A stretch of 64,000 bases of DNA from Planctomycetota bacterium. Lineage in GTDB: Bacteria > Planctomycetota > Phycisphaerae > Phycisphaerales > UBA1924. Location of the stretch: assembly GCA_033763975.1 (NCBI GenBank), contig JANRJM010000002.1:186001-250000 (forward strand). Reading direction: 5' to 3'. The position numbers and the translations under genes are program-made. Below the pieces are notes generated by a model, which was not told where the DNA came from, did not search any database, and saw only the letters and a list, made by a program, of their open reading frames with translations. Positions 1-64,000 of the stretch are shown here, piece after piece. Position 1 is the stretch's first letter. Each line of letters opens with the position of its first letter.

Positions 1-88
1 CGGACCCCGCGCTCTCGCCGACCCGGATTGTGTGAAGCCGCAGCCGCCCGGCGTGCCGCACTATTGTTTGCAGAGCAGGGAGCAGCGC

Positions 89-328
89 ATGCACGTCGAC
101 ACACTCAAGGATGCTCTCGCGGCGGAGCCGTTCGTGCCGTTCGTGCTCCGTTTCGGGAGTGGCAGGACCATCGAAGTCGCGAACCCCGGCCTGGTCGCCG
201 TCAGCAGCAACGGGCGCTCGGCGTACGTCTTCAACCCCAAGGGCGAAGGCGGGTCATTCGTCGACGTGCTGCTCATCGAAGCGATCGAGTTTCCGCCACC
301 GCCGCGCCGTCAGCGTCGCGCGGGGTAG
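89..328 (+). CDS. small conserved hypothetical protein (79 aa)
   Basis: A 79-residue soluble protein starting MHVDTLKDAL. The start at 89 was chosen because a GGGAG-type ribosome binding site lies just upstream at 76-80; an in-frame ATG at 32 would add 19 unlikely residues. The body has alternating hydrophobic and charged residues (PFVPFVLRFGSGRTIEV, then AVSSNGRSAYVF), compatible with a small beta-barrel or sheet, and there is no signal peptide or TM segment. Small proteins of the form MHVDTLRDAL...PFxPFxLRL are common in planctomycetes (recalled family resemblance). The function is unknown. It converges with holA, leaving 4 nt between the stops. Confidence 0.7.
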   Translation: MHVDTLKDALAAEPFVPFVLRFGSGRTIEVANPGLVAVSSNGRSAYVFNPKGEGGSFVDVLLIEAIEFPPPPRRQRRAG

Positions 329-332
329 GCCC

Positions 333-1352
333 TCAACCGGTGCCGAGCGTCTTCGCGAACTCGAGCACGATCATCTCGAGCGTGCGTTCGGGCTCGCCCA
401 GGCCGCTCTTGGAGCGCGCGTCGCCCCGCACCGCGGCCCGGAAGAGTTCGAGCGCCCGGTCCGGGTCGGTGCGGCGTGCCACGTCACGGATGGCGTCGCC
501 CGAGGGCCCCCACAGTTTGAGGGGCTTGAGGTCGTCGGGCCTGGCGCCGCTGCGCGTGGCGCGCGACACCGCGTGGACCTTCCGCGCCAGGTCGACGAGC
601 GCGTACGAGACGAGCTGCGCCGGCTGGCGCGACACGTCGAGCACGTAGCGCACGTGGCGGAGGGCCTCTTCCGGCCCGGCGCGCAGCAGCGTTTCCTGGA
701 TGCCCCAGACCGCTTCCTCGCGCGAGGCCCCGACGAAGTACGCGACGAGGTCGCTGGTGATGGTGCCACCCCCGCTCGCCGCCGCCAGCTTGCCCAGCTC
801 GCTGTCAAGCCGCGTCAGGCGCGGGCCCACGCGATCGACCAGGTTGCGGGCGGCGTCGGGGTCGATGGGCGCCTTGTGCTCCTTCTGGGCGCGTCCGATG
901 ACCCACCGGACCGCGTCGTCCTCGCGGGGCTCGTCGCAGACGCGGATCCACCCGACCCGCTCGATCAACGCGTCGAGCTTGCCCTTCCGCCAGATGTCGG
1001 CCCGGAGCAGCAGGGTCGCCCCGACCTCCGGCTGCTCGGCGACGGACTCGCAGTACCGCTCGAAGAGCGCCCGGGTGTCGTCCTTGATCAGCGACTCGGC
1101 GTTGTCGAGCACGACGAGCTTGTACGACGCGATCAGCCCGAAACTGCGGCATTCGTCCAGGACGTCCGCCGCCGAGCACGAGAGCCCGTCGTAGAGCACC
1201 GTGTCGATGGTGCCGTGGGCCTTGGAAAGCTCGTCGCGGAGTTCCTGCGTGCGGATGTGGCGGAGGAACGACTCCTTGCCGGGCAGGAGGGCGACGCGCG
1301 GCAGCGCGGGTGGCGGCGAGTCGGGTTTCTTGGCCGCGGGCTTCTTCGCCAT
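333..1352 (-). CDS. holA: DNA polymerase III delta subunit
   Basis: 339 aa. The delta subunit opens the beta sliding clamp as part of the clamp-loader complex; its partner dnaX (tau/gamma) is also in this window at 12.1-13.8 kb. It shows the usual HolA layout: a degenerate AAA+ N-terminal part with YDGLSCSAADVLDECRSF and KLVVLDNAE, a middle lid region (RNLVDRVGPRLTRLDSELGKL), and a helical collar domain ending in ALELFRAAVRGDARSKSG. The KKPAAKK N terminus is a basic extension. The ATG at 1352 is preceded by TACCAT 8 nt upstream and no Shine-Dalgarno, so the mRNA is probably leaderless. A longer reading frame to 1505 lacks family similarity. Confidence 0.88.
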   Translation of the reverse strand: MAKKPAAKKPDSPPPALPRVALLPGKESFLRHIRTQELRDELSKAHGTIDTVLYDGLSCSAADVLDECRSFGLIASYKLVVLDNAESLIKDDTRALFERYCESVAEQPEVGATLLLRADIWRKGKLDALIERVGWIRVCDEPREDDAVRWVIGRAQKEHKAPIDPDAARNLVDRVGPRLTRLDSELGKLAAASGGGTITSDLVAYFVGASREEAVWGIQETLLRAGPEEALRHVRYVLDVSRQPAQLVSYALVDLARKVHAVSRATRSGARPDDLKPLKLWGPSGDAIRDVARRTDPDRALELFRAAVRGDARSKSGLGEPERTLEMIVLEFAKTLGTG

Positions 1353-1432
1353 GACGCCCGATGGTATCGGTTGCCGGGAGCGGCCCGGGTGACAGACGCG
1401 CGGGGGTTCATACGCCCATGCCGCGCGGACGG

Positions 1433-1618
1433 TCAGAATGCCTGACGGGGGCGGAGAAAGCTCCAGAACCCGGGCTTGCGCCGAATGGTCAGCCGCTTCT
1501 TCCACTCGTCGCTGAGCACCAGGGTATAGACCTCGAGCTGCGCGCCCGGCTTCGAGACGAGGCGCCGATCGATGATCATCGGGCGAGGTGTCTGGGGTAC
1601 CGCGGTCTCAGCCGGCAT
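1433..1618 (-). CDS. 61-aa hypothetical protein, coupled to the TM-GAF gene
   Basis: A very small basic protein (61 aa) starting MPAETAVPQTPRPMIIDRR and ending in a WKKR/RRKPGFW basic-aromatic tail. Its ATG lies inside the last codons of the upstream gene, an 11-nt overlap (1608-1618), so the two are probably translationally coupled and expressed together. There is no TM segment. I do not recognise a family. It may be a partner or regulator of the membrane GAF protein. Confidence 0.6.
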   Translation of the reverse strand: MPAETAVPQTPRPMIIDRRLVSKPGAQLEVYTLVLSDEWKKRLTIRRKPGFWSFLRPRQAF

Positions 1619-2411
1619 TTCCGTATCTCCGCTCGATCACGATCCGCATGGCGTCACAGGCAGGCATGACGAACCATTCTACGACGTCAACCATGAAGCA
1701 GTTCTTGAGTTCCGAATCCACAAAAACGATGGCATCTACCTTGCCCTCAGGCGTCTGTATCGGCAAGGCGAGGAAACTCCAGCGAGTCTCGTTCAGCGTT
1801 CGAGCGGCGTCGGGGTCGAACCCCCATTCTGCGATCATCTCCTTCCGGAAGTCCTCGATGGACTCGCCCTGTCTATTCCCGATCTGCGGAGACTGAGTGC
1901 GATACGACAATCCGATAACGCCGCACGCACTGGAGATCCGCTTTCCGACCTCACCGGGATCACCGCCCTCGCCGACGGCATATGGAGTCACGCGCTCCAA
2001 CTCCGGACTCAGTTCCCTTCCAACCGGAGCCACTCTATAGACACACACCCGGATTGCAGTCGGCCGACGATCCTCCGGCAGCGCCTCGACTTCCCTCCGC
2101 AAGCGCGATCCAAGCTGCTCTCGCAAAACCTGGCACGCGGCCTGAAGTTCGTGGGCTTCCTCGAAGCGGCGCTGGCGTCTTGCCTCCATGAATGCACGAT
2201 GCAGCGAGAGCACCTCTCGGGCAAACACCGCGAAAAGGACGGCCGTCACCAACGCGGGTAACACCCAGGATTGCCCCGCTCGGGCATCGATGATCGCCTT
2301 CCATGCAGCAGCCAGGGCGCCAAGTATCGCCGCGACCCCAGCGAACCCCGCCAGGAGGAGCGGGGCCCACGTATGCAGCCACGGCTTGGATGGGCTGGGT
2401 AGTCGTCCCAC
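1608..2411 (-). CDS. membrane protein with two TM helices and a GAF-like domain
   Basis: 267 aa from a GTG start at 2411, which has GAGGG 6 nt upstream. The order is: two hydrophobic helices (LLLAGFAGVAAILGALAAAW and VLPALVTAVLFAVF), then a charged coiled-coil stretch (HRAFMEARRQRRFEEAHELQ), then a C-terminal module with GAF-like features (ACGVIGLSYRTQS, WSFLALPIQTPEGKVDAIVFVDSE). GAF domains bind small ligands or mediate signalling; the ligand here is unknown. Its base composition is visibly lower in GC than its neighbours. It follows sucD by 11 nt but looks like an accessory gene. It overlaps the 61-aa gene downstream. Confidence 0.75.
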   Translation of the reverse strand: MGRLPSPSKPWLHTWAPLLLAGFAGVAAILGALAAAWKAIIDARAGQSWVLPALVTAVLFAVFAREVLSLHRAFMEARRQRRFEEAHELQAACQVLREQLGSRLRREVEALPEDRRPTAIRVCVYRVAPVGRELSPELERVTPYAVGEGGDPGEVGKRISSACGVIGLSYRTQSPQIGNRQGESIEDFRKEMIAEWGFDPDAARTLNETRWSFLALPIQTPEGKVDAIVFVDSELKNCFMVDVVEWFVMPACDAMRIVIERRYGNAG

Positions 2412-2422
2412 GGCGCCCTCGC

Positions 2423-3406
2423 TTACACGCCGAGCTTCATCGCCCTCGCCACGGCCGTGCCCATGTCCGCAGGGCTCATCGCCACCTCGACGCCGGCCTT
2501 CGTGAGCGCCGCGATCTTCGCGTCGGCGGTGTCGTCCGCCCCGCCGATGATCGCCCCCGCGTGCCCCATGCGTCGCCCGGGGGGCGCGGTGCGCCCGGCG
2601 ATGAACGCCGCCACCGGTTTCTTGACGTGCGCCGCGATGAACTGGGCGGCCACGATCTCGTCCGTTCCGCCGATCTCGCCGATCATCAGGATCGCGTGCG
2701 TCTCGGGGTCCGCTTCGAGCATCCGGATCACGTCGATGTGATCCACCCCCCGCACCGGGTCGCCCCCGATGCCCACGCACGTGGACTGCGCAAGCCCGAG
2801 GCGGCTGGTCTGCCACACCGCCTCGTACGTCAGCGTGCCCGAGCGGCTCACGATCCCCACGCTCTTGCCCAGCTTCGACTGGCTCACGTGCGTGTGGATG
2901 TACCCGGGCATGATCCCGATCTTGCACCCGGCGTTCGTGTACGGATCGCCCGGGCCCGTGCCCCCGCCGGTCTTGGGCCCCGGCGTGATCACGCCCGGGC
3001 AGTTGGGGCCGATCAGAATGACCCCGTTCTTCGCCTCGCTCATCACCTTCGTGCCGTTGCGCTCATCGAGCAGCGCCCGCACGCGGATCATGTCCTGCAC
3101 CGGCACGCCCTCGGTGATGCAGTTGATGACCCGGATGCCCGCGTCGGCGGCCTCGAGGATCGCGTCCGCCGCGAACGGCGGGGGCACGAAGATCATCGTC
3201 GCGTCGGCGCCGGTCTCGCGCACCGCCTTCTCGACGGTGTCGAAGACCGGGAGCCCGTTGTCGTCCTTCGTGCCGCCCTTGCCGGGCGTGACACCCCCCA
3301 CCATCTTGGTGCCGTAGTGCAGGCACCCCTTCGTGTGGCTGGCCCCGAACGAGCCGGTGATTCCCTGGCAGATGACGCGGGTCTGGGCATGGACGAGAAT
3401 CGGCAT
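2423..3406 (-). CDS. sucD: succinyl-CoA ligase (ADP-forming) alpha subunit
   Basis: 327 aa. It catalyses succinyl-CoA + ADP/GDP + Pi = succinate + CoA + NTP in the TCA cycle together with SucB/SucC, which is not in this window. Visible motifs are the CoA-binding Rossmann start ([17 protein letters not shown]), NCPGVITPG, and the phosphohistidine loop [19 protein letters not shown] with the active-site His near residue 282. It is longer than the usual ~290 aa, mainly through a Gly-rich insertion ([17 protein letters not shown]). TACTCT lies 8 nt before the ATG with TTGAGC 17 nt further up, a good short-leader promoter. Confidence 0.95.
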
Positions 3407-3414
3407 AGACGTGC

Positions 3415-3443
3415 AGAGTACGGCGGGCGAACGTGGTGCTCAA
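3415..3443 (-). promoter_or_regulatory. sigma70-like promoter of sucD
   Basis: On the minus strand TTGAGC (3443-3438) and TACTCT (3420-3415) are separated by 17 nt. The -10 hexamer ends 8 nt before the sucD ATG, so the transcript would start at or almost at the start codon. This is the best-formed example of the window-wide TAnnnT/start-codon pattern. Confidence 0.55.
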
Positions 3444-3473
3444 ACGCCGCAGTTCACCAGTCCTCACGGATGA

Positions 3474-4682
3474 TTATGCGGGCGGCGCGTCGGGTTCTGA
3501 TTCGTCCGCACCGTGGATCGCCCGAACGACCTCCTCAGCGATGTAGACCTTGCCGTAGTTCGCCTCGAACAGCAGACGCAGAATGCCCATCGTCATGAGC
3601 TTCTCGACGTGCTTCTTCGCGGGCGGATACGTGATGCCGAGCAGGCTCGCCACATCCGGAATGGTCAGCGCGTGACGATCGAACAGGTGATCGAGCAGCC
3701 GGATCAGGCGAACGCTGCCGGGCTTCCCCAGGATCAGGTTCGAGTACCGCTCGTACAGCGCGCTCAGACGCGTCGCCCGGGCCATGTCGGCCTTTGCCTG
3801 CTCGGCGACCGCGGTGCAGAAAAACCGCACCCAGCCTTCCCAGTCGGCGTGCGTGCTGACCCGCAGCAGGGCGTCGTAGTACTCGGCGCGGTGCTCCGAG
3901 ACCCACTCGCTGACGGTGCAGACCGGGTGTTTCAGCCAGCCCTGCTTGACGGGCGTCAGCGTCACGATGGCGCGCCCGAGCCGCCCGTTGCCGTCGCTGA
4001 ACGGATGGATGGTCTCGAACTGGTAATGCGCAAACGCGAGCTCGACGAGGTCCGGCCAGCGCTCGCGCCCCGGGGCGTTCAGGGAGCCCGGATTCGCAAA
4101 CAACTCCCAGTCGCGCATGCACGCCTCGACCTCCGCCGCGGGCGGAGGCACGAAGCGCGCGTACTCGATCCCACGGTGCTCGTCCCCGATGCAGACCTGC
4201 ACGTCGCGGAACTCCCCGGGCCGCTTGGACGCATCAATCACCAGCACGCGGTGCATGTCGCGCAGCAGCCGCCCGCTGATCGGCAGGTCCGATCGGAGCG
4301 CTCTTTCTATCGCCAGCCTCGCGCGCAGCACCTCCAACGCTTCGGGACGTGTGTTCGGAGCGTCCGCGCTCGCACCGACGATCTCCCGCACCGTCGCGAA
4401 CGTGTTCTCGATTCGTGACGATGTCTGCGCCTCGCGCACCCGCAAGGCGCCGAGAAGTACCGTGCGCCCCGGCAGGGCGTCGATCACGCCGTCAAGCCGC
4501 TGCAACGAGCGCTCGGCGTACTCCAACGAATCGTACAACCGCCCGAGGAACGACACCCGGTCGAGCGCGGGGGGCAGCGGCGAAGGGACAAACGCCTCAA
4601 TGGCAATCCGGCGCCCGCGATCCTCGAATTCGGTCGTCGTTATTCGACCCGGTACCAGCCCCTGGAAGTCTGACCGTCGCAT
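3474..4682 (-). CDS. Fic family protein (probable AMPylase/NMPylase)
   Basis: 402 aa. The N-terminal Fic_N region carries the inhibitory helix motif SSRIEN (residues 88-93, fits [S/T]xxxE[G/N]), so this is a class II, self-inhibited Fic. The catalytic motif HPFSDGNGR is at 226-234 with the canonical His and all phosphate-binding residues intact. The C-terminal ~90 residues look like a winged helix (LTIPDVASLLGITYPPAKKHVEKL), typical of Fic/HTH proteins in toxin or regulatory roles. The start at 4682 follows TATACT by 6 nt; an upstream in-frame extension to 4751 runs through AT-rich promoter DNA and was not used. The target protein is unknown. Confidence 0.9.
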   Translation of the reverse strand: MRRSDFQGLVPGRITTTEFEDRGRRIAIEAFVPSPLPPALDRVSFLGRLYDSLEYAERSLQRLDGVIDALPGRTVLLGALRVREAQTSSRIENTFATVREIVGASADAPNTRPEALEVLRARLAIERALRSDLPISGRLLRDMHRVLVIDASKRPGEFRDVQVCIGDEHRGIEYARFVPPPAAEVEACMRDWELFANPGSLNAPGRERWPDLVELAFAHYQFETIHPFSDGNGRLGRAIVTLTPVKQGWLKHPVCTVSEWVSEHRAEYYDALLRVSTHADWEGWVRFFCTAVAEQAKADMARATRLSALYERYSNLILGKPGSVRLIRLLDHLFDRHALTIPDVASLLGITYPPAKKHVEKLMTMGILRLLFEANYGKVYIAEEVVRAIHGADESEPDAPPA

Positions 4683-4786
4683 GACCGGAGTATAGAATGA
4701 CGTAGCCCAAATTCTACTTTTTGGTCTTACAGTATATTTTTGTCCCCGCAAATGCTACGCGCGAATACAACTGGTCGTCCAGGCAC
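4683..4786 (-). promoter_or_regulatory. AT-rich promoter region of the fic gene
   Basis: The spacer is strikingly AT-rich for this genome (4688-4745), with TATACT on the minus strand at 4694-4689, six nt before the Fic ATG. A second AT run, AGTATATTTTTG, is at 4731-4742. No strong -35 is seen at the right spacing. AT-rich DNA upstream of a single gene is consistent with acquisition or a strong regulated promoter. Confidence 0.45.
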
Positions 4787-5227
4787 TTACCCCCGTCGAA
4801 CGCCCCTGAACCGGATGATCGCGACCGTCCCGACGACGCCCGACGCGACGACGATGGTGACGACCCAGGCAGGGGTTTCCCGCCAGACCAGCAGGGCGCT
4901 GCTGGCGGCGATCATGGCCCACATCATCGTGATGGCGAGGACCTTGGCCTTGCGGGGCATGGGCGTGTCGCCGTCGAGGTATCGGACGTACGGCGCGAAG
5001 AAGCGGCTGCGGACCAGGCGGGCCTGCAGCGTCGGGCTGCTGCGGACCAGGAAGAACGACGCGACGATCAGGAAGATCGTCGTGGGCATGCCCGGCACGA
5101 ACACGCCCACCGCGCCCAGCCCGACGCACAGCAGCCCCGCCGCGAGATAGACGCCCCGGCGCGCGCGGGCACCCTGCGCTCGCAGGCTGGTCGCCCGGCG
5201 GGGGGTCTCGGGGGTGGGGTTCGGCAT
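4787..5227 (-). CDS. YbaN-type DUF454 inner-membrane protein
   Basis: 146 aa with about four hydrophobic segments. It carries the DUF454/YbaN signature GVFVPGMPTTIFLIVASFF followed by RSSPTLQARLVRSRFFAPYVR and the MPRKAKVLAITMMW segment. The family's function is not established. It is divergent from the ECF sigma gene, with the promoters of both in the 65-bp gap. TACCAT lies 12 nt before the start. Confidence 0.88.
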   Translation of the reverse strand: MPNPTPETPRRATSLRAQGARARRGVYLAAGLLCVGLGAVGVFVPGMPTTIFLIVASFFLVRSSPTLQARLVRSRFFAPYVRYLDGDTPMPRKAKVLAITMMWAMIAASSALLVWRETPAWVVTIVVASGVVGTVAIIRFRGVRRG

Positions 5228-5304
5228 GGGGGCTCGGGCATGGTAGGGATGGGCGCGGATCGCAACCGGGGTTCTCCCCGCACCCGTACACTGTGCTCCG
5301 ACCC

Positions 5305-5970
5305 GTGCCCACCAACCGCCACACGCGCAGCGAGCCCGGCGCGCTCGACACCGATGATTCCCGCGACCTGGAGATCGTCGACGCGATCCGGCGGGGCGAT
5401 AGCCGCGCCTGGACCCAGTTGATCGCGCGGTACCAGGACCGGCTCTTCTCGGTCTGCGTGCGGATGGTCAGAGACCGGGACCTCGCCGCGGACCTCACGC
5501 AGGACGCGTTCGTCAAGATCATCCAGGGGCTGCACACCTTCGACGCGCGGGCGAAGCTCTCGACCTGGATGATCCGGATCACCATGAACGTGTGCCTCTC
5601 GCGCCTGCGGGCCGAGAAAGTCCGTCGCCACGCCAGCCTGGACGCGTTGACCGACCCCGCGGAATCCGGGGCCCGCGAGGGAGGGCGGGGCGTCGGTTTC
5701 GAACAGGAACGGGAACAGAACGCCGACGACCGCGTCGAACTTCACGAGGACCGGGCCCGCGTGATGGCGGCCCTGCGTCTGCTGGATCCGGATCAGCGTG
5801 CGGTGCTCATTCTGAGCGACTGTCACGGGCAGAGTTACGAACAGATCGCCGAGGTGCTGGGCGTGGCGATCGGAACGGTCAAGAGCCGTCTCTTCCGCGC
5901 GCGGACGGCGTTGCGGGAAGGCGTGGAATCGATGGATCGGGCATCGCCCAAGAGGTCTGGAACCGCGTGA
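5305..5970 (+). CDS. ECF-type RNA polymerase sigma factor
   Basis: About 221 aa. Region 2 is clear (AWTQLIARYQDRLFSVCVRMV, DLAADLTQDAFVKI, WMIRITMNVCLSRLR), a charged linker follows (about residues 115-145), then region 4 with its HTH (LDPDQRAVLILSDCHGQSYEQIAEVLGVAIGTVKSRLFRAR). The GTG at 5305 was preferred to the GTG at 5293 because TACACT at 5287-5292 is a plausible -10 and transcription would start near 5299. Its stop overlaps the start of the next gene (GTGA at 5967-5970), which encodes the cognate anti-sigma factor. The signal sensed is unknown. Confidence 0.92.
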   Translation: MPTNRHTRSEPGALDTDDSRDLEIVDAIRRGDSRAWTQLIARYQDRLFSVCVRMVRDRDLAADLTQDAFVKIIQGLHTFDARAKLSTWMIRITMNVCLSRLRAEKVRRHASLDALTDPAESGAREGGRGVGFEQEREQNADDRVELHEDRARVMAALRLLDPDQRAVLILSDCHGQSYEQIAEVLGVAIGTVKSRLFRARTALREGVESMDRASPKRSGTA

Positions 5971-7085
5971 CGACGAACCTGCCCAACTCCGACCGACCGG
6001 GCGACCGCCCGCTCGACGAGAGCCAGTTCATCGACTGGATCGAGGGGCGGTTGTCCGCGGCCGAGCAGGCGCGCCTCGAGGCGGCGTCGGGGCGGGCCGG
6101 CGTGCGGACGCGGATCGAGCAGATGCGCGCCAACCAGCGCGCCCTGCGGAGCGTGGGGCTGGAGAAGGCGCCGCCGGAACTGATGGGCCGCGTGCTGGCC
6201 GCCCTGGAGCGCGACGCGCTCGTCGGGTCTGAGCGGTCGTCGATCCCCATCTCGCTGGCCGACGACGTGCGCCACCGGGGAAGCGGACACTGGACGCGTC
6301 ATGCGCCGGCGTTCGCGCTCGCCGCCGGGCTGATGCTGCTGGTCGGCGGGGGGATCTACTGGAGTTCGCTGCTGCTCGTCCCGCGGGGCGGCGCGCGGCA
6401 GGAGCCCCGCCTCGCGGACGCGACGCCCGCGCCGGCCCCGGAGCGGGCCGCGGCGTCCAACGCGCGCGAGGCGATCGCCGACGCGGGCTCGAGTGTCGCC
6501 GAGGCCCCGGCCACCATGATCGCGTCGGCGGAGGAAGGGCTCGACGTGGCGGCGTCGCCCTCGGGCGAGCGGGCGCTGTCGCTGGCGAGCGAGGGCCGCC
6601 TGGCGCTGCGGGTGAAGTCCAACGACGTGCGCGGGCTGCGGAGCCTGGAAGCCGCGGGCGCGGGCCGATCCGGGCACGCGTGGCGGCTGACGAAGAACCT
6701 GCCGCCGGAGGCGGTGATCGCGCTCGCCACGCCGCGCGACGGCGGGCCCGTGCTCGCATCGTCGGAAGAGCAGGCGGCTCGCCGGCTGCTGGCGCCGCTG
6801 GTGGGGCCCGGCGCTGCGTTGCCCGGGGCGGGCGCGCCGAACCCGGACGATCCGCTGCTGCGGGTGCGCGGGGCGTACACGATGGACATCCCCGCGACGG
6901 CGGACGCGATCGAGGGCGCGCGCGACCTGCTGGCCGAACGCCTGCAGGGCGAGGCGCAGCTCGAGGAACTGGCCGAGCCGCTGGCCCGCCAGGAGACGAC
7001 GCCCGAGAGCGTGCTGTGGTGGACGCAGGCGCCGTCGGAGTGGACGCGTCGTGTGACGGTGCCGGTGATCGTCGAGATGCGTTGA
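5967..7085 (+). CDS. probable anti-sigma factor, single-pass membrane protein
   Basis: 372 aa from GTG overlapping the sigma gene by 4 nt, so the pair is translationally coupled. The cytoplasmic N terminus (DESQFIDWIEGRLSAAEQARLE) resembles anti-sigma N-terminal helical domains but lacks the HxxxCxxC zinc motif of ZAS proteins. One TM helix is near residues 110-130 (FALAAGLMLLVGGGIYW). The rest is a ~240-residue Ala/Pro-rich external domain without a recognised fold, ending VTVPVIVEMR. It probably holds the sigma factor at the membrane until an envelope signal releases it. The assignment rests on context, the N-terminal pattern and topology. Confidence 0.75.
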   Translation: MTTNLPNSDRPGDRPLDESQFIDWIEGRLSAAEQARLEAASGRAGVRTRIEQMRANQRALRSVGLEKAPPELMGRVLAALERDALVGSERSSIPISLADDVRHRGSGHWTRHAPAFALAAGLMLLVGGGIYWSSLLLVPRGGARQEPRLADATPAPAPERAAASNAREAIADAGSSVAEAPATMIASAEEGLDVAASPSGERALSLASEGRLALRVKSNDVRGLRSLEAAGAGRSGHAWRLTKNLPPEAVIALATPRDGGPVLASSEEQAARRLLAPLVGPGAALPGAGAPNPDDPLLRVRGAYTMDIPATADAIEGARDLLAERLQGEAQLEELAEPLARQETTPESVLWWTQAPSEWTRRVTVPVIVEMR

Positions 7086-7132
7086 CAGGCGCCGCGGGCG
7101 CGATCGGGCCCGCGCGGCGCGTACCGTCGCCC

Positions 7133-8005
7133 ATGCGCATCCTGCTGACCAACGACGACGGCATCCGCGCGCCCGGCATCGGGGCGATGTACGAGGCGCT
7201 GATCGACCTGCACCGGCGGCACGGGGGCATGCCCCGCGTGCCCGACGAGGCCAGCCGCGCCCCGCGCGACGTGGTGCACGTCATCGCGCCGCTCACGGTG
7301 CAGTCGGCGACGAGCCACGGCGTGACCTACCACACGCCCCTGATGGTGGGCGAGGAAACGGTCGAGCTCGCGGGCAGCGCAAAGTTCGAGGGGCTCAGCG
7401 TGGACGGACGCCCGGCGGATTGCGTGAAGCTGGCGATCGCGAACCTGTGGCCCGAGCGGTTCGGCGAGGGATCGCGCCCCGACCTGGTGGTGAGCGGGAT
7501 GAACGACGGCGCGAACGTCGGCGTGAACGTGATCTACTCGGGCACGGTCGCCGCGGCGATCGAGGCCGCGTTCTTGGGCGTGCCCAGCATCGCGTGCAGC
7601 ATGATCCGCGGTCGCGGGAAGGCGAACTACGAGGTTGGGGCGGCGTGGTGCCGCGCGGCGATCGACCGGATTCTCGCCGGCGGGCTGCCCCGCCCGCACG
7701 AGTGCCTGAGCGTGAACGTGCCGGCGACGGACGGGAGCGGCCCGGCGGTCGATGCGGGCAAGGTGCCGCCGATCCGGGTGTGCCCGATGAACACGCACGG
7801 GCTGGTGGACAAGTACGAGCGCCGGGTAAGCCCGGCGGGGGGCGCGTACTACTGGGCGGCCGGGCACGGGCTGGACTTCATGGGCACCGACGCGGGCTCG
7901 GACGTGGACGAACTGCTGCGGGGGTGCATCACGGTGACGCCGCTGAAGTTCGACCTGACACGTGGAGAGACGCTGGCGGCGTGGCGGGGACGGCTGGAGG
8001 GGTAG
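7133..8005 (+). CDS. surE: 5'/3'-nucleotidase SurE
   Basis: 290 aa. SurE is a metal-dependent survival-protein phosphatase acting on nucleoside monophosphates. The N terminus MRILLTNDDGIRAPGI contains the metal-binding DD of the family; SATSHGVTYHTPL, SVDGRPADCVKLA and VVSGMNDGANVGVNVIYSGTVAAAIEA are further signature segments. It is slightly longer than the usual ~250 aa because of a 20-residue insertion after HRRHGG. TACCGT lies 5 nt before the ATG, with no Shine-Dalgarno. SRP RNA follows 20 nt downstream on the same strand. Confidence 0.95.
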   Translation: MRILLTNDDGIRAPGIGAMYEALIDLHRRHGGMPRVPDEASRAPRDVVHVIAPLTVQSATSHGVTYHTPLMVGEETVELAGSAKFEGLSVDGRPADCVKLAIANLWPERFGEGSRPDLVVSGMNDGANVGVNVIYSGTVAAAIEAAFLGVPSIACSMIRGRGKANYEVGAAWCRAAIDRILAGGLPRPHECLSVNVPATDGSGPAVDAGKVPPIRVCPMNTHGLVDKYERRVSPAGGAYYWAAGHGLDFMGTDAGSDVDELLRGCITVTPLKFDLTRGETLAAWRGRLEG

Positions 8006-8025
8006 GGCGCTACGCTTGCCCGCTT

Positions 8026-8147
8026 CCCCCGATCGACGGCCGGGCCCGGTGCACGGGTTTGGGCGTGAACCTGGTCAGGGCTTGACCGCAGCAGCCATAA
8101 GCGTTCCGGGCCCGGTGCCGCCGGTGTCCTGGCCGTCGATCGGGGGG
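8026..8147 (+). ncRNA. ffs: signal recognition particle (4.5S) RNA
   Basis: The stretch folds into one long hairpin: 8026-8041 is the perfect 16-bp complement of 8131-8146. Near the tip lies the conserved SRP domain IV core, GUGAACCUGGUCAGG at 8065-8079 facing GCAGCAGCC at 8088-8096 and AUAAGCGUUC at 8097-8106, i.e. the Ffh-binding symmetric and asymmetric loops. The length of about 120 nt fits the small bacterial type. The apical segment between the two core strands reads GCUUGACC rather than the usual GGAA-type tetraloop stem. A T-rich run (TTCTTTTCTCC, 8150-8160) follows. Ends are estimated from the pairing. Confidence 0.85.
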
Positions 8148-8276
8148 AGTTCTTTTCTCCCCGCGCGAGCGGGCCGGCGCGACAAAGCCACGCCCAAACT
8201 CGGCGCGAACCCGGCACGAAACCCGGCGCAACGACAGGACAACCGCGCGAAAGGCCGCGTCGCCCACGAGAGGGCC

Positions 8277-8930
8277 TTACCGCCGCCGACGGGCGAGCGG
8301 AGCGAAGAGCAGGCCGGCGAAGACGGCGGCCCCGGGCGCGGGCACATTGACGACCGTGCGGAAGCCGAAATCGGCGTCACCGATCTGCCAGCCCTGGCCG
8401 TTGGGCTGGATGAAGTACCCGTTGCCACCGGCGTACGACTCGCCGCCACTGCTGCCCCAGAGGACCCAGGGGGGCGAGCCCAGGCCGGCGCGGGTGAGGG
8501 CGATCGCGTACACCTCGCCGGGCTGTACGGGGATCATGTCGGCCGCGAGGTCGACCGTGATCGGCGGGAAGGGCGGGTCGGGGATGAACGTCGACTCGGG
8601 GATGCTGGTGATGGGGATCGTTCGGGTCGCGAGGACGTTGGCGGGATCGGGAAAGCCCAGAGGCGTGGTGCCGAGCAGCGTGAACGTGACGTCCGGCAGC
8701 GGCGTGCTGGGGCTGCGCCAGAGCTGCAGGTCGACCGACGTAAGCGTGCCGCCGAGCCCGACGGTGAAGGTCTGGGCGCGGCCGACCTCGCGGATGATCG
8801 CGCCGCCGAAGAAGAAGGCCGGGAGCAGGTTGTCCTGGTCGACGGCGGGCTGGGCGACGGCGGTGCCGGCGGCGAGGACGGGGACAAGGACCGCGTGAAC
8901 GAAGGCCACGGGAACGAAGACACGGCGCAT
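8277..8930 (-). CDS. secreted protein with C-terminal sorting tail
   Basis: 217 aa. An N-terminal signal peptide (MRRVFVPVAFVHAVLVPVLAAGTAVAQ, cleavage after about 27) is followed by a beta-rich domain of ~160 residues (VGLGGTLTSVDLQLWRSPS, LYAIALTRAGLGS-like strands, choice-of-anchor style). The last 22 residues are VPAPGAA, a short hydrophobic segment and RRRR, the PEP-CTERM-like sorting signal seen in planctomycetes. It is presumably exported and anchored or released by an exosortase-like system that is not encoded here. The function is unknown. The start at 8930 was chosen for the signal peptide; the frame stays open far upstream. Confidence 0.8.
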   Translation of the reverse strand: MRRVFVPVAFVHAVLVPVLAAGTAVAQPAVDQDNLLPAFFFGGAIIREVGRAQTFTVGLGGTLTSVDLQLWRSPSTPLPDVTFTLLGTTPLGFPDPANVLATRTIPITSIPESTFIPDPPFPPITVDLAADMIPVQPGEVYAIALTRAGLGSPPWVLWGSSGGESYAGGNGYFIQPNGQGWQIGDADFGFRTVVNVPAPGAAVFAGLLFAPLARRRR

Positions 8931-9074
8931 GGGAACCCCTCCGACATTCCGGGCCAGGCGCTGGCCGGAAGATAATCCATACACGCGCGAACGGGGTTGG
9001 CCAGTAAACCTGACGGCGGGCCCATGAAACTTGACGGGTGCTTTGCGCCGGGCGTCGGGTGTAGACTCCCCGGC

Positions 9075-9341
9075 ATGGCACGGCGCGCCGGCACAGGGCC
9101 GGACGACGAGTTCGACGAGGGTCCCAGCGACGCGGACGTCGAGGCGTTCGGCGATGTCACCACGACCTGCCGCGAGTGCGGGGCCGAACTGTACGACGAC
9201 GTGGCGATCTGCTGGAAGTGCGGCCATGCCGTGTCGAGCGAGGAGCGTCGGGGCACGGGCGCAAAGACGTGGGTGGTGGTCGTGGCGGTGCTGCTGACGG
9301 GCCTGATGCTGTGGGGCATCTTTGGGCGGTGGATGTTCTGA
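9075..9341 (+). CDS. zinc-ribbon membrane protein (88 aa)
   Basis: An acidic N terminus (residues 8-25) is followed by a double CxxC zinc ribbon (CRECGAELYDDVAICWKCG, residues 33-51) and one C-terminal TM helix (WVVVVAVLLTGLMLWGIF). TAGACT at 9062-9067 ends 7 nt before the ATG at 9075, supporting this start over an upstream in-frame codon at 8997. Small zinc-ribbon/TM proteins are common in planctomycetes; the role is unknown. Confidence 0.8.
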   Translation: MARRAGTGPDDEFDEGPSDADVEAFGDVTTTCRECGAELYDDVAICWKCGHAVSSEERRGTGAKTWVVVVAVLLTGLMLWGIFGRWMF

Positions 9342-9391
9342 ACGATCGGGGCTGACGGGCGTGCGGCCCGGACAAACCAGGAGGCGACGGC

Positions 9392-11431
9392 ATGCATCGT
9401 GCGTACGCGGTGGGGCTGGCGGCGGTGGTCGGGCTGGCGGCCATGGTGGGTGTCGTGCAGGGGGGCCAGCCGGCGGGGGGCGGCGCGCCCGCGCGGGGGG
9501 CTCCCGGGACGAGCGCCCCATCGATCGAGCAGTTCCTGAAGATCCGGGCGCCCGGGGCGCCGACGCTGATGCCCGACGGGTCGCTGCTGCTGCGCGACTG
9601 GCCCGACGGGGTGTGGCAGTTGTACCGCGTGACGCCCGCGCAGGGGAAGGGCAAGGCCGACGCCGCCCCGTCGTACAAGCCGGGCGAGGCGACGTTCGAA
9701 CGCCTGACGAACTACACGGACGGGCTGGGCGGGTTCTCGGTGTCGCCGGACTCGCGCCACGTGATCCTGATGCACGCCGTGGGCGGGAACGAGAACACGC
9801 AGCTCACGCACATGGACCCGGCGACGGGCAAGACCCGGCCGATCCTCGCCGACCCCAAGGTGCAGGCGTCGATCAACGCGTGGCTGCACGACAGCAGCGG
9901 GTTCATCTACTCGGCGAACCAGGACAGCCCGACGGACTTCCACCTGTACCGCCACGACTTCGCGAGCGGGAAGACGACGCGGATCCTGAGCGAGACCGGG
10001 TCGTGGAGCGCCGACGACGTCACGCGGGACGGCGGGCGCGTGCTGGTGGGCAAGTACACGTCGATCTCCGACAGCCAGGTGTTCGAGCTCGACGTCGCGA
10101 GCGGGCAGCGCCGCGAGATCACCATCCGCCCGGAGGGCGGCGGCACGGCGTCGTGCACCGTCGCCGGCTACACGCCCGACGAGAAGGGCGTGTTCCTCGT
10201 CTCGGACGCGAACGAGCAGGGAATCCGGCGCCTGTACCTGCGCGACCTGGCGAGCGGCGCGGTGAGCGAGCCCCTGCCCTCGCTGAGCGCGGTGGAAGTC
10301 GACGGCGCGGGCGTCGACCACGAGCGCGAGTTCCTCGTCGTCAACACGAACGAGAACGGGTTCGGCGTCGTGCACGTCTACTCGCTGCCGGACCTCCGCG
10401 AGATGCCCGCCCCCACCGCCGAGCAGGGCGTCGTCGGCTCGGCGGGCCTGCGCAACCGCACGCTCGTGTGGACCATGAACAACGCGCGCACGCCCTCGGC
10501 GGCGTTCGCGACGACCTATCCCAAGCCCGGCGCGCAGCTCGGGGCGCCGCTCACGCGGCAACTGACCTACCCCGACACGCAGGGGATCAACCTCGGCTCG
10601 TTCCCGCTGCCCGAGCTCATCACGTACGCCAGCTTCGACGGGACGCCGATCCCCGCGTTCCTCTACCTGCCCCCGGGCTACGCGAAGGGCACGCGGATCC
10701 CGTTCCTCGTGCACTACCACGGCGGGCCCGAGGGCCAGCACCGCCCGACCTTCGCCGCCCCGATCCAGTACCTCGTGTCCAAGGGCTACGGCGTGCTGCT
10801 GCCGAACGTGCGCGGGAGCGTCGGCTACGGGCGCGCGTTCCACATGATGGACGACTACAAGAACCGCTGGGACAGCGTGCGCGACGGCGTGGAGGCCGCG
10901 GAGTGGCTCGACAAGGAGGGCTACAGCGCGCCGGGCAAGATGGCGACCTGGGGCGGGTCGTACGGCGGGTACATGTCCGTCGCGTGCCTCGTGCAGGACC
11001 AGAAGCACGTCGACGGCAACGACCGCACGCAGCGCCTCTTCGGCGCGGGCGTCAACATCGTTGGCATCGTCAACCTCAAGACCTTCCTCGAGAAGACCGC
11101 CGGGTACCGGCGCAAGCTGCGCGAGGTGGAGTACGGCCCGCTGAGCGACCCGGAGTTCCTCGCCGAGGTATCGCCCTCGTCGTACTACGACAAGCTCAAC
11201 GTGCCGATCTTCATCGCGCACGGGTTCAACGACCCGCGCGTGCCCGTCGAAGAGGCCATGCAGCTCAGCGTCGCCATGAAGGACAAGGCGTTCGCCACGA
11301 AGAACATGGACATCATGCCGCGGGTGTTCATCGCGCCCGATGAGGGGCACGGCTTCGCCAAGCTCGACAACCGCGTGTACTTCTACGAGCGGATGGTGCA
11401 GTTCCTGAACGACACCATCGGAAAGAAGTGA
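9392..11431 (+). CDS. secreted S9 family serine peptidase (prolyl oligopeptidase type)
   Basis: 679 aa. A signal peptide (to about residue 28) is followed by a beta-propeller-like domain with repeated WD/TolB-type strands, then an alpha/beta-hydrolase domain from about residue 410. The catalytic triad is complete: Ser523 in GGSYGGYMS, Asp614 in HGFNDPRVP, His653 in DEGHGFAK. The oxyanion region HGGPEG precedes it. It cleaves peptides outside the cytoplasm. The gene stands alone, followed by a purine-rich repeat spacer and the convergent pyrE. A second S9 peptidase lies at 31.8 kb. Confidence 0.93.
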   Translation: MHRAYAVGLAAVVGLAAMVGVVQGGQPAGGGAPARGAPGTSAPSIEQFLKIRAPGAPTLMPDGSLLLRDWPDGVWQLYRVTPAQGKGKADAAPSYKPGEATFERLTNYTDGLGGFSVSPDSRHVILMHAVGGNENTQLTHMDPATGKTRPILADPKVQASINAWLHDSSGFIYSANQDSPTDFHLYRHDFASGKTTRILSETGSWSADDVTRDGGRVLVGKYTSISDSQVFELDVASGQRREITIRPEGGGTASCTVAGYTPDEKGVFLVSDANEQGIRRLYLRDLASGAVSEPLPSLSAVEVDGAGVDHEREFLVVNTNENGFGVVHVYSLPDLREMPAPTAEQGVVGSAGLRNRTLVWTMNNARTPSAAFATTYPKPGAQLGAPLTRQLTYPDTQGINLGSFPLPELITYASFDGTPIPAFLYLPPGYAKGTRIPFLVHYHGGPEGQHRPTFAAPIQYLVSKGYGVLLPNVRGSVGYGRAFHMMDDYKNRWDSVRDGVEAAEWLDKEGYSAPGKMATWGGSYGGYMSVACLVQDQKHVDGNDRTQRLFGAGVNIVGIVNLKTFLEKTAGYRRKLREVEYGPLSDPEFLAEVSPSSYYDKLNVPIFIAHGFNDPRVPVEEAMQLSVAMKDKAFATKNMDIMPRVFIAPDEGHGFAKLDNRVYFYERMVQFLNDTIGKK

Positions 11432-11537
11432 GCGGAAGGAAGAAGCGAGAGAGCGAGAGAGCGAGACAGCGAGACAGCCAGAGGGCAACGCAGGAAAGGC
11501 GAGCAACGCAGGGGAGAAGCAGCCGCGCGAGCGGGTG
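11432..11537. repeat. purine-rich low-complexity spacer between convergent genes
   Basis: The gap between the convergent S9 peptidase and pyrE genes holds tandem degenerate copies of GCGAGAGA / GCGAGACA (11446-11477), then GGCAACGCAGGAAAGGCGA and AGCAACGCAGGG. A near-identical run, GCGAGAGAGCGAGAGAG, recurs at 56873-56889. No ORF or hairpin terminator is evident. Confidence 0.6.
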
Positions 11538-12089
11538 TTACTCCGCCACGCCCAGGTCGCGCGTGGTGAACAGCGCCTCGAACGCCAGCCCCGCGCCCTC
11601 GACGTTCTCGCGGGCGCCCTCCAGCCGGTCGATGGTCGCGACGACCGCGCGGACGTCGGCGCCGGCGGTGCGCAGGGCCTGCACGGCCTCCAGCGCCTGC
11701 CCGCCGGTGGTCGCCACGTCCTCCAGCAGCACGACGATGTCGCCCGGCCCGACCTTGCCTTCCAACTGCTTGGCCGTGCCGTAGTCCTTCTTCTGGTTGC
11801 GCACGAACACGCAGGGGAGGCCGGTCTCGAGGCTGGCGGCGGTCACGAGCGGGATGCCGCCCAGTTCGGCCCCGGCCAGTCGGGCCACGCGCACGCCGAG
11901 GCGCGATTCCAGCGCGCGGACCCTGGCCGCGAACAGCGGGGCGAGCTGGCGCAGCAGTTCGGGGCGGGTGGAGAAGAGGTACTTGTCGAGGTAGTAGGTG
12001 CTCGTGCGTCCCGAGCGGAGCGTGAACGAGCCCCGCAGGAGCGCGACACGCGCGATCTCGGCGGCGAGGGGAGTGGTGGGTTCGGCCAT
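11538..12089 (-). CDS. pyrE: orotate phosphoribosyltransferase
   Basis: 183 aa. It converts orotate + PRPP to OMP in pyrimidine synthesis (pyrB is at 36.6 kb in this window). The PRPP-binding loop is VVLLEDVATTGGQALEAV; the family's R/K-rich catalytic segment appears as RNQKKDYGTAKQLEG; the N terminus GSFTLRSGRTSTYYLDKY is typical of PyrE. TACCAT lies 5 nt before the ATG with no Shine-Dalgarno. It follows dnaX by 52 nt on the same strand, but its own promoter suggests independent transcription. Confidence 0.95.
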   Translation of the reverse strand: MAEPTTPLAAEIARVALLRGSFTLRSGRTSTYYLDKYLFSTRPELLRQLAPLFAARVRALESRLGVRVARLAGAELGGIPLVTAASLETGLPCVFVRNQKKDYGTAKQLEGKVGPGDIVVLLEDVATTGGQALEAVQALRTAGADVRAVVATIDRLEGARENVEGAGLAFEALFTTRDLGVAE

Positions 12090-12141
12090 GCGCGATGGTA
12101 CCGGCGCGCCGGGTCGCGCGGGCTGTCGCCCGGCGCGCGCC

Positions 12142-13802
12142 TCACTCGCCCTTGGGCTTGCGGGCCTGCACGCTCACGAGCCTCGCCTGGAAGAGTTCCA
12201 TGGCGTGGCGCACGAGCGGGAGTTCGGCGGCCTTCGCCGGCGCGTCCGGGCCCGGGGCCCCGCCGGGTGCCGCCGGGGTTTCGGCGGCGGCGCCCGAAGG
12301 CGCGGGAGGATTCGACGAGCGCAGTTCAAGGCGGACGGCCCGGTCCCAGGCCTTGGCGAGCAGCGCGCACAGGTCTTTCTCGTTGGCCTGGGCCGCCCCG
12401 AGCAGTGCGTCGCTGACGGAGAGCACCACGAGGTCGTCCTCGACGCGGGCGACGGTGCAGTCGTTGAGGAGGACGCGCAGCCGCCGGTTGGGGGCGGCGG
12501 CGGAGAGGACCTGGGCCCAGGGGTCGCCGGCGGGGTCGCGTGGCCCGGGGGTGGTGGGCGCCGGGGCGGGCGGGAGCACGGGGGCTGAGGCCGTGTGGGC
12601 GGGCGGCTGTGGTCGAGGGGGCGTGGGTTCAACGCCGGCGTCGCGGGCCGTGGGGAGCAAGGCCGCGGGCGCCGGCGTCAGCGTTTTTTTGCCGGCTGCT
12701 CCTGGGCCTTTCCGGCGACGATGGCCGTGGCGTCGGCGACGCGGTCGGTCATGGCGAGGCGCACGACGAGGGCGTCGAGGAGCGCTCTGGGCACGCTGGA
12801 GCCCTTGGCGGCGCGCTGGACGTTCTCGCAGAGCGCGATCATGTGGATGATCCCGGCGACGTCGAAGGGGCGCGCGCGCGCGAGTTCTTCGCTTCGGGCG
12901 GCGTCGGAGAGCTCGACGAGCGGGGTCGCCCCGCCGCACGCCGCCAGGACCATGAGGTCGCGCAGGCGCAGCAGCAGGGCGTCGAAGAGGACGTCGACGG
13001 ACGCGCCCTTGCGGAGGAGGTCGTCGGCGCGGGCGAGGGCGACGCCGGGATCGCCCGCGCCCAGCGCGTCGATCAGTTGGCCGATGAGTTCGCGGTCGGG
13101 CAGGCCCAGGAGCTCTTCGAGCAGCGTGAGGGTGAGTTTCTTGTCGCCCCCGGCGAGGAGGCGGTCGAGGAGGCTGAGGGCGTCGCGCATGGAGCCGTTG
13201 CCGAGGCGCGCGACCTGGTGGAGGAGTTCGGGGTCGGCGGCGGCGCCCTCGGCGCGGGCGACCTGGCCGAGGTGCTCGGCGATCTGGGCCGCGGGAATGT
13301 TGCGGAAGTCGAAGCGCTGGCAGCGCGACTGGATGGTGGCGGGCACCTTCTGAGCGTCGGTGGTGCAGAGGATGAACTTGACGTGCTCGGGGGGCTCTTC
13401 CATGGTCTTGAGCAGGGCGTTGAACGCCTGCGTCGAGAGCATGTGCACCTCGTCGATGATGTAGACCTTGTACTTGCCCCGCAGCGGTCGGTACGCGGCG
13501 TTGGCGATGAGTTCGCGGACGTTGTCGACGCCCGTGTTGCTGGCGGCGTCGATCTCGACGGTGTCGGTGTCCTGCCCGCTCATGATGGCGGCGTCGACCT
13601 CGGGCGAGCCCCCGTTGAGCGCCTTGGCGAAGAGGCGGGCCATGGTCGTCTTGCCCACGCCCCGCGTGCCCGTGAAGAGGTACGCGTGGGCCACCCGTCC
13701 CGAGGCGATGGCGTTGCGGAGCGTGCGGGCGATGGGCTCCTGCCCCACCACCTCGTCGAACTGCTGCGAGCGATAGCGTCGGGCGAGGGCGGTGTACGTC
13801 AT
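12142..13802 (-). CDS. dnaX: DNA polymerase III tau/gamma subunit, with programmed -1 frameshift
   Basis: The clamp-loader ATPase. In frame 0 it gives a 374-aa gamma form (13802-12678) with Walker A GTRGVGKTT, Walker B IIDEVHML, sensor 1 and an SRC arginine finger. At codons GCA-AAA-AAA (A7 at 12690-12684) a -1 shift opens a frame running to 12142 and gives a ~553-aa tau form whose C-terminal part is Pro/Ala-rich, then a compact domain (RRLRVLLNDCTVARVEDDLVVLSV). The zero-frame stop TGA (12680-12678) comes one codon after the slippery site. The usual Cys4 zinc module after Walker A is absent (ALNGGSPEVDAAIMSGQDTD instead). Delta (holA) is at 0.3-1.4 kb. Confidence 0.92.
12632..12702 (-). promoter_or_regulatory. 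dnaX ribosomal frameshift signal
   Basis: On the minus strand, in order: a Shine-Dalgarno-like AGGAG eight nt upstream of the slip site, the heptamer A-AAA-AAA in the correct X-XXY-YYZ phase (12690-12684), a 5-nt spacer containing the zero-frame UGA, then a hairpin with a perfect outer stem of 9 bp (12678-12670 with 12640-12632) extended by an inner ~7-bp stem with one bulge and an 11-nt loop. This is the same three-part arrangement known from Escherichia coli dnaX. Confidence 0.85.
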
Positions 13803-13886
13803 GGCCGATTGTTGCCGGGGCGCGCGCGCTCCGAGGGCGACACGCGCTGGTATTCTGGCGCGCGAACTTTCACGGGGGGGTGGGGC

Positions 13887-15224
13887 GTGTTCGAGTTCCT
13901 GCGCAGGGAAAATCCGTCGATCGGGACCGTCTTCTTCCGCGGCAACCTCGTGCCCCGGGCCGAGGAGTTCGATTTCATGCGCCGGCACGGCGTGGAGATC
14001 ACGCCCCGCGCGAACAACTCGCCCGCGAGCTGGGTCCTCACGCTCCGCCACGCGAAGTGGGGCGAGGCGACGATGATCTGCGGGCAGGACCAGCCCCCGT
14101 TTGACCCCATGTTCATCGACTACCAGAACGGGCTGACGGACGCGGAGAAGGGCGAGGCCAAGGCCGCGGGCAAGGGCGTGTCGTTCAGCGTTCCCGCGGC
14201 CCGCAAGAACGTGCTGCGCGACCGCAAGAACCTGCTGAAGTTCATGGCGTCGGCGATGGGGCGCGACGCGGTGGTCGCGCTCGACCACCTGTCCACGCTG
14301 TTCTGGACGCGCGAGATGCTGAAAGAGGAGCTGTCGCACGACGCCGACCTCGACATCGCCGCGATCTTCGCGATCCACGCCGTGTGCGACGACACCAACG
14401 CCGAATCGCCCCGCGCGTCGTGGATCCACACGCACGGGCTGGGCGAGCTGGGCGCGTTCGACTTTGACATCGTGCGCCCGAGCAAGGAGTTCAGCGCCGA
14501 CTGCTCCGGGTTCGTCAGCGCCATGGCCCAGGCGGTCCTCGAGGGCGCGGTGAAGCCGGACACGCCCGAGTTCATGATCGCCCACCCCGGGGGCGTCGTC
14601 CGGATGGTGCCCGCGGCGGACTTCGACCGCGAGGCCCCGCCCGAGGACGTCGCGCTGCGGGGCGGCGGGAACGAGCCCGGGCACACCGACGCGCGCAGCG
14701 TGCTGTGCGAGCCGGCGAAGCGCGGCCTGATGTCGCGCATGCTGGGCAAGGGCGGCGGGGTGCGCCCGTCGCGCTTCTGCTCGGAGGGCTCGCTCGAGGG
14801 CGTCGTGCTCCGGATCTCCTCCGCCGCCACCGATCTCATGAGCGCCCGCGCCGCGGCGACCACGGGGGTCTTCCGCGCGTTCCTCGAGGAGTTCCGCGAG
14901 TTCGAGCTGCCCGCGCTCGTCAAGATGGGCTACCCGACCGACGCCGAGGGCGAGGGCGGGCGCGAGCACCTGTGGTTCGAGGTGCACGAGGTCTTCGACG
15001 ACGGCGTGGACGCGACGCTCGTGAACCAGCCGCACGACATCGCGTCGATGCGCCAGGGCCAGCGCGGGCGCCATCCCTTCACGCGCCTCACCGACTGGAC
15101 GATCATGTCGCCCTTCGGGGCGATCACGCCCTCGGGGCTCTCGAACGCGCGGGTGCTGCGCCAGAACGCCCCGATGCTGCGCGAGATGCTCGCGAAGGCC
15201 CGGGACCAGGGGCGCGGCGCCTAG
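13887..15224 (+). CDS. DUF4026/DUF2314-like cytoplasmic protein
   Basis: 445 aa from GTG (13887), preceded by a G-rich run and TATTCT at 13851-13856. There is no signal peptide or TM segment. The N-terminal two thirds match the DUF4026 pattern as I recall it (VFEFLRREN...ANNSPASWVLTLRHAKWGEATMIC; ...ALDHLSTLFWTREML; WIHTHGLGELGAFDFDIV). The last ~100 residues (EHLWFEVHEVFDDGVDATLVNQPHDI...G...P...LTDWTI) resemble DUF2314, a YegJ-like domain. The function is unknown. It converges with and overlaps spoVR by 4 nt at the stops. Confidence 0.75.
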   Translation: MFEFLRRENPSIGTVFFRGNLVPRAEEFDFMRRHGVEITPRANNSPASWVLTLRHAKWGEATMICGQDQPPFDPMFIDYQNGLTDAEKGEAKAAGKGVSFSVPAARKNVLRDRKNLLKFMASAMGRDAVVALDHLSTLFWTREMLKEELSHDADLDIAAIFAIHAVCDDTNAESPRASWIHTHGLGELGAFDFDIVRPSKEFSADCSGFVSAMAQAVLEGAVKPDTPEFMIAHPGGVVRMVPAADFDREAPPEDVALRGGGNEPGHTDARSVLCEPAKRGLMSRMLGKGGGVRPSRFCSEGSLEGVVLRISSAATDLMSARAAATTGVFRAFLEEFREFELPALVKMGYPTDAEGEGGREHLWFEVHEVFDDGVDATLVNQPHDIASMRQGQRGRHPFTRLTDWTIMSPFGAITPSGLSNARVLRQNAPMLREMLAKARDQGRGA

Positions 15225-16771
15225 ACGCTGTGGGCGGGGCGGGGCGTGTCCTCGTTCACGCGTTCCTTGGTGATCTTCCCGGCGTGCTCGGCGAGGGTGA
15301 GCATGTGGGGCTCTTCGTTGACGCGCAGGAGCAGGTGGACGGGGCGTCCCCAGATGACGCGGAGAGAGCGCAGCACCTCGGCCGCCCGCGCCGCGTCGAC
15401 CTCGACCCCGGAGAACTTGTGCGCGAGGACGAGCTCGCCCCGGTTGAGGTAGTTGGCGTCGACGACGTAGATGAAGGGCTGGCCGGCGTTGGTGAGGTGG
15501 TGGAGGAGGGTCTGCTTCACGCGGGCGAAGTCGCGCGAGACGATCTTGATCTCGCCGGTCTGCGGGTCGCGGGCGTGCTGGTACATGCGGTGGCGTTCGA
15601 CGAACTCCTCGGTGAGGAACTCGTCGATGAACGACACGTCGTTGTAGATGCGCCGGACCTCGAAGATCTTGTCGCGCCCGCGCATGGACTTGTCGTCGAA
15701 GGCGTCCTTGGCGCCCAGCTCGCGCAGGTCTTCCCATCGCGGGCCGTGCTGCCCGGTGTTCCAGCGGCGTTCGATGTCCTTGAAGAGCTCGACGCCGATC
15801 TTGTACGGGTTGAACCCACCCGGGGGCATGTAGACGACGCCCGAGTGCTGGTCGGCGTAGTGGACGATCTCCCGCGCTTCCAGGAAGTGCTGCGTCATGA
15901 GCTTGGAGTGCCAGTACGTCGCCCAGCCCTCGTTCATGACCTTGGTCATGCCCTGGGGGGCGTAGTAGTACGCCTCGTCGCGGACGATCGCGAGCACGTC
16001 CTGCTGCCATGATTCCAGGCGCGCGTGGCGCAGCAGGAAGAGCAGCACGTCGCGCTCGGGGCTGGCGGGGGTGCGGGCGCGCTGGGCCTTCATCTCCGCC
16101 TCGTGCTCGCGCTTCTGGCGGTCGAGCTCCTCCTGCGGGTTGATGAACGGGTCCATGTAGTCCTTGGCGGGGAGCTTCTCGGCGTGGAAGGCGTCGGACG
16201 ACTGCCCGTCGTCGTCGCGCGGGGAGGGCGGGCGGGCGTCGACCGCGCCCTTGTAGACGCTGTGCGGATCGATGAGGTTCTCGATCGTGAGGCAGGCGTC
16301 CACGAACCGTTCCACCACCTCGTGCCCGTGACGCTCGATGTGCCGTCGCACGCGGGTCGAGTGGTTCGCCATCTCGTCCATCATCTTGCGGTTGGTCTTC
16401 GCGAACCAGAGGTTGTTCTTGAAGAAGTCCGCGTGCCCGTAGACGTGGGCCATGACGAGCTTCTGGTCCGTGACGGCGTTGGATTCCTGCAGGTACGCGT
16501 ACACGGGGTCGTTGTTGATCACCATCTCGTAGATGCGCCCCAGCCCGTACGCGTCGCGCTTGCTGAGCCGCTCGTACTCCATGCCCCACCGCCAGTGCGG
16601 GTACCGCGTCGGGAAGCCCCCGTACGCCGCGATCTGGTTCATGACCTCGAAGGGCAGCACCTCGAACACGACCTCGAAGAAGTTGAGCCCGTACTCGAGC
16701 GCCTTGGCCTTGATGCGGGCCATGTGCTCGCGGAGCTCGGGCGAAAGGTCGGTGCTGGGCGTGCCGGGCAT
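15221..16771 (-). CDS. SpoVR family protein
   Basis: 516 aa. It matches the SpoVR/YcgB family along its length: GLNFFEVVFEVLPFEVMNQIAAYGGFPTRYPHW near the N terminus, VMAHVYGHADFFKNN, MTKVMNEGWATYWHSKLM (HExxH-like NEGWATYWH), VYMPPGGFNPYKIGVELF, and the C-terminal LTNAGQPFIYVVDANYLNRGELVL. SpoVR proteins often occur with PrkA kinase and YeaH, but neither partner is here. The ATG at 16771 was chosen because GGAG sits 7 nt upstream; an alternative ATG is at 16822. The biochemical role is unsettled. Confidence 0.9.
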   Translation of the reverse strand: MPGTPSTDLSPELREHMARIKAKALEYGLNFFEVVFEVLPFEVMNQIAAYGGFPTRYPHWRWGMEYERLSKRDAYGLGRIYEMVINNDPVYAYLQESNAVTDQKLVMAHVYGHADFFKNNLWFAKTNRKMMDEMANHSTRVRRHIERHGHEVVERFVDACLTIENLIDPHSVYKGAVDARPPSPRDDDGQSSDAFHAEKLPAKDYMDPFINPQEELDRQKREHEAEMKAQRARTPASPERDVLLFLLRHARLESWQQDVLAIVRDEAYYYAPQGMTKVMNEGWATYWHSKLMTQHFLEAREIVHYADQHSGVVYMPPGGFNPYKIGVELFKDIERRWNTGQHGPRWEDLRELGAKDAFDDKSMRGRDKIFEVRRIYNDVSFIDEFLTEEFVERHRMYQHARDPQTGEIKIVSRDFARVKQTLLHHLTNAGQPFIYVVDANYLNRGELVLAHKFSGVEVDAARAAEVLRSLRVIWGRPVHLLLRVNEEPHMLTLAEHAGKITKERVNEDTPRPAHSV

Positions 16772-16867
16772 GGCGGAACTCCGGGCGGGCTGGCCGGCCC
16801 CCGGCAGTATCGGCATATTCACCCGTCTTCTACGAGCCGGGCGTCCGCGCGGGTCGCTCGATTCTCA

Positions 16868-17755
16868 TTACTCGGGAATGGCGACGAGAAAGCTCGGCTG
16901 GGGCGTGGACTCGGTCTGGCCGCGCGTCCGCACGAGCAGCGGACGCCCGTTCACCAGGTTGAGCGGGTGCTTCGAGCGGGCCGCCCGCAGCGCCGGGCTG
17001 TCGCGCTCCGGGCGGAGCACGTCGTGGTCGGCCGGGCCGAAGATGCCCACGGTGACCATGCTGCGCCGCGGGCCGTGCCAGTAGTACGCGTCCGCGCCGT
17101 CCGCGCGGAGGGTTTCGGCGGCCTTCTCGGCGGCGGCCCGGATCTCGGCGAGGTCGGCGTCGGTGGGGTCCTTGCCGTCGCTGCGTTCGTACGCCGCCAC
17201 CTGCAGGGTGTAGAGCGCGTCGCCCCCGCGCCGGGCGCGCACGCCGGCGAGGTCCAGTTCCGGGCGCCCGCCCTGCACGCCCTCGAACGCCGGGGGCGCC
17301 AGCACCGCGTGCTCGAACGGGCGCTCGCCGTTGAGTTCGATCGCCCGCACGCGGGCGAGGTCGGCGCGGGCGCGTTCGTCCGTCGCGCTGGGGTACGAGC
17401 CGTAGGCGACGACGGTCGAGCGGCCGCGGCGGAGGAGGCGCGCCTCGGGCAGGCCCGCCTGCTGACGGACGGTCGCGACCGTGCGCATGACCTCCAGGCC
17501 CTCCTGCGACGCGGGGATGGTCGAGAGCACGATCGTCCACGTCGGGTCGGGCGAGTCTGCATCACGGGCGCCGGACCCGGGCGAGAAGACGGCGCGGCCT
17601 TCGGGCGCGAGGTCAGCGAGCCGCGCGCGATCCGCGTCGGACGCCCCGGCGCCGGGTTCGCCACGCGAACACCCGCCCAGCAGGAGCGCGCCGAGCACGA
17701 GCGCCAGGCCGACGGCGTACGAAAATTTCTGTCCAGTCCGCGGGGGGGTTATCAT
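16868..17755 (-). CDS. lipoprotein with a SPOR-like C-terminal region
   Basis: 295 aa. A lipoprotein signal with the lipobox LLLGGCS is at about residue 25-31. Two related halves follow: one with TWTIVLSTIPASQEGLEVMRTVA and one with ALYTLQVAAYERSDGKDPTDADLAEIRAAAEKAAETLRADGADAYYWHGP, both resembling the SPOR fold (peptidoglycan-binding, beta-alpha-beta repeats), the second continuing SMVTVGIFG. It is probably an envelope protein. The start at ATG 17755 gives the shortest signal peptide; an upstream ATG at 17809 is less likely. Confidence 0.78.
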   Translation of the reverse strand: MITPPRTGQKFSYAVGLALVLGALLLGGCSRGEPGAGASDADRARLADLAPEGRAVFSPGSGARDADSPDPTWTIVLSTIPASQEGLEVMRTVATVRQQAGLPEARLLRRGRSTVVAYGSYPSATDERARADLARVRAIELNGERPFEHAVLAPPAFEGVQGGRPELDLAGVRARRGGDALYTLQVAAYERSDGKDPTDADLAEIRAAAEKAAETLRADGADAYYWHGPRRSMVTVGIFGPADHDVLRPERDSPALRAARSKHPLNLVNGRPLLVRTRGQTESTPQPSFLVAIPE

Positions 17756-18000
17756 GCGCAAGTCCTTGAGAGATACCAGTCTAGCGCAATCTCCGCGCGA
17801 CAATCGCATTTTGGAGGGTTCATTGAACGAGGGCCGATAGGTTGTCCCGCGGGTGGGGCACAGTGCCCACCGGCGTGCGCGGCGGGACGCTGCGAGAGCG
17901 TACCGCTCCGCCGGGGACGGCGATGCGTATGGACAAGCGGACGGGCCGCCGCGCGGAGCGGGCGAGACCGTGCCCGGGTCATCCAGGAGTGAAGCCGGAC
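17756..18000. other. divergent intergenic region with a GC-rich hairpin
   Basis: This lies between the SPOR-like lipoprotein and the FlgM-like gene. It contains an inverted-repeat-rich stretch around 17842-17895 (CCCGCGGGTGGGGCACAGTGCCCACC, listed here in part: GTGGGGCAC / GTGCCCAC pair) that can form a hairpin, and a minus-strand TAGACT at 17787-17782. I see no ORF with coding character in it. Confidence 0.4.
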
Positions 18001-18276
18001 ATGGAGATCATGCCTCTTTCGACGCAGGGACCAGGACGTGCGACGGGCCTCAGCAGCGATCGCCCGCGCTCAACGCAGCAAGAGGGGCCGGCGATCCGAC
18101 GAGGTGCCGATCGCGTGGAGTTCTCCGCCGTGGCGACATATCTCAGCAAGCTGCGTGACCTGCCCGTCCGCCAGGATCTCGTCGATCGCGTCAAGGCGGA
18201 GATCGCCGCCGGCACGTACGACACGCCCGACAAGTTCGAGGCGGCCCTGACCGAGTTGCTCGGCGACGTCGAGTAG
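18001..18276 (+). CDS. FlgM-like anti-sigma-28 factor
   Basis: 91 aa. The C-terminal ~55 residues match the FlgM core: DRVEFSAVATYLSKLRDLP, then RQDLVDRVKAEIAAGTYDT and PDKFEAALTELLGDVE. FlgM binds and inhibits the flagellar sigma factor FliA. The first ~35 residues are low-complexity and probably disordered, as in known FlgM. A CAGGAG ribosome binding site lies about 10 nt before the ATG at 18001; an internal ATG at 18010 is possible. No flagellar gene is nearby. Confidence 0.82.
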   Translation: MEIMPLSTQGPGRATGLSSDRPRSTQQEGPAIRRGADRVEFSAVATYLSKLRDLPVRQDLVDRVKAEIAAGTYDTPDKFEAALTELLGDVE

Positions 18277-18339
18277 CGCACCCACGCGGACAACTCGCGG
18301 CGATCAGCGGCGCATGAGCGCTGGTTGCACCTCGCCCTC

Positions 18340-18774
18340 TCACGGCATGAACGGCCTGACCGTCTGGAGATGCTCGTAGCTCCGCGGGACGTCGAGCACG
18401 CGCCATTCATCGGCGCCGGTCCGCACGCGCCAGCGCAGACGCCCGTCCTCGTCGAACGCGACGACCGAGGGTTCCATCGACGGGCCACCTCTCACGGATT
18501 CGACCTTCGCGCCGTACTCAACCTTACCGTCGTCCCAACGGCCGAGGGTGGCCTCGAAAGGTCGGCGCGATTCGAGCCCGACCTGCGAGCCGGGGCCGAT
18601 GACCGCCGCGGCCGGCTCTTCCATCGAGTACCACGCGTTGACGGGGCGTGCGGACTGATTCTCGACGACGACGACCCAGCGTGAAGGCTGGCATCCGCCC
18701 GCGCCAAGCATGCCGACGCCCAGCGCGAACACCATGCCTGCCGCGCGTGCGACGCGTGCTGCTGACGTGTTCAT
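18340..18774 (-). CDS. small lipoprotein of unknown function
   Basis: 144 aa with a lipoprotein signal (VGMLGAGGCQ, Cys at about 28). The mature part begins with a beta-rich segment, WVVVVENQSARPVNAWYSMEE, which resembles lipoproteins with a single Ig-like or FxLYD-like fold, and ends DVPRSYEHLQTVRPFMP. I cannot assign a function. It lies 34 nt downstream of nuoD on the same strand and could be co-transcribed. Confidence 0.7.
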   Translation of the reverse strand: MNTSAARVARAAGMVFALGVGMLGAGGCQPSRWVVVVENQSARPVNAWYSMEEPAAAVIGPGSQVGLESRRPFEATLGRWDDGKVEYGAKVESVRGGPSMEPSVVAFDEDGRLRWRVRTGADEWRVLDVPRSYEHLQTVRPFMP

Positions 18775-18807
18775 TCCGGCACCCTCCTCTCGGGGCGGGC
18801 CGGCGTC

Positions 18808-20097
18808 CTACCGGTCCAACTCCGCCGCCACCACGTTGATCGAGCCGATCACGGCGACGATGTCGCTGAGCAGGTGTCCCTCGGCGAGCTTGCTCACCAC
18901 GGCGTAGTTGATGAAGCTCGGCGGGCGGGTGCGCACGCGCCAGGGGCGGGGGCTGCCGTCGCTGATGATGAAGTACCCGAGTTCGCCGTTGGCCGTCTCG
19001 TTCGCGCCGTAGCACTCGGCGATGGGCGCCTTCCACCCGCGGTTGGTCATGATGAGTTCGAAGTGCTGGATGAGCCCCTCGATGCTGCCGTAGACGTCTT
19101 TCTTGTTGGGCTTCACGACCTTGCTGTCGGCGAAGGCGTCGACGCTGCCGCCGGGGATCTTGTCGATGAGCTGCTCGATGATCGCGCACGACTGCTTGAT
19201 CTCTTCGACGCGCACGAGGTAGCGGCAGTACGCGTCGCCCTCTTCCGCGACGGGCACGCGGAAGGTGACCTTCTCGGCCCCCAGCCCGTCCCAGTTGTCG
19301 GCGTAGCAGAGGTACGGGTCGTCCTTGCGCAGGTCGCGCACCACGCCGCTGGCGCGGGCCATGGGCCCCGAGAGCGACCAGCCGATGGCTTCTTCCTTCG
19401 TGAGGACGCCGATGCCCTGCGTGCGATCCATGAAGATGCGATTGCGGTTCAGGAGGCCTTCGAGGTCCTTGAGGGCCAGCGGCACCTCCGTGCGGATGAG
19501 TGCCTTCACCATCGCCTTGAAGGTCTCCTCGTCGGGCAGGTCCTGCATGAGCCCGCCGACACGCGTCCAATCCGGGTGGAAGCGCTGCCCGGAGATGAAG
19601 TCGCAGATGTCGTAGATCTTCTCGCGGACGTTGAAGGCGTAGATGAAGCCGGTGAACGCGTTGAGGTCGAGCCCCGCGGCCCCGACGCACAGGAGGTGGT
19701 CCTGGATGCGTCCCACCTCGGCCATGATGGTGCGGAGCACCTTGCAGCGGGGGGTGATGTCGATGCCGAAGAGCTTCTCGACGCAGTGGTGCCAGCAGAT
19801 GTCGTTCGAGACCGGCGAGAGGTAGTTCATCCGGCTGACGATCGTGACGTACTGGTTGTAGTCGAGCGCCTCGCCGAGCTTCTCGAACCCGCTGTGGAGG
19901 TAGCCGATGTGGGGCGTGACGCGGGCGATGCGCTCGCCGTCGAGCTCCATGACCAGGCGGAGCGTCGTGTGCGTCGCGGGGTGCTGGGGGCCGAAGTTCA
20001 GGACCCAGCGGTCGCCGGTGTCGACGTGGTCCTTGAGGTACGTCGTGGTGTCGGCATCGACCGTCAGGGCGTCGTCGGGCTTGATCGTGAAAGGCAT
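18808..20097 (-). CDS. nuoD: NADH-quinone oxidoreductase subunit D
   Basis: 429 aa. It is the 49-kDa subunit of respiratory complex I, lining the quinone pocket. Visible signatures are FGPQHPATHTTLRLVMELDGERI, PHIGYLHSGFEKL, YNQYVTIVSRMNYLSPV, GGLMQDLPDE, SGPMARASG, and the C terminus SINVVAAELDR where the family has GSIDIVLGEVDR. The start at 20097 (MPFTIKPDD) is set by the family N terminus. There are no other nuo genes in the window, which is unusual because nuo genes are normally in one operon. Confidence 0.95.
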   Translation of the reverse strand: MPFTIKPDDALTVDADTTTYLKDHVDTGDRWVLNFGPQHPATHTTLRLVMELDGERIARVTPHIGYLHSGFEKLGEALDYNQYVTIVSRMNYLSPVSNDICWHHCVEKLFGIDITPRCKVLRTIMAEVGRIQDHLLCVGAAGLDLNAFTGFIYAFNVREKIYDICDFISGQRFHPDWTRVGGLMQDLPDEETFKAMVKALIRTEVPLALKDLEGLLNRNRIFMDRTQGIGVLTKEEAIGWSLSGPMARASGVVRDLRKDDPYLCYADNWDGLGAEKVTFRVPVAEEGDAYCRYLVRVEEIKQSCAIIEQLIDKIPGGSVDAFADSKVVKPNKKDVYGSIEGLIQHFELIMTNRGWKAPIAECYGANETANGELGYFIISDGSPRPWRVRTRPPSFINYAVVSKLAEGHLLSDIVAVIGSINVVAAELDR

Positions 20098-20149
20098 GGC
20101 GGCTTCCGAGGTGTGCTCCCGGGATGGGGAGGGCGGAAGTCTAGCGCCG

Positions 20150-20186
20150 GAAAGAAAAAGGGGGCCCACGCGTGTCCGCGCGGGCC
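20150..20186 (-). terminator. rho-independent terminator after the HDOD gene
   Basis: Read on the minus strand: GGCCCGCGCG, loop GACA, CGCGTGGGCC (20186-20163, 10 bp with one G-U), followed after a few C by CTTTTTCTTT (20160-20151). It is a textbook stem plus U-tract located between the HDOD gene (ends 20248) and nuoD (starts 20097). Confidence 0.8.
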
Positions 20187-20247
20187 GCCCGGAGGGAGAA
20201 AGAGAGAGATCATGCCGCGCCCGAAGAGACCGGGATCGCGGGGGTGT

Positions 20248-21132
20248 TCACATGAGGAGGTTGGCGACGTCCTTGGACTGCGCGCCGACCTGGTTGCGCA
20301 GTTCGGTGTACTTCTCGGTGGTGAGCTTGAGGGTGTCGAGCACGTCGGGCGCGACGAGGGTGTTCATGAGGTCCTGGCGGAAGCCCTGCCCGAGATCGGC
20401 CGCGATGCGGTCGGCGACGTGCACGATCGCGACGAGGGTGCGGCTCTCGGCGGGGAGTTGCATGGGGCGGTGGTGGAAGCCGGTGACGTTGGCGAAGCTC
20501 TTGGGGAACTTCCACTTCTCGCACAGGCCCGCGCCGAAGTCCTCGTGCGTGGCGCCGAAGACCGAGAGTTCGGCCTCGAGCATGTCGTTGGCGGGGACGC
20601 CCTTGCTGTCGGCCCCGACGCGCCGGAGCACCTCGATGAGCTTGGCGCGGTCCGCCTGCATCTCGACCATGATCCCGATGTCGTGGATGAGCCCGGCGAG
20701 GAAGGCCTCGTCGGAGAGCCCGAGCTTGAGCGAGTTCGCGACGATCTTCGCCCCCGCCGCCGTGACGTTGCAGTGCGTCCAGAGGTCGCGGGCCGAGAAC
20801 GTCGGCGAGAGGTCGCCGCCCCGGAAGAGCTTGGCCAGGCTGGCGGCGATCGCGATGTTCTTGACGGCGTTCAGGCCCAGCATGACGATCGCGCGGTTGA
20901 TCGACGCGATCTGCCCCGGAAGCCCGTAGAACGAGGAGTTCACGACCTTCAGGATGCGCGAGCACAGCGCGGGATCGGCCGAGATGACCTTGTGCAGGTC
21001 CTGCGCAGTGGACTTGGGGTTCTCGACCAGTTCGACCACCTTCACGGTGATCTCGGGCAGCGTGGCGATGTGGCTGATCTCGCGGATCGCGTTCGCGACA
21101 ACCTGAACCCGGTCTTGGGTGGCGACGGTCAT
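20248..21132 (-). CDS. HDOD domain protein
   Basis: 294 aa consisting almost entirely of one HDOD domain: LPEITVKVVELVENPKSTAQDLHKVISADPALCSRILKVVNSSFYG, then SINRAIVMLGLNAVKNIAIA, LWTHCNVTAAGAKIVANS, AFLAGLIHDIGIMVEMQ and VTGFHHRP. HDOD proteins lack the full HD-phosphohydrolase metal site and act in signalling, but the partner is unknown. GGGAGGGAG lies 8 nt before the ATG at 21132; an in-frame ATG at 21174 would precede the ribosome binding site. A strong terminator follows. Confidence 0.9.
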   Translation of the reverse strand: MTVATQDRVQVVANAIREISHIATLPEITVKVVELVENPKSTAQDLHKVISADPALCSRILKVVNSSFYGLPGQIASINRAIVMLGLNAVKNIAIAASLAKLFRGGDLSPTFSARDLWTHCNVTAAGAKIVANSLKLGLSDEAFLAGLIHDIGIMVEMQADRAKLIEVLRRVGADSKGVPANDMLEAELSVFGATHEDFGAGLCEKWKFPKSFANVTGFHHRPMQLPAESRTLVAIVHVADRIAADLGQGFRQDLMNTLVAPDVLDTLKLTTEKYTELRNQVGAQSKDVANLLM

Positions 21133-21249
21133 GATGGACTCCCTCCCGGCGATGGACCCGGGCAGTGTCTCCATCGGCGGAGGCGGGGCGTCACTTTCGC
21201 CCGCGACGGACCTTCGGGCGTCCGGAGGCCGGGTTATCCGGGAGCCGCG

Positions 21250-22449
21250 TCAGTACGCGCACCGCTTTCGCAGCAGGTCGGGATCGCGGGGATAGACCCG
21301 CGCCAACGCCGCCGCGATCCGCTCGCCCGCGTGCCCGTCGCCGTAGGGGTGCACAGGCCCGCCCGCCGGCGCACGCCACGCCAGCGCCCGTTCGACCCCG
21401 GCCCGCACGTCGTCGCAACGCTCGGCGTCCACGTGGACCACCGACGCCGGGCGTTCCCGCCCCGCCTGGCGACGCCCAACGTCCACCGCCGCCAGCCCGA
21501 GCGCCGATGCCTCGATCAGCCCCGCCGAACTGTTCCCGACCATCACCCCGCCGCCCGACGCCAGGCGCTTCAGCAGCCCGACGAAGACGCGGCGTTCCAA
21601 GTGCGGGGCCGCCACGGGGCGCCCGTCGCCGGGCGCGGGCGTCTGGTCGTCTATCGCCATCAGATCCCGCAGCGCGCGCACGATGCCGCCGCGGCCCGGG
21701 TCCAGGTTCGGGTGCAGCGCCAGCACCCGCCGCCCGGCGCACGCGCCGAGCACCTCGGCCATCGCGGCCTCTTCCCGCTCGTCGTCGCGACCGATCGGGT
21801 GCATCAGCACCAGCGTGTCAGGCTCGCCCAGGTGGCGGAACGTCTCGTCGTTGATCGCCGGGTAACTCGCCAGGTCGTCGATCGCGGGCGAGCCCACCTC
21901 GTGCACGAACGCCGCCGGCTCGCCCATGCGACGCAGGCGCTCGGCGCTGGCGCTCGTCGCGGGGAAGTGCACGTGGGCGAGCTTCGTCAGCGCGTGGCGC
22001 ATGGCCTCGTCGGCGACGCCCTCGGCCCGGTCGCCGCCGTGGACGTGCGCGAGCGCCACGCCCCCGACACTGGCCGCCGCCCCCGCCGCGAAGGCCTCGA
22101 TCCGGTCGCCCAGCACGACCACCCAATCAAGGGCGAGGTCTGCGAAGACCCGCCCGAAGCGCGTGATGCCCAGGCCCAGGGCCTGCACGTCGGCGTCGCG
22201 CCCCGTGCGCCCGGGCGTCTGCATCGGCACCGCCGCGGCGATGGGGAACTCGCGCTTCACTTCGTAGTACGTGAGCGCGGGCGACACCAGGTGAGACCCC
22301 GCCGCGATGCACAGCAGTTCCAGGTGCGGGTGGTCGCGCACCGCCGCCATCACCGGGCGCAGCAGCCCGAACTCCGCGCGGCTGCCTGTCACGACGCCCA
22401 CGCGCCCGCGTCGGGTCATGTCGAACGGCACGTCCACTGGGCCCGCCAT
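21250..22449 (-). CDS. neuC: UDP-N-acetylglucosamine 2-epimerase (hydrolysing type)
   Basis: 399 aa of the GT-B-fold epimerase family: VGVVTGSRAEFGLLRPVM, VLGDRIEAFAAGAAA, AHVHGGDRAEGVADEAMRHALTKLAHVHFPAT, SPAIDD and VMVGNSSAGLIEASALGLA. The SRAEFGLL start and HGGDR motifs point to the NeuC branch, which releases ManNAc or a related sugar for sialic or other nonulosonic acids, rather than WecB. No NeuB or NeuA is in the window, so the product pathway is open. TACGCT lies 8 nt before the ATG. An alternative ATG is at 22419. Confidence 0.88.
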   Translation of the reverse strand: MAGPVDVPFDMTRRGRVGVVTGSRAEFGLLRPVMAAVRDHPHLELLCIAAGSHLVSPALTYYEVKREFPIAAAVPMQTPGRTGRDADVQALGLGITRFGRVFADLALDWVVVLGDRIEAFAAGAAASVGGVALAHVHGGDRAEGVADEAMRHALTKLAHVHFPATSASAERLRRMGEPAAFVHEVGSPAIDDLASYPAINDETFRHLGEPDTLVLMHPIGRDDEREEAAMAEVLGACAGRRVLALHPNLDPGRGGIVRALRDLMAIDDQTPAPGDGRPVAAPHLERRVFVGLLKRLASGGGVMVGNSSAGLIEASALGLAAVDVGRRQAGRERPASVVHVDAERCDDVRAGVERALAWRAPAGGPVHPYGDGHAGERIAAALARVYPRDPDLLRKRCAY

Positions 22450-22501
22450 GCGCCGCGAGCGTATCGCGCCGGGCGCGACGGCGTGCGCCCGCCCCCCGTG
22501 C

Positions 22502-23518
22502 TCAGCCCCCGGCCGCGATCAGATCGCGCCACGCCGCCGCGAGGCGCGTGCCCAGTTCGCCCACCTCGCCCGTGCCGATCGGACGCGACTCGAACCGCGT
22601 GACCGGCAGCACGCCCCACGACGAGTTCGTCAGCAGCAGCTCGTCGGCGCGAAGCACGTCGTCCAGCGAGATCATGCGCCGGCGGACGGTGCGTCCCTCG
22701 GCCAGCGCCCAGTCCATCACCCAGCGGCGCACGACGCCCGGCAGCACCGGGCTGGGAATGACCGCGCCGCGCTGCGCCCCAGGACCGGCGCCGGCGTGGG
22801 CGGGCTCGTCGGGCGGGCCCACGTCGGGGTCGGCGGGAGCGACGGCGGATTCGTCGCCCTGCGACGCGACGTCTTCCTCCTCGCCGCGCGCGATGGGCGT
22901 CCAGAGTTCGCCGGCGTGCACCACGAACGCGTTCGACACGCACCCGCCCGCGAGGTGATTGGTGATGGAGAAGACGAGCGACTCGCCGGCGCGTTTCGCG
23001 GCCGCCGCCTGCAGTTCGCGCAGCCGACCCCAGTAGTTCAGCGTCTTGTGCCCTTGCGTGTCGTCGAGCGGGTTGACGCGGAGGTCGGCCAGGGTCGCGA
23101 GCACGCCGGACTCGAACATCTCCGCGGGGTAGTCGGTCGCGGGCTGGGCGGCAAGGAGCAGCGTCGGCAGGTGCTCGGCGCGCGTCTCGCCCCGCGAGAG
23201 CAGGTTGAGGTCGCCCCCGGTGATCGTGAGGCGCACGCGCAGGCGGGCGCTGCGTTCGTCGTCCTGGAAGGCGCGATCGACCGTGCGTCGCACGGCCTCG
23301 GCGAGCGCGCCGACGCGCAGCGAGTCGCTCAGGCCGAGCGTGCGCGCCGAGCGGCGGAGGCGCTCGAGGTGCTCGTGCAGGTGGACGACGCGCGCACCGT
23401 CGCGGACGGCGAGCATGGTCTCGAAGAGCCCCACGCCATGCTGGAAGCCGGCGTCGAACGCCGACACGCAGGCGTCGCTGGCGGGGACGAAGCGGCCGTC
23501 GAGGAAGACCGTGGGCAT
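22502..23518 (-). CDS. class IV (branched-chain type) PLP aminotransferase
   Basis: 338 aa. It has the fold-type IV pattern: FLDGRFVPASDACVSAFDAGFQHGVGLFETM, LRVRLTITGG, HKTLNYWGRLRELQAAAAKRAGES (catalytic Lys in HKTLNYW), and SNAFVVHAGELWTP. BCAT, D-amino acid transaminase and aminodeoxychorismate lyase share this; the HKTLNY context does not decide between them. A ~45-residue acidic/Pro-Gly-rich insertion sits between HAGELWTP and SPVLPGVVRRWV, where the family has a short loop. The ATG at 23518 is preceded by TACATT 6 nt upstream. Confidence 0.87.
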   Translation of the reverse strand: MPTVFLDGRFVPASDACVSAFDAGFQHGVGLFETMLAVRDGARVVHLHEHLERLRRSARTLGLSDSLRVGALAEAVRRTVDRAFQDDERSARLRVRLTITGGDLNLLSRGETRAEHLPTLLLAAQPATDYPAEMFESGVLATLADLRVNPLDDTQGHKTLNYWGRLRELQAAAAKRAGESLVFSITNHLAGGCVSNAFVVHAGELWTPIARGEEEDVASQGDESAVAPADPDVGPPDEPAHAGAGPGAQRGAVIPSPVLPGVVRRWVMDWALAEGRTVRRRMISLDDVLRADELLLTNSSWGVLPVTRFESRPIGTGEVGELGTRLAAAWRDLIAAGG

Positions 23519-23530
23519 CGCGCGAATGTA

Positions 23531-23824
23531 GCCCCGCGCGCCGCCCGACCGCGGAATGCGGGCCCGGGGACCCTCTCGACCCCCGGGCCGCCTCTCACCT
23601 CCCGCCAACTCCCCTCAAGCGGGCGCGCCGCGACCACCCGGCGCCGGTGCCATGGGGCACCACGCCGCGCGTTTCACGCGGCGTCCCGTTCGACGTTGTG
23701 TTTCCAGGTCTCTCCTGCGAACCGGCATCGAGCCTGCGAGAGCCTTCCCTCGCCGTCCCGCGGGCCAACCCGAAGGCCGCCCGTGACACCCTGCTCTACG
23801 CGGCGTTTCGCGGCGCGGTTGCCG
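23531..23824 (-). other. 294-nt non-coding, hairpin-rich region downstream of the subtilase
   Basis: No credible ORF is present. On the minus strand it can form an 8-bp hairpin (23684-23677 with 23669-23662), directly followed by a 6-bp hairpin (23661-23656 with 23651-23646) and a 9-bp GGCCCGGGG/CCCCGGGCC hairpin (23589-23581 with 23569-23561). Upstream of these lies GGGAAGGC...CAGGAGAGACCTGG, which weakly recalls the 3' part of cobalamin aptamers, but the other B12 conserved elements are not found. It could be a terminator array, a leader or an unrecognised small RNA. Confidence 0.4.
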
Positions 23825-26032
23825 CTACGGGCACGGTACTCCCGCGACGATGAGCGTGAGAAGCGCGACATCGTCCTGATCCACGTTGCCGTCGCCGTTG
23901 AAGTCCGGGTTGACCTGCGCGCACGCCCCGCCCCCCACGGTCTGGATGAGGCACACGATGTCGTCCTGGTCGATGTTGCCGTCGGCGTTCACGTCGGGGT
24001 CGCACACGATCGGGGCGACGTCGCCGGTGATGGCCAGCGCGTAGCCCTGCATGCCCACGTTCACCGCGCGCCCGCGCACGCGGATCGTCCACTCGCCGCT
24101 CTCGGGCGCGCTGATGAGCACCTGCTCGAGGTTGTTGAGCGTGTCGGGCGTGCCGCCGGGCGTCGACTGTCCGCCCGAGAACACGTTGCCGAGGTACACC
24201 ACGCCCGAGGGCGACCGGGCCTCGAGATCAAGATCGTTCACGGGGACGAACGTCGCGTTCACCTCGGCGGGCGCGTCGGCGTACGACATCGTGACCTTGA
24301 GCGCCTGCCCCGCGCCGACGGAGAGGCGCACCGACGCGACATCGCCGGTGGAGATCGCGTCGGGCGAGGTGTTGCGCACGTCCTCGACGACCAGGCGGCG
24401 CGCATCACCCGCGAAGTAGAGCGCTTCGTCCGCGAGCACGCGCCCCCAGCCCTCGCGGTTGGACGGGAAGTCCGCGACGCCCGCCATGTCGACGGCGCTG
24501 TTCACCAGGGTCGCCTTGATGAGCTGGCCCGAGGGGAGCAGGGCGTCGGACGGGTTCTCGAGCCCCGAGGGGTAGAAGCCCTTGAGGTAGTACTGACGCA
24601 CGAGCGTGGCGACACCCGCGACCGCGGGGGTGGCCATCGACGTGCCCGAGAGGGTCGTCGTGCCGCAGCCCGTCGAGCCGGAGGCGGACTGGATGGCGCA
24701 GCCGGGCGCGGCGATCTCGGGCTTGCGGCGCCCGTCCTGCGTCGGGCCGTCGCCCCCGTCGCACCAGTTCTGCTGGTTGGGCGCGTTGACCGACGCCGTC
24801 ACCGCGAGGCTGTTCTTGGCGTTCTCCGGGTTGTTGACGGTGGCGGAGTTGGAGACGGCGTGGACGATGAGGATGTCGGGGAAGTCGCGCTGCACGCTGT
24901 CGATGCCCCGGCACCCGCCGTCGTACTCGCGGGTCCAGTCGGCGCCCCAGCTGTTCGTGTGAATGTGCGCGCCGTCCATGACGTGCGTCTCGAACCGCTC
25001 GTACATGCTCAGCTCGGTCGCGTCCGGGTGCGTGTTGAACGCCATCCGGGCCTGGTACGCGACGCCCCGCGTGTCGCCGGTGCTGCCGGCGTCGCCCAGC
25101 GCGGTCGTCGCCACGTGCGTGCCGTGCAGGTTGTACCCGGGCGTCGCGTTGTACGCGACGATCTTGCGGTGGTCGACGCCGATGGGGTTCAGGCTGTCGA
25201 AGAACGCGCAGTGCTGGACCCCGACCCGCCCGTCGATCACGCCGATGATCTCGCCCAGGCCCGTCAGCCCGCGGGCGTAGAGCGGGGTGACGTTCTGCAC
25301 GTTGCTCTGCACCACCCAGCGCGTGACCGCGTTGCTCCGGAGCGTGTACTCGGGGAACTCCTCGACGAACTGCACGTCCTCGAGCGAGGCGAGCGCGCCC
25401 AGGCGGTCGCGCGCGATGTCCACCCCCAGCATCCACGAGCCCCCGACGAGCTCGTCCGACATCACCCGCGCGCCGCCCAGCAGCCCGATGCCCGCGAGCG
25501 TCGCCTCGCGCGAGCCGTCCGCGAAGAGGTGCACCCACACCAGCACCCGCCCGTCCTGCGCGATCGCGCGGCGTTCGGGCGTCTGGGGCGCGCGAACGCC
25601 CGCCAGCAGCGCCGGCTCCAGTTTCCACTCGGCCCGGAACGCGCCGGCCCACGTGACAAACCCCAGCGCGCCCACGCCCCGCGGCGTCGACCCGGACACG
25701 TCCGCGATCCACGCGTTCAGCGGGAGGTACGACAGCAGACGCACGCCCGCGCGCGACAGCGCGGCGCGGCGTTCGGGGGTCATCGGTCCGTCGGTCACCA
25801 GCACATGGCGCCCGGGCGCAAACCCCGCCGCCTCGAGCGCGTTGGGAAGGGCCGCCACGGTAACGTCGCCCGTACGGAGGTTCAGCACCCCTTGGCGGGC
25901 GACGACGGACGGGAGCGCGACATCCGCGGCGGCCGCCGGCCGCGCGGAGCACACGCCCCCCGCCAATCCCGCGAGCATCGCCGCCACGACCGCCGCGCCG
26001 CCCAAACGGGTTGCTTCCATGGTCACATCCAT
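23825..26032 (-). CDS. secreted subtilisin-like serine peptidase (S8) with dockerin
   Basis: 735 aa. A signal peptide (hydrophobic core AAVVAAMLAGLAGGVCSA) and a ~200-residue propeptide-like region precede the S8 domain. The triad is Asp267 in GVIDGRVG, His303 in HGTHVATT, Ser465 in GTSMATPAVAG. A beta-sandwich resembling a pre-peptidase/P domain follows (SVRLSVGAGQALKVTMSYAD; SGEWTIRVRGRAVN). The last ~65 residues hold a two-repeat dockerin type I pair (DVNADGNIDQDDIVCL and DFNGDGNVDQDDVALL) with flanking Cys, as in planctomycete GC-type dockerins. It is an extracellular protease. The ATG at 26032 was chosen; 26020 is an alternative. Confidence 0.93.
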   Translation of the reverse strand: MDVTMEATRLGGAAVVAAMLAGLAGGVCSARPAAAADVALPSVVARQGVLNLRTGDVTVAALPNALEAAGFAPGRHVLVTDGPMTPERRAALSRAGVRLLSYLPLNAWIADVSGSTPRGVGALGFVTWAGAFRAEWKLEPALLAGVRAPQTPERRAIAQDGRVLVWVHLFADGSREATLAGIGLLGGARVMSDELVGGSWMLGVDIARDRLGALASLEDVQFVEEFPEYTLRSNAVTRWVVQSNVQNVTPLYARGLTGLGEIIGVIDGRVGVQHCAFFDSLNPIGVDHRKIVAYNATPGYNLHGTHVATTALGDAGSTGDTRGVAYQARMAFNTHPDATELSMYERFETHVMDGAHIHTNSWGADWTREYDGGCRGIDSVQRDFPDILIVHAVSNSATVNNPENAKNSLAVTASVNAPNQQNWCDGGDGPTQDGRRKPEIAAPGCAIQSASGSTGCGTTTLSGTSMATPAVAGVATLVRQYYLKGFYPSGLENPSDALLPSGQLIKATLVNSAVDMAGVADFPSNREGWGRVLADEALYFAGDARRLVVEDVRNTSPDAISTGDVASVRLSVGAGQALKVTMSYADAPAEVNATFVPVNDLDLEARSPSGVVYLGNVFSGGQSTPGGTPDTLNNLEQVLISAPESGEWTIRVRGRAVNVGMQGYALAITGDVAPIVCDPDVNADGNIDQDDIVCLIQTVGGGACAQVNPDFNGDGNVDQDDVALLTLIVAGVPCP

Positions 26033-26191
26033 CAACGAAGGTGCGCCGGGCGAACTGGAGAGAACCACCACGCCGCCCCCGCCGGGCGGACGCGTGCCCA
26101 CACTCTCATACGCCACGCCGGGGAATCGGATTCTGCCGAAACGGCGGGGATCGCGCGAATACGAGATTTGTTCGGCAGGCGATCGGTGTTG

Positions 26192-26635
26192 TTAGGCGGC
26201 CTTTCCTTGGGGCATGTCAAGAAGCCGCTCGACGCCCAATCGCCACGGGGCGGCGGATCCGGCGTCGAAGCGCGCGAGGGCCTCGCGCCGGTCCGACGCC
26301 AGGTCGAGGAAGCGGTCGATGCCGGTGGAGCGCAGCAGGCGCTCGTCGCGGGTGGGCATGCCCAGGATGACCAGGCGTCCGCCCATGCGCGTGCAGTCGC
26401 GCGAGAGGGCGATGAGCGCGTTGATCCACGAGCAGTTGAACCGCCCGACGGACGCGACCTCGAGCACGATCCGCCCGCCGACCCCCGGGGCGAGATCGCG
26501 CAGGAACCGCTCGAGCACGCCGGTCTGCTGGTCGTGGATGGCCGGGCACGTGAGGCTGACGATCGCCGCGTCGCCGACGCGGCTGAGCGTGAGCATCGTG
26601 TCCGGCAACTGGTGGGACTCCTGAATGGCGAACAT
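26192..26635 (-). CDS. STAS-domain protein (anti-sigma-factor-antagonist type)
   Basis: 147 aa with a single STAS-like fold: LSRVGDAAIVSLTCPAIHD, LRDLAPGVGGRIVLEVASVGRFNCSWINALIALSRDCTRMGGRLVILGM and RLLRSTGIDRFLDL. The phosphoacceptor position (usually D-S-S/T-G) reads N-C-S-W, so the conserved Ser is kept but its surroundings are changed. It probably works in a partner-switching module, but no cognate RsbW-type kinase is in the window. AGGAA lies upstream of the ATG. It is divergent from the ABC operon. Confidence 0.8.
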   Translation of the reverse strand: MFAIQESHQLPDTMLTLSRVGDAAIVSLTCPAIHDQQTGVLERFLRDLAPGVGGRIVLEVASVGRFNCSWINALIALSRDCTRMGGRLVILGMPTRDERLLRSTGIDRFLDLASDRREALARFDAGSAAPWRLGVERLLDMPQGKAA

Positions 26636-26878
26636 GCTGGTCGTTCCTCCGCGTGCCCGCCCGGTCGAACGCCGGGTCGGCTGGCCCTGTAAAGGTGCGT
26701 TTCAGGTGCGCCGCTTGCCAGCACCCGAGCGCCGCACGGGCCGGGGCGCGTCGGATCACGACGCCCGTACCGTCTCTGACGGATCTGCCGCCCGCCGGCG
26801 TCTTGTAGACCCGGGCCACCCCACGCGCCTACGAATCGGCCCCTGCATTCCTGATCCGCGGCTCCCGGGCATCACGCC

Positions 26879-27943
26879 ATGAGCGAACCACTGATCTCGA
26901 TACGGAACCTGTCCAAGAAGTTCGGCGGCGGCGGGGCGGCCATCCTCGCGGTCAACGGCGTCACGTTCGACGTCCGCGCGGGCGAGGTCGTGGGCTTTCT
27001 CGGTCCCAACGGCGCCGGCAAGTCCACGACCATGAAGATGGTCACCGGCTATCTGCGCCCCACCTCCGGCGCCGTCCGCGTCTGCGGGCTCGATGTCCAG
27101 GACGACCCCATCGGCGTCAAGGAACGCATCGGCTACCTGCCCGAGGGCGCCCCCGCCTACCCGGACATGACCCCCGCGTCGTTCCTGTCGTTCGCGGCCG
27201 AGGTCCGCGGGCTGGGCGGCGCCGCCCGGGCCGACGCCCTGGCCCGCGCGGTCGAGCGCACCCAACTGCAAGGCGTGCTGCGCCAGCCGATCGACACCCT
27301 CAGCAAGGGCTTCAAGCGGCGCGTCGGGCTGGCGCAGGCGATTCTCCACGAGCCGCCCGTGCTCATCATGGACGAGCCCACGGACGGGCTGGACCCCAAC
27401 CAGAAGCACGAGGTGCGCAAGCTCATCCGCGAGATGGCCGGCGCGGGCGGACGCGCGATCGTGCTCTCCACCCACATCCTCGAAGAAGTCGACGCCGTCT
27501 GCACCCGCGCCATCGTCATCGCACGCGGACGCGTGGTGGCCGATACCACGCCCGCGGCGTTGGCCGCCCGCTCGCGCTACCACGGCGCGGTCACCCTGTG
27601 CGTCATTCCGCTGCCTGGCGCGGGGGGGGGCGCAGGGGCGGGCGTGTTCGAGGAACTCGCGCGCGTGCCGGGCGTCGCCAGCGTCGAGAACACCTCCAGC
27701 GTGCCGACGGGCGAGGGCGTGCGCGCCACGTGCACGCTCATCCCCGCGACCGGCGCGGACCTCGCGTCGGCCGCGGGGCAGTTCGTGCGCGCCAGGAACT
27801 GGCGCCTCGAGACCCTGCGCGTCGAGGGCGGGCGGCTGGACGACGTCTTCCGCGATCTCACGGCCGGCGCGGGCGGCGACGGGGGGGCGCACGGAACGGG
27901 CGGTGCGCGTGCGACGGGCACGCCAAAGGAGGGCGCGCGGTGA
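26879..27943 (+). CDS. ABC transporter ATP-binding protein (GldA type)
   Basis: 354 aa. It has Walker A GPNGAGKST, Q-loop YLPEGAP, signature LSKGFKRRVGLAQ and Walker B VLIMDEPTDGLDPNQ with a following H-loop (STHIL). The C-terminal ~120 residues are an accessory domain ending in a Gly-rich tail. It is first in a tight operon with a permease (GTGA overlap), a GldG-like protein and a DUF4340 protein. In Bacteroidetes GldA/GldF/GldG are tied to gliding; in other phyla the same set is an export or envelope system of unknown substrate. Confidence 0.92.
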   Translation: MSEPLISIRNLSKKFGGGGAAILAVNGVTFDVRAGEVVGFLGPNGAGKSTTMKMVTGYLRPTSGAVRVCGLDVQDDPIGVKERIGYLPEGAPAYPDMTPASFLSFAAEVRGLGGAARADALARAVERTQLQGVLRQPIDTLSKGFKRRVGLAQAILHEPPVLIMDEPTDGLDPNQKHEVRKLIREMAGAGGRAIVLSTHILEEVDAVCTRAIVIARGRVVADTTPAALAARSRYHGAVTLCVIPLPGAGGGAGAGVFEELARVPGVASVENTSSVPTGEGVRATCTLIPATGADLASAAGQFVRARNWRLETLRVEGGRLDDVFRDLTAGAGGDGGAHGTGGARATGTPKEGAR

Positions 27944-28674
27944 GGGGCTGGCTGCCGATCCTGAAGCGCGAACTGGCGGGGTACTTCGTCACCCCGGTGG
28001 CGTACGTGTTCATCGTGATCTTCCTGATCCTGACGGGCGTGTTCACGTTCGAGATCGGGGCGTTCTTTCAGCAGGGACAGGCCGACCTGCGGGCGTTCTT
28101 CAACTTCCACCCGTGGCTGTACCTGTGCCTAATCCCCGCGGTGTCCATGCGTCTGTGGGCCGAGGAGCGCAAGGGCGGCACGCTGGAGCTGCTCATGACC
28201 CTGCCGGTCTCCAAGGCCGGGGCGGTGGCCGGGAAGTTCCTGGCCGCGTGGCTGTTCTGCGGCGTGGCGCTGGTGCTGACGTTCCCGATGTGGCTCACGG
28301 TGAACTATCTGGGCAGCCCGGACAACGGCGCGATCGGCGCGGGGTACATCGGCAGCTTCCTGATGGCCGGGGGCTTTCTCGCGATCGGCGCGTGCGTGTC
28401 GGCGGCGACGCGCAGCCAGGTGATCGCCTTCGTGGTGAGCGTGGTGGTGTGCTTCGGGTTCCTGCTCGCGGGGTACGGGCCGGTGATCAACGTCTTCAGC
28501 CCGTGGGCGCCGCAGAGCGTGCTCGAGACCATCGCGTCGTTCAGTTTCCTGACGCGATTCGACTCCATCGGCAAGGGCGTGATCGACCTGCGCGACCTCG
28601 TGTTCTTCGGCTCGCTCATCGGCGGGTGCCTGGTGCTGAACGCGTCGCTCCTTGACGCGGGGAAGGGGGAGTAG
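27940..28674 (+). CDS. ABC-2 type transporter permease (GldF-like)
   Basis: 244 aa from GTG overlapping the ATPase gene by 4 nt. There are six hydrophobic segments, starting VRGWLPILKRELAGYFVTPVAYVFI, with the ABC-2 pattern SMRLWAEERKGGTLELLMTLPVS after the second helix and the final segment VFFGSLIGGCLVLNASLL. It forms the membrane channel for the preceding ATPase. Its stop overlaps the GTG of the GldG-like gene by 1 nt. Confidence 0.92.
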   Translation: MRGWLPILKRELAGYFVTPVAYVFIVIFLILTGVFTFEIGAFFQQGQADLRAFFNFHPWLYLCLIPAVSMRLWAEERKGGTLELLMTLPVSKAGAVAGKFLAAWLFCGVALVLTFPMWLTVNYLGSPDNGAIGAGYIGSFLMAGGFLAIGACVSAATRSQVIAFVVSVVVCFGFLLAGYGPVINVFSPWAPQSVLETIASFSFLTRFDSIGKGVIDLRDLVFFGSLIGGCLVLNASLLDAGKGE

Positions 28675-30563
28675 TGTCCGCACGCCTCCAGACCATCGTG
28701 CTGTTCGCGTGCGTGCTGGCGCTCTTCATCGGCGTCAACATGCTGAGCGAGCGCCTGCTGGCGGGCGCGCGCCTCGACACCACGCAGGGCTCGATCTTCA
28801 CGCTGACGCAGGGCTCGCGGAACATCGCCCGGTCGCCCGCCGAGCCGGTGACGCTGACGCTGTACTACGCGGCGTCGGCCGCGACGGGGCGCCCGGAGCT
28901 GGAGTCGTACGCGCGGCGCGTGCGCGAACTGCTGCGCGAGTTCGCCGGCGCGTCGCGGGGCAAGGTGGTGCTGCGCGAGGTAGACCCCGCGCCGTTCTCC
29001 GAGGCCGAGGACGACGCGGTGCGCGCCGGGCTCACGGGCGTCCCCCTCGACGCGGGCAGGACGCTGTACCTGGGGCTGGTGGGCACGAACACCATCGACA
29101 CGCGCGAGGTGATCGCGTTCTTTGACCCCCGGCGCGAGCGGTTCCTCGAGTACGACGTCGCGCGCCTGGTCTACTCGCTCGCGAACCCCACGCGCAAGGC
29201 GGTCGGTGTGATCTCGTCGCTGCGGATCGACGGCGGGTTCGCCATCGACCCGCGCACGCGCCAGCCCACGCAGACCCCGGCGTGGCGCGTGATGGAGGAA
29301 ATGAAGGGCCTGTTCGACGTGCGGATGCTGAACGCCCCGACCTCGATCCCCGACGATCTCGACGCGCTGATGGTCGTGCACCCCAAGGACCTGCCGCCTT
29401 CGACGCTGTACGCGATCGATCAGTTCGTCATGCGGGGCGGGCACCTGCTGCTCTTCCAGGACCCCAACTGCGAGAACGACGACACCGGCGGGCAGTTCGC
29501 CTTCGGGGGTGACCGGTCGTCGTCGCTGGAGCCGCTGCTCAAGGCCTGGGGCATCGACAGCCCGGACGGCATGGTCGCGGCGGACGCCGCCATGGCGCTG
29601 CGGGTCTTCGCGGGCGACCGGAACAACCCCGAGCCCGTGCCCTACGTCGTGTGGCTGGAGGCGCGGGCCGGGCAGATGGCCTCGGACGACGCGGTGACGG
29701 GCGTGCTCGGGCGCGTGATGCTCGCGAGCAGCGGGTACTTCAACACGGCGGAGGGCTCGACGCTCGCCCTGACGCCCCTGATCTCGACGACCGGCACGGC
29801 GATGGCGATGCCCACGACGGACATCGGGTTCCCGCCCGATCCCAAGGCGCTGCAGAAGAAGTTCACGCCCGGCTCAGCGGCGCTGGTGCTGGCCGCCCGT
29901 GTCGAGGGGGCGGTGACGAGCGCGTTCCCCGACGGCCCGCCCCCGCCGCCCGAGGGGCAGGAAGCGCCGGCGGACCTCCCGGCGCACATGGCGGCGAGCA
30001 CCGGGCCGGTGACGATGATCATCGCGGGCGACGTCGACATGCTCGCCGACGGCATGTGGATCCGGCGCCAGGACTTCTTCGGCAGCCCGATGGTGCAGCG
30101 CCTGGCCGACAACGGCGACTTCGTGCTCGGCGCGCTCGAGAACCTGACCGGCGGGAAGGACCTGACGACGGTGCGGGCGCGGCGCGACACCAACAGGCCC
30201 TTCACCGTCGTCGAGCGCATGCAGCGCGACGCCGACCAGCGGGCCCTCGCCGAGCAGGCGATGCTCGAAGAGAGCCTCCGCGACACGCAGGCCGAGCTCG
30301 ACAAGCTGCAGGCGGCCCGGAGCGACGCGGAAGGCTCGCCCATGCTGACCCCCGAGCAGCGGGCGAAGGTCGAGGAGTTCCGCGCGACGATGCTCGACAC
30401 CCGCAAGAAGCTGCGCGAGGTGAACCGCACCCTCCGCGCGGACATCGAGACCCTCGGGCTGCAGCTCAAGTTCATCAACACCGCCCTCATGCCCCTGCTC
30501 GTCGCGTTCATCGCGATCCTGCTCGCCATCCTGCGGCGCGCGCGACGCGCGCGGGCGCTGTAG
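28674..30563 (+). CDS. GldG-like ABC-associated membrane protein
   Basis: 629 aa. An N-terminal TM helix (IVLFACVLALFIGVNML) is followed by a large extracytoplasmic DUF (ABC-type uncharacterised transport, GldG N-terminal: RLDTTQGSIFTLTQGSRNIAR, ...VTLTLYYA, ...YARRVRELLREFAG), a Rossmann-like half (LDALMVVHPKDLPPSTLYAIDQFVMRGGHLLLFQDP), a coiled coil near 530-600 and a C-terminal TM helix (LMPLLVAFIAILLAI) ending RRARRAR. This is the usual GldG layout. It overlaps the permease gene by 1 nt. Confidence 0.9.
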   Translation: MSARLQTIVLFACVLALFIGVNMLSERLLAGARLDTTQGSIFTLTQGSRNIARSPAEPVTLTLYYAASAATGRPELESYARRVRELLREFAGASRGKVVLREVDPAPFSEAEDDAVRAGLTGVPLDAGRTLYLGLVGTNTIDTREVIAFFDPRRERFLEYDVARLVYSLANPTRKAVGVISSLRIDGGFAIDPRTRQPTQTPAWRVMEEMKGLFDVRMLNAPTSIPDDLDALMVVHPKDLPPSTLYAIDQFVMRGGHLLLFQDPNCENDDTGGQFAFGGDRSSSLEPLLKAWGIDSPDGMVAADAAMALRVFAGDRNNPEPVPYVVWLEARAGQMASDDAVTGVLGRVMLASSGYFNTAEGSTLALTPLISTTGTAMAMPTTDIGFPPDPKALQKKFTPGSAALVLAARVEGAVTSAFPDGPPPPPEGQEAPADLPAHMAASTGPVTMIIAGDVDMLADGMWIRRQDFFGSPMVQRLADNGDFVLGALENLTGGKDLTTVRARRDTNRPFTVVERMQRDADQRALAEQAMLEESLRDTQAELDKLQAARSDAEGSPMLTPEQRAKVEEFRATMLDTRKKLREVNRTLRADIETLGLQLKFINTALMPLLVAFIAILLAILRRARRARAL

Positions 30564-30582
30564 GAGCCCGGGAGACCCGCCC

Positions 30583-31788
30583 ATGAAGACACAGACCATC
30601 GGTGCGCTCGCGGTCGCGGCGCTGATCGTCGCCGCGGGAGCCGCCTGGCTCGCGAGCACCCCGCGCACCGCCGCCCCGGACCCCCGGCAGCGCCCGGCGC
30701 TCGTCCCCGATCTCGCCTCGAAGGGCGCGAGCATCCGGCGCGTCACCGTCCGCCAGGGCGACGCCGTGACGACCCTCGAACGCGCGGGCGACCGCTGGGT
30801 CGTCGCGAGCAAGGGCGGGTACCCCGCGAGCGAGAGCGCGGTGCGCGACCTGCTCCGCTCCATCGACGGCGCGACGGTCGCCGACGTGAAGACCTCGAAC
30901 CCCGAGTTCTACCCGCGCCTGGGGGTCGAGGACCCCGCCGCCCCGGGCGCGGCGTCCACGGGCGTCGTCATCGAGGGCGAGGGCGCCACGCCGATCGCGT
31001 CGATCATCGTCGGCAAGGCGGAGAGCGGCGCGCAGTCGTCCGACGACAGCGTCGGGCGGTTCGCACGCCGCGCGGGCGAGGCGGCGTCGCTGCTCGTGCG
31101 CGGGCTCGGGCAGGTGCGCAGCGACACGCAGCACTACCTCGATCGGGACATCGGCGCGATCGAGAACGAGCGGGTGATGGCGGCGGGCGTGTCCGGGGCG
31201 CCCGGCGGGGCGTACACGGTGTCGCGCGCCTCGGCGGAAGACACGGCGTTCACGCTGACGCCCATGCCCGAGGGGCGCTCGCTCAAGGACCAGTTCGTGC
31301 TCACGCGCCTCGCGAACGTCATGGCCTTTATGACGCTGGACGACGTGCTGCCCGCGGGCGGCGTATTCGGGGAAGGCGAGATCGCGGAAGGCACGCCGAC
31401 GATCACGGCCGAACTGCGAACGTTTGACGGCTTGGTCGTGCGAATCCGCACGACCGAGAAAGACGCCAAGACGTGGGCGGCATTCAGCGCGGAGGCCACC
31501 GACGGCGCGTCGGCCGAGATTCGCGAGGAGGCGGCGCGGCTCAACGAAAAGTGGAGCGGCTGGGCATACCAACTCCCCGCGTACAAGAACGAGGTTCTGC
31601 GCGGGCCGCTCGAGAGCCTCCTCGCGCCGGCGGGCTCCGGCGCCGACGCGGACGCCGGCACGGACGCCCTCCCCGGGCCGGTGCGCATTCCCGCCGAAGC
31701 CCCGCCCCCCGGCGGCCAGGGCCCGGATGGACAACCGCCGGACGACCAACCACCCGCGCAAGGCGGCACGCCGCCGGGCGGCGAATGA
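30583..31788 (+). CDS. DUF4340 domain protein
   Basis: 401 aa with an N-terminal TM/signal anchor (IGALAVAALIVAAGAAWLAS). DUF4340 features are TLERAGDRWVVASKGGYPASESAVRDLLRSIDGATVADVKTSNPEFYPRLGVEDP and later YLDRDIGAIENERV. The C-terminal ~50 residues are a Pro/Gly/Asp-rich tail. DUF4340 proteins are frequent fourth members of GldA-GldF-GldG operons, as here (20 nt after gldG). They probably form part of the same envelope complex. Confidence 0.88.
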   Translation: MKTQTIGALAVAALIVAAGAAWLASTPRTAAPDPRQRPALVPDLASKGASIRRVTVRQGDAVTTLERAGDRWVVASKGGYPASESAVRDLLRSIDGATVADVKTSNPEFYPRLGVEDPAAPGAASTGVVIEGEGATPIASIIVGKAESGAQSSDDSVGRFARRAGEAASLLVRGLGQVRSDTQHYLDRDIGAIENERVMAAGVSGAPGGAYTVSRASAEDTAFTLTPMPEGRSLKDQFVLTRLANVMAFMTLDDVLPAGGVFGEGEIAEGTPTITAELRTFDGLVVRIRTTEKDAKTWAAFSAEATDGASAEIREEAARLNEKWSGWAYQLPAYKNEVLRGPLESLLAPAGSGADADAGTDALPGPVRIPAEAPPPGGQGPDGQPPDDQPPAQGGTPPGGE

Positions 31789-31822
31789 CGCCGGCCGCGG
31801 GCGCACCCGGTATCCTGAGCGC

Positions 31823-34096
31823 ATGCTGATCCACACGCTCGTCGCGGCGGCGATTCTCGGGCAGGCTTCTCCCACCCCGCCGGGCGACGCCCCGCCCATC
31901 GCCGGCGCGCGAAACGGCGGCCTCGACGGGCTCGCGCACCCCGAGTTCCTGGAGCAGTGGGCGAAGACCAACCGGTTCCGCCTCGGGCTGCCCGCGTCGA
32001 TCTCGCTCACGCCCAAGGGCGACGCCGTGCTCTACCTCCGCTCGCCCGCGCGCTCGTTCGTGCGCGACCTCTACGCGTTCGATGTCGCCACGGGCAAGGA
32101 ACGCGTGCTCCTCACCGCCGAGTCGCTGCTCGGCGGGAAGGAAGAGAACCTCACGCCCGAGGAGTTGGCCCGGCGCGAGCGCATGCGCCTGGCGGCCCGG
32201 GGCATCGCCTTCTACGCGCTCTCCGAGGACGGCTCGTCGCTGCTCGTCCCGCTCTCCGGGCGGATGTACGTGCTGAACCTCGCCGCGGCGCTCGGCGGCA
32301 CGGTCGCGCCGCGCGTCATGCCCGACGAGGGCGGCTTCGCGCTCGACCCGCGATTCTCGCCCGACGCCACGAAGATCGCCTGCGTCCGCGAGGGCGACGT
32401 GTACGTCATCGACGTGGGCGCGCAGACCCAGGTGAAGATCACGCCCGGCGCCGCCGGGAGCGTGACGTACGGCGAGGCCGAGTTCGTCGCGCAGGAAGAG
32501 ATGGACCGGCGACACGGGTTCTGGTGGTCGCCCGACGGCACGCGCCTGGTCGTGCAGAAGACCGACACCGCGGGCATGGAGCTCTTCCACATCGCCGACC
32601 CGTTCAACCCGGGCTCGCCCGGACAGACCTGGCCGTACCCGCGCGCCGGGGGCGTCAACGCGAGCGTCACCCTCGGCGTCTTCAGCGCGGGCGGGTCGGG
32701 CACGCCCGTGTGGATCGAGTGGGATCGCGCCGAGTTCCCGTACGTGGCCCGCGTCGACTGGCCCAAGCACGGCCCGCTCACCGTGCTCGTGCAGAACCGG
32801 CGGCAGACCGTGCAGCGACTGCTCGAAGTGAACCCCGCGACCGGCGCGACCTCGACGCTGCTCGAAGAACGCGACGACGCCTGGCTCAACCTCACCTCCA
32901 ACACCCCCGCCTGGCTCCGCGACGGATCCGGCTTCCTCTGGCTCACCGAGCAGGGGGGCGGCGATACCTGGCGATTGCAGAAGCGCGCGCGCGACGGCAC
33001 GCTCGTCGCGGCCCTCACCCCCGAGGGCTTCCCCCTCAACGGGCTCGTCCATGTCGACCAGGCGCGGGGCTTCGCCGTCGTCTCCGCCAGCGAGCACCCG
33101 GCGCACGTGCACCTGTACCGCGTCGCCCTCACCGCCAGCGGCGGCACGCCCGAGGCCATCACGCCGCGCGACGTGCCCGGGCAGTTCGCGGGCGAGTTCG
33201 CGCGCGAGGGCGACACGTGGGTGCGTTCCTCGGCCACGCTCACCAGCGGGCCATCGTGGGAAGTGCTGACCGGCGGGGCGCGGTCGGGCGCGCCCATCCC
33301 CGCCAGCGTCGAGCGGCCCTTGCTCACGCCGGAGGTCCGCCTCGAAGAAGTCCGGTGGGAAGGGCGGACGTACCACGCGGCGGTGGTCCTGCCCCCGGGG
33401 CACGACGGGGCGGCGAAGCTGCCGGTCGTGAACAGCGTGTACGGCGGGCCGCACGTCAACGACGTCAACGCCTCGCAGTGGGCGTACCTGATGGACGGGT
33501 GGCTGGCGGCGCAGGGGTTCGCGGTGGTGTCGATCGACGCGCGGGGCACGCCCCGGCGCGGGCGCGCCTGGGAGCGGGCCATCCACAAGGACGTCATCGA
33601 CATCCCGCTGCGCGAGCAGACCGAGGTGCTCAAGGCCCTGTGCGCCCGCATGCCCGCCCTCGACGCCTCCCGCGTCGGGATCAGCGGGTGGTCGTTCGGG
33701 GGCTACTTCGCGGCTCACGCGACGATGCGCCGGCCCGACGTCTACAAGGTCGGCGTCGCCGGCGCGCCCGTGTGCGACTGGATCGACTACGACACGCACT
33801 ACACCGAGCGCTACATGGGCCTGCCGGCGGAGAACCCGAAGGGGTACGCGAGCGCGAACGTGCTGACGTACTGCAAGGACCTGCGCGTGCCGCTGCTCAT
33901 CATCCACGGCACGGCCGACGACAACGTGTACATGGTGAACAGCCTCAAGATGACCGACGCGCTCTTCCGGGCCGGGCGGGCGTTCGATTTCCTGCCCCTC
34001 GCCGGCGTGACGCACGCGCCCAACGAACCCGAGACCGCCATGCGCCTGCAGGCGCGGATCGTGCAGTTCCTGAAAGACGCCCTGCGCGGCGAGTGA
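31823..34096 (+). CDS. S9 family peptidase (dipeptidyl peptidase IV type)
   Basis: 757 aa. A short N-terminal hydrophobic segment is the only export signal and is weak. The beta-propeller N-terminal domain (e.g. EFVAQEEMDRRHGFWWSPDG, typical of DPP IV with the Glu-Glu motif) is followed by a hydrolase domain with Ser624 in GWSFGGY, Asp699 in HGTADDN and His731 in GVTHAP. It would remove N-terminal dipeptides. TATCCT lies 6 nt before the ATG, so it is probably transcribed separately from the ABC operon that ends 34 nt upstream. Confidence 0.93.
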   Translation: MLIHTLVAAAILGQASPTPPGDAPPIAGARNGGLDGLAHPEFLEQWAKTNRFRLGLPASISLTPKGDAVLYLRSPARSFVRDLYAFDVATGKERVLLTAESLLGGKEENLTPEELARRERMRLAARGIAFYALSEDGSSLLVPLSGRMYVLNLAAALGGTVAPRVMPDEGGFALDPRFSPDATKIACVREGDVYVIDVGAQTQVKITPGAAGSVTYGEAEFVAQEEMDRRHGFWWSPDGTRLVVQKTDTAGMELFHIADPFNPGSPGQTWPYPRAGGVNASVTLGVFSAGGSGTPVWIEWDRAEFPYVARVDWPKHGPLTVLVQNRRQTVQRLLEVNPATGATSTLLEERDDAWLNLTSNTPAWLRDGSGFLWLTEQGGGDTWRLQKRARDGTLVAALTPEGFPLNGLVHVDQARGFAVVSASEHPAHVHLYRVALTASGGTPEAITPRDVPGQFAGEFAREGDTWVRSSATLTSGPSWEVLTGGARSGAPIPASVERPLLTPEVRLEEVRWEGRTYHAAVVLPPGHDGAAKLPVVNSVYGGPHVNDVNASQWAYLMDGWLAAQGFAVVSIDARGTPRRGRAWERAIHKDVIDIPLREQTEVLKALCARMPALDASRVGISGWSFGGYFAAHATMRRPDVYKVGVAGAPVCDWIDYDTHYTERYMGLPAENPKGYASANVLTYCKDLRVPLLIIHGTADDNVYMVNSLKMTDALFRAGRAFDFLPLAGVTHAPNEPETAMRLQARIVQFLKDALRGE

Positions 34097-34443
34097 TCGG
34101 CCCCCGCGAAAACAGGACGCAGAGGAAGACAGAGAAGAGAAAGAGTGACGGGACGGCACGGCTCATCGCGCCCGGCGCGATCCCGTAGCGTGTTCACTGC
34201 TGCATGCAGACACCTGATGGTCTCAATCGCTCAGTCTTGATCTCTCTGCCTCTGATCTCTCTGCCTGTGGTTTCGTCTGTGTAGCCTCTCTGTCTTTGAG
34301 CTCTCCGCCTTTGCGCGCTCCGCGATCTTCGCGTTGAACCTCCGCTTCTCCATCTGATCGCTGTAGGCTCTCCGTGCTCTCAGCCTTCAGGCCTCTGTCT
34401 TCCTCCGCGTTCGCTTGCTCTGTCTCGCACGACGTTCGCCCGC
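34097..34443. repeat. degenerate purine/pyrimidine repeat spacer between convergent genes
   Basis: 347 nt without a gene. The first part is purine-rich (34108-34146, GACGCAGAGGAAGACAGAGA). The second part (34231-34435) is the same kind of sequence in the other orientation: read on the minus strand it repeats units such as GCAAAGGCGGAG, AAGACAGAG and GCAGAGAGATCA, with a perfect 13-bp direct repeat on the plus strand (34238-34250 and 34253-34265). A fragment of similar type (AAAGACGCGCAAAGACGG) is at 60310-60327. The two halves could pair with each other. Confidence 0.6.
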
Positions 34444-34818
34444 TCACGGGCGCGCGAGCACGAAGCCGAGCCCGGCCGCCCCAAGCCCCAGCACGACGTT
34501 CGCCAGCACGTTGAGCCCGGCCCCGCCCCACTGGCCGCGCTGCGCGAGCGCGACGGTCTCGGCCCCGAACGCCGAGAACGTCGTGAACCCGCCCAGCACG
34601 CCCGTGACGAGGAACAACCGCGCGGGCGAGGCGCCCTGGTCTCTGGACGCCGCGCCCAGCAGCACGCCCGCGGCCGCGCAGCCGAGCACGTTCACCGCAA
34701 GCGTGCCCCACGGGAACGACGCGCCCACGAGCGCCACCGCGCCCCGGGAGAGCGCGAACCGCGCCACGGACCCCACGGCCCCGCCCGCCGCGACCAGAAG
34801 CGCCTGCACCAGCGTCAT
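34444..34818 (-). CDS. crcB: fluoride ion transporter CrcB
   Basis: 124 aa with four TM helices. Family motifs are GGAVGSVARFALS, FPWGTLAVNVLGCAAAGVLLG and FLVTGVLGGFTTFSAFGAETV (the GxxGGxTTFSTF fluoride-channel motif). It exports fluoride as a dual-topology dimer. Its start overlaps the upstream glycosyltransferase gene by 4 nt, so it is co-translated with it and there is no room for a dedicated fluoride riboswitch. Confidence 0.94.
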   Translation of the reverse strand: MTLVQALLVAAGGAVGSVARFALSRGAVALVGASFPWGTLAVNVLGCAAAGVLLGAASRDQGASPARLFLVTGVLGGFTTFSAFGAETVALAQRGQWGGAGLNVLANVVLGLGAAGLGFVLARP

Positions 34819-36626
34819 GTGCCGCCTCCGGCGCGAGCGGGCGCGCCGGCCCGCGCCGTACTGGCGGCGTCGCACCACGCCCGCCACGCATCGCGGATGG
34901 CGCCCTCGAACCGCCGGCAGAACGCGGGCTGATCGCACAGGGGCGAGGCGCGCACGCGCTCGCGCAGGTCCATGCGCTCGCGCGCCAGCGCACCCCGATC
35001 GTGCGCCAGGCGTGCCGCGATCTCGATGAACGCCTCGTCGCTCGGCGCGATCCACTCGGGGCGCCCCACGGCGTGCAGCAGCGTCGCGCCCACGCGCGAC
35101 GCGTGCCGGTCGCCCGCGCGCGTCACCACGGGCACGCCCATCCACAGCGCCTCGCACGTCGTCGTCGTGCCGTGGTACGGGAACGGGTCGAGCGCGATGT
35201 CGACGTCGGCGTACGCCGCCAGGTGCCCGGCCTTGTCGCGCACCGGAGGGCGCAGTTCGACGCGGTCGGCGGCGATCCCGCCCTGCGCGAGGCGCGCGCG
35301 CAGATCGTCGCGCAGCGCCGCGTCCTCGAAGTTCACGGCCTTGAGCAGCAGTCGCGCGCCGGGCACGCGCCCGAGCACGCCCCGCCACAGCGCGACCGTC
35401 GCGCTGCTGATCTTCTGCGCGGAGTTGAACGAACCGAACGTGACGGGCGCGTCCGCCGCGCGCGGCGCCGGCGCGGGCGCGTCCGCTGGCGGGTCGTAGC
35501 ACAGGAAGCACGGATCGAGGCGTCGCAGGCGCTCGACGCAGAACGCCTCGGCGCCGGGCGGGTCGGTGTGCGCATCGACCCAGCGCTCGGAGACGCCCCC
35601 GAGCCCCGTGGTGTTGGGATAGCCCATGTACGTGACGATGACCGGCGCGGGCCGCCGGGCGAGCGCGGGCAGGCTGTGCCCGTGCGTGAGGCCCGAGAGT
35701 TCGATCAGCACGTCGATCGAGTCGGCGTGGATGGCGCGGGCGAGGGCGTCGTCGGTGGCGGTGTCCATGACGCGCCACGCGCCCCCGAGCGTGCGGAGGC
35801 GCGCGGTGACGTCGTCGCTGGCGTAGTTGGTCTGGTAGACGACGAGGTCGATGGCCTCGCGGTCGTGGTGCCGCAGGATCGGCGCCGCGAACGCCGCGAC
35901 CGAGTGCGCGCGGAGGTCCGGCGAGACGACGCCCACGCGCAGGCGGCGCGCGGGATCGCGCGTGTTCGCGTGCGCGAACGGCGGATCGGTGATCGAACGG
36001 GACAGCGCCTCGCCGAAACGACGGTGGGCCGCGAAGACCTCGCCCGCCGGCACGTCGGCGTAGTTCAGCAGCAGCGCCTCGCCCATCGCCAGCCCCGCGC
36101 TGTCCGGGTGCTGGGCGGCGTGCACGCGGATCACGTCCAGCGCCTCGTCCACGCGCGCCAGGTTCAGCAGCGTGCCGGCCAGCATGCTCGCCAGCCCGAC
36201 GTGCCCGGGCTCGAGCGCCAGCCCCGCGCGCAGCAGGTCACGCGCGTCGGAGAAACGCCGCGCGTCGCAGAGCGCGCCCGCCAAGTGCTGGCGCGCGCTC
36301 GCACGCCCCGGCTCCAGCGCCAGCGCCGCCCGCAGCAGGGCCTCGGCCCGGCGCGCATCACCCTCGACCGACGCCAGGTAGCCCGCCCGCTCCTGCACGC
36401 CCGCGTCGGCCGGCGCCAGTTCCGCCGCCCGCTGCGCCCAGTGCAGCGCCTGCGGGTACGCGCCCAGCGACTCGCAGACGTCGGCGACGAGCAGGGCGGC
36501 CTCGGCGCTGCGGGGCGAACCCTGCGCCAGGCGCAGCGCCGCCGCCCGGGCCTGCTCGCCCTTCCCCTGCGCCAGCAGCGCCCGGGCCTGCGCCGCCTGG
36601 GCCGCCTTCGCGGGCGAGAGGCTCAC
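34815..36626 (-). CDS. TPR protein with O-GlcNAc transferase (GT41/SPINDLY-like) domain
   Basis: 603 aa. Residues ~1-230 are TPR repeats (e.g. ALHWAQRAAELAPADAGV, ARDLLRAGLALEPGHVGLA). The C-terminal half is the GT41 catalytic region: RLRVGVVSPDLRAHSVAAF, DSIDVLIELSGLTHGHSLPALARRPAPVIVTYMGYPNTTGL, VTFGSFNSAQKIS and YHGTTTTCEALWMGVPVVTRAGDRHASRVG. It probably glycosylates proteins or peptides in the cytoplasm. I prefer the GTG at 36626, which overlaps the pyrB stop by 4 nt like most junctions in this region, over the ATG at 36644. Confidence 0.88.
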   Translation of the reverse strand: MSLSPAKAAQAAQARALLAQGKGEQARAAALRLAQGSPRSAEAALLVADVCESLGAYPQALHWAQRAAELAPADAGVQERAGYLASVEGDARRAEALLRAALALEPGRASARQHLAGALCDARRFSDARDLLRAGLALEPGHVGLASMLAGTLLNLARVDEALDVIRVHAAQHPDSAGLAMGEALLLNYADVPAGEVFAAHRRFGEALSRSITDPPFAHANTRDPARRLRVGVVSPDLRAHSVAAFAAPILRHHDREAIDLVVYQTNYASDDVTARLRTLGGAWRVMDTATDDALARAIHADSIDVLIELSGLTHGHSLPALARRPAPVIVTYMGYPNTTGLGGVSERWVDAHTDPPGAEAFCVERLRRLDPCFLCYDPPADAPAPAPRAADAPVTFGSFNSAQKISSATVALWRGVLGRVPGARLLLKAVNFEDAALRDDLRARLAQGGIAADRVELRPPVRDKAGHLAAYADVDIALDPFPYHGTTTTCEALWMGVPVVTRAGDRHASRVGATLLHAVGRPEWIAPSDEAFIEIAARLAHDRGALARERMDLRERVRASPLCDQPAFCRRFEGAIRDAWRAWCDAASTARAGAPARAGGGT

Positions 36627-37594
36627 GCCTCCCCCAGGCACCATCGCAGCACGCCCATGCGCACCAGCACGCCGTTGGACACCTGGCGGAGGATGACGCT
36701 CCGCGGGCCGTCGGCGACGGCCTCGTCGAGCTCGATCCCGCGGTTGATCGGCCCGGGGTGCATGACGATCGCGCGCTTCTTCATGCGTTCGGCGCGCTCG
36801 GGCGTCAGGGCGTAGAACGCGCGGTACTCGCGCACCGACGCGATCGCCGCGGACTTTGGCGGCACGCCCGCGGGCGGGGGCGTGCCCCCGGCGTGGCGCT
36901 CGAACTGGATCCGCAGCATCATCACCGCGTCCATGCGGGGCAGCACGTCGTCGAGCGTGTGCGAGACGTGCGCGCCCAGGCTCTCGAACGAGCGCGGCGC
37001 CAGCGCGGGCGGGCCGACGACCGTGACGTCCGCGCCCAGCGTCGTCATCGCGGCGATGGCCGAGCGCGCGACGCGCGAACTCGCGACGTCGCCCACGATC
37101 GCGACGCGCAGGCCCGCCAGGTCAAAGTCGCCCTCGCGCCCGAAGGCCTGCGCGAGCGTGAGCGTGTCGAGCAGGCCCTGCGTCGGGTGCTCGTGCCGCC
37201 CGTCGCCGGCGTTGATGACCGGAATGCGCACGGCCCGCGCGATCATGGCGCTGCTGCCGGCCTGACGCGCCCGCACCACCAGGGCCGCCACGCCCATCGC
37301 CTCGACGTTGCGCGCCGTGTCGATCAGCGTCTCGCCCTTGCTGACGCTCGAGACGCCCCCCAGGAGGTCGACGACCTCGGCCCCCAGCCGGCGGGCGGCG
37401 ACGGAGAAGCTCGTGCGGGTGCGGGTCGAATCCTCGAAGAACAGGTTCGCCACGATCGCGCCGGGAACGCCCGGCCCGGGCGAGGCGGCGTCTCGCGAGA
37501 GCGCCAGCAGCCGACGAAGAAACTCGGCGGGCGCGGCCTGCAGCCCGAGCAGGCAGCGGGCGTGGGGCGTGGTGATCAGGGCCGTTCGGGCCAT
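36623..37594 (-). CDS. pyrB: aspartate carbamoyltransferase catalytic subunit
   Basis: 323 aa. It catalyses carbamoyl phosphate + aspartate to carbamoyl aspartate. It carries the carbamoyl-phosphate loop FFEDSTRTRTSFSVAARRLGAEV, the second-site loop SSVSKGETLIDTA, DGRHEHPTQGLLDTLTL and the C-terminal HPGPINRGIELDEAVADGPRSVILRQVSNGV. The length is normal. TACACT lies 8 nt before the ATG with no Shine-Dalgarno. It heads a three-gene overlapping unit, pyrB - GT41 protein - crcB. No pyrC or pyrI is adjacent. Confidence 0.95.
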   Translation of the reverse strand: MARTALITTPHARCLLGLQAAPAEFLRRLLALSRDAASPGPGVPGAIVANLFFEDSTRTRTSFSVAARRLGAEVVDLLGGVSSVSKGETLIDTARNVEAMGVAALVVRARQAGSSAMIARAVRIPVINAGDGRHEHPTQGLLDTLTLAQAFGREGDFDLAGLRVAIVGDVASSRVARSAIAAMTTLGADVTVVGPPALAPRSFESLGAHVSHTLDDVLPRMDAVMMLRIQFERHAGGTPPPAGVPPKSAAIASVREYRAFYALTPERAERMKKRAIVMHPGPINRGIELDEAVADGPRSVILRQVSNGVLVRMGVLRWCLGEA

Positions 37595-37602
37595 GCGGGG
37601 CG

Positions 37603-37632
37603 AGTGTACGGCGGCACCCGCCCTCGGCGGGT
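37603..37632 (-). promoter_or_regulatory. pyrB -10 element and adjacent hairpin
   Basis: TACACT (37608-37603, minus strand) ends 8 nt before the pyrB ATG. Immediately upstream is a 7-bp hairpin ACCCGCC/GGCGGGT with a 3-nt loop (37616-37632), placed where a -35 region or operator would be. No consensus -35 is present. Confidence 0.4.
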
Positions 37633-37742
37633 CCGCTCGCTCCGCCCGCGATTGCCCGCCGCGACCGGCTCGCTTCGGGCACCGGCGTAAACTCCCGGCG
37701 CGAGCGGCCCACGGACGGCGCCCTTCGCACGGGGAACTCGGC

Positions 37743-38432
37743 ATGAATGCGATTTCGGGCGGCGGGCTGGGGCGCTTCGCGGCGCGGGCCCTCTTGGCGG
37801 GGTGTGCGGTGCTGGCCGGCGTCGGCGGCGTGGGCTGCCAGCAGTATGTCTCGTCCCCGGGCGTGCCCACCGCGAGGGGCATCCCCGAGAACCCCAACAA
37901 GCCCGCGGCCCTCACCTGCATGGTCGAGGCCGTCCGCTACGTCGCCACCCGCTACCCGCCCGGCGACCTCGGCGCCAATGCCGAGACCGTCGAGGAAGCG
38001 ATGTCGCTGCAGGCGCCCTACCCGCTGGTGGTCAACCCGCCCCGCGGCCTGCGCCAGACGTTCTACGACCGCCTCGTGAAGCAGGTCGGCCCGCAGGCGC
38101 AGCCCGCCTCGCCCACCAACACGCTCGGGCCCGACCCGGTCTTTCACATCACTCGCGTCTGGATGCGCTTCGACAAGGCGACGGTGGACGTGCTCCGCCC
38201 GATGCCCGAGCTCGGGCCCGGCCCGGACGGCGCCCCGATCTACCAGACGGTGACCGTCCGCCTCACCGGCGGGCTCTCCCCCTGGCGCGTCGTGCACGCG
38301 CGGGCCTGGCCCCCGGACGAGCCTGTCCAGATCCCGCCGCCCTACCCCATGCCCGAGTTCGACCGCGTCGACCAGTTCGAGTGGCAGTTGGAGCAGGACC
38401 AGGTCAACCCGCCGGACCGCTCGAGCTACTGA
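37743..38432 (+). CDS. lipoprotein of unknown function (229 aa)
   Basis: A signal peptide with the lipobox GVGGVGCQ (Cys near 32) is followed by a mature domain with the segments GIPENPNKPAALTCMVEAVRYVATRYPPG, YPLVVNPPRGLRQTFYDRLVKQVG, DPVFHITRVWMRFDKATVDVLRP and TVTVRLTGGLSPWRVVHARAWPP. No family is recognised; the basic/aromatic pattern and location suggest an outer-membrane or periplasmic structural role. TAAACT is at about 37687-37692, giving a ~45-nt leader. It lies 29 nt before the FkbM gene. Confidence 0.78.
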   Translation: MNAISGGGLGRFAARALLAGCAVLAGVGGVGCQQYVSSPGVPTARGIPENPNKPAALTCMVEAVRYVATRYPPGDLGANAETVEEAMSLQAPYPLVVNPPRGLRQTFYDRLVKQVGPQAQPASPTNTLGPDPVFHITRVWMRFDKATVDVLRPMPELGPGPDGAPIYQTVTVRLTGGLSPWRVVHARAWPPDEPVQIPPPYPMPEFDRVDQFEWQLEQDQVNPPDRSSY

Positions 38433-38461
38433 GCCCGGCGGCGCCCCCGCGCCCATCTCCG

Positions 38462-39361
38462 ATGAGCCGACTCCCCTTCAGCCTGATCGAGATGCTCGGC
38501 GAACTGACGCCCCGCGTGCGCATCGTCGACGTCGGCGCGTCGAACATCGGCGAAGAGCCGCCCTACGAGCCCCTGCTCGCGGCGGGCGCGGGCACGCTCA
38601 CCGGGTTCGAGCCCGACGACGCGGCACGCGAGCAGCTCGAGACGTCCGGGCGCCACGCGGGCAAATGCCGCTACCTGCCCAACGTCGTCGGCGACGGCGC
38701 GGAGCGTGACTTCCACATCTGCGAACTCACGATGACGTCCTCGCTCTACCCGCCGAACACCCCGCTGCTGCGCCTCTTCAACGCGCTGGAGGAACTCACG
38801 CGCGTCGTGCAGACGGAGCGTGTCAAGACGACGCGTCTCGACGACGTCGCCGCGATCGACGCGATGGACTACCTCAAGATCGACGTGCAGGGCGCGGAGC
38901 TCGACGTCTTCCGCGGCGCGCCCCGCCTGCTCAGCGGCACGGTTGTCGTCCAGACCGAGGTCGAGTTCGTGCCGCTGTACGTCGGCCAGCCGCTCTTCGG
39001 CGACGTCGACGTGCACCTGCGCGCCCAGGGGTTCGTGCTGCACAGCCTGCTGACGCCCAGCGGGCGCACCTTCAAGCCGATCGTCCTCAACAGCAACCCC
39101 CTCGACACGCTCCGCCAGCACCTCTGGGCCGACGCCATCTACGTCCGCGACTTCACCCGCTTCCGCGAGCGCTCCCCCCGCGAGCTGCTCATCATCGCGA
39201 CGATCATGCACGAGTGCTACGGCTCGGTCGACCTCGCCGCCCACGCCCTGCTGCACTACGACGCACAGACCCCCCGCACCGCGACGCATCCGTACGGGCT
39301 GTGGAACGAATACCTCCGGCGGTTGTGGGGCGTGCTTCCCACCGAACGCCCCGAGGTCTGA
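38462..39361 (+). CDS. FkbM family methyltransferase
   Basis: 299 aa. The SAM-dependent Rossmann fold begins RIVDVGASNIGEEPPYEPLLAAGAGTLTGFEPDDAAREQL; the FkbM-type segment VKTTRLDDVAAIDAMDYLKIDVQGAELDVFRGA is clear, with VVVQTEVEFVPLYVGQPLFGDVDVHLRAQGF after it. Such enzymes O-methylate glycans or small molecules; the substrate is unknown. It may be co-transcribed with the preceding lipoprotein gene and the following ubiX (37-nt gap). Confidence 0.88.
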   Translation: MSRLPFSLIEMLGELTPRVRIVDVGASNIGEEPPYEPLLAAGAGTLTGFEPDDAAREQLETSGRHAGKCRYLPNVVGDGAERDFHICELTMTSSLYPPNTPLLRLFNALEELTRVVQTERVKTTRLDDVAAIDAMDYLKIDVQGAELDVFRGAPRLLSGTVVVQTEVEFVPLYVGQPLFGDVDVHLRAQGFVLHSLLTPSGRTFKPIVLNSNPLDTLRQHLWADAIYVRDFTRFRERSPRELLIIATIMHECYGSVDLAAHALLHYDAQTPRTATHPYGLWNEYLRRLWGVLPTERPEV

Positions 39362-39398
39362 GCACGCGCCCCGACGCAACCCCGAAAGACACTCGCCC

Positions 39399-40115
39399 GT
39401 GCCTGACGACACCCGCACTCACCGCGCACCTCCCCCACGCCCGTTCGTGCTGGGCATCTCGGGGGCGTCGGGGGCCGTCTACTCCCTCCGCCTGCTCGAC
39501 CTCCTCCTGCGCAACGGGCACGACGTGCACCTCGTCGTCTCCGACTACGGGCGGCGACTGCTCTTCGACGAGGCGGGCATCAAGAACCTCACGCCGGAAG
39601 AACTGCTCGGCGGCCGGGCAACCGCGCAGGGGTCATCCTCTGATCTTCGGAACTCCGGAACTCCGGAACTTCCCTCACTTCGGAACTCCGGAACTTCGGA
39701 ACTTCCCTCCGGAACACTCTTCATCCACCCCAACAAGGACGTGGGCGCGCTCATCGCCAGCGGGTCGTTCCTCCACGGCGGGATGGTCATCCTCCCGTGC
39801 AGTTCCGCCACGCTCGGCGCGGTCGCGACCGGCTCGGGCTCGAACCTCCTCTGCCGGGCCGCGGCCGTCACGCTGAAGGAACGCCGCCCGCTGATCGTCT
39901 GCCACCGCGAGATGCCGCTGAGCCTCATCGACATCCGCAACATGGAATCCCTCGCGCTCGCCGGCGCCACCATCTGCTCACCCAACCCCGGGTTCTACCT
40001 CCACCCCACGCGCATCGAGGACATCGTCGACTTCGTCGTCGGCAAGGTCCTCGACCACCTCGGCGTCTCCCACGCGCTCAAGACCCGCTGGGAAGACCAC
40101 ACGCGCCGCGACTGA
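39399..40115 (+). CDS. ubiX: UbiX family flavin prenyltransferase, with repeat-derived insertion
   Basis: 238 aa versus ~190-200 usual. UbiX makes prenyl-FMN, the cofactor of UbiD decarboxylases. Family motifs are FVLGISGASGAVYSLRLLDLL, VVSDYGRRLLF, IASGSFLHGGMVILPCSSATLGAVATGSGSNLLCRAAAVTLKERRPLIVCHREMPLSLI and the C-terminal NPGFYLHPTRIEDIVDFVVGKVLDHLG. Between residues ~73 and ~106 lies an extra segment with two LRNSGT(P/S)ELPS copies, encoded by 8-bp CTYCGGAA DNA repeats (39645-39714). The reading frame is intact. The start is GTG. Confidence 0.9.
   Translation: MPDDTRTHRAPPPRPFVLGISGASGAVYSLRLLDLLLRNGHDVHLVVSDYGRRLLFDEAGIKNLTPEELLGGRATAQGSSSDLRNSGTPELPSLRNSGTSELPSGTLFIHPNKDVGALIASGSFLHGGMVILPCSSATLGAVATGSGSNLLCRAAAVTLKERRPLIVCHREMPLSLIDIRNMESLALAGATICSPNPGFYLHPTRIEDIVDFVVGKVLDHLGVSHALKTRWEDHTRRD
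39645..39714 (+). repeat. 8-bp CTYCGGAA tandem repeat block inside ubiX
   Basis: Units are CTTCGGAA (39645), CTCCGGAA (39653, 39661), CTTCCCTCA (39669), CTTCGGAA (39678), CTCCGGAA (39686), CTTCGGAA (39694) and a final CTTCCCTCCGGAA (39702-39714). Three units (24 bp) encode eight residues, so the block stays in frame. The same unit occurs in the opposite orientation at 62047-62106. Confidence 0.9.
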
Positions 40116-40204
40116 CCGCCCGCCTGGGTTGGTTTCGGTTGCCTGGATTGCAGCAGTGTTCTGCATGGGCGGCGCAGGCGTCACGCCAGCGCGTCACGCG
40201 CCGG

Positions 40205-41119
40205 CTACGGCAGGTTGGGCGGGTCGATGTCCGTGCCCGTGCCGCCGAAGAGGTCGTTGCGCGGGTCGGGGCCGTCGCCCGGCCCGCCGTCGGTGCGCGG
40301 GCCCGTGGCGGTGCGCGCTAGGCGGCCGTCGCCGAGCACGCGATAGCCCAGGTCGGTGAGCCCCAGCACGCCCGAGTGCCCGTCGGCGAACATGGCGGCC
40401 GCCTTCTTCGACGAGTGGCGCGCGTCCATCCCGTTGCGGTACGGCGCGGTGCCCAGGTCCGAGGTCGGCGTGAGGCGGGGCGGGTCGATCGTGTACCCCT
40501 CGTTGCCCAGGGCCGCCTCGGTGCGCCCGTCGTTCTCGTACGGGCGGCGTTGCTCGGGCGGGAAATCCGCCGACGACCCCGACGCATCGCCCGCCACCAC
40601 CGTGCGCGAGGTCTGGAGAATCGCCGACATCCGCACGGGATATTTGTGCCACACCCCGCCCGTCTGGCGGCTGTTGCCCAGGAACTGGTAGTTGTACCCG
40701 TACGTGCTGTTGCGCTCGTCGACGCGCTCGGGCGCCTCGGGGCAGACGTACACGCGGCTGTCGAAGTCCTGGCGATCAAAGTCCGTGCGGGGTTCGGCGA
40801 AGGCGTAGATGCCCACGTACCCGCCGATGCGCGCGATCCACGTCGGGCGGAACTTCAGCCCGTTGCCCACCTCGTGCCAGTTGTCGGGGCTCGACGTGCC
40901 CCCGGGCAGCCCGGGCGCGCGGTGCGCCACCAGCACCTCGCGGTGCGCGTCGGCGTACATCGTCCAGCCGGCGACCAGGTTCTTCATGTTCGACATGCAG
41001 CGGGTCGACCGCTCGGCACGCCGCGCCGACCCGAGCGAGGGCAGCAGAATGCCGATGAGCAGCGCGATGATCGCGATGACGACGAGCAGCTCGATGAGCG
41101 TGAACGCGCGACGGGCCAT
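40205..41119 (-). CDS. DUF1559-like prepilin-type N-terminal methylation protein
   Basis: 304 aa. The type IV pilin-like N terminus is MARRAFTLIELLVVIAIIALLIGILLPSL, with prepilin peptidase cleavage expected after the A/F boundary and Glu at +5. The rest resembles planctomycete pseudopilin-like proteins: MSNMKNLVAGWTMYADAHRE, YVCPEAPERVDERNSTYGYNYQFLG, VVAGDASGSSADF and the MDARHSSKKAAAMFADGHSGVLGL segment typical of this family. It is secreted or assembled by a type II-like system. TACGCT lies 9 nt before the ATG. Confidence 0.9.
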   Translation of the reverse strand: MARRAFTLIELLVVIAIIALLIGILLPSLGSARRAERSTRCMSNMKNLVAGWTMYADAHREVLVAHRAPGLPGGTSSPDNWHEVGNGLKFRPTWIARIGGYVGIYAFAEPRTDFDRQDFDSRVYVCPEAPERVDERNSTYGYNYQFLGNSRQTGGVWHKYPVRMSAILQTSRTVVAGDASGSSADFPPEQRRPYENDGRTEAALGNEGYTIDPPRLTPTSDLGTAPYRNGMDARHSSKKAAAMFADGHSGVLGLTDLGYRVLGDGRLARTATGPRTDGGPGDGPDPRNDLFGGTGTDIDPPNLP

Positions 41120-41234
41120 GGCGCCGCCAGCGTACCGCCGCCGCCGACGTGCAACGGGCCTCCCGACCCCGCGCGCGCCCGACTTTCGCGCAACCTGAAC
41201 CCGACCGCCTCGTTCCGGCAAGGCGACCGCCGGC

Positions 41235-43940
<2,706 letters not shown>

Positions 43941-44149
43941 GGGCGGCCCTCCTGCGCTCGAACCATGCAAGCCGTGCGCCGAACGCATGCCCGTCGCATG
44001 AAGCACCCCGCACCCGCGCCCCACACGCCCGGCCCGCTCGCCTGCCACAGCGGCAGCCGCAACCGCCTCCGTCCCGGCGGCGTATCGTCGGCCGGCGTCG
44101 CGACCCGTTTGGGAGCGAACAGAGTCCGTACCAGAACTTGCCCGGCGGC

Positions 44150-44179
44150 TTGACGGCCCGCGGCAGTTTCGGGTACAAC
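44150..44179 (+). promoter_or_regulatory. sigma70-like promoter of the small lipoprotein gene
   Basis: TTGACG (44150-44155), an 18-nt spacer and TACAAC (44174-44179), about 55 nt before the predicted start of the lipoprotein gene, giving a conventional leader containing AGGAG (44231-44235). Confidence 0.55.
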
Positions 44180-44241
44180 TTCAGGCCGCGCGTCGCGCCC
44201 GGACAGGGAGCGGCGCCACCGAGTCGAATCAGGAGTTTGCC

Positions 44242-44511
44242 ATGCCGCGTCGCGCTTGTGCTGCCGCTCTCGTCGTTCCCGTGCTCGCGCTCAGCGCTCT
44301 GGTCGGCTGCAGCTCGAAGGGCACCTCGCCCTCGGCCATCCGGTCCGACCTCACGCCGGAACTCCGCACGTCGTACCAGCGTCCGGAGGACATCCGGAAC
44401 ATGTACGCGCACACGACGAACGCGAACTACCGCCTGATGCGCGACGACTTCTACCGCTTCTGGCTGCTCGAGCGCCCCAGCCGCCTGAGCCTCACGCCGA
44501 TGCCGCACTGA
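44242..44511 (+). CDS. small lipoprotein (89 aa)
   Basis: MPRRACAAALVVPVLALSALVGCSSKG has a clear lipobox (LVGC, Cys at 23). The mature 67 residues are charged and aromatic (RTSYQRPEDIRNMYAHTTNANYRLMRDDFYRFWLLERPSRLS), with no known domain. CAGGAGTTTGCC precedes the ATG. It is divergent from clpB and convergent with the T2SS operon. Confidence 0.82.
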   Translation: MPRRACAAALVVPVLALSALVGCSSKGTSPSAIRSDLTPELRTSYQRPEDIRNMYAHTTNANYRLMRDDFYRFWLLERPSRLSLTPMPH

Positions 44512-44619
44512 CGTGTCGGGGCTCGGGCACCCGTCCGACCCCGCGCGCCGGGCCGTGGTTCACCCGGATACCAGGTCACGCGGCCATCAGGTCACGCGGT
44601 CACCGGCTCACGCGGCGGC

Positions 44620-45225
44620 CTAGTTCGGCCGTCGCGACGCCTTCTCGCGTTCGGCCAGGTCCTGCGCCACGCGCACCTGCTCGCGCTCGAAGATCACCCG
44701 CCACGCCGGGTCCTTCTCGACCAGGATGCCCCGCTTCACCCGCTCCAGCCCGGCGGGCGTGCTCTGGTTGAGTTCCCTCGCCGCCAGCACCGCCCCGCGC
44801 AGCGACGGCACGTGGTACGCCCCGCGCTCCAGCGAGAGTTCGTAGAGACGCAGCGCGTCCTCGTGCCACCCGGCGTTCATGTGCAGCAGCGCGAGGTTCT
44901 CGTAGGGGCGCGGGTCGGTAGGCAGCAGTTCGGCGGCACGCTGGAAGCTCGACGCCGCCTCCAGGTTCTCGCGCGTCTGCATGAGCGCGATCCCGAGGTT
45001 GTGCCACGCCGCCCCCAGACCGTCGTGATGCCGCAGCGCCTCGCGATTGAGGGAGATGGCCCGGGCCCAGTCCTCCTTGTCGATCGCCCGCTCGCCCTGG
45101 GCGGCCAGTTCCGCGGCCAACTGCGCGTCGCGCGCCGGCAGTTCGGCGTTGCCCGCCCGGCGATTCGACGCGCAGCCCGCCAGCAGCGCCACACCCACAA
45201 CGACCGCCACACGCGCGTACATCAT
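44620..45225 (-). CDS. TPR lipoprotein, last gene of the secretion operon
   Basis: 201 aa. The lipobox is VALLAGCAS (Cys about 18). Three TPR-like repeats follow (WARAISLNREALRHHDGLGAAWHNLGIALMQ; LEAASSFQRAAELLPTDPRPYENLALLHMNAG; HEDALRLYELSLERGAYHVPSLRG), then a charged helix. It overlaps the M-like gene by 4 nt (ATGATG/TGA). It resembles pilotin-type or PilW/PilF-like assembly lipoproteins that help secretins or pili, but this role is inferred from topology and context. Confidence 0.85.
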   Translation of the reverse strand: MMYARVAVVVGVALLAGCASNRRAGNAELPARDAQLAAELAAQGERAIDKEDWARAISLNREALRHHDGLGAAWHNLGIALMQTRENLEAASSFQRAAELLPTDPRPYENLALLHMNAGWHEDALRLYELSLERGAYHVPSLRGAVLAARELNQSTPAGLERVKRGILVEKDPAWRVIFEREQVRVAQDLAEREKASRRPN

Positions 45226-45797
45226 TCGGCCCGCTCCCACCGCGTGAACCGCACCGTCACGAACCACACCTGCTGCTCGGGACGCACCTTGAACGAGAAG
45301 ACCTCCAGGCTCGGGGCCTGCTCGCGCACGCGCGCGATCCAGTTCAGGATCGCGTCCAGCGAGGGGTCGCGCACGTCGTACGTCCACTCGTAGCGCACCG
45401 CGCTCGACCCGGGGCTGCTCGACTCGCGCGTGCGCGGCGCCACAACCCGGTCGCGCAGCCCCGCCTCGCGCCCCGCCCGCTCGATCAGCCCCAGCACCTG
45501 CTGCCCCGCGTCGCTGGCACGGGGCGAACTGGTGTCCGGCCCCGCCGACCGCAGCGCCTGCAGGCGGGCCGCCGTCTCCACCACACGACCCGCCGTGTCC
45601 TGCTGCGTGCGCAGCTTCGACCGCGCCGCCGCGAACGAACTCCACCCCAGGACCAGCGCGAGCACGGCCCCCGCGAGCACGAGGCCCGCCAGGAGCACGA
45701 CGTGTCGGGGCTGGTTGCTCCGCTCCGCCCGCGCCGCCACCGACGCCAGCAGCAGCCGACGCTCCTCCGCCGCGCCACCATCGGGAAGTTGCGTCAC
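45222..45797 (-). CDS. GspM-like/PilO-like type II secretion inner-membrane protein
   Basis: 191 aa from GTG overlapping the L-like gene by 4 nt. There is one TM helix (HVVLLAGLVLAGAVLALVLGW), a coiled coil, and a C-terminal ferredoxin-like domain (YEWTYDVRDPSLDAILNWIARVREQAPSLEVFSFKVRPEQQVWFVTVRFTRW). This matches the size and order of GspM, which anchors GspL in the inner-membrane platform. Sequence similarity is weak; the call is from topology and operon position. Confidence 0.72.
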   Translation of the reverse strand: MTQLPDGGAAEERRLLLASVAARAERSNQPRHVVLLAGLVLAGAVLALVLGWSSFAAARSKLRTQQDTAGRVVETAARLQALRSAGPDTSSPRASDAGQQVLGLIERAGREAGLRDRVVAPRTRESSSPGSSAVRYEWTYDVRDPSLDAILNWIARVREQAPSLEVFSFKVRPEQQVWFVTVRFTRWERAE

Positions 45798-47350
45798 GCG
45801 CCGTTTCCCCCGCTGCGCGGCGCGGGCGTCGCCCAGTCCGCCCGGTACTCCGCGCGCACCCGCCGCTCCGCCCCGCCGGGCACGTCCCGCACCTGCAGCG
45901 TCCAGTTGTCGACGTGCGAGCCCCCCACGCGCCGGAACCCCTCGAGGATCGCCTCCGCCTGCTGCGCGCTCCGAACGATCGTCACCACGCGCACCCGCGT
46001 CGTCGAATCCAGATCCAGATCCTCCAGATCGCACCCGGCGCTCGCCAGCACCAGCGAGATCGTCTCGAACTCCTGCATCACCGGCTGGGTCTGGTCCGTG
46101 CGCACGACCGGGGCCGCCGCCCGCTCCAGCCGGCGCACCTCGTCCTCCAACTGGGCGAGGGGCGTCACGCCGGGTCTGGGGCGGGCGGCCTCGGGAGACA
46201 CCTCGGCGATGAGCGCGGTCCAGCGCGCCTTCCAATCGTCCGCCGCCCGGCGTGCCGCCTCGCTCGCGCGCGACAACTGCCACACGCCGATGGCGACCCC
46301 GCCCGCCGCCACCATCAACGCCGCCGCCCGCGCCAGGTGCATCCGCCGATGGGCCGCCCCGGGCCGGTTGGCCAGCGCGGGCAACCCCGTCGACGGATCG
46401 TCCGACAGCGCGAACGCCCGGGGCGTGTCCTCCAGCGCCCGCGCCAGACGCGCGAGCGTCTCGCCCACCGGGTCCGCCACGCGCACGGCGTCGAACGGCG
46501 CTTTCGCCCACGAGGCGACCAGCGCCCGCACGAAGTCCTCGTCGCCCGCCGCCGCGTCCGGCAGCACGCCCACGACGCGCCCCGGCACGCGTCCGAGCTG
46601 CACGCCCCACGACAGCCACTCCGCCGTCAGCCGCGACGCCTCGTCGGCGCCCAGGTGCACCGCCCCGTCGGGCGCCGAGGTACGCACGCGCATCGCCCCC
46701 GCGCACAGCACGCGCCCGCCCCACGACCAGCACCACAGCAGCCGCCCCTCGGGATCGACCACCAGCACCGCGCACACCGGGCCGGGGTCGGCGAGCGGCG
46801 CGTCGCGTTCGGCCCCGCGGGGCGCGCCGGGGTCCCAGGCCCGGGCCATCGCGTGCCACAGCGTGGACACGCTCTCGACGGGCACGCGCGCCCGGTCGAG
46901 CGCATCGATGAGCAATCGGGCGGGCACGTCGGTGATGCCCAGCACCGCCAGGCGCGAAACGCCGTCGCCGCCGCGCTGCCCCAGGGCCTGCAGCGTCGCG
47001 CCCCGGTCGTCGGGCGCGTAGTAGTCGAGCGCCCCGCCCGCGGGGGGCGCACCGTCGCCCGAGCCCATGCGGGCGCTCGCCGCGACCACCGCCGGCTCGG
47101 CGCTGGGCGCGCTCAGCCACGCGCACACGCCCCCCTCGACATCGACGCAGAGCTGGGCAATGCCGGTGGACGATCGCGTGCGGTCGAGCTGCTCGCGCAC
47201 CCACGCCGCCACCGGCGGGAAATCTTCCGCCACGCCCTCGAGTGCGCCGGTCTCGGGGTAGCGGACGTCGGACCGCTCGCCCGTGAGACGGACCGCCCGC
47301 AGCCGTGCGCCGCGGTCACCCCGCGACAGAAAGAGCACCCGTGCGCTCAC
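45794..47350 (-). CDS. GspL-like type II secretion protein (actin-like plus periplasmic domain)
   Basis: 518 aa. The N-terminal ~340 residues look like the actin-like cytoplasmic GspL domain (VLFLSRGDRGARLRAVRL, WVREQLDRTRSST, VLGITDVPARLLIDALDRARVPVESVSTLWHAMARAWDPG). One TM helix is near 350-365 (ALMVAAGGVAIGVWQL), then a coiled coil and a ferredoxin-like domain (CDLEDLDLDSTTRVRVVTIVRSAQQAEAILEGFRRVGG...VRAEYRADW). GspL recruits the ATPase GspE. It overlaps both neighbours by 4 nt. No gspE is in the window. Confidence 0.78.
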   Translation of the reverse strand: MSARVLFLSRGDRGARLRAVRLTGERSDVRYPETGALEGVAEDFPPVAAWVREQLDRTRSSTGIAQLCVDVEGGVCAWLSAPSAEPAVVAASARMGSGDGAPPAGGALDYYAPDDRGATLQALGQRGGDGVSRLAVLGITDVPARLLIDALDRARVPVESVSTLWHAMARAWDPGAPRGAERDAPLADPGPVCAVLVVDPEGRLLWCWSWGGRVLCAGAMRVRTSAPDGAVHLGADEASRLTAEWLSWGVQLGRVPGRVVGVLPDAAAGDEDFVRALVASWAKAPFDAVRVADPVGETLARLARALEDTPRAFALSDDPSTGLPALANRPGAAHRRMHLARAAALMVAAGGVAIGVWQLSRASEAARRAADDWKARWTALIAEVSPEAARPRPGVTPLAQLEDEVRRLERAAAPVVRTDQTQPVMQEFETISLVLASAGCDLEDLDLDSTTRVRVVTIVRSAQQAEAILEGFRRVGGSHVDNWTLQVRDVPGGAERRVRAEYRADWATPAPRSGGNGA

Positions 47351-48219
47351 CGCGCGCCCCCGGACTGCTGCTGGCGTTCCTCAGACTCCGCCGCCTCCTG
47401 CTCGAACTGCTGCTTGGCGGCGTCCCAGATCTCGTTCTCGCCCTTGAAGCGCCCCGACGCCTTGATCTCCGAGAAGATCTCGTCCAGCCGCTCGGGCGAG
47501 TTGTCGGGCGTCCCGCGGACGCGCTTCGTCGGCCCGGGAGTGCGCGACGGCACCGGCGACCCGCCCAGCACGCCCGCCAGCGACGTGCCCTTGGCGGCCC
47601 CCGGCGCCGTCGGCCGCGGCAGGTTCTTGATCGCCATCGGCGCCGGCCCGGGCGCCGGCGCCGGCGCGGCGCGCGACAGCACCTCGCCCGTCCGCTCCGC
47701 CATCGGGATCGTCCGGCGTCCCGCGCCGTCCTCGACGACGAGCTTGTCCGGCTCCACCCGCACGATCTTCCCGCCGCCCAAGAGCGTGTCACCGGCCTTC
47801 ACGATCCGCTGGCGCTCGCCGTCTACCAGCACCGCCAGCAGCCGGCTCCCAACCGCGATGTTCGCGATATAGCGGGCCTCGGCCGGGGGCGGTGGTGGCG
47901 GGGGCGCCGCGGCGGACGCGCCCGGCGTTTCCGGCGTCGGCGACCCGGGAGCCGCCGGCGCCCGCGGGCTGTTGCCCAGCGCGCGCATCCGCGCACTCGC
48001 TGCCTCGATGTCGAGCGCCGCCTCGATCCGCGTCTCGCCGGGCTCGGTGCGTGGCGGCGGGGGCGGCAGCGTCAGCACGTCCGGCACCGGCTCGACCCGC
48101 GACACCGGCAGCCCCAGCACGCCCAGCGCCGCCCCGCACGCGAGCAGCACCGCGCCCGCGCCCGCGGCCAGGCGCGTGTTCGCCTTCGCGGCGCCGCGAT
48201 CGATGATCGGGGGCGTCAT
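47347..48219 (-). CDS. GspC-like type II secretion protein
   Basis: 290 aa. A short cytoplasmic tail and TM helix (LAAGAGAVLLACGAALGVLGL) are followed by a Pro-rich linker and a GspC HR-like domain: ARYIANIAVGSRLLAVLVDGERQRIVKAGDTLLGGGKIVRVEPDKLVVEDGAGRRTI. The C-terminal ~100 residues are Pro/Ala-rich, then a charged helix (SPERLDEIFSEIKASGRFKGENEIWDAAKQQFEQEAAES). GspC links the inner-membrane platform to the GspD secretin. The position between K and L is not the classical order. Confidence 0.75.
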   Translation of the reverse strand: MTPPIIDRGAAKANTRLAAGAGAVLLACGAALGVLGLPVSRVEPVPDVLTLPPPPPRTEPGETRIEAALDIEAASARMRALGNSPRAPAAPGSPTPETPGASAAAPPPPPPPAEARYIANIAVGSRLLAVLVDGERQRIVKAGDTLLGGGKIVRVEPDKLVVEDGAGRRTIPMAERTGEVLSRAAPAPAPGPAPMAIKNLPRPTAPGAAKGTSLAGVLGGSPVPSRTPGPTKRVRGTPDNSPERLDEIFSEIKASGRFKGENEIWDAAKQQFEQEAAESEERQQQSGGAR

Positions 48220-49067
48220 GGTGCGTCTCCCATTGGCATCTCGTCAGGATACGGAACCTCGGCGACGCGTTCCCAGCCGAAGATCGCCACGCTCCGCTGC
48301 ACCATGTTCGCGCGGTCGCCCCCGGCCCGCGCGCGGACGAAGATCGCCCACGCCCGGTACTCGACCGGCTGCGCCCGCACCCGCCCGGAATCAAGCACCG
48401 CCCGCACGCGCCAGAGCGTGGGCGTCGCCGTCAGCAGCGCGTGCGCCCGCTGCTTCTGCTCGTCGGACAGCTCCGAGCCCGAGATCAGGTTGCGCAGCCC
48501 TTCCTCGTCGATGAACCCCTCCGCGCGCCGACGCGCCGCGATGTCGCCCGCCAGCCCGCTCGCCGCGCCCCCGCCCGTGATCGCCCCCAGCGCCGCCTGC
48601 AGCACCGCCTCGGGCGCCGTGTTCACGCTCACCGACAGCGGGCCCTCCTCGCGCGTCATGCGCGTCGCGTCCTCGGGCGATGCCTCCACGAGGCGCCGCA
48701 GCAGGTCTCGCCCGAGCGTGAAGTTCTCCTGCCCCAGCCCCGACAGGTTTGACAGCGCCGGCCCCTGCCCGTCTTCCAGGTAGATCGACAGCACCTCGCC
48801 GCCCGCCACGCGCAGGTCCGCCAGCTTCCCGTCCCGGTCCAGCGCCTGCCCGATCGTCCCCTGCTTGCGCTGCGCCAGCAGGTTGAGCGCCTCGCTCAGC
48901 CCGCGCGTCGCATGCCCGAACGCGTACGCGTCGATCTGACGCTGCGCCGTGCGCTGGTCCGCCCCGTGACGCTGCAGCATCACCGCCAGCATCGTCGTGC
49001 ACACGACCACCAGCAGCAGCGCCAGGGGCAGCGCGAACGCGCCGCGATGACGCGCGAGGGTGCTCAC
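48216..49067 (-). CDS. GspK-like minor pseudopilin
   Basis: 283 aa from GTG overlapping the J-like gene by 4 nt. The N terminus VSTLARHRGAFALPLALLLVVVCTTMLAVML is GspK-like: a hydrophobic helix after a short basic leader, lacking Glu5 as in GspK. The body has the GspK features of an alpha-helical insertion (LSISLYLEDGQGPALSNLSG-type, ...AAPEAVLQAALGAITGGG..., AARRRAEGFIDEEGLRNLISGSELSDEQKQRAHALLTATPTLWRVRAVLDSGR). It caps the pseudopilus tip with I and J. Confidence 0.82.
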   Translation of the reverse strand: MSTLARHRGAFALPLALLLVVVCTTMLAVMLQRHGADQRTAQRQIDAYAFGHATRGLSEALNLLAQRKQGTIGQALDRDGKLADLRVAGGEVLSIYLEDGQGPALSNLSGLGQENFTLGRDLLRRLVEASPEDATRMTREEGPLSVSVNTAPEAVLQAALGAITGGGAASGLAGDIAARRRAEGFIDEEGLRNLISGSELSDEQKQRAHALLTATPTLWRVRAVLDSGRVRAQPVEYRAWAIFVRARAGGDRANMVQRSVAIFGWERVAEVPYPDEMPMGDAP

Positions 49068-50167
49068 TTGGCCCCCCCCTTCCCGCCGCCCTTGTCGCCA
49101 CCCTTGCCCCCGCCGGTGCCCCCGCCGGTGCCGCCCCCGCCCGCGCCGCCGGCCCCGGAACCGAAGCCGCCCCCGCCCCCAGCGCCCGACGGCCTGGCCA
49201 CCTCGCCCGGCGCGGGCGGCGCCTCGGGCGGCCGCGCCGACTCGGGCCCGTACGAGCCGTCCGTCTCGAACATGTACTTCGCCCGCAGCCCCGCGCCCGT
49301 CTCGATCTCCAACTCCACGTACGCCGGCAACGCCTGGCGCGTCGCCGCCTCGAACGCCACCTTCCGCTCGCGATCGTCGAAGAACGTCCACCGCGCGTAC
49401 CGGATGTTCGCCGCCACCTGGTACGCCTCGCCCAGCACCGGCGACGGCGGCGACGGGTCGTCCACGTACTCGCCCCGCGCCGGCAGCGGCACCCACCACA
49501 ACTCCCACAAGATCGGCGTCTCCGTCGGTCCGCCGCTCAGCGCGCGGATCGCCTCGAGATCACCCTGCGCCCCGCGGCTTCCCTGCGGCCAGAACTCGAA
49601 CGCCCCCCGCACCGCCCGCACCGGCGCCTGCGCCTCCTCCACATCCGCATCCGCCGCCGCGCTCGCTCCACGCTCGTCCTTCGCCACGTCGTCGGCCGAT
49701 CGCCGCGCCCGACGCGTCGTCCCATCCACCCACCGCCACAGGTCCCGCGATGAATCCGGCACCGGCGAATCCATCAGCACCGCTTCCAGCCGCTGCACCG
49801 CGTAGACCCCCGGATCGTCGCGACGCGACATCATGATCCCCGCGACACGCGGGTCGGCCTCCAAGATCACCCGGGGCGTCAGCAGCCGCTCCTCCGCCTC
49901 CCCCTCCGCCTCCGTGCCCGTCTCGCGCGCCCGCGCGGTCGGGGTCGCTCGCGGACGCGTCGCCCGCGGCGTCATCAGGAACGACAGCGTCGCCCGCTGC
50001 ATCACCAGCCGCACCTGCGCCAGGTCCGAGCCCTGCTCCGCCCGCACCCCCAGCAGCCGATCCGTCCGCTCCATCGACATGAACATCATCATCGCGACGA
50101 GCACCAGCCCGCTCGCGATCGCGACGGCCAGCGTCATCTCCAGCAGCGTGAACGCGCGTCGCTTCAC
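49064..50167 (-). CDS. GspJ-like minor pseudopilin with Gly/Lys-rich tail
   Basis: 367 aa. The prepilin signal is MKRRAFTLLEMTLAVAIASGLVLVAMMMFM (cleavage at the A/F junction, Glu at +5). Coiled and beta-rich segments follow (GVYAVQRLEAVLMDSPVPDSSRDLWRWVDG, GAFEFWPQG, LWELWWVPLPARGEYVDDPS). The last ~45 residues are low-complexity: a run of Gly with Ala, Ser, Thr, Asp and Lys (GGGTGGGKGGDKGGGKGGAK). The internal acidic region at 155-185 is also an insertion relative to ~200-aa GspJ proteins. It overlaps the I-like gene by 4 nt. Confidence 0.84.
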   Translation of the reverse strand: MKRRAFTLLEMTLAVAIASGLVLVAMMMFMSMERTDRLLGVRAEQGSDLAQVRLVMQRATLSFLMTPRATRPRATPTARARETGTEAEGEAEERLLTPRVILEADPRVAGIMMSRRDDPGVYAVQRLEAVLMDSPVPDSSRDLWRWVDGTTRRARRSADDVAKDERGASAAADADVEEAQAPVRAVRGAFEFWPQGSRGAQGDLEAIRALSGGPTETPILWELWWVPLPARGEYVDDPSPPSPVLGEAYQVAANIRYARWTFFDDRERKVAFEAATRQALPAYVELEIETGAGLRAKYMFETDGSYGPESARPPEAPPAPGEVARPSGAGGGGGFGSGAGGAGGGGTGGGTGGGKGGDKGGGKGGAK

Positions 50168-50841
50168 TTGGGCCGCTCCCCGCCCGCGGCCCCGCCCGGC
50201 GAACGCGCCGGCGCACGCTCGCGCCGCGACCCGCCCCCGCTGTTCGAGAACCGGGCGATCTCCTCCATGAAGCGCTGGTAGCGCGCGCTCCCGGGCGTGC
50301 CGAAGATGTGCTCGATCGTGTCGGGGTTGCGCATCCCCAGCGGATCGATCAGGCGTCCCATGCTCGCGTGGGGCACCAGCGCATCAAACACGTACGACCC
50401 GCCGGATTCCTCCGCCAGCCACACCCGCACCCCCACGTGCTCCAGCCGGTCGTCCGTCACGGAGACATTCGTCGGGCCCGCGTTCTCCTGGATGAACTCC
50501 GGATTCGCCCACACGCGCTCGACCGGCGTGCGCTCAAGCTCCCAGCGGAAGCGCTCGCCCTCGTACTCCACGGGGTACGACGGCGGGGGCATGGTGTCCG
50601 GGTCGTCGAGGTACTGCAGGATCAGCCGGTTGGCGACCTCGGCGCACGCGAGACGCTGGCGCTGGCGCACCTGCCCGGCGATCATGGAGTTGAACGCGCT
50701 GAACATCACCGCCGCCAGCAGGGCGAGGATGACCGTCGCGCCGATCGTCTCCATGAACGTGAGCCCGCGGCGCCACGCGAGCGTCGTGCCGAGCCTGCCG
50801 CGCCGAGTTCCACCCGGGCCGCCGCGTGTCACCGGTTGCAC
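50164..50841 (-). CDS. GspI-like minor pseudopilin
   Basis: About 225 aa. The pilin-like segment RRGLTFMETIGATVILALLAAVMFSAFNSMIAGQVRQRQRLACAEVANRLILQYL is preceded by a longer basic leader (~24 residues from GTG 50841). GTG 50832 and, in the overlapping arrangement seen at the other six junctions, a CTG at 50856 (4-nt overlap with gspG) are alternative starts. The C-terminal region is beta-rich, ending in an RGRE-rich basic tail. Confidence 0.8.
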   Translation of the reverse strand: MQPVTRGGPGGTRRGRLGTTLAWRRGLTFMETIGATVILALLAAVMFSAFNSMIAGQVRQRQRLACAEVANRLILQYLDDPDTMPPPSYPVEYEGERFRWELERTPVERVWANPEFIQENAGPTNVSVTDDRLEHVGVRVWLAEESGGSYVFDALVPHASMGRLIDPLGMRNPDTIEHIFGTPGSARYQRFMEEIARFSNSGGGSRRERAPARSPGGAAGGERPK

Positions 50842-50852
50842 CCCGAACCCGG

Positions 50853-51272
50853 TCAGTTGGACCCGGGCGATTCCTGGTTGATGCGCCAGACGTCGACGTC
50901 GTCCTCGTCGCCCAACTGCCCGTTCTCGCCCGCCGAGCCCAGGACGTACTTGTGGGCGCCGGCCGGACGCGGATCGTAGACGAGCGGCTTGTCCCAGCCG
51001 TCGCGCAACTTCCCGTCCTCCAGGAACTTGGCCGTCACGAGCGTGCGCAGGTCCGGCGGATAGGCGCTGTAGTTCAGGTGGTACGACTCGATTTGGTTCT
51101 TCACGGTCGTCAGCGTCATCTCCGTCGCACGCCGCTTGGACCGCTCGCCCGCGCCCGCCAGACTGACCGCCGCCACCGCGATCAGGACGCCCATGATCGC
51201 GATCACGAGCGTGAGCTCGAGGAGCGAGAAACCCGGACGTGCCGGCACGACGGCGGCGGTGCTGCGCTGCAT
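50853..51272 (-). CDS. gspG: GspG-type major pseudopilin
   Basis: 139 aa. The leader is followed by PGFSLLELTLVIAIMGVLIAVAAVSLAG (cleavage G/F, Glu at +5), then MTLTTVKNQIESYHLNYSAYPPDLRTLV, GWDKPLVYDPRPAGAHKYVLGSAGENGQLGDEDDVDVW: the C-terminal G-S-x-G-x-D-G-x-x-G-G-x-x-x-D-D-I region that binds calcium in GspG. It is the structural subunit of the pseudopilus and first gene of the operon. GGGAG lies 10 nt before the ATG; a TAGACT is further upstream at 51322-51317. Confidence 0.93.
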   Translation of the reverse strand: MQRSTAAVVPARPGFSLLELTLVIAIMGVLIAVAAVSLAGAGERSKRRATEMTLTTVKNQIESYHLNYSAYPPDLRTLVTAKFLEDGKLRDGWDKPLVYDPRPAGAHKYVLGSAGENGQLGDEDDVDVWRINQESPGSN

Positions 51273-51431
51273 GAGATCGTCTCCCGCGGCGTCCCCCCCG
51301 GGGGGGCACGCGTCAAAGTCTACCCCGCCTCCGGTATTCGCCCATGAATACGGGGCGCTCGGAGGAAATCCGGACCTGCCCACGCCGCAGAATCCGCACC
51401 CCTTCCCCCCGTTCACCCGTACACTCCGTCC

Positions 51432-52796
51432 GTGAACCCACCCAAGGTTGAACCCAGCCCCGCCGAGGCCGCCGAACGCCAGCAATCGCTGATCGTGCGC
51501 CTGGTGCGCGTGGCGTACCTCATCCTGATGACGACGTTCGCGGCGTTGGCGGTCATCCAGGCCGCCAGCGACCCGCTCGCCTCCAACGTCACCTGGCGCT
51601 GGTGGGCCCCCATGCTCTTCGCCGGGGTTCTGTTCGGTCTCGCCCTCGCGGTAGACGTGCTAACGCCCCGCAAGAAGATCGCGACCGTGCTGGGCGTGCT
51701 GACCGGGGTCATCGCGGGCATGCTCGCGACGCTGGTCATCGGCTTCGTCATCGACCTGCTGCTGCAGAGCTGGGTGCCCGAGTCCGAGGCGCTCAAGGTG
51801 CTCAAGCCCGCCGTCAACTCGATCAAGATCCTCATCGGCATCAGCCTGTGCTACCTGGGCGTGGTCATCGTCCTGCAGACCAAGGACGACTTCCGCCTGG
51901 TGATTCCCTATGTCGAGTTCGCGAAGCAGATGCGGGGCGTGCGTCCGATCCTCGTGGACACCTCGATCCTGATCGACGGGCGTCTGACCGACATCGCGCC
52001 GACGGGCTTCATCCAGGCACCGGTCGTCGTGCCGCGCTTCGTGGTGCAGGAACTCCAGTTGCTCGCCGACCATCCCGACGCCGTGACGCGGGCCAAGGGG
52101 CGTCGCGGGCTGGACATGATCGCCCGCCTGCAGCGCAGCCCGCGGATCGACGTGACGATCGACGAGCGCTCGATCCCCGGAAAGAACGTCGACCTGATGC
52201 TGGTCGAGCTGGCGCGCACGATGCCGGCGATCATCCTGACCGCCGACGTGGGCCTGGCGCGCGTCGCGGGGATCCAGAACGTCGGCGTGCTCAACCTCAA
52301 CGACCTCGCCAACGCCCTCAAGAGCGCCCTCATCCCCGGCGAGTCCATCACGCTCAAGATCATGCGCGCGGGCGAACAGCCCGGGCAGGGCGTGGGCTTC
52401 CTGCCCGACGGCACCATGGTCGTCGTCGAGGACGGGGGCCAGCGCATCGGCCAGGTTGCGCCGCTCACCGTCGTCTCCTCGCTCCAGACCAGCGCGGGGC
52501 GGCTCATCTTCGCCCGCCTCGCCGAACCTCCTGTCCCCGGCCAGTCCGGCTCGCCCATCTCCGGGCAGAGCGGCGGGCCCGGGCTGTCCGGAGCCCCGCT
52601 CAGCGCCGGAGACTCCGCCGCCGGCAGCCGCGCCAACTTCGCGTCGGGCGTTCCCGTCGGCGCGCCGGTCGAAGGCCCCTCGCCCGGCGACACGTCCGGC
52701 CCGCTGGAAATCTCGCCCCCCGTCGTGCGGACGCCCTTCCCGCCCAAGCCGCCGCCGTCCATCCGCCAGGGCTCGCCCCGGAACCCGCGCCGATGA
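51432..52796 (+). CDS. PIN-TRAM domain membrane protein (YacL-like)
   Basis: 454 aa from GTG. Three or four TM helices (ILMTTFAALAVIQA; WWAPMLFAGVLFGLALAVDV; VLGVLTGVIAGMLATLVIGFVIDLL; IKILIGISLCYLGVVIVL) precede a PIN nuclease domain: RPILVDTSILIDGRLTDI, RFVVQELQLLADHPD, RAKGRRGLDMIARLQ, AIILTADVGLARVAGIQNVGVLNLNDLANAL, with conserved Asp residues. A TRAM domain follows (GEQPGQGVGFLPDGTMVVVEDGG) and then a Pro/Ser/Gly-rich tail. It is like Bacillus YacL in topology. TACACT lies 6 nt before the start. Its stop overlaps the next start (ATGA). Confidence 0.9.
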   Translation: MNPPKVEPSPAEAAERQQSLIVRLVRVAYLILMTTFAALAVIQAASDPLASNVTWRWWAPMLFAGVLFGLALAVDVLTPRKKIATVLGVLTGVIAGMLATLVIGFVIDLLLQSWVPESEALKVLKPAVNSIKILIGISLCYLGVVIVLQTKDDFRLVIPYVEFAKQMRGVRPILVDTSILIDGRLTDIAPTGFIQAPVVVPRFVVQELQLLADHPDAVTRAKGRRGLDMIARLQRSPRIDVTIDERSIPGKNVDLMLVELARTMPAIILTADVGLARVAGIQNVGVLNLNDLANALKSALIPGESITLKIMRAGEQPGQGVGFLPDGTMVVVEDGGQRIGQVAPLTVVSSLQTSAGRLIFARLAEPPVPGQSGSPISGQSGGPGLSGAPLSAGDSAAGSRANFASGVPVGAPVEGPSPGDTSGPLEISPPVVRTPFPPKPPPSIRQGSPRNPRR

Positions 52797-53080
52797 CCGC
52801 GCGCCGTCCCGTCGCGCCGCGTGCCCCGCTGCTGTTTCCGTCATGCCTGCTCGGGGCGGCGTGCCTCACCGGCGTGCTGCTCGGCGGGTGCGCGGGCGCC
52901 TCGTCCGGGCGTCCGCCGCTCTGGACCGAGGTCCTGCGCGACGAGGTCAGCCCCGACGCCCGCCGCGCCGAAGCCGAGCGCTTCGGCCAGATGTGGGGCC
53001 ATCACCTCTCCAACACCACGCCGTCGTACGACCCGGTGCCCGGGCGCTCGCTGCCCCGCTCGCCCTGGCCGGGGCGGTAG
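52793..53080 (+). CDS. small lipoprotein (95 aa)
   Basis: The ATG overlaps the TGA of the PIN-TRAM gene. A signal peptide with lipobox LLGGCAG (Cys about 33) is followed by a short mature part: PPLWTEVLRDEVSPDARRAEAERFGQMWGHHLSNTTPSYDPVPG. No family is recognised. It is convergent with kbl, with 7 nt between the stops. Confidence 0.75.
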   Translation: MTARRPVAPRAPLLFPSCLLGAACLTGVLLGGCAGASSGRPPLWTEVLRDEVSPDARRAEAERFGQMWGHHLSNTTPSYDPVPGRSLPRSPWPGR

Positions 53081-53087
53081 GCCCGCG

Positions 53088-54326
53088 TCACAGGCTCTTG
53101 AGGGCGTCCACGAGCGCGTCGATGTGCTGGGTCGTGTGGGCCGCGGAGATCTGGCAGCGCAGGCGCGCGTGCCCCTCGGGCACGACGGGATACCCAAAGC
53201 CGATGACGAAGACGCCCTTCTCGAGCAGGCGCGCGCTCATCGAGATGGCGCGGGCGGTGTCGTGCACGATGATCGGGCAGATGGCCGTGGGGCTGGGCAG
53301 CACGTCGAACCCGGCGTCTTTCAGGCGTGTGCGTGCGTAGCGGACGTTGTCGCGCAGGCGCTGCACGCGCTCGGGCTCGCGCCGCAGGACCTCGATCGCC
53401 TTGCTCGCGCTCGCCGCAACGGTGACGGGCAGGGCGTTGCTGAAGAGCGTGGGACGTCCGCGCTGGACGATGAGGTCGGTCATGCGCCGGGGCCCGGCGA
53501 CGAAGCCCCCCGCGCCCCCGCCCAGGGCCTTGCCGAGCGTGCCGGTGAAGGCGTCGACGCGCGCCGGGCCGTCGAGCATGCCCCAGTGCTCGTGCGTGCC
53601 GCGCCCGGTGTGCCCCATGACGCCGTGCCCGTGGCTGTCGTCGACGACGAGCATCGCGCCGTGCGCGTCGCACAGGCAGCGCATGGCGGGGAGGTCGGCG
53701 ATCGAGCCCTCCATGCTGAAGACCCCGTCGGTCACGACCCAGACCTGGCCCGTGACGTCCGGGTTCGCCCGCGCCGCGACGAGCGCCTCCTCGAGCGAGC
53801 CGGGCCCCGTGAGCCGGTTGTTCTTGTACAGCGCCTTGTGCACGCCCTTCTTGATGGTCGTCGCGAGGCGCACGCTGTCGATGATGCACGCGTGGTTCAG
53901 TTCGTCCGAGATGATGATGTCCCCGGGCTCGCACAGCGTCGGAAACACCGCCTCGGTCGCGGTCCAGCAGCTCACGAACGTGTACGCGCTCTGCGTGCCC
54001 ATGTAGTCGGCGATGCGCGCCTCGAGCTCCTCGTGCGGCGTGAACGTGCCGCAGATGAACCGCACGCTCGCCGTGCCCGCGCCGTAGTCGCGCAAAGCCC
54101 TGAGCCCCGCGTCGATCACCTCCGGGTGGTTCGCCAGCCCGAGGTAGTTGTTCGAGCAGAAGCAGATCACCTCGCGCGTCGAGCCGTCGTCCATCCGCAT
54201 GCGCACGACGGCGTCCATCGGGCTGTCGATCGTCCGCAGACGCTTCCACAGCCCGCCCTCGCGCAGCGACTGGAGCAGGGAATCAGTTCGGGTGTTGAAC
54301 GGATGTTCGGTGGTCACAAGGGCCAT
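53088..54326 (-). CDS. kbl: glycine C-acetyltransferase (2-amino-3-ketobutyrate CoA ligase)
   Basis: 412 aa, a PLP alpha-oxoamine synthase. It has CSNNYLGLANHPEVIDAGLRALRDYGAG, RFICGTFTPHEELEARIADYMGT, VTDGVFSMEGSIADLP, DDSHGHGVMGHTGRGTHEHWG and the Lys-PLP segment ITGTLGKALGGGAGGF (here FTGTLGKALGGGAGGF), plus RPTLFSNALP. The DDSH, TGRGTHEH and LFSN pattern is that of KBL rather than BioF or serine palmitoyltransferase. It cleaves 2-amino-3-ketobutyrate with CoA to glycine + acetyl-CoA in threonine degradation. tdh is not adjacent. Confidence 0.92.
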   Translation of the reverse strand: MALVTTEHPFNTRTDSLLQSLREGGLWKRLRTIDSPMDAVVRMRMDDGSTREVICFCSNNYLGLANHPEVIDAGLRALRDYGAGTASVRFICGTFTPHEELEARIADYMGTQSAYTFVSCWTATEAVFPTLCEPGDIIISDELNHACIIDSVRLATTIKKGVHKALYKNNRLTGPGSLEEALVAARANPDVTGQVWVVTDGVFSMEGSIADLPAMRCLCDAHGAMLVVDDSHGHGVMGHTGRGTHEHWGMLDGPARVDAFTGTLGKALGGGAGGFVAGPRRMTDLIVQRGRPTLFSNALPVTVAASASKAIEVLRREPERVQRLRDNVRYARTRLKDAGFDVLPSPTAICPIIVHDTARAISMSARLLEKGVFVIGFGYPVVPEGHARLRCQISAAHTTQHIDALVDALKSL

Positions 54327-54502
54327 GGTTCGCTCCGGTGCAGTCGCCCGACATGGGGCACGAATGCTAGAGCCAATCCGCCGCGAGGCTTGAGAACGCG
54401 CCCCGGGTTCTGCGCGCCCCCGCGCGAACACGGGACCCACGTCGCGCCGTACGCTTGTTGCAACAGGGATCGTGTCCGATCACTCATACCCGGAGGTTCA
54501 TC

Positions 54503-55126
54503 ATGCAGACTCGTTCGCGCGCCTGGATCAGCATCACGTCGCTCGCACTCGTCGCCGGCGCCGGCATCGCCACGATGTCGGCCATCCCCGCCGCGACCCC
54601 CGCCCCGGCGCCCGCCGCCGCCGACACCTACACCGTGGACAAGGTCCACTCGGGCGTGGTGTTCAAGATCCGCCACATGGGCGTGGCGAACGTCTACGGC
54701 ATGATCCACGAGCCCACCGGCTCGTTCACCATCGACCCCGCGAACCCGGGCGCCTCCGCCATCGAGGTGATCGTGCCCAGCGGGAAGGTCGATACCGGGA
54801 ACGCCGGCCGCGACGCGCACATCCGCAAGGTCGACTTCTTCAACGCGGGCGAGTTCCCCACCATCACCTTCAAGTCCACCAAGTTCACGCCCGTCAGCGA
54901 GGGCGTCTACGACGTCACCGGCGATCTCACCTTCATCGGCAAGACCAACCCCGTCACCGCGCGCCTCACCGTGCTCGGGCAGGGACAGGGCCGCGGCAAG
55001 CAGATCATGGGCGTCGAGGCCACCTTCTCCATCAAGCGCACCGACTTCGGCAACTCCACCAACGTGAAGGACGGCGGGCTCAGCGACGAGGTCTGGCTCA
55101 CCGTCGCCCTCGAAGGCGCGAAGTAA
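54503..55126 (+). CDS. secreted YceI family protein
   Basis: 207 aa. A signal peptide (to about residue 40, ending in an Ala/Pro-rich stretch) is followed by a YceI lipocalin-like barrel: TYTVDKVHSGVVFKIRHMGVANVYGMIHEPTGSFTID, DAHIRKVDFFNAGEFPTITFKSTKF, YDVTGDLTFIGKTNPVTARL, VEATFSIKRTDFGNSTNVKDGGLSDEVWLTVALEG. YceI proteins bind polyisoprenoids in the periplasm. CGGAGG lies 8 nt before the ATG. Confidence 0.95.
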   Translation: MQTRSRAWISITSLALVAGAGIATMSAIPAATPAPAPAAADTYTVDKVHSGVVFKIRHMGVANVYGMIHEPTGSFTIDPANPGASAIEVIVPSGKVDTGNAGRDAHIRKVDFFNAGEFPTITFKSTKFTPVSEGVYDVTGDLTFIGKTNPVTARLTVLGQGQGRGKQIMGVEATFSIKRTDFGNSTNVKDGGLSDEVWLTVALEGAK

Positions 55127-55225
55127 TACGTTTCAGACCAACTCGTCTCCGCCTTCCCTGACGGGCCGGCGGCGACTTTCGCAGTTCGCAGGAGGCGACG
55201 GATCGAATCGCACGTTCAGGCCGTT

Positions 55226-56080
55226 GTGTTCACCGTGCTCGCGCCCATCGGCGTCTCGTTCGCGCTGCTCTGGTTCCTCTGGGATCGCGCCAGGCACGGC
55301 ACCCGCTTCGCCGAGCTCGCCACCGCCCTCACCCTCCCGTGGGTGTTCCTCGTATTCGCGGCGTGGGGCACCGGCGCCCCGACGATCCCGCCCCGCGCGG
55401 GGTCCGAGTGGCTCCTCCCGCTCGCCGCCGCCGGTGCCGTCCTGTCCTGCGCCGCGGGCGTCCTGGGGCAAGACCGCCGCGACGCGTGGCGGTGGGTCGC
55501 GGCCGGCGCGTGGTGGGCCGTGCGGAGCGCCCTGATCGTCGGCGCGCTCCTGCTCATGGCCCGCAACGTCCTGGAGTTCTGGCCCCGCGAGGACGCGGTA
55601 CTCCGCATCGGCGGGTGGACGCTCGCGGGGCTGGCGGCGTGGTGGGGCATCGACCGGGCGGCCCGGGTGCCCGGCGCCATCCCGCCCAACCTCCTCGTCA
55701 TCGTCTGCGCGGGGATGAGCATCTCCATCGCGCTCACCGCCGTGCTCAAGCCCGCCGTGCTCGCCGCGGGCGTCTGCGCCACCATCGGCCCGGCCCTGCT
55801 CGTCGCCATCCGCATGCCGTACCTGCGGCTCGCGGCCGCGGCGGGCTTCGTCCCCGCGTTCCTCGCCGGGCTGTGGTTCACCTCGCACGCGTTCAACGAG
55901 ATGCCGGCGGTTTCGAACGCGTGCTCGGCCGTCGCGTGTGTCGGCGCCGGGCTCACCACCCTCCGCCCCTTCGCCCGCCTGCGGGGCAGGGTGCGCTGGA
56001 CCGTGCACCTGGCGCTGGTGGGCGTGCCGGCGCTCGGCGGCATCGCGTGGATCATCGGCACCCAGCCGCTGCCCGTCTAA
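55226..56080 (+). CDS. multi-pass membrane protein of unknown function
   Basis: 284 aa from GTG, with about eight or nine hydrophobic helices (e.g. VLAPIGVSFALLWFLW, LPWVFLVFAAWGTGAPTIPP, LIVGALLLMARNVLEFWP, NLLVIVCAGMSISIALTAVL) and few charged residues between them. It is not recognised as a transporter family; the pattern resembles planctomycete hypothetical membrane proteins. The ORF is convergent with the DNRLRE gene with a 4-nt overlap at the stops. Confidence 0.7.
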   Translation: MFTVLAPIGVSFALLWFLWDRARHGTRFAELATALTLPWVFLVFAAWGTGAPTIPPRAGSEWLLPLAAAGAVLSCAAGVLGQDRRDAWRWVAAGAWWAVRSALIVGALLLMARNVLEFWPREDAVLRIGGWTLAGLAAWWGIDRAARVPGAIPPNLLVIVCAGMSISIALTAVLKPAVLAAGVCATIGPALLVAIRMPYLRLAAAAGFVPAFLAGLWFTSHAFNEMPAVSNACSAVACVGAGLTTLRPFARLRGRVRWTVHLALVGVPALGGIAWIIGTQPLPV

Positions 56081-56829
56081 CGCCGGCGCCGCGCCGCCAG
56101 CAGGCAGCCCGCCCCGACCAGCCCCCACCCGCCCGGCGACGGGACAGGGGTGTAGTCGATCGTGATGCGCGGGCGCTGCGCGGGCGACGAGAACTCGCCC
56201 GACGCGAACCGGCGCGCCGACATGAACTGCGTCTCGCTGCCCCGGATGATCCAGCCGAAGTTCGTCGCCGGGGCGTCCAGCCATGCCTGCACGTCAGCGA
56301 CGAGCAGCGGCGTGGAGGTCCACGTGTACGCCGTGAGCGCGGTGCCGATGGTGCGCGAGGCGCTGGCCTGCTCGACGAAATCCCCGCCGGGAGTCGTCCA
56401 CAGCGGGCCCGCGCCGAACGTGCGGTGCGTCCACGTCACGTCGCCGGTCTGCGCGAACGAGCCCTGCCCGTTGTCGTTGCCCACGTGGCTGGGGCCCTCA
56501 TTCCAGCCCGCCGTCAGCCGGTGCAGCGCCACGGCGTACGAGCCCGACTGCGCCCGCGTCAGGTTCATCGCGAACGACACGCTGTTGATCGTGCTGCCCG
56601 CGGGGATCGACGACAGGTCGAACCGCACCAGCGCCCGACGCGTGAAGTCGGCGCCGGTCTGCCCGACGAACAGGCCCAGGCCCTGCCCGTTGGCGATCGC
56701 CCCGTTCTCCTGGATGATCGTCGCGTCCTGCGCCACGGGGATCGTGACGACCGCACCATCGACCGTTCCCACCAGGCCCGCCGACGCGACCGCGCCGAGC
56801 ACGAAGTTCGTAAGACGCGCACCACGCAT
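56077..56829 (-). CDS. secreted DNRLRE-domain protein with sorting tail
   Basis: 250 aa. A signal peptide (to about residue 26) is followed by a DNRLRE domain: VTIPVAQDATIIQENGAIANGQGLGLFVGQTGADFTRRALVRFDLSSIPAGSTINSVSFAMNLTRAQSG, the IPAGSTI...ALVRFDLS pattern being typical, and WNEGPSHVG. The C terminus is VPSPGGWGLVGAGCLLAARRRR, a VPxPG/hydrophobic/RRRR sorting signal like that at 8277-8930. It is probably a surface or extracellular protein. Confidence 0.87.
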   Translation of the reverse strand: MRGARLTNFVLGAVASAGLVGTVDGAVVTIPVAQDATIIQENGAIANGQGLGLFVGQTGADFTRRALVRFDLSSIPAGSTINSVSFAMNLTRAQSGSYAVALHRLTAGWNEGPSHVGNDNGQGSFAQTGDVTWTHRTFGAGPLWTTPGGDFVEQASASRTIGTALTAYTWTSTPLLVADVQAWLDAPATNFGWIIRGSETQFMSARRFASGEFSSPAQRPRITIDYTPVPSPGGWGLVGAGCLLAARRRR

Positions 56830-57022
56830 GAATCACCCCCGAAGCGGCGGCTGGAAGGCTCAGAAAAGCGAGAGAGCGAGAGAGAGCCGCGCCACAAGCG
56901 CGCAGGTCTCCCGATCCGGCACGGGTACACCATGACACGCGGATTCGGTCGTGGCCACCCGCAGGACCGGAAAGTCCGCACACGACGCAGGATCCGCACA
57001 CACGGGCGGGGCCAAGCCGGGG
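56830..57022. repeat. spacer with GCGAGAGA purine repeat
   Basis: 193 nt between two minus-strand genes. It contains GCGAGAGAGCGAGAGAG (56873-56889), matching the run in the 11.4-kb spacer. No ORF is supported. Confidence 0.45.
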
Positions 57023-58312
57023 TTACGTCGGGGGCGCCGCCTCCGACCGGCCGCCGTCGCCGGTTATCAGGCGTGCGCCGCGCTCGAAGAACACGTACTC
57101 CCACACCCAGTCGAACATCACCATCACGCGATTGCGGAAGCCGATCAGGAAAAACACGTGCAGCAGGGCCCAGAACGCCCACGCGACGAACCCGGTGAGG
57201 TTCATCCCCGCGACGCGCGCCACGGCCCGGGCGCGCCCGATCGTCGCGAGCGTGCCCTTGTCGCGGTATCGGAACGCAGGTCGGGGCCCGGGCGCACCAC
57301 CGCGCCGAGACTCGCGCGCCACCACGCCCCCCACGTACCGCCCCATCTGCATCGCGGCCGGTGCAACGCCCGGCACCAGCCCGCCCCGTGCCCCGTCGGG
57401 CACATGCGCGAGATCGCCGATCACGAACACCTCGGGGTGCCCGGGCAGGGCAAGATCAGCGCCCACCTTCACGCGCCCGTTCGCGTCCAGGTCCGTGCCC
57501 AGCAGCGCGCCCAGCGGCGAGGCCCGCACCCCCGCCGCCCAGATCACGTTGCACGACTCGATCCGCACGCCCCCCACCTCCACGCCCCGCGCGTCGATCG
57601 CCGTCACCCGCTCCCCGGTGCGCACCTCGACGCCCATGTCGCGCAGGTCGCGGGCGGCCCGGGCGCACAGCACGTCGGGGAACCCGCTCGGCAGCACCCG
57701 CGCCTGCGCCTCGATCAGCACGACGCGGGCGCGGCTTGTGTCGATCCGCCGGTAGTCCGCCCGGATGATCGACCGCGCGATCTCCGCGATCGCCCCGCTC
57801 ATCTCCACGCCCGTCGGCCCGGCCCCCACCACCACGAACGTCAGCAGCGCCCGCACGCGCTCCGGGTCGGTCTCGCGCTCCGCCGCCTCGAACGCGCGCA
57901 GCAGGCGCGCCCGGATCGCGAGCGCATCGTCGATCGTCTTGAGCCCGGGCGCAAACGCCGCCCAGTCGTCGCGCCCGAAGTACGAGTGCGTCGCCCCCGC
58001 CGCGATGATCAACGTCTCGTACCCCAGCACCTCGCCCGAGCCCAGGCACACGCCCCGCAGCGCCAGGTCGATGCCCACGACCTCGCCCATCACGATCTCG
58101 GTGTTCCGCTGGGCGCCCAGGATGGCCCGCACCGGCGCGGCGATCTGCGCGGGCGAGAGCGCCGCCGACGCCACCTGGTACAGCAGCGGCTGGAAGACGT
58201 GGTGGTTCTGGCGGTCGATGATCGTGACGGCGACCGGCGCCCGGCGGAGCGCCCGGGCCGCGGCCAGCCCGGCGAACCCCGCCCCGATGATGACGACCCG
58301 GGGTCTGGGCAT
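57023..58312 (-). CDS. type II NADH dehydrogenase-like FAD oxidoreductase
   Basis: 429 aa. FAD-binding RVVIIGAGFAGLAAARAL, FQPLLYQVASAALSPAQIAAPVRAIL and NAD-binding VVVGAGPTGVEMSGAIAEIAR are canonical for NDH-2, as are VIWAAGVRASPLG and FVIGDLAHV...PGVAPAAMQMGRYVG. The C-terminal hydrophobic and amphipathic helices (GFVAWAFWALLHVFFLIGFRNRVMVMFDWVWEYVFF) attach it to the membrane. It oxidises NADH and reduces quinone without proton pumping. The ATG at 58312 follows TACCCT by 8 nt; it is divergent from the 78-aa gene. Confidence 0.94.
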   Translation of the reverse strand: MPRPRVVIIGAGFAGLAAARALRRAPVAVTIIDRQNHHVFQPLLYQVASAALSPAQIAAPVRAILGAQRNTEIVMGEVVGIDLALRGVCLGSGEVLGYETLIIAAGATHSYFGRDDWAAFAPGLKTIDDALAIRARLLRAFEAAERETDPERVRALLTFVVVGAGPTGVEMSGAIAEIARSIIRADYRRIDTSRARVVLIEAQARVLPSGFPDVLCARAARDLRDMGVEVRTGERVTAIDARGVEVGGVRIESCNVIWAAGVRASPLGALLGTDLDANGRVKVGADLALPGHPEVFVIGDLAHVPDGARGGLVPGVAPAAMQMGRYVGGVVARESRRGGAPGPRPAFRYRDKGTLATIGRARAVARVAGMNLTGFVAWAFWALLHVFFLIGFRNRVMVMFDWVWEYVFFERGARLITGDGGRSEAAPPT

Positions 58313-58320
58313 GCGAGATG

Positions 58321-58408
58321 AGGGTACGTGCCGCCGGGCTGCGCCGTGCCGGGCGAGCGCCGGCGCGGCGGGCGCTGTGGGGATGTCCCCCCGCGGGCCG
58401 GGTACACT
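58321..58408. promoter_or_regulatory. divergent promoter between NDH-2 and the 78-aa gene
   Basis: The minus-strand hexamer TACCCT (58326-58321) ends 8 nt before the NDH-2 ATG and the plus-strand hexamer TACACT (58403-58408) ends 7 nt before the ATG at 58416. Neither has a Shine-Dalgarno at normal distance, so both transcripts probably start at or near the first codon. Confidence 0.45.
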
Positions 58409-58415
58409 CTGCGTC

Positions 58416-58652
58416 ATGATCTGGGGATCTGTCCGGCGCGTGCTGACTTCGAGCGAACTCTTCCGTCGTCAGCATTCCCTGTGGCTGACGCGGGCCCTGC
58501 GGTCGGGGCGCGAATACCCGCGCATCCCGATCCGCTCGGTCAACGCGGGCGGGTTCTCGCGCCTGATGTCGCGCCCGGGCGGGCCGGCGCTGGCCGAGCG
58601 CTGGTGGGCCCGGGCGCTCGACCGCGTAGACGACGTGGACGTGAACGAGTAA
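58416..58652 (+). CDS. 78-aa hypothetical protein
   Basis: MIWGSVRRVLTSSELFRRQHSLWLTRALRSG... is basic and aromatic, without TM or signal, ending DRVDDVDVNE. The start is supported by TACACT 7 nt upstream. Nothing like it is recognised. It lies 36 nt before the membrane protein gene on the same strand. Confidence 0.55.
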   Translation: MIWGSVRRVLTSSELFRRQHSLWLTRALRSGREYPRIPIRSVNAGGFSRLMSRPGGPALAERWWARALDRVDDVDVNE

Positions 58653-58688
58653 GACCGGCCGACGACGCCCGCGAGGGGGGGAGCACCG

Positions 58689-59669
58689 ATGCGCGACGCC
58701 GCGACGGGTGAAGGGGGCGGTTCGACAACGAGCGGTTCGGGCGCCGACACCGCCGCGCCGCTGCGCTCGCGCGTCTCCCCGCGCTGGATGCGCCGCATCA
58801 TCATCATCGCGGTCGTCCTCCTCGGCTTTGGCGTCTGGGGGCTCATCGACGCGACGGTCGTCTACCCCGGGCGGGGCGAGAAGGCGGCCCAGTTCCTCGA
58901 GCACCAGTTCCTCCAGCAGCTCGAGCAGCGCCGCGAACTCACCGAGTCTCGCGCCGCCATCAAAGACCCCGCCGCCGAACTGCAGCGCCTCCGGGCCGCG
59001 CGCGAAGGAACCGGGCTGCAGGGCGCCGAGCCCGCCCTCCTGGTCTGGCTCGAGCAGCTCGCCCTCGTCGGGCGCCTCGACGCGTCGCAGGCGACCGACA
59101 TCCCGCGCGACGACTTCCGGGGCGAGCGCGTCGAATCGGCGCGCGGGCGCCTCGAGTCGCTCGGCAAAGCCTTCACCAGCGCGCAGGGCGCGCCGGCGGA
59201 AGTGCCCAGCCCCCTCTCCGCGTGGGACATCCCCGTGCAGTGGCTGATCACCGCCGGCGGGTTCGGCATCGGGGCCTACCTGCTCCTGCTCGTCGCGCGC
59301 GTGCGCGCAAAGACCTTCGCGTTCGAGCCCGCGATCATGCGCCTGACCCTGCCCGACGGATCGTCGCTCGCGCCGGCCGATCTCGAGGACGTCGACAAAC
59401 GCCGCTGGCACAAGTTCTACTGCACGCTGCGCGTCAAGCCCGGGCACCCGACGCTGGGCGGCAAGGGCGTCGAGCTCGACCTCATGCGGTACGAGCCCGT
59501 CGAGGAGTGGGTGCTGGCCATGGAGCGGGCCGCGTTCCCGGACCGGGCGGCCGACGACGCCAAGAAGGCCGGCGACCAGCCCGCCGCCCCCGCGCAGGGC
59601 GCGGTCTCGCCCGACGCGCCCACCGTGGTCGACCCGAAGACCCCGCCGCCGGACGCGCCCAAGGCCTGA
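58689..59669 (+). CDS. two-TM membrane protein of unknown function (326 aa)
   Basis: A disordered N terminus is followed by TM1 (IIIIAVVLLGFGVWGLIDATVV), a coiled coil (FLEHQFLQQLEQRRELTESRAAIK), a helical region, TM2 (VQWLITAGGFGIGAYLLLLVARV), and a C-terminal domain resembling a PH-like or membrane-linked sheet domain (KTFAFEPAIMRLTLPDGSSLAPADLEDVDKRRWHKFYCTLRVKPG), ending in a Pro/Asp-rich tail. The function is unknown. The start follows GGGGGGAG by 7 nt. Confidence 0.75.
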   Translation: MRDAATGEGGGSTTSGSGADTAAPLRSRVSPRWMRRIIIIAVVLLGFGVWGLIDATVVYPGRGEKAAQFLEHQFLQQLEQRRELTESRAAIKDPAAELQRLRAAREGTGLQGAEPALLVWLEQLALVGRLDASQATDIPRDDFRGERVESARGRLESLGKAFTSAQGAPAEVPSPLSAWDIPVQWLITAGGFGIGAYLLLLVARVRAKTFAFEPAIMRLTLPDGSSLAPADLEDVDKRRWHKFYCTLRVKPGHPTLGGKGVELDLMRYEPVEEWVLAMERAAFPDRAADDAKKAGDQPAAPAQGAVSPDAPTVVDPKTPPPDAPKA

Positions 59670-59735
59670 GCCCCGGGCCGCGGCTTCCCGACAATCGCCC
59701 GCACCTTCGAACGCCCGAGCGGCGGATTCCGAACA

Positions 59736-60293
59736 ATGGTCTCGGAGGGCGTGATGCTGGACTGGCCCTGGGCCGACATCGCGGGCGTCGGGGTGATCCT
59801 GCTGGCATCGCTGGTCGGCGTGGTGCTGACCGTGATCACGCTGCCGGGAACGTGGGTGCCCATCGTCGTGGCCGCGGGCGTCAAGCTGTGGCAGCCAGAG
59901 CTCGTGCCCTGGTGGGCGATCCTGGTCGCCCTCGCGCTGGCGGTGATCGCCGAGGTGATCGAGTTCGCGGCGTGTGCGCTGGGCGCCTCACGCGCCGGCG
60001 CGACGCGGCGCGGCGCGATCGGCGCGATGGTCGGGTCGTTCATCGGCGCGATTGTCGGTTCCGCGCTCCCGCCGTTCCCGGTCGGGACGATCCTGGGCGG
60101 GGTGGTGGGTGCGGCGGGCGGGGCGCTCATCGGCGAGCGCACGCTGCAGCGCTGCTGGAGGGAATCCGGAAAAGCCGCGATGGGGGCCGCAATCGGGCGC
60201 ACCGTCGCGACGCTGACCAAGGCGGCGTTGGCCGGGGTGATCGGGGTGCTGCTGTCGCTGACGGCGAGCTTCGGGGCGTTCGAGCCGGGCTAG
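59736..60293 (+). CDS. DUF456 family membrane protein
   Basis: 185 aa. DUF456 features are GVGVILLASLVGVVLTVITLPGTWVPIVVAAGVKLW, VIAEVIEFAACALGASRAGATRRGAIGAMVGSFIGAIVGSALPPFPVGTILGGVVGAAGGALIGE: several Gly-rich TM helices with a Gly/Ala-zipper core. The start could be the ATG at 59736 or the one at 59754. The family's function is unknown. Confidence 0.87.
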   Translation: MVSEGVMLDWPWADIAGVGVILLASLVGVVLTVITLPGTWVPIVVAAGVKLWQPELVPWWAILVALALAVIAEVIEFAACALGASRAGATRRGAIGAMVGSFIGAIVGSALPPFPVGTILGGVVGAAGGALIGERTLQRCWRESGKAAMGAAIGRTVATLTKAALAGVIGVLLSLTASFGAFEPG

Positions 60294-60411
60294 CGGGAAC
60301 CGCCACAATAAAAGACGCGCAAAGACGGACGTTGGGCTTCCGCACAACCGCCCGACGAAGTATGCTGCTCGGCGAACCCATGGAGGGCGTCCGGCCGATG
60401 GAGTCAATGGA

Positions 60412-62046
60412 GTGACCAGGCCCGGGCGCCAATCGAACAAGCGGGGAACGCCGCTTCCGGGGGAAGAGATGGTCAAAGGCGTCGCGTCGTCGGCCCAGCC
60501 GCCGGTCCACCCCGCGCCGGGCGCAGACCTCCACCCGACCGACCAGGGACGGAACGGGAACCACCCCGACGACAAGCCCGCGCGAGGCAAGGGGCGCGAG
60601 CCCGCGTCCGACAAGGGCGTCAAGACGTTCGTGCTCGACACGAACATCCTGCTGCACAACCCCGACGCGCTGTTCGTCTTTCAGGACAACCACGTCGTCA
60701 TCCCGTTCAAGGTCATCGAAGAACTCGACAAGCTCAAGAAGAAGGACGACGACCTGGGACGCAACGCCCGGGCGTGCATCCGCCACCTCGACCGCCTGCG
60801 CGCCATCGGGCGGCTGAGCGAGGGCGTGCAGTGGGACCGGCTGCCCACGCTGCCCAACGCGGCACGCTCGCCCGGCGTCAACGGACGCACGGGCACCATC
60901 CGCATCGAGGTCACCGACTTCGCCCGCCCCGCGGCGATCATCGAGGACCAGCCCGACAACCACATCATCGCCGTCGCCTACCACCTGAAGGAAAAGGGCG
61001 TCCGCACGGTCTTCGTCACCAAGGACCTCTCGGCGCGCATCAAGAGCGACGCCCTGGGCATCAAGACCGAGGACTTCGAGAACCAGAAGGTCGACGCCGA
61101 ACGCCTCTACTCCGGGTTCACGACCCTCCGCGTCGAGGGCGCGCTCATCGACGAGCTCTACCGCGACCGCATGCTGCCCATGGAGCGCCTCCGAGGCACG
61201 ACCGAGCTGCGCGGCGGGCCCGACGCGATGCCCCACGATGAGCCCTTCGACGCGGCACTCATCCCCAACGAGTTCGTCGTGCTCTGCGACCAGGACGACG
61301 AGAACCACACGGGCCTCGCCCGGCGCCTGGGCGACACCGAGCACCTCATCCCCGTCACCGGGCCCCGCAAGCCGGTCTACGGCATCATGGCCCGCAACGT
61401 GCAGCAGACCATGGCGATGGACGTGCTCCTCGACGAGGACATCAAGCTCGTCACGCTCCTGGGCAGCGCGGGCACCGGCAAGACCCTCCTCGCCCTCGCC
61501 GCCGGCATGAGCAAGGTCTTCGGCGAAGAACGCTACGACAAGCTGCTCGTCGCGCGCCCCATCATGCCCCTGGGGCGCGACATCGGCTACCTCCCCGGCG
61601 ACAAGGACGAGAAGCTCACCGCCTGGATGCAGCCCATCTTCGACAACCTCGGCTACCTGCTCGGCACCCGCGGCGCCCACATGCAGGGCCCCGAGAGCCA
61701 GAGCAGCGAGCAGCGCATCGGCAAACTCATGGCCGACGGCAAGCTCGTGCTCGAGCCCCTCACGTACATCCGCGGACGCAGCATCCCCCGCCAGTTCATG
61801 ATCGTCGACGAGGCGCAGAACCTCACGCCCCACGAGATCAAGACCATCGCCAGCCGCGTCGGCGAGGGCACCAAGCTCATCCTCACCGGCGACATCGGGC
61901 AGATCGACAACCCCTACCTCGACCAGTCAAGCAACGGCCTGGCGTACACCATCGAGAAAATGAAGGGCGTCCGCCTCTACGCACACGTCACGCTCGCCCG
62001 GAGCGAACGCAGCGAACTCGCCAGCCTGGCGGCGTCGAGGTTGTAA
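60412..62046 (+). CDS. PhoH family protein with N-terminal PIN domain
   Basis: 544 aa. After a disordered N terminus (1-70) comes a PIN domain (KTFVLDTNILLHNPDALFVFQDNHVVIPFKVIEELDKLKK; VFVTKDLSARIKSDALGI) and then the PhoH ATPase: Walker A GSAGTGKTLLALAAGM, ARPIMPLGRDIGYLPGDKDEKL, IRGRSIPRQFMIVDEAQNLTPHEIKTIASRVGEGTKLILTGDIGQID. PIN-PhoH proteins (PhoH2/YlaK type) are RNA helicase/RNases. The start is GTG 60412, with ATG 60469 as an alternative. The stop is followed at once by the 8-bp repeat block. Confidence 0.93.
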   Translation: MTRPGRQSNKRGTPLPGEEMVKGVASSAQPPVHPAPGADLHPTDQGRNGNHPDDKPARGKGREPASDKGVKTFVLDTNILLHNPDALFVFQDNHVVIPFKVIEELDKLKKKDDDLGRNARACIRHLDRLRAIGRLSEGVQWDRLPTLPNAARSPGVNGRTGTIRIEVTDFARPAAIIEDQPDNHIIAVAYHLKEKGVRTVFVTKDLSARIKSDALGIKTEDFENQKVDAERLYSGFTTLRVEGALIDELYRDRMLPMERLRGTTELRGGPDAMPHDEPFDAALIPNEFVVLCDQDDENHTGLARRLGDTEHLIPVTGPRKPVYGIMARNVQQTMAMDVLLDEDIKLVTLLGSAGTGKTLLALAAGMSKVFGEERYDKLLVARPIMPLGRDIGYLPGDKDEKLTAWMQPIFDNLGYLLGTRGAHMQGPESQSSEQRIGKLMADGKLVLEPLTYIRGRSIPRQFMIVDEAQNLTPHEIKTIASRVGEGTKLILTGDIGQIDNPYLDQSSNGLAYTIEKMKGVRLYAHVTLARSERSELASLAASRL

Positions 62047-62106
62047 GAAGTTCCGGAGTTCCGAAGTTCCGAAGTTCCGGAGTTCCGGAGTACGGAAGTT
62101 CCGAGA
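62047..62106. repeat. 8-bp TTCCGRAG repeat block after phoH
   Basis: Starting 1 nt after the phoH stop, seven units of 8 bp: TTCCGGAG, TTCCGAAG, TTCCGAAG, TTCCGGAG, TTCCGGAG, TACGGAAG, TTCCGAGA (62051-62106). This is the reverse complement of the CTYCGGAA block inside ubiX (39645-39714). Each unit contains the palindromic core TTCCGGAA across the unit border. It lies between convergent genes and could form local hairpins. Confidence 0.9.
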
Positions 62107-62161
62107 TTCGTACGTCGCGCTTCGAGTAGCGACGCTTCGTGCTCTGCGCTCTGCGTTCTGC

Positions 62162-62476
62162 TCACGCCCCCGGCCTGGTCCACCCGCTGTCGGGGTCTTT
62201 CTCCAGGATCGCGCCCGACCGCTTCACGCACGTGAGGCACGCCAGCGGGCCGCCCTCGATCCGCGTGCTCCGCCAGCACTTCTCCGGCTCGGTCAGGCAC
62301 AGCACGCACGTCTCGCCCCGGCTCGGCGCCACGCCCGCTTTCGCCAGCACCAGCGCGCGGTGCGCATCGGCCAGACACTCGGCGCAGATCAGCGAGCCCT
62401 TGTGCCCCTCCACCATCGGGCGGTCCGACGCCCACGAGCGCAGGCAGAAGTCGCAGAGGAAATCCTCCGCCGCCAT
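62162..62476 (-). CDS. Cys-rich (treble-cleft/zinc-binding) small protein
   Basis: 104 aa with three CxxC-type pairs: CDFCLRS near the N terminus (Cys8, Cys11), CAEC (31, 34), CVLC (57, 60) and CLTC (80, 83). This suggests two to three zinc-binding sites, as in ClpX-type zinc fingers or small regulators. There is no TM. It lies 32 nt after the ABC exporter gene on the minus strand and may be co-transcribed. The function is unknown. Confidence 0.75.
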   Translation of the reverse strand: MAAEDFLCDFCLRSWASDRPMVEGHKGSLICAECLADAHRALVLAKAGVAPSRGETCVLCLTEPEKCWRSTRIEGGPLACLTCVKRSGAILEKDPDSGWTRPGA

Positions 62477-62508
62477 GTTCTCTGGATCACACCCGGGTCG
62501 TTGCACGC

Positions 62509-64000
62509 CTACCCCCGCCCCGAGACCAGGAGCTGCCCGCGCGCCAACTGGCGGTACAGCTCGCACCGGTCCAGCAGTTCGTCGTGGCGGCCCACGTCGG
62601 CGATCACCCCGTCCTGCATCACCACGATCCGGTCGCACATCAGCACCGTGCTCAGCCGATGGGCCACGACCAGCGTCGTGCGCCCGACGCTGAACTCCGC
62701 GATCGCCTCGGCGATGCGCCCTTCGCTCTCGCCGTCGATCATGCTCGTCGCCTCGTCGAGCACCAGGATCGCCGGATCGCGCAGCACGGCCCGGGCGATC
62801 GCCAGGCGCTGGCGCTGCCCGCCCGACAGCCCCGAGCCCCCCTCGCCCAGCAGCGCGCCGTAGCCCCGGGGCAGGCGCTCGATGAACTCGTGCGCCCGCG
62901 CGAGCCGGGCCGCGTGCTCGACGGCGTCGTCGGTCGCGCCCAGGCGCCCGTACGCGATGTTCTCGCGCACCGTGCCCCGGAAGAGCACGGTGTCCTGCGA
63001 GACCACGCCGATCTGGGCCCGCAGCGAGCGCAGCGAGACGGTGCGGACGTCGACGCCGTCGACGCGGATCGTGCCCGTGTCGGGGTCGAAGAGTCGCGGC
63101 AGCAGGCTCAGCAGGGTGGTCTTGCCGCAGCCGTTGGGCCCGACGAACGCGACCCGCTCGCCGTGCGAGACCTCGAGCGAGACGTCGCGCACGGCGGGCG
63201 CGTCGGCGCCCGGGTACGTGAATCGCACGCCCTCCCACGAGACCGAGCGCCGATGCCGCCCCAGCCGCGCCGTGCGCCGCGCGCGGGGCTCTTCGCCCGC
63301 GAGGTCGATGACGCGCGCCAGGCGTGCCGCGGCCGGGGACGCCATCTGGATGTCGTTGATGATGCCCGTCAGCGGCTTGAGGGCGGCCCCGGCGACGGCG
63401 AGCGACGCGAGCGCCAGGATGAAGTCCTTCGCGCTCACCGTCCCGCGGATGACCAGGTTGCCCGCGAGCAGCACCAGCCCGCACAGCAGGAAGATCGAGA
63501 GCATCTCCGTCAGCGGGCTGGCGAGCGCCCGCGCGGTGCGGGCGCGGCCCAGCTCGCGCAGCATGTCGCGGTTGTGCTGGCGGAACGCGCCGATCTCGAG
63601 GCGCTCGCCCCCGTGCGCCTTCACCGTCCGCAGCCCGCCCAGGGCCTGCCCGGCGTGCCCCATGAGGTCGGACTGCGATTCCAACGCCGCCCCCGCCGCC
63701 CGCTTGATGCGCTTGCCCAGGCGCCGGATCACGGTGTAGAGCGCGGGCGCCACGAGCAGCGCGCCCAGCGTGACGCGCGCGTCGAACGCCAGCGCCACAA
63801 TCAATGCCGCCACCCCCTTGAAGACCTGCAGCACCGCCTTGGAGAGCAGCACCTGCAGCCCGTTGGAGAGCTGCGTGCTGTCGTTCACGATGCGGCTCAC
63901 GAGATCCGACGCGCCCAAACGCGCCACGACCCCCAGGGGCGAGCGCAGCGCACGCCGGAATGCCAGCAGGCGCACCCGCGCCACGGTGTTGTTCACCGCG
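62509..64000 (-). CDS. ABC exporter (fused TMD-NBD), truncated by window edge
   Basis: About 490 residues visible; the N terminus lies beyond the window end. The remaining TMD has four hydrophobic segments (e.g. VFKGVAALIVALAFDARVTLGALLVAPALYTVI; FLLCGLVLLAGNLVI). The NBD is complete: Walker A GPNGCGKTT, Q-loop VSQDTVLF, signature LSGGQRQRLAIARA, Walker B ILVLDEATS, H-loop VVAHRLST. It is a type IV half-transporter of the MsbA/LmrA kind, probably exporting lipid or peptide. No partner half-transporter is visible. Confidence 0.92.
   Translation of the reverse strand, partial: AVNNTVARVRLLAFRRALRSPLGVVARLGASDLVSRIVNDSTQLSNGLQVLLSKAVLQVFKGVAALIVALAFDARVTLGALLVAPALYTVIRRLGKRIKRAAGAALESQSDLMGHAGQALGGLRTVKAHGGERLEIGAFRQHNRDMLRELGRARTARALASPLTEMLSIFLLCGLVLLAGNLVIRGTVSAKDFILALASLAVAGAALKPLTGIINDIQMASPAAARLARVIDLAGEEPRARRTARLGRHRRSVSWEGVRFTYPGADAPAVRDVSLEVSHGERVAFVGPNGCGKTTLLSLLPRLFDPDTGTIRVDGVDVRTVSLRSLRAQIGVVSQDTVLFRGTVRENIAYGRLGATDDAVEHAARLARAHEFIERLPRGYGALLGEGGSGLSGGQRQRLAIARAVLRDPAILVLDEATSMIDGESEGRIAEAIAEFSVGRTTLVVAHRLSTVLMCDRIVVMQDGVIADVGRHDELLDRCELYRQLARGQLLVSGRG

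Follow-up and report, generated by a model that had tools for sequence, protein, structure and literature searches.

Tandem repeats with units of 6-9 bp have been little studied in bacteria, where they are usually taken as regulatory. The REP/BIME elements, which are associated with a RAYT transposase, are palindromes of 20-40 bp with a GTAG/CGTC tag, and the cyanobacterial STRR repeats are of the same type as the heptamers of Xanthomonas and Nostoc. These G-rich heptamers (GGGAATC in Xanthomonas, GGGGAYT in Nostoc) occupy the antisense strand when they precede a start and the sense strand when they follow a stop, a geometry that was tied by the authors to G-quadruplex regulation (PMC4692102). 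In Geobacter metallireducens, both inverted pairs of the octanucleotide GTTGCTYN and elements of the heptanucleotide GGGACCG have been described (PMC2700814). Marine Beggiatoaceae possess direct repeats of TAACTGA, one array of which occupies a region of variable sequence in a relative of RNA polymerase beta' (PMC4679880), and the palindromic elements of Rickettsia comprise families of ~150 bp that code for a conserved peptide (PMC10969869). A literature search of incomplete coverage returned no planctomycete report of such repeats.

The stretch analyzed here (the window) comprises 64,000 nucleotides, C2:186001-250000 of G000, a 3.27-Mb Phycisphaerales MAG in 19 contigs. The window contains 12 copies of the octamer CTYCGGAA, all of them in two clusters: seven forward-strand units inside ubiX and five reverse-strand units at 62051-62090 (table 1); the shuffled sequences contained 3.75 on average, and none of the 100 shuffles reached 12. 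This agrees with the original prediction that CTYCGGAA units fill a segment of ubiX in frame and recur, inverted, right after the phoH stop codon (62044-62046): the second array, which reads TTCCGRAG on the phoH sense strand, begins one base past that stop. UbiX matches its profile with 157.8 bits (cut-off 108.9), and the matches of phoH to NF053827 and NF007827 are below their cut-offs. A third array, formed by another octamer, begins directly 3' of a stop codon ending at 11431, and TRF detected an array of periods 16 and 8 (TCACGCGGACACCAGG) at 44560-44615, possibly a further word of the same kind. Elsewhere in the window, the gene adjoining ubiX (40205-41221, reverse strand) carries a prepilin-type N-terminal sequence (FTLIELLVVIAIIALLIGILLPSL), and a bacterial small SRP RNA at 8038-8137 (+) is the sole Rfam match at the gathering threshold.

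Table 1. Repeat arrays and their host or bordering genes, in positions of the window.
Feature	Position	Strand	Basis
ubiX (flavin prenyltransferase), host of the insert	39399..40115	+	Open frame; TIGR00421 above cut-off
CTYCGGAA array, 7 units, in frame, right-arm orientation	39645..39714	+	Repeat counts and TRF
33-bp (11-codon) in-frame tandem duplication, copy 1	39645..39677	+	TRF; 31/33 identical to copy 2
33-bp duplication, copy 2	39678..39710	+	TRF; 31/33 identical to copy 1
phoH, stop codon bordering the second array	60469..62046	+	Gene call
CTYCGGAA array, 5 exact units plus variants	62047..62104	-	TRF, word counts, gene call
Array of another octamer (AGCGAGAG/AGCGAGAC), purine-rich left-arm orientation	11432..11493	+	TRF, gene call

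The ubiX array codes for LRNSGTPELPS and LRNSGTSELPS followed by G, and TRF resolves it at period 33 (2 copies, 96%) as well as at period 8 (7.5 copies). The 33-bp duplication, itself composed of octamers, attests local growth within ubiX, as expected of the expanding unit that had been proposed. Its two copies amount to 22 residues rather than to the roughly 33 initially credited to them, and the loop that holds them is 40 residues long in comparison with a median of ~19 (range 10-41) in 42 homologues and, by a count on the sequence, with 22 in G003, the nearest genus-mate, which leaves a net excess of ~18 residues (54 bp). Neither this excess nor the 33-bp duplication fits the suggestion that coding sequence tolerates the repeat because three units equal 24 bp. 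The search of genome contigs gave 36 related loci for ubiX, and solved UbiX structures align on either side of the insert. The CTYCGGAA array was not found in the ubiX loop of the genus-mates, and the loops at the same position in these and in other family members are variable in length and unrelated in sequence. The AlphaFold2 model has a confident fold (pLDDT 85.8), in which residues 74-92, between a helix and a strand, fall below 50. The variable, unrelated loops of the homologues and the low pLDDT of this segment show that, within the sampled species, the insert is peculiar to this one and occupies a tolerant loop, where it would be translated as a disordered linker; an insertion of equal length and sequence in distant orthologues, which would have counted against the original prediction, was not seen. 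As its trinucleotides imply, CTYCGGAA is free of stops in all six frames, so that in-frame copies would be readily translated, and the frame of ubiX was presumably kept because disrupting changes would be lost.

Beyond the window, the 15-mer CGGAACTYCGGAAST produced 26 matches with up to one mismatch at about nine loci of the G000 genome, against 0 for the reversed pattern, and was present in 6 of 150 family genomes, including G000, G001 and G004 of the genus; the idea of a dispersing unit was upheld for the genome itself. Copies of the CTYCGGAA type lie in frame within ubiX, purL, lipA and dus of G000, another lengthens a nitroreductase-like gene at its C-terminal end, and intergenic arrays occur as well. 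In G004, CTYCGGAA is found in lipA and dus exactly where G000 has it, in addition to three positions in carB. Among the host enzymes, LipA (TIGR00510, lipoyl synthase) and ValS (NF004349, valine-tRNA ligase) scored above the respective cut-offs, and the matches of PurL (TIGR01736) and DusB (TIGR00737) were strong, yet below theirs. The concept of one 8-bp family is incomplete: CTYCGGAA is one of several 7-/8-bp words sharing this behavior, and other core enzymes have been entered too.

What these words have in common is their period. We surveyed sampled genome stretches (650 kb in the case of G000) and observed lag-8 self-similarity in 3.5-5 segments per 100 kb in G000, G001, G004 and G011, the signal recurring at lags 16 and 24; the stretches of G001 and G004 were partly picked because they held hits, so their densities are biased. 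Lags 5, 11 and 13 were near zero, and lags 5, 7, 11 and 13 gave 0-0.3 segments per 100 kb in G000; the sampled stretches of the genus-mates G002, G005 and G006 contained no lag-8 segment. Further words of G000 are AGCGAGAC, CCACTCTG, CACCCATT, CTTCACCT and CTGCGGCC, and the lexicon depends on the species, the commonest word being CTTCGTCT in G001 and CTTCGTCA in G017. A single word consequently understates the spread of the arrays, as illustrated by CACTYYGY, which was found in only 6 of 392 phylum genomes. In the 650 kb of G000, 22 of 25 arrays lay outside called genes, which cover ~86% of the sequence according to a home-made caller trained on known genes; G029 was left out, and G017, whose gene model covers only about half of its sequence, was used with caution. 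One candidate insert (L123:10596) was dropped as GC-rich low complexity. In G000, a strong Y1_Tnp (RAYT) gene (C1:51868-52200) has a period-8 array, L241:11391-11502, at a distance of ~370 bp.

The comparison of CarB, PurL, LipA and Dus orthologues across the genus revealed that the same loops have been entered by different words. Loop 2 of CarB carries CTYCGGAA in G004, RAGTGGCR...YGCCACTY in G001 and a GTGGTC variant of the latter in G003, with no array in G000, G002 and G005, and loop 1 exhibits the period-7 words GGCATTC in G001 and AAATCTS in G006, as well as CTYCGGAA in G004. PurL has units of the CTCCGGAA type in G000 and AGTGGCRG in G001 and G003; LipA has AGTGGTCA plus CGGAACTT in G000 and CTYCGGAA in G004; and the Dus insert occurs at the same place in G000 and G004. 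Two-arm inserts were also observed in frame within valS of G000 and dnaE of G017, and a CACTCTGC array lies ahead of a DnaE-type catalytic region in G396, a genome from a different family of planctomycetes. Beside its two-arm insert, the G017 DnaE (L174:12520-16929, reverse strand) contains the additional, apparently repeat-like segments VTKLRSDEVK and NAESQMPNADV.

The arrays follow a consistent strand geometry. On the right flank, 27 of 28 arrays were pyrimidine-rich on the forward strand, and on the left flank 11 of 17 were purine-rich; neighboring arrays formed 11 purine-pyrimidine pairs and no pair in the opposite order. Array-free sequence beside genes has an average purine content of 0.50, and this geometry is therefore not a property of the background. 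The two-arm inserts within genes, read by eye, keep the purine-then-pyrimidine order. Strong hairpins are found in the carB inserts of G001 and G003 (z about -8 for both) and in the dnaE insert of G017, and the ubiX array has a single orientation. Within a genome, words are shared more between the two arms of a locus than between arms taken from separate loci (0.28 vs 0.16; p = 0.001 in a within-genome permutation to which coding pairs delimited by hand were added), and some paired arms carry unrelated words. In G001, a period-7 hairpin of GGCACTA/TAGTGCC (L136:17478-17580) occupies the entire gap between two divergent genes.

Measured against the described systems, these arrays resemble the Xanthomonas and Nostoc heptamers in being short, degenerate, dispersed tandem arrays, mostly intergenic and near gene ends, and the strand rule of those G-rich repeats applies here in an equivalent form to purine-rich strands. 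They differ in the unit of 8 (sometimes 7) bp, in the several words per genome, in their recurrent in-frame entry into conserved enzymes and in their purine-pyrimidine hairpins. Instead of four or more 7-nt units with GGG tracts, period 8 dominates and CTYCGGAA lacks GGG, for which reason no G-quadruplex is expected from the ubiX word. With Geobacter metallireducens they share the arrangement of tandem octanucleotides as inverted pairs, and the heptanucleotides of that species are located between and within genes; the words are different, and have been interpreted in that species as RNA elements or as sites bound by a regulator (PMC2700814). The Beggiatoaceae repeats are likewise tandem 7-mers at gene ends with a few inside genes; they consist, unlike those described here, of one word with stops in one orientation, and are not reported to form two-arm hairpins in conserved enzymes (PMC4679880). 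In-frame insertion into many unrelated genes is a property of the Rickettsia elements, which are palindromic and tolerated by the protein (PMC10969869), and it extends here to ubiX, purL, lipA, dus, carB, valS and dnaE. Instead of a full-length element, though, the present copies share only 7-/8-bp words that vary by locus and species, being short-word arrays of which many are one-armed, and no consensus palindrome was found among them. Short tandem repeats themselves are known; what is new here is that they have repeatedly entered core enzymes in frame, with a geometry equal to that outside genes.

The ubiX insert probably belongs to a set of short tandem-repeat elements that is specific to the lineage. 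Each of these would be an array built from a 7- or 8-bp word, in many cases with a purine-rich left arm and an inverted, pyrimidine-rich right arm that may fold together as a long hairpin. We favor, with some reserve, a neutral or selfish process of slippage and hairpin copying that is tolerated in unconstrained DNA and in loops. Slippage during replication or repair would enlarge the arrays, template switching at hairpins would supply the inverted arms, and ectopic copying by host enzymes would carry them between loci. They would build up where selection spares them, mainly in intergenic DNA at gene ends and sometimes in conserved enzymes, in loops from which all versions except those in frame and free of stops would be purged; no host function would be required. 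Slippage alone does not explain why a word is common to unrelated loci, nor the purine-then-pyrimidine arms. Both the modest adherence to the left-flank rule and the unrelated words in some paired arms count against this explanation.

Its main rival is directional end growth during repair. Break repair would here extend 3' ends with purine-rich 7-/8-bp repeats and then join them, which we consider unlikely overall even though it predicts the purine-then-pyrimidine order, single arms, arms with unrelated words and an equal geometry at gene edges and inside genes, and needs no telomerase-like enzyme if a repair polymerase slips. Much like the formation of interstitial telomeric repeats in eukaryotes, such growth would leave purines in the left array and pyrimidines in the right one. 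It does not account for the sharing of words between the arms of a locus above chance, and its candidate enzymes are distributed unfavorably. Among the genus members, a Ku gene was found only in G000 (C18:317592-318137) and G006; as none was detected in the array-rich G001 and G004, we rejected Ku as a common cause. No RVT_1 match was obtained in any of the 7 genus genomes, with absences from the incomplete assemblies of G001 and G003 being weak, and a reverse transcriptase was rejected as the array source; a shared origin in Ku end joining or in an RVT_1 enzyme accordingly appears unlikely. A more general version is a speculative proposal to which we assign little probability: 7-/8-bp tandem arrays of unrelated bacteria (these planctomycetes, Xanthomonas, Nostoc and perhaps Beggiatoaceae) would all stem from one directional process, in which purine-rich strands extend outward from the flank, both at gene edges and within genes, as though 3' ends were lengthened prior to joining.

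Less probable still is a palindromic mobile element, comparable with the Rickettsia elements or REP/RAYT, moved by a trans-acting transposase and decayed into repeat arms. The inverted arms, the hairpins and the many unrelated genes entered in frame would suit it, and Y1_Tnp genes are present in G000, G001 and G004 and were not found in the clean G002; they also occur, however, in G005 and G006, where the sampled stretches contained no array of period 8, and of the two strong Y1_Tnp genes of G000 only one has an array ~370 bp away, with none within 5 kb of the other. The genes do not track the arrays cleanly, their linkage is not convincing, and only tandem words varying by locus and species are seen in place of a full-length consensus. 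Functional signals, namely terminators or sites of a global regulator, with the in-gene copies as side effects, would match the location of most arrays directly 3' of stop codons, the folding of several into hairpins and the analogy with the inverted octanucleotide pairs read as regulator sites in Geobacter metallireducens (PMC2700814), but appear improbable given that the words vary between loci and species, that samples of three genus-mates held no period-8 array and that the geometry is equal inside enzymes, away from any gene end.

On the favored reading of a neutral or selfish repeat process, the arrays in UbiX, PurL, LipA and ValS mean that repeat DNA can rebuild protein loops in bacteria. 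In several species, enzymes that are universally conserved hold equal array types with equal strand geometry, placed in the same loops but made of different words, and the occurrence of clean and array-rich species within one genus offers a natural comparison. Whether the geometry is mutational or regulatory, and how far repeat invasion has provided new protein loops, become testable questions. If the common directional process were true, a geometry hitherto interpreted as gene regulation would be the trace of repair or replication, through a mechanism that also provides bacteria with new protein linkers.
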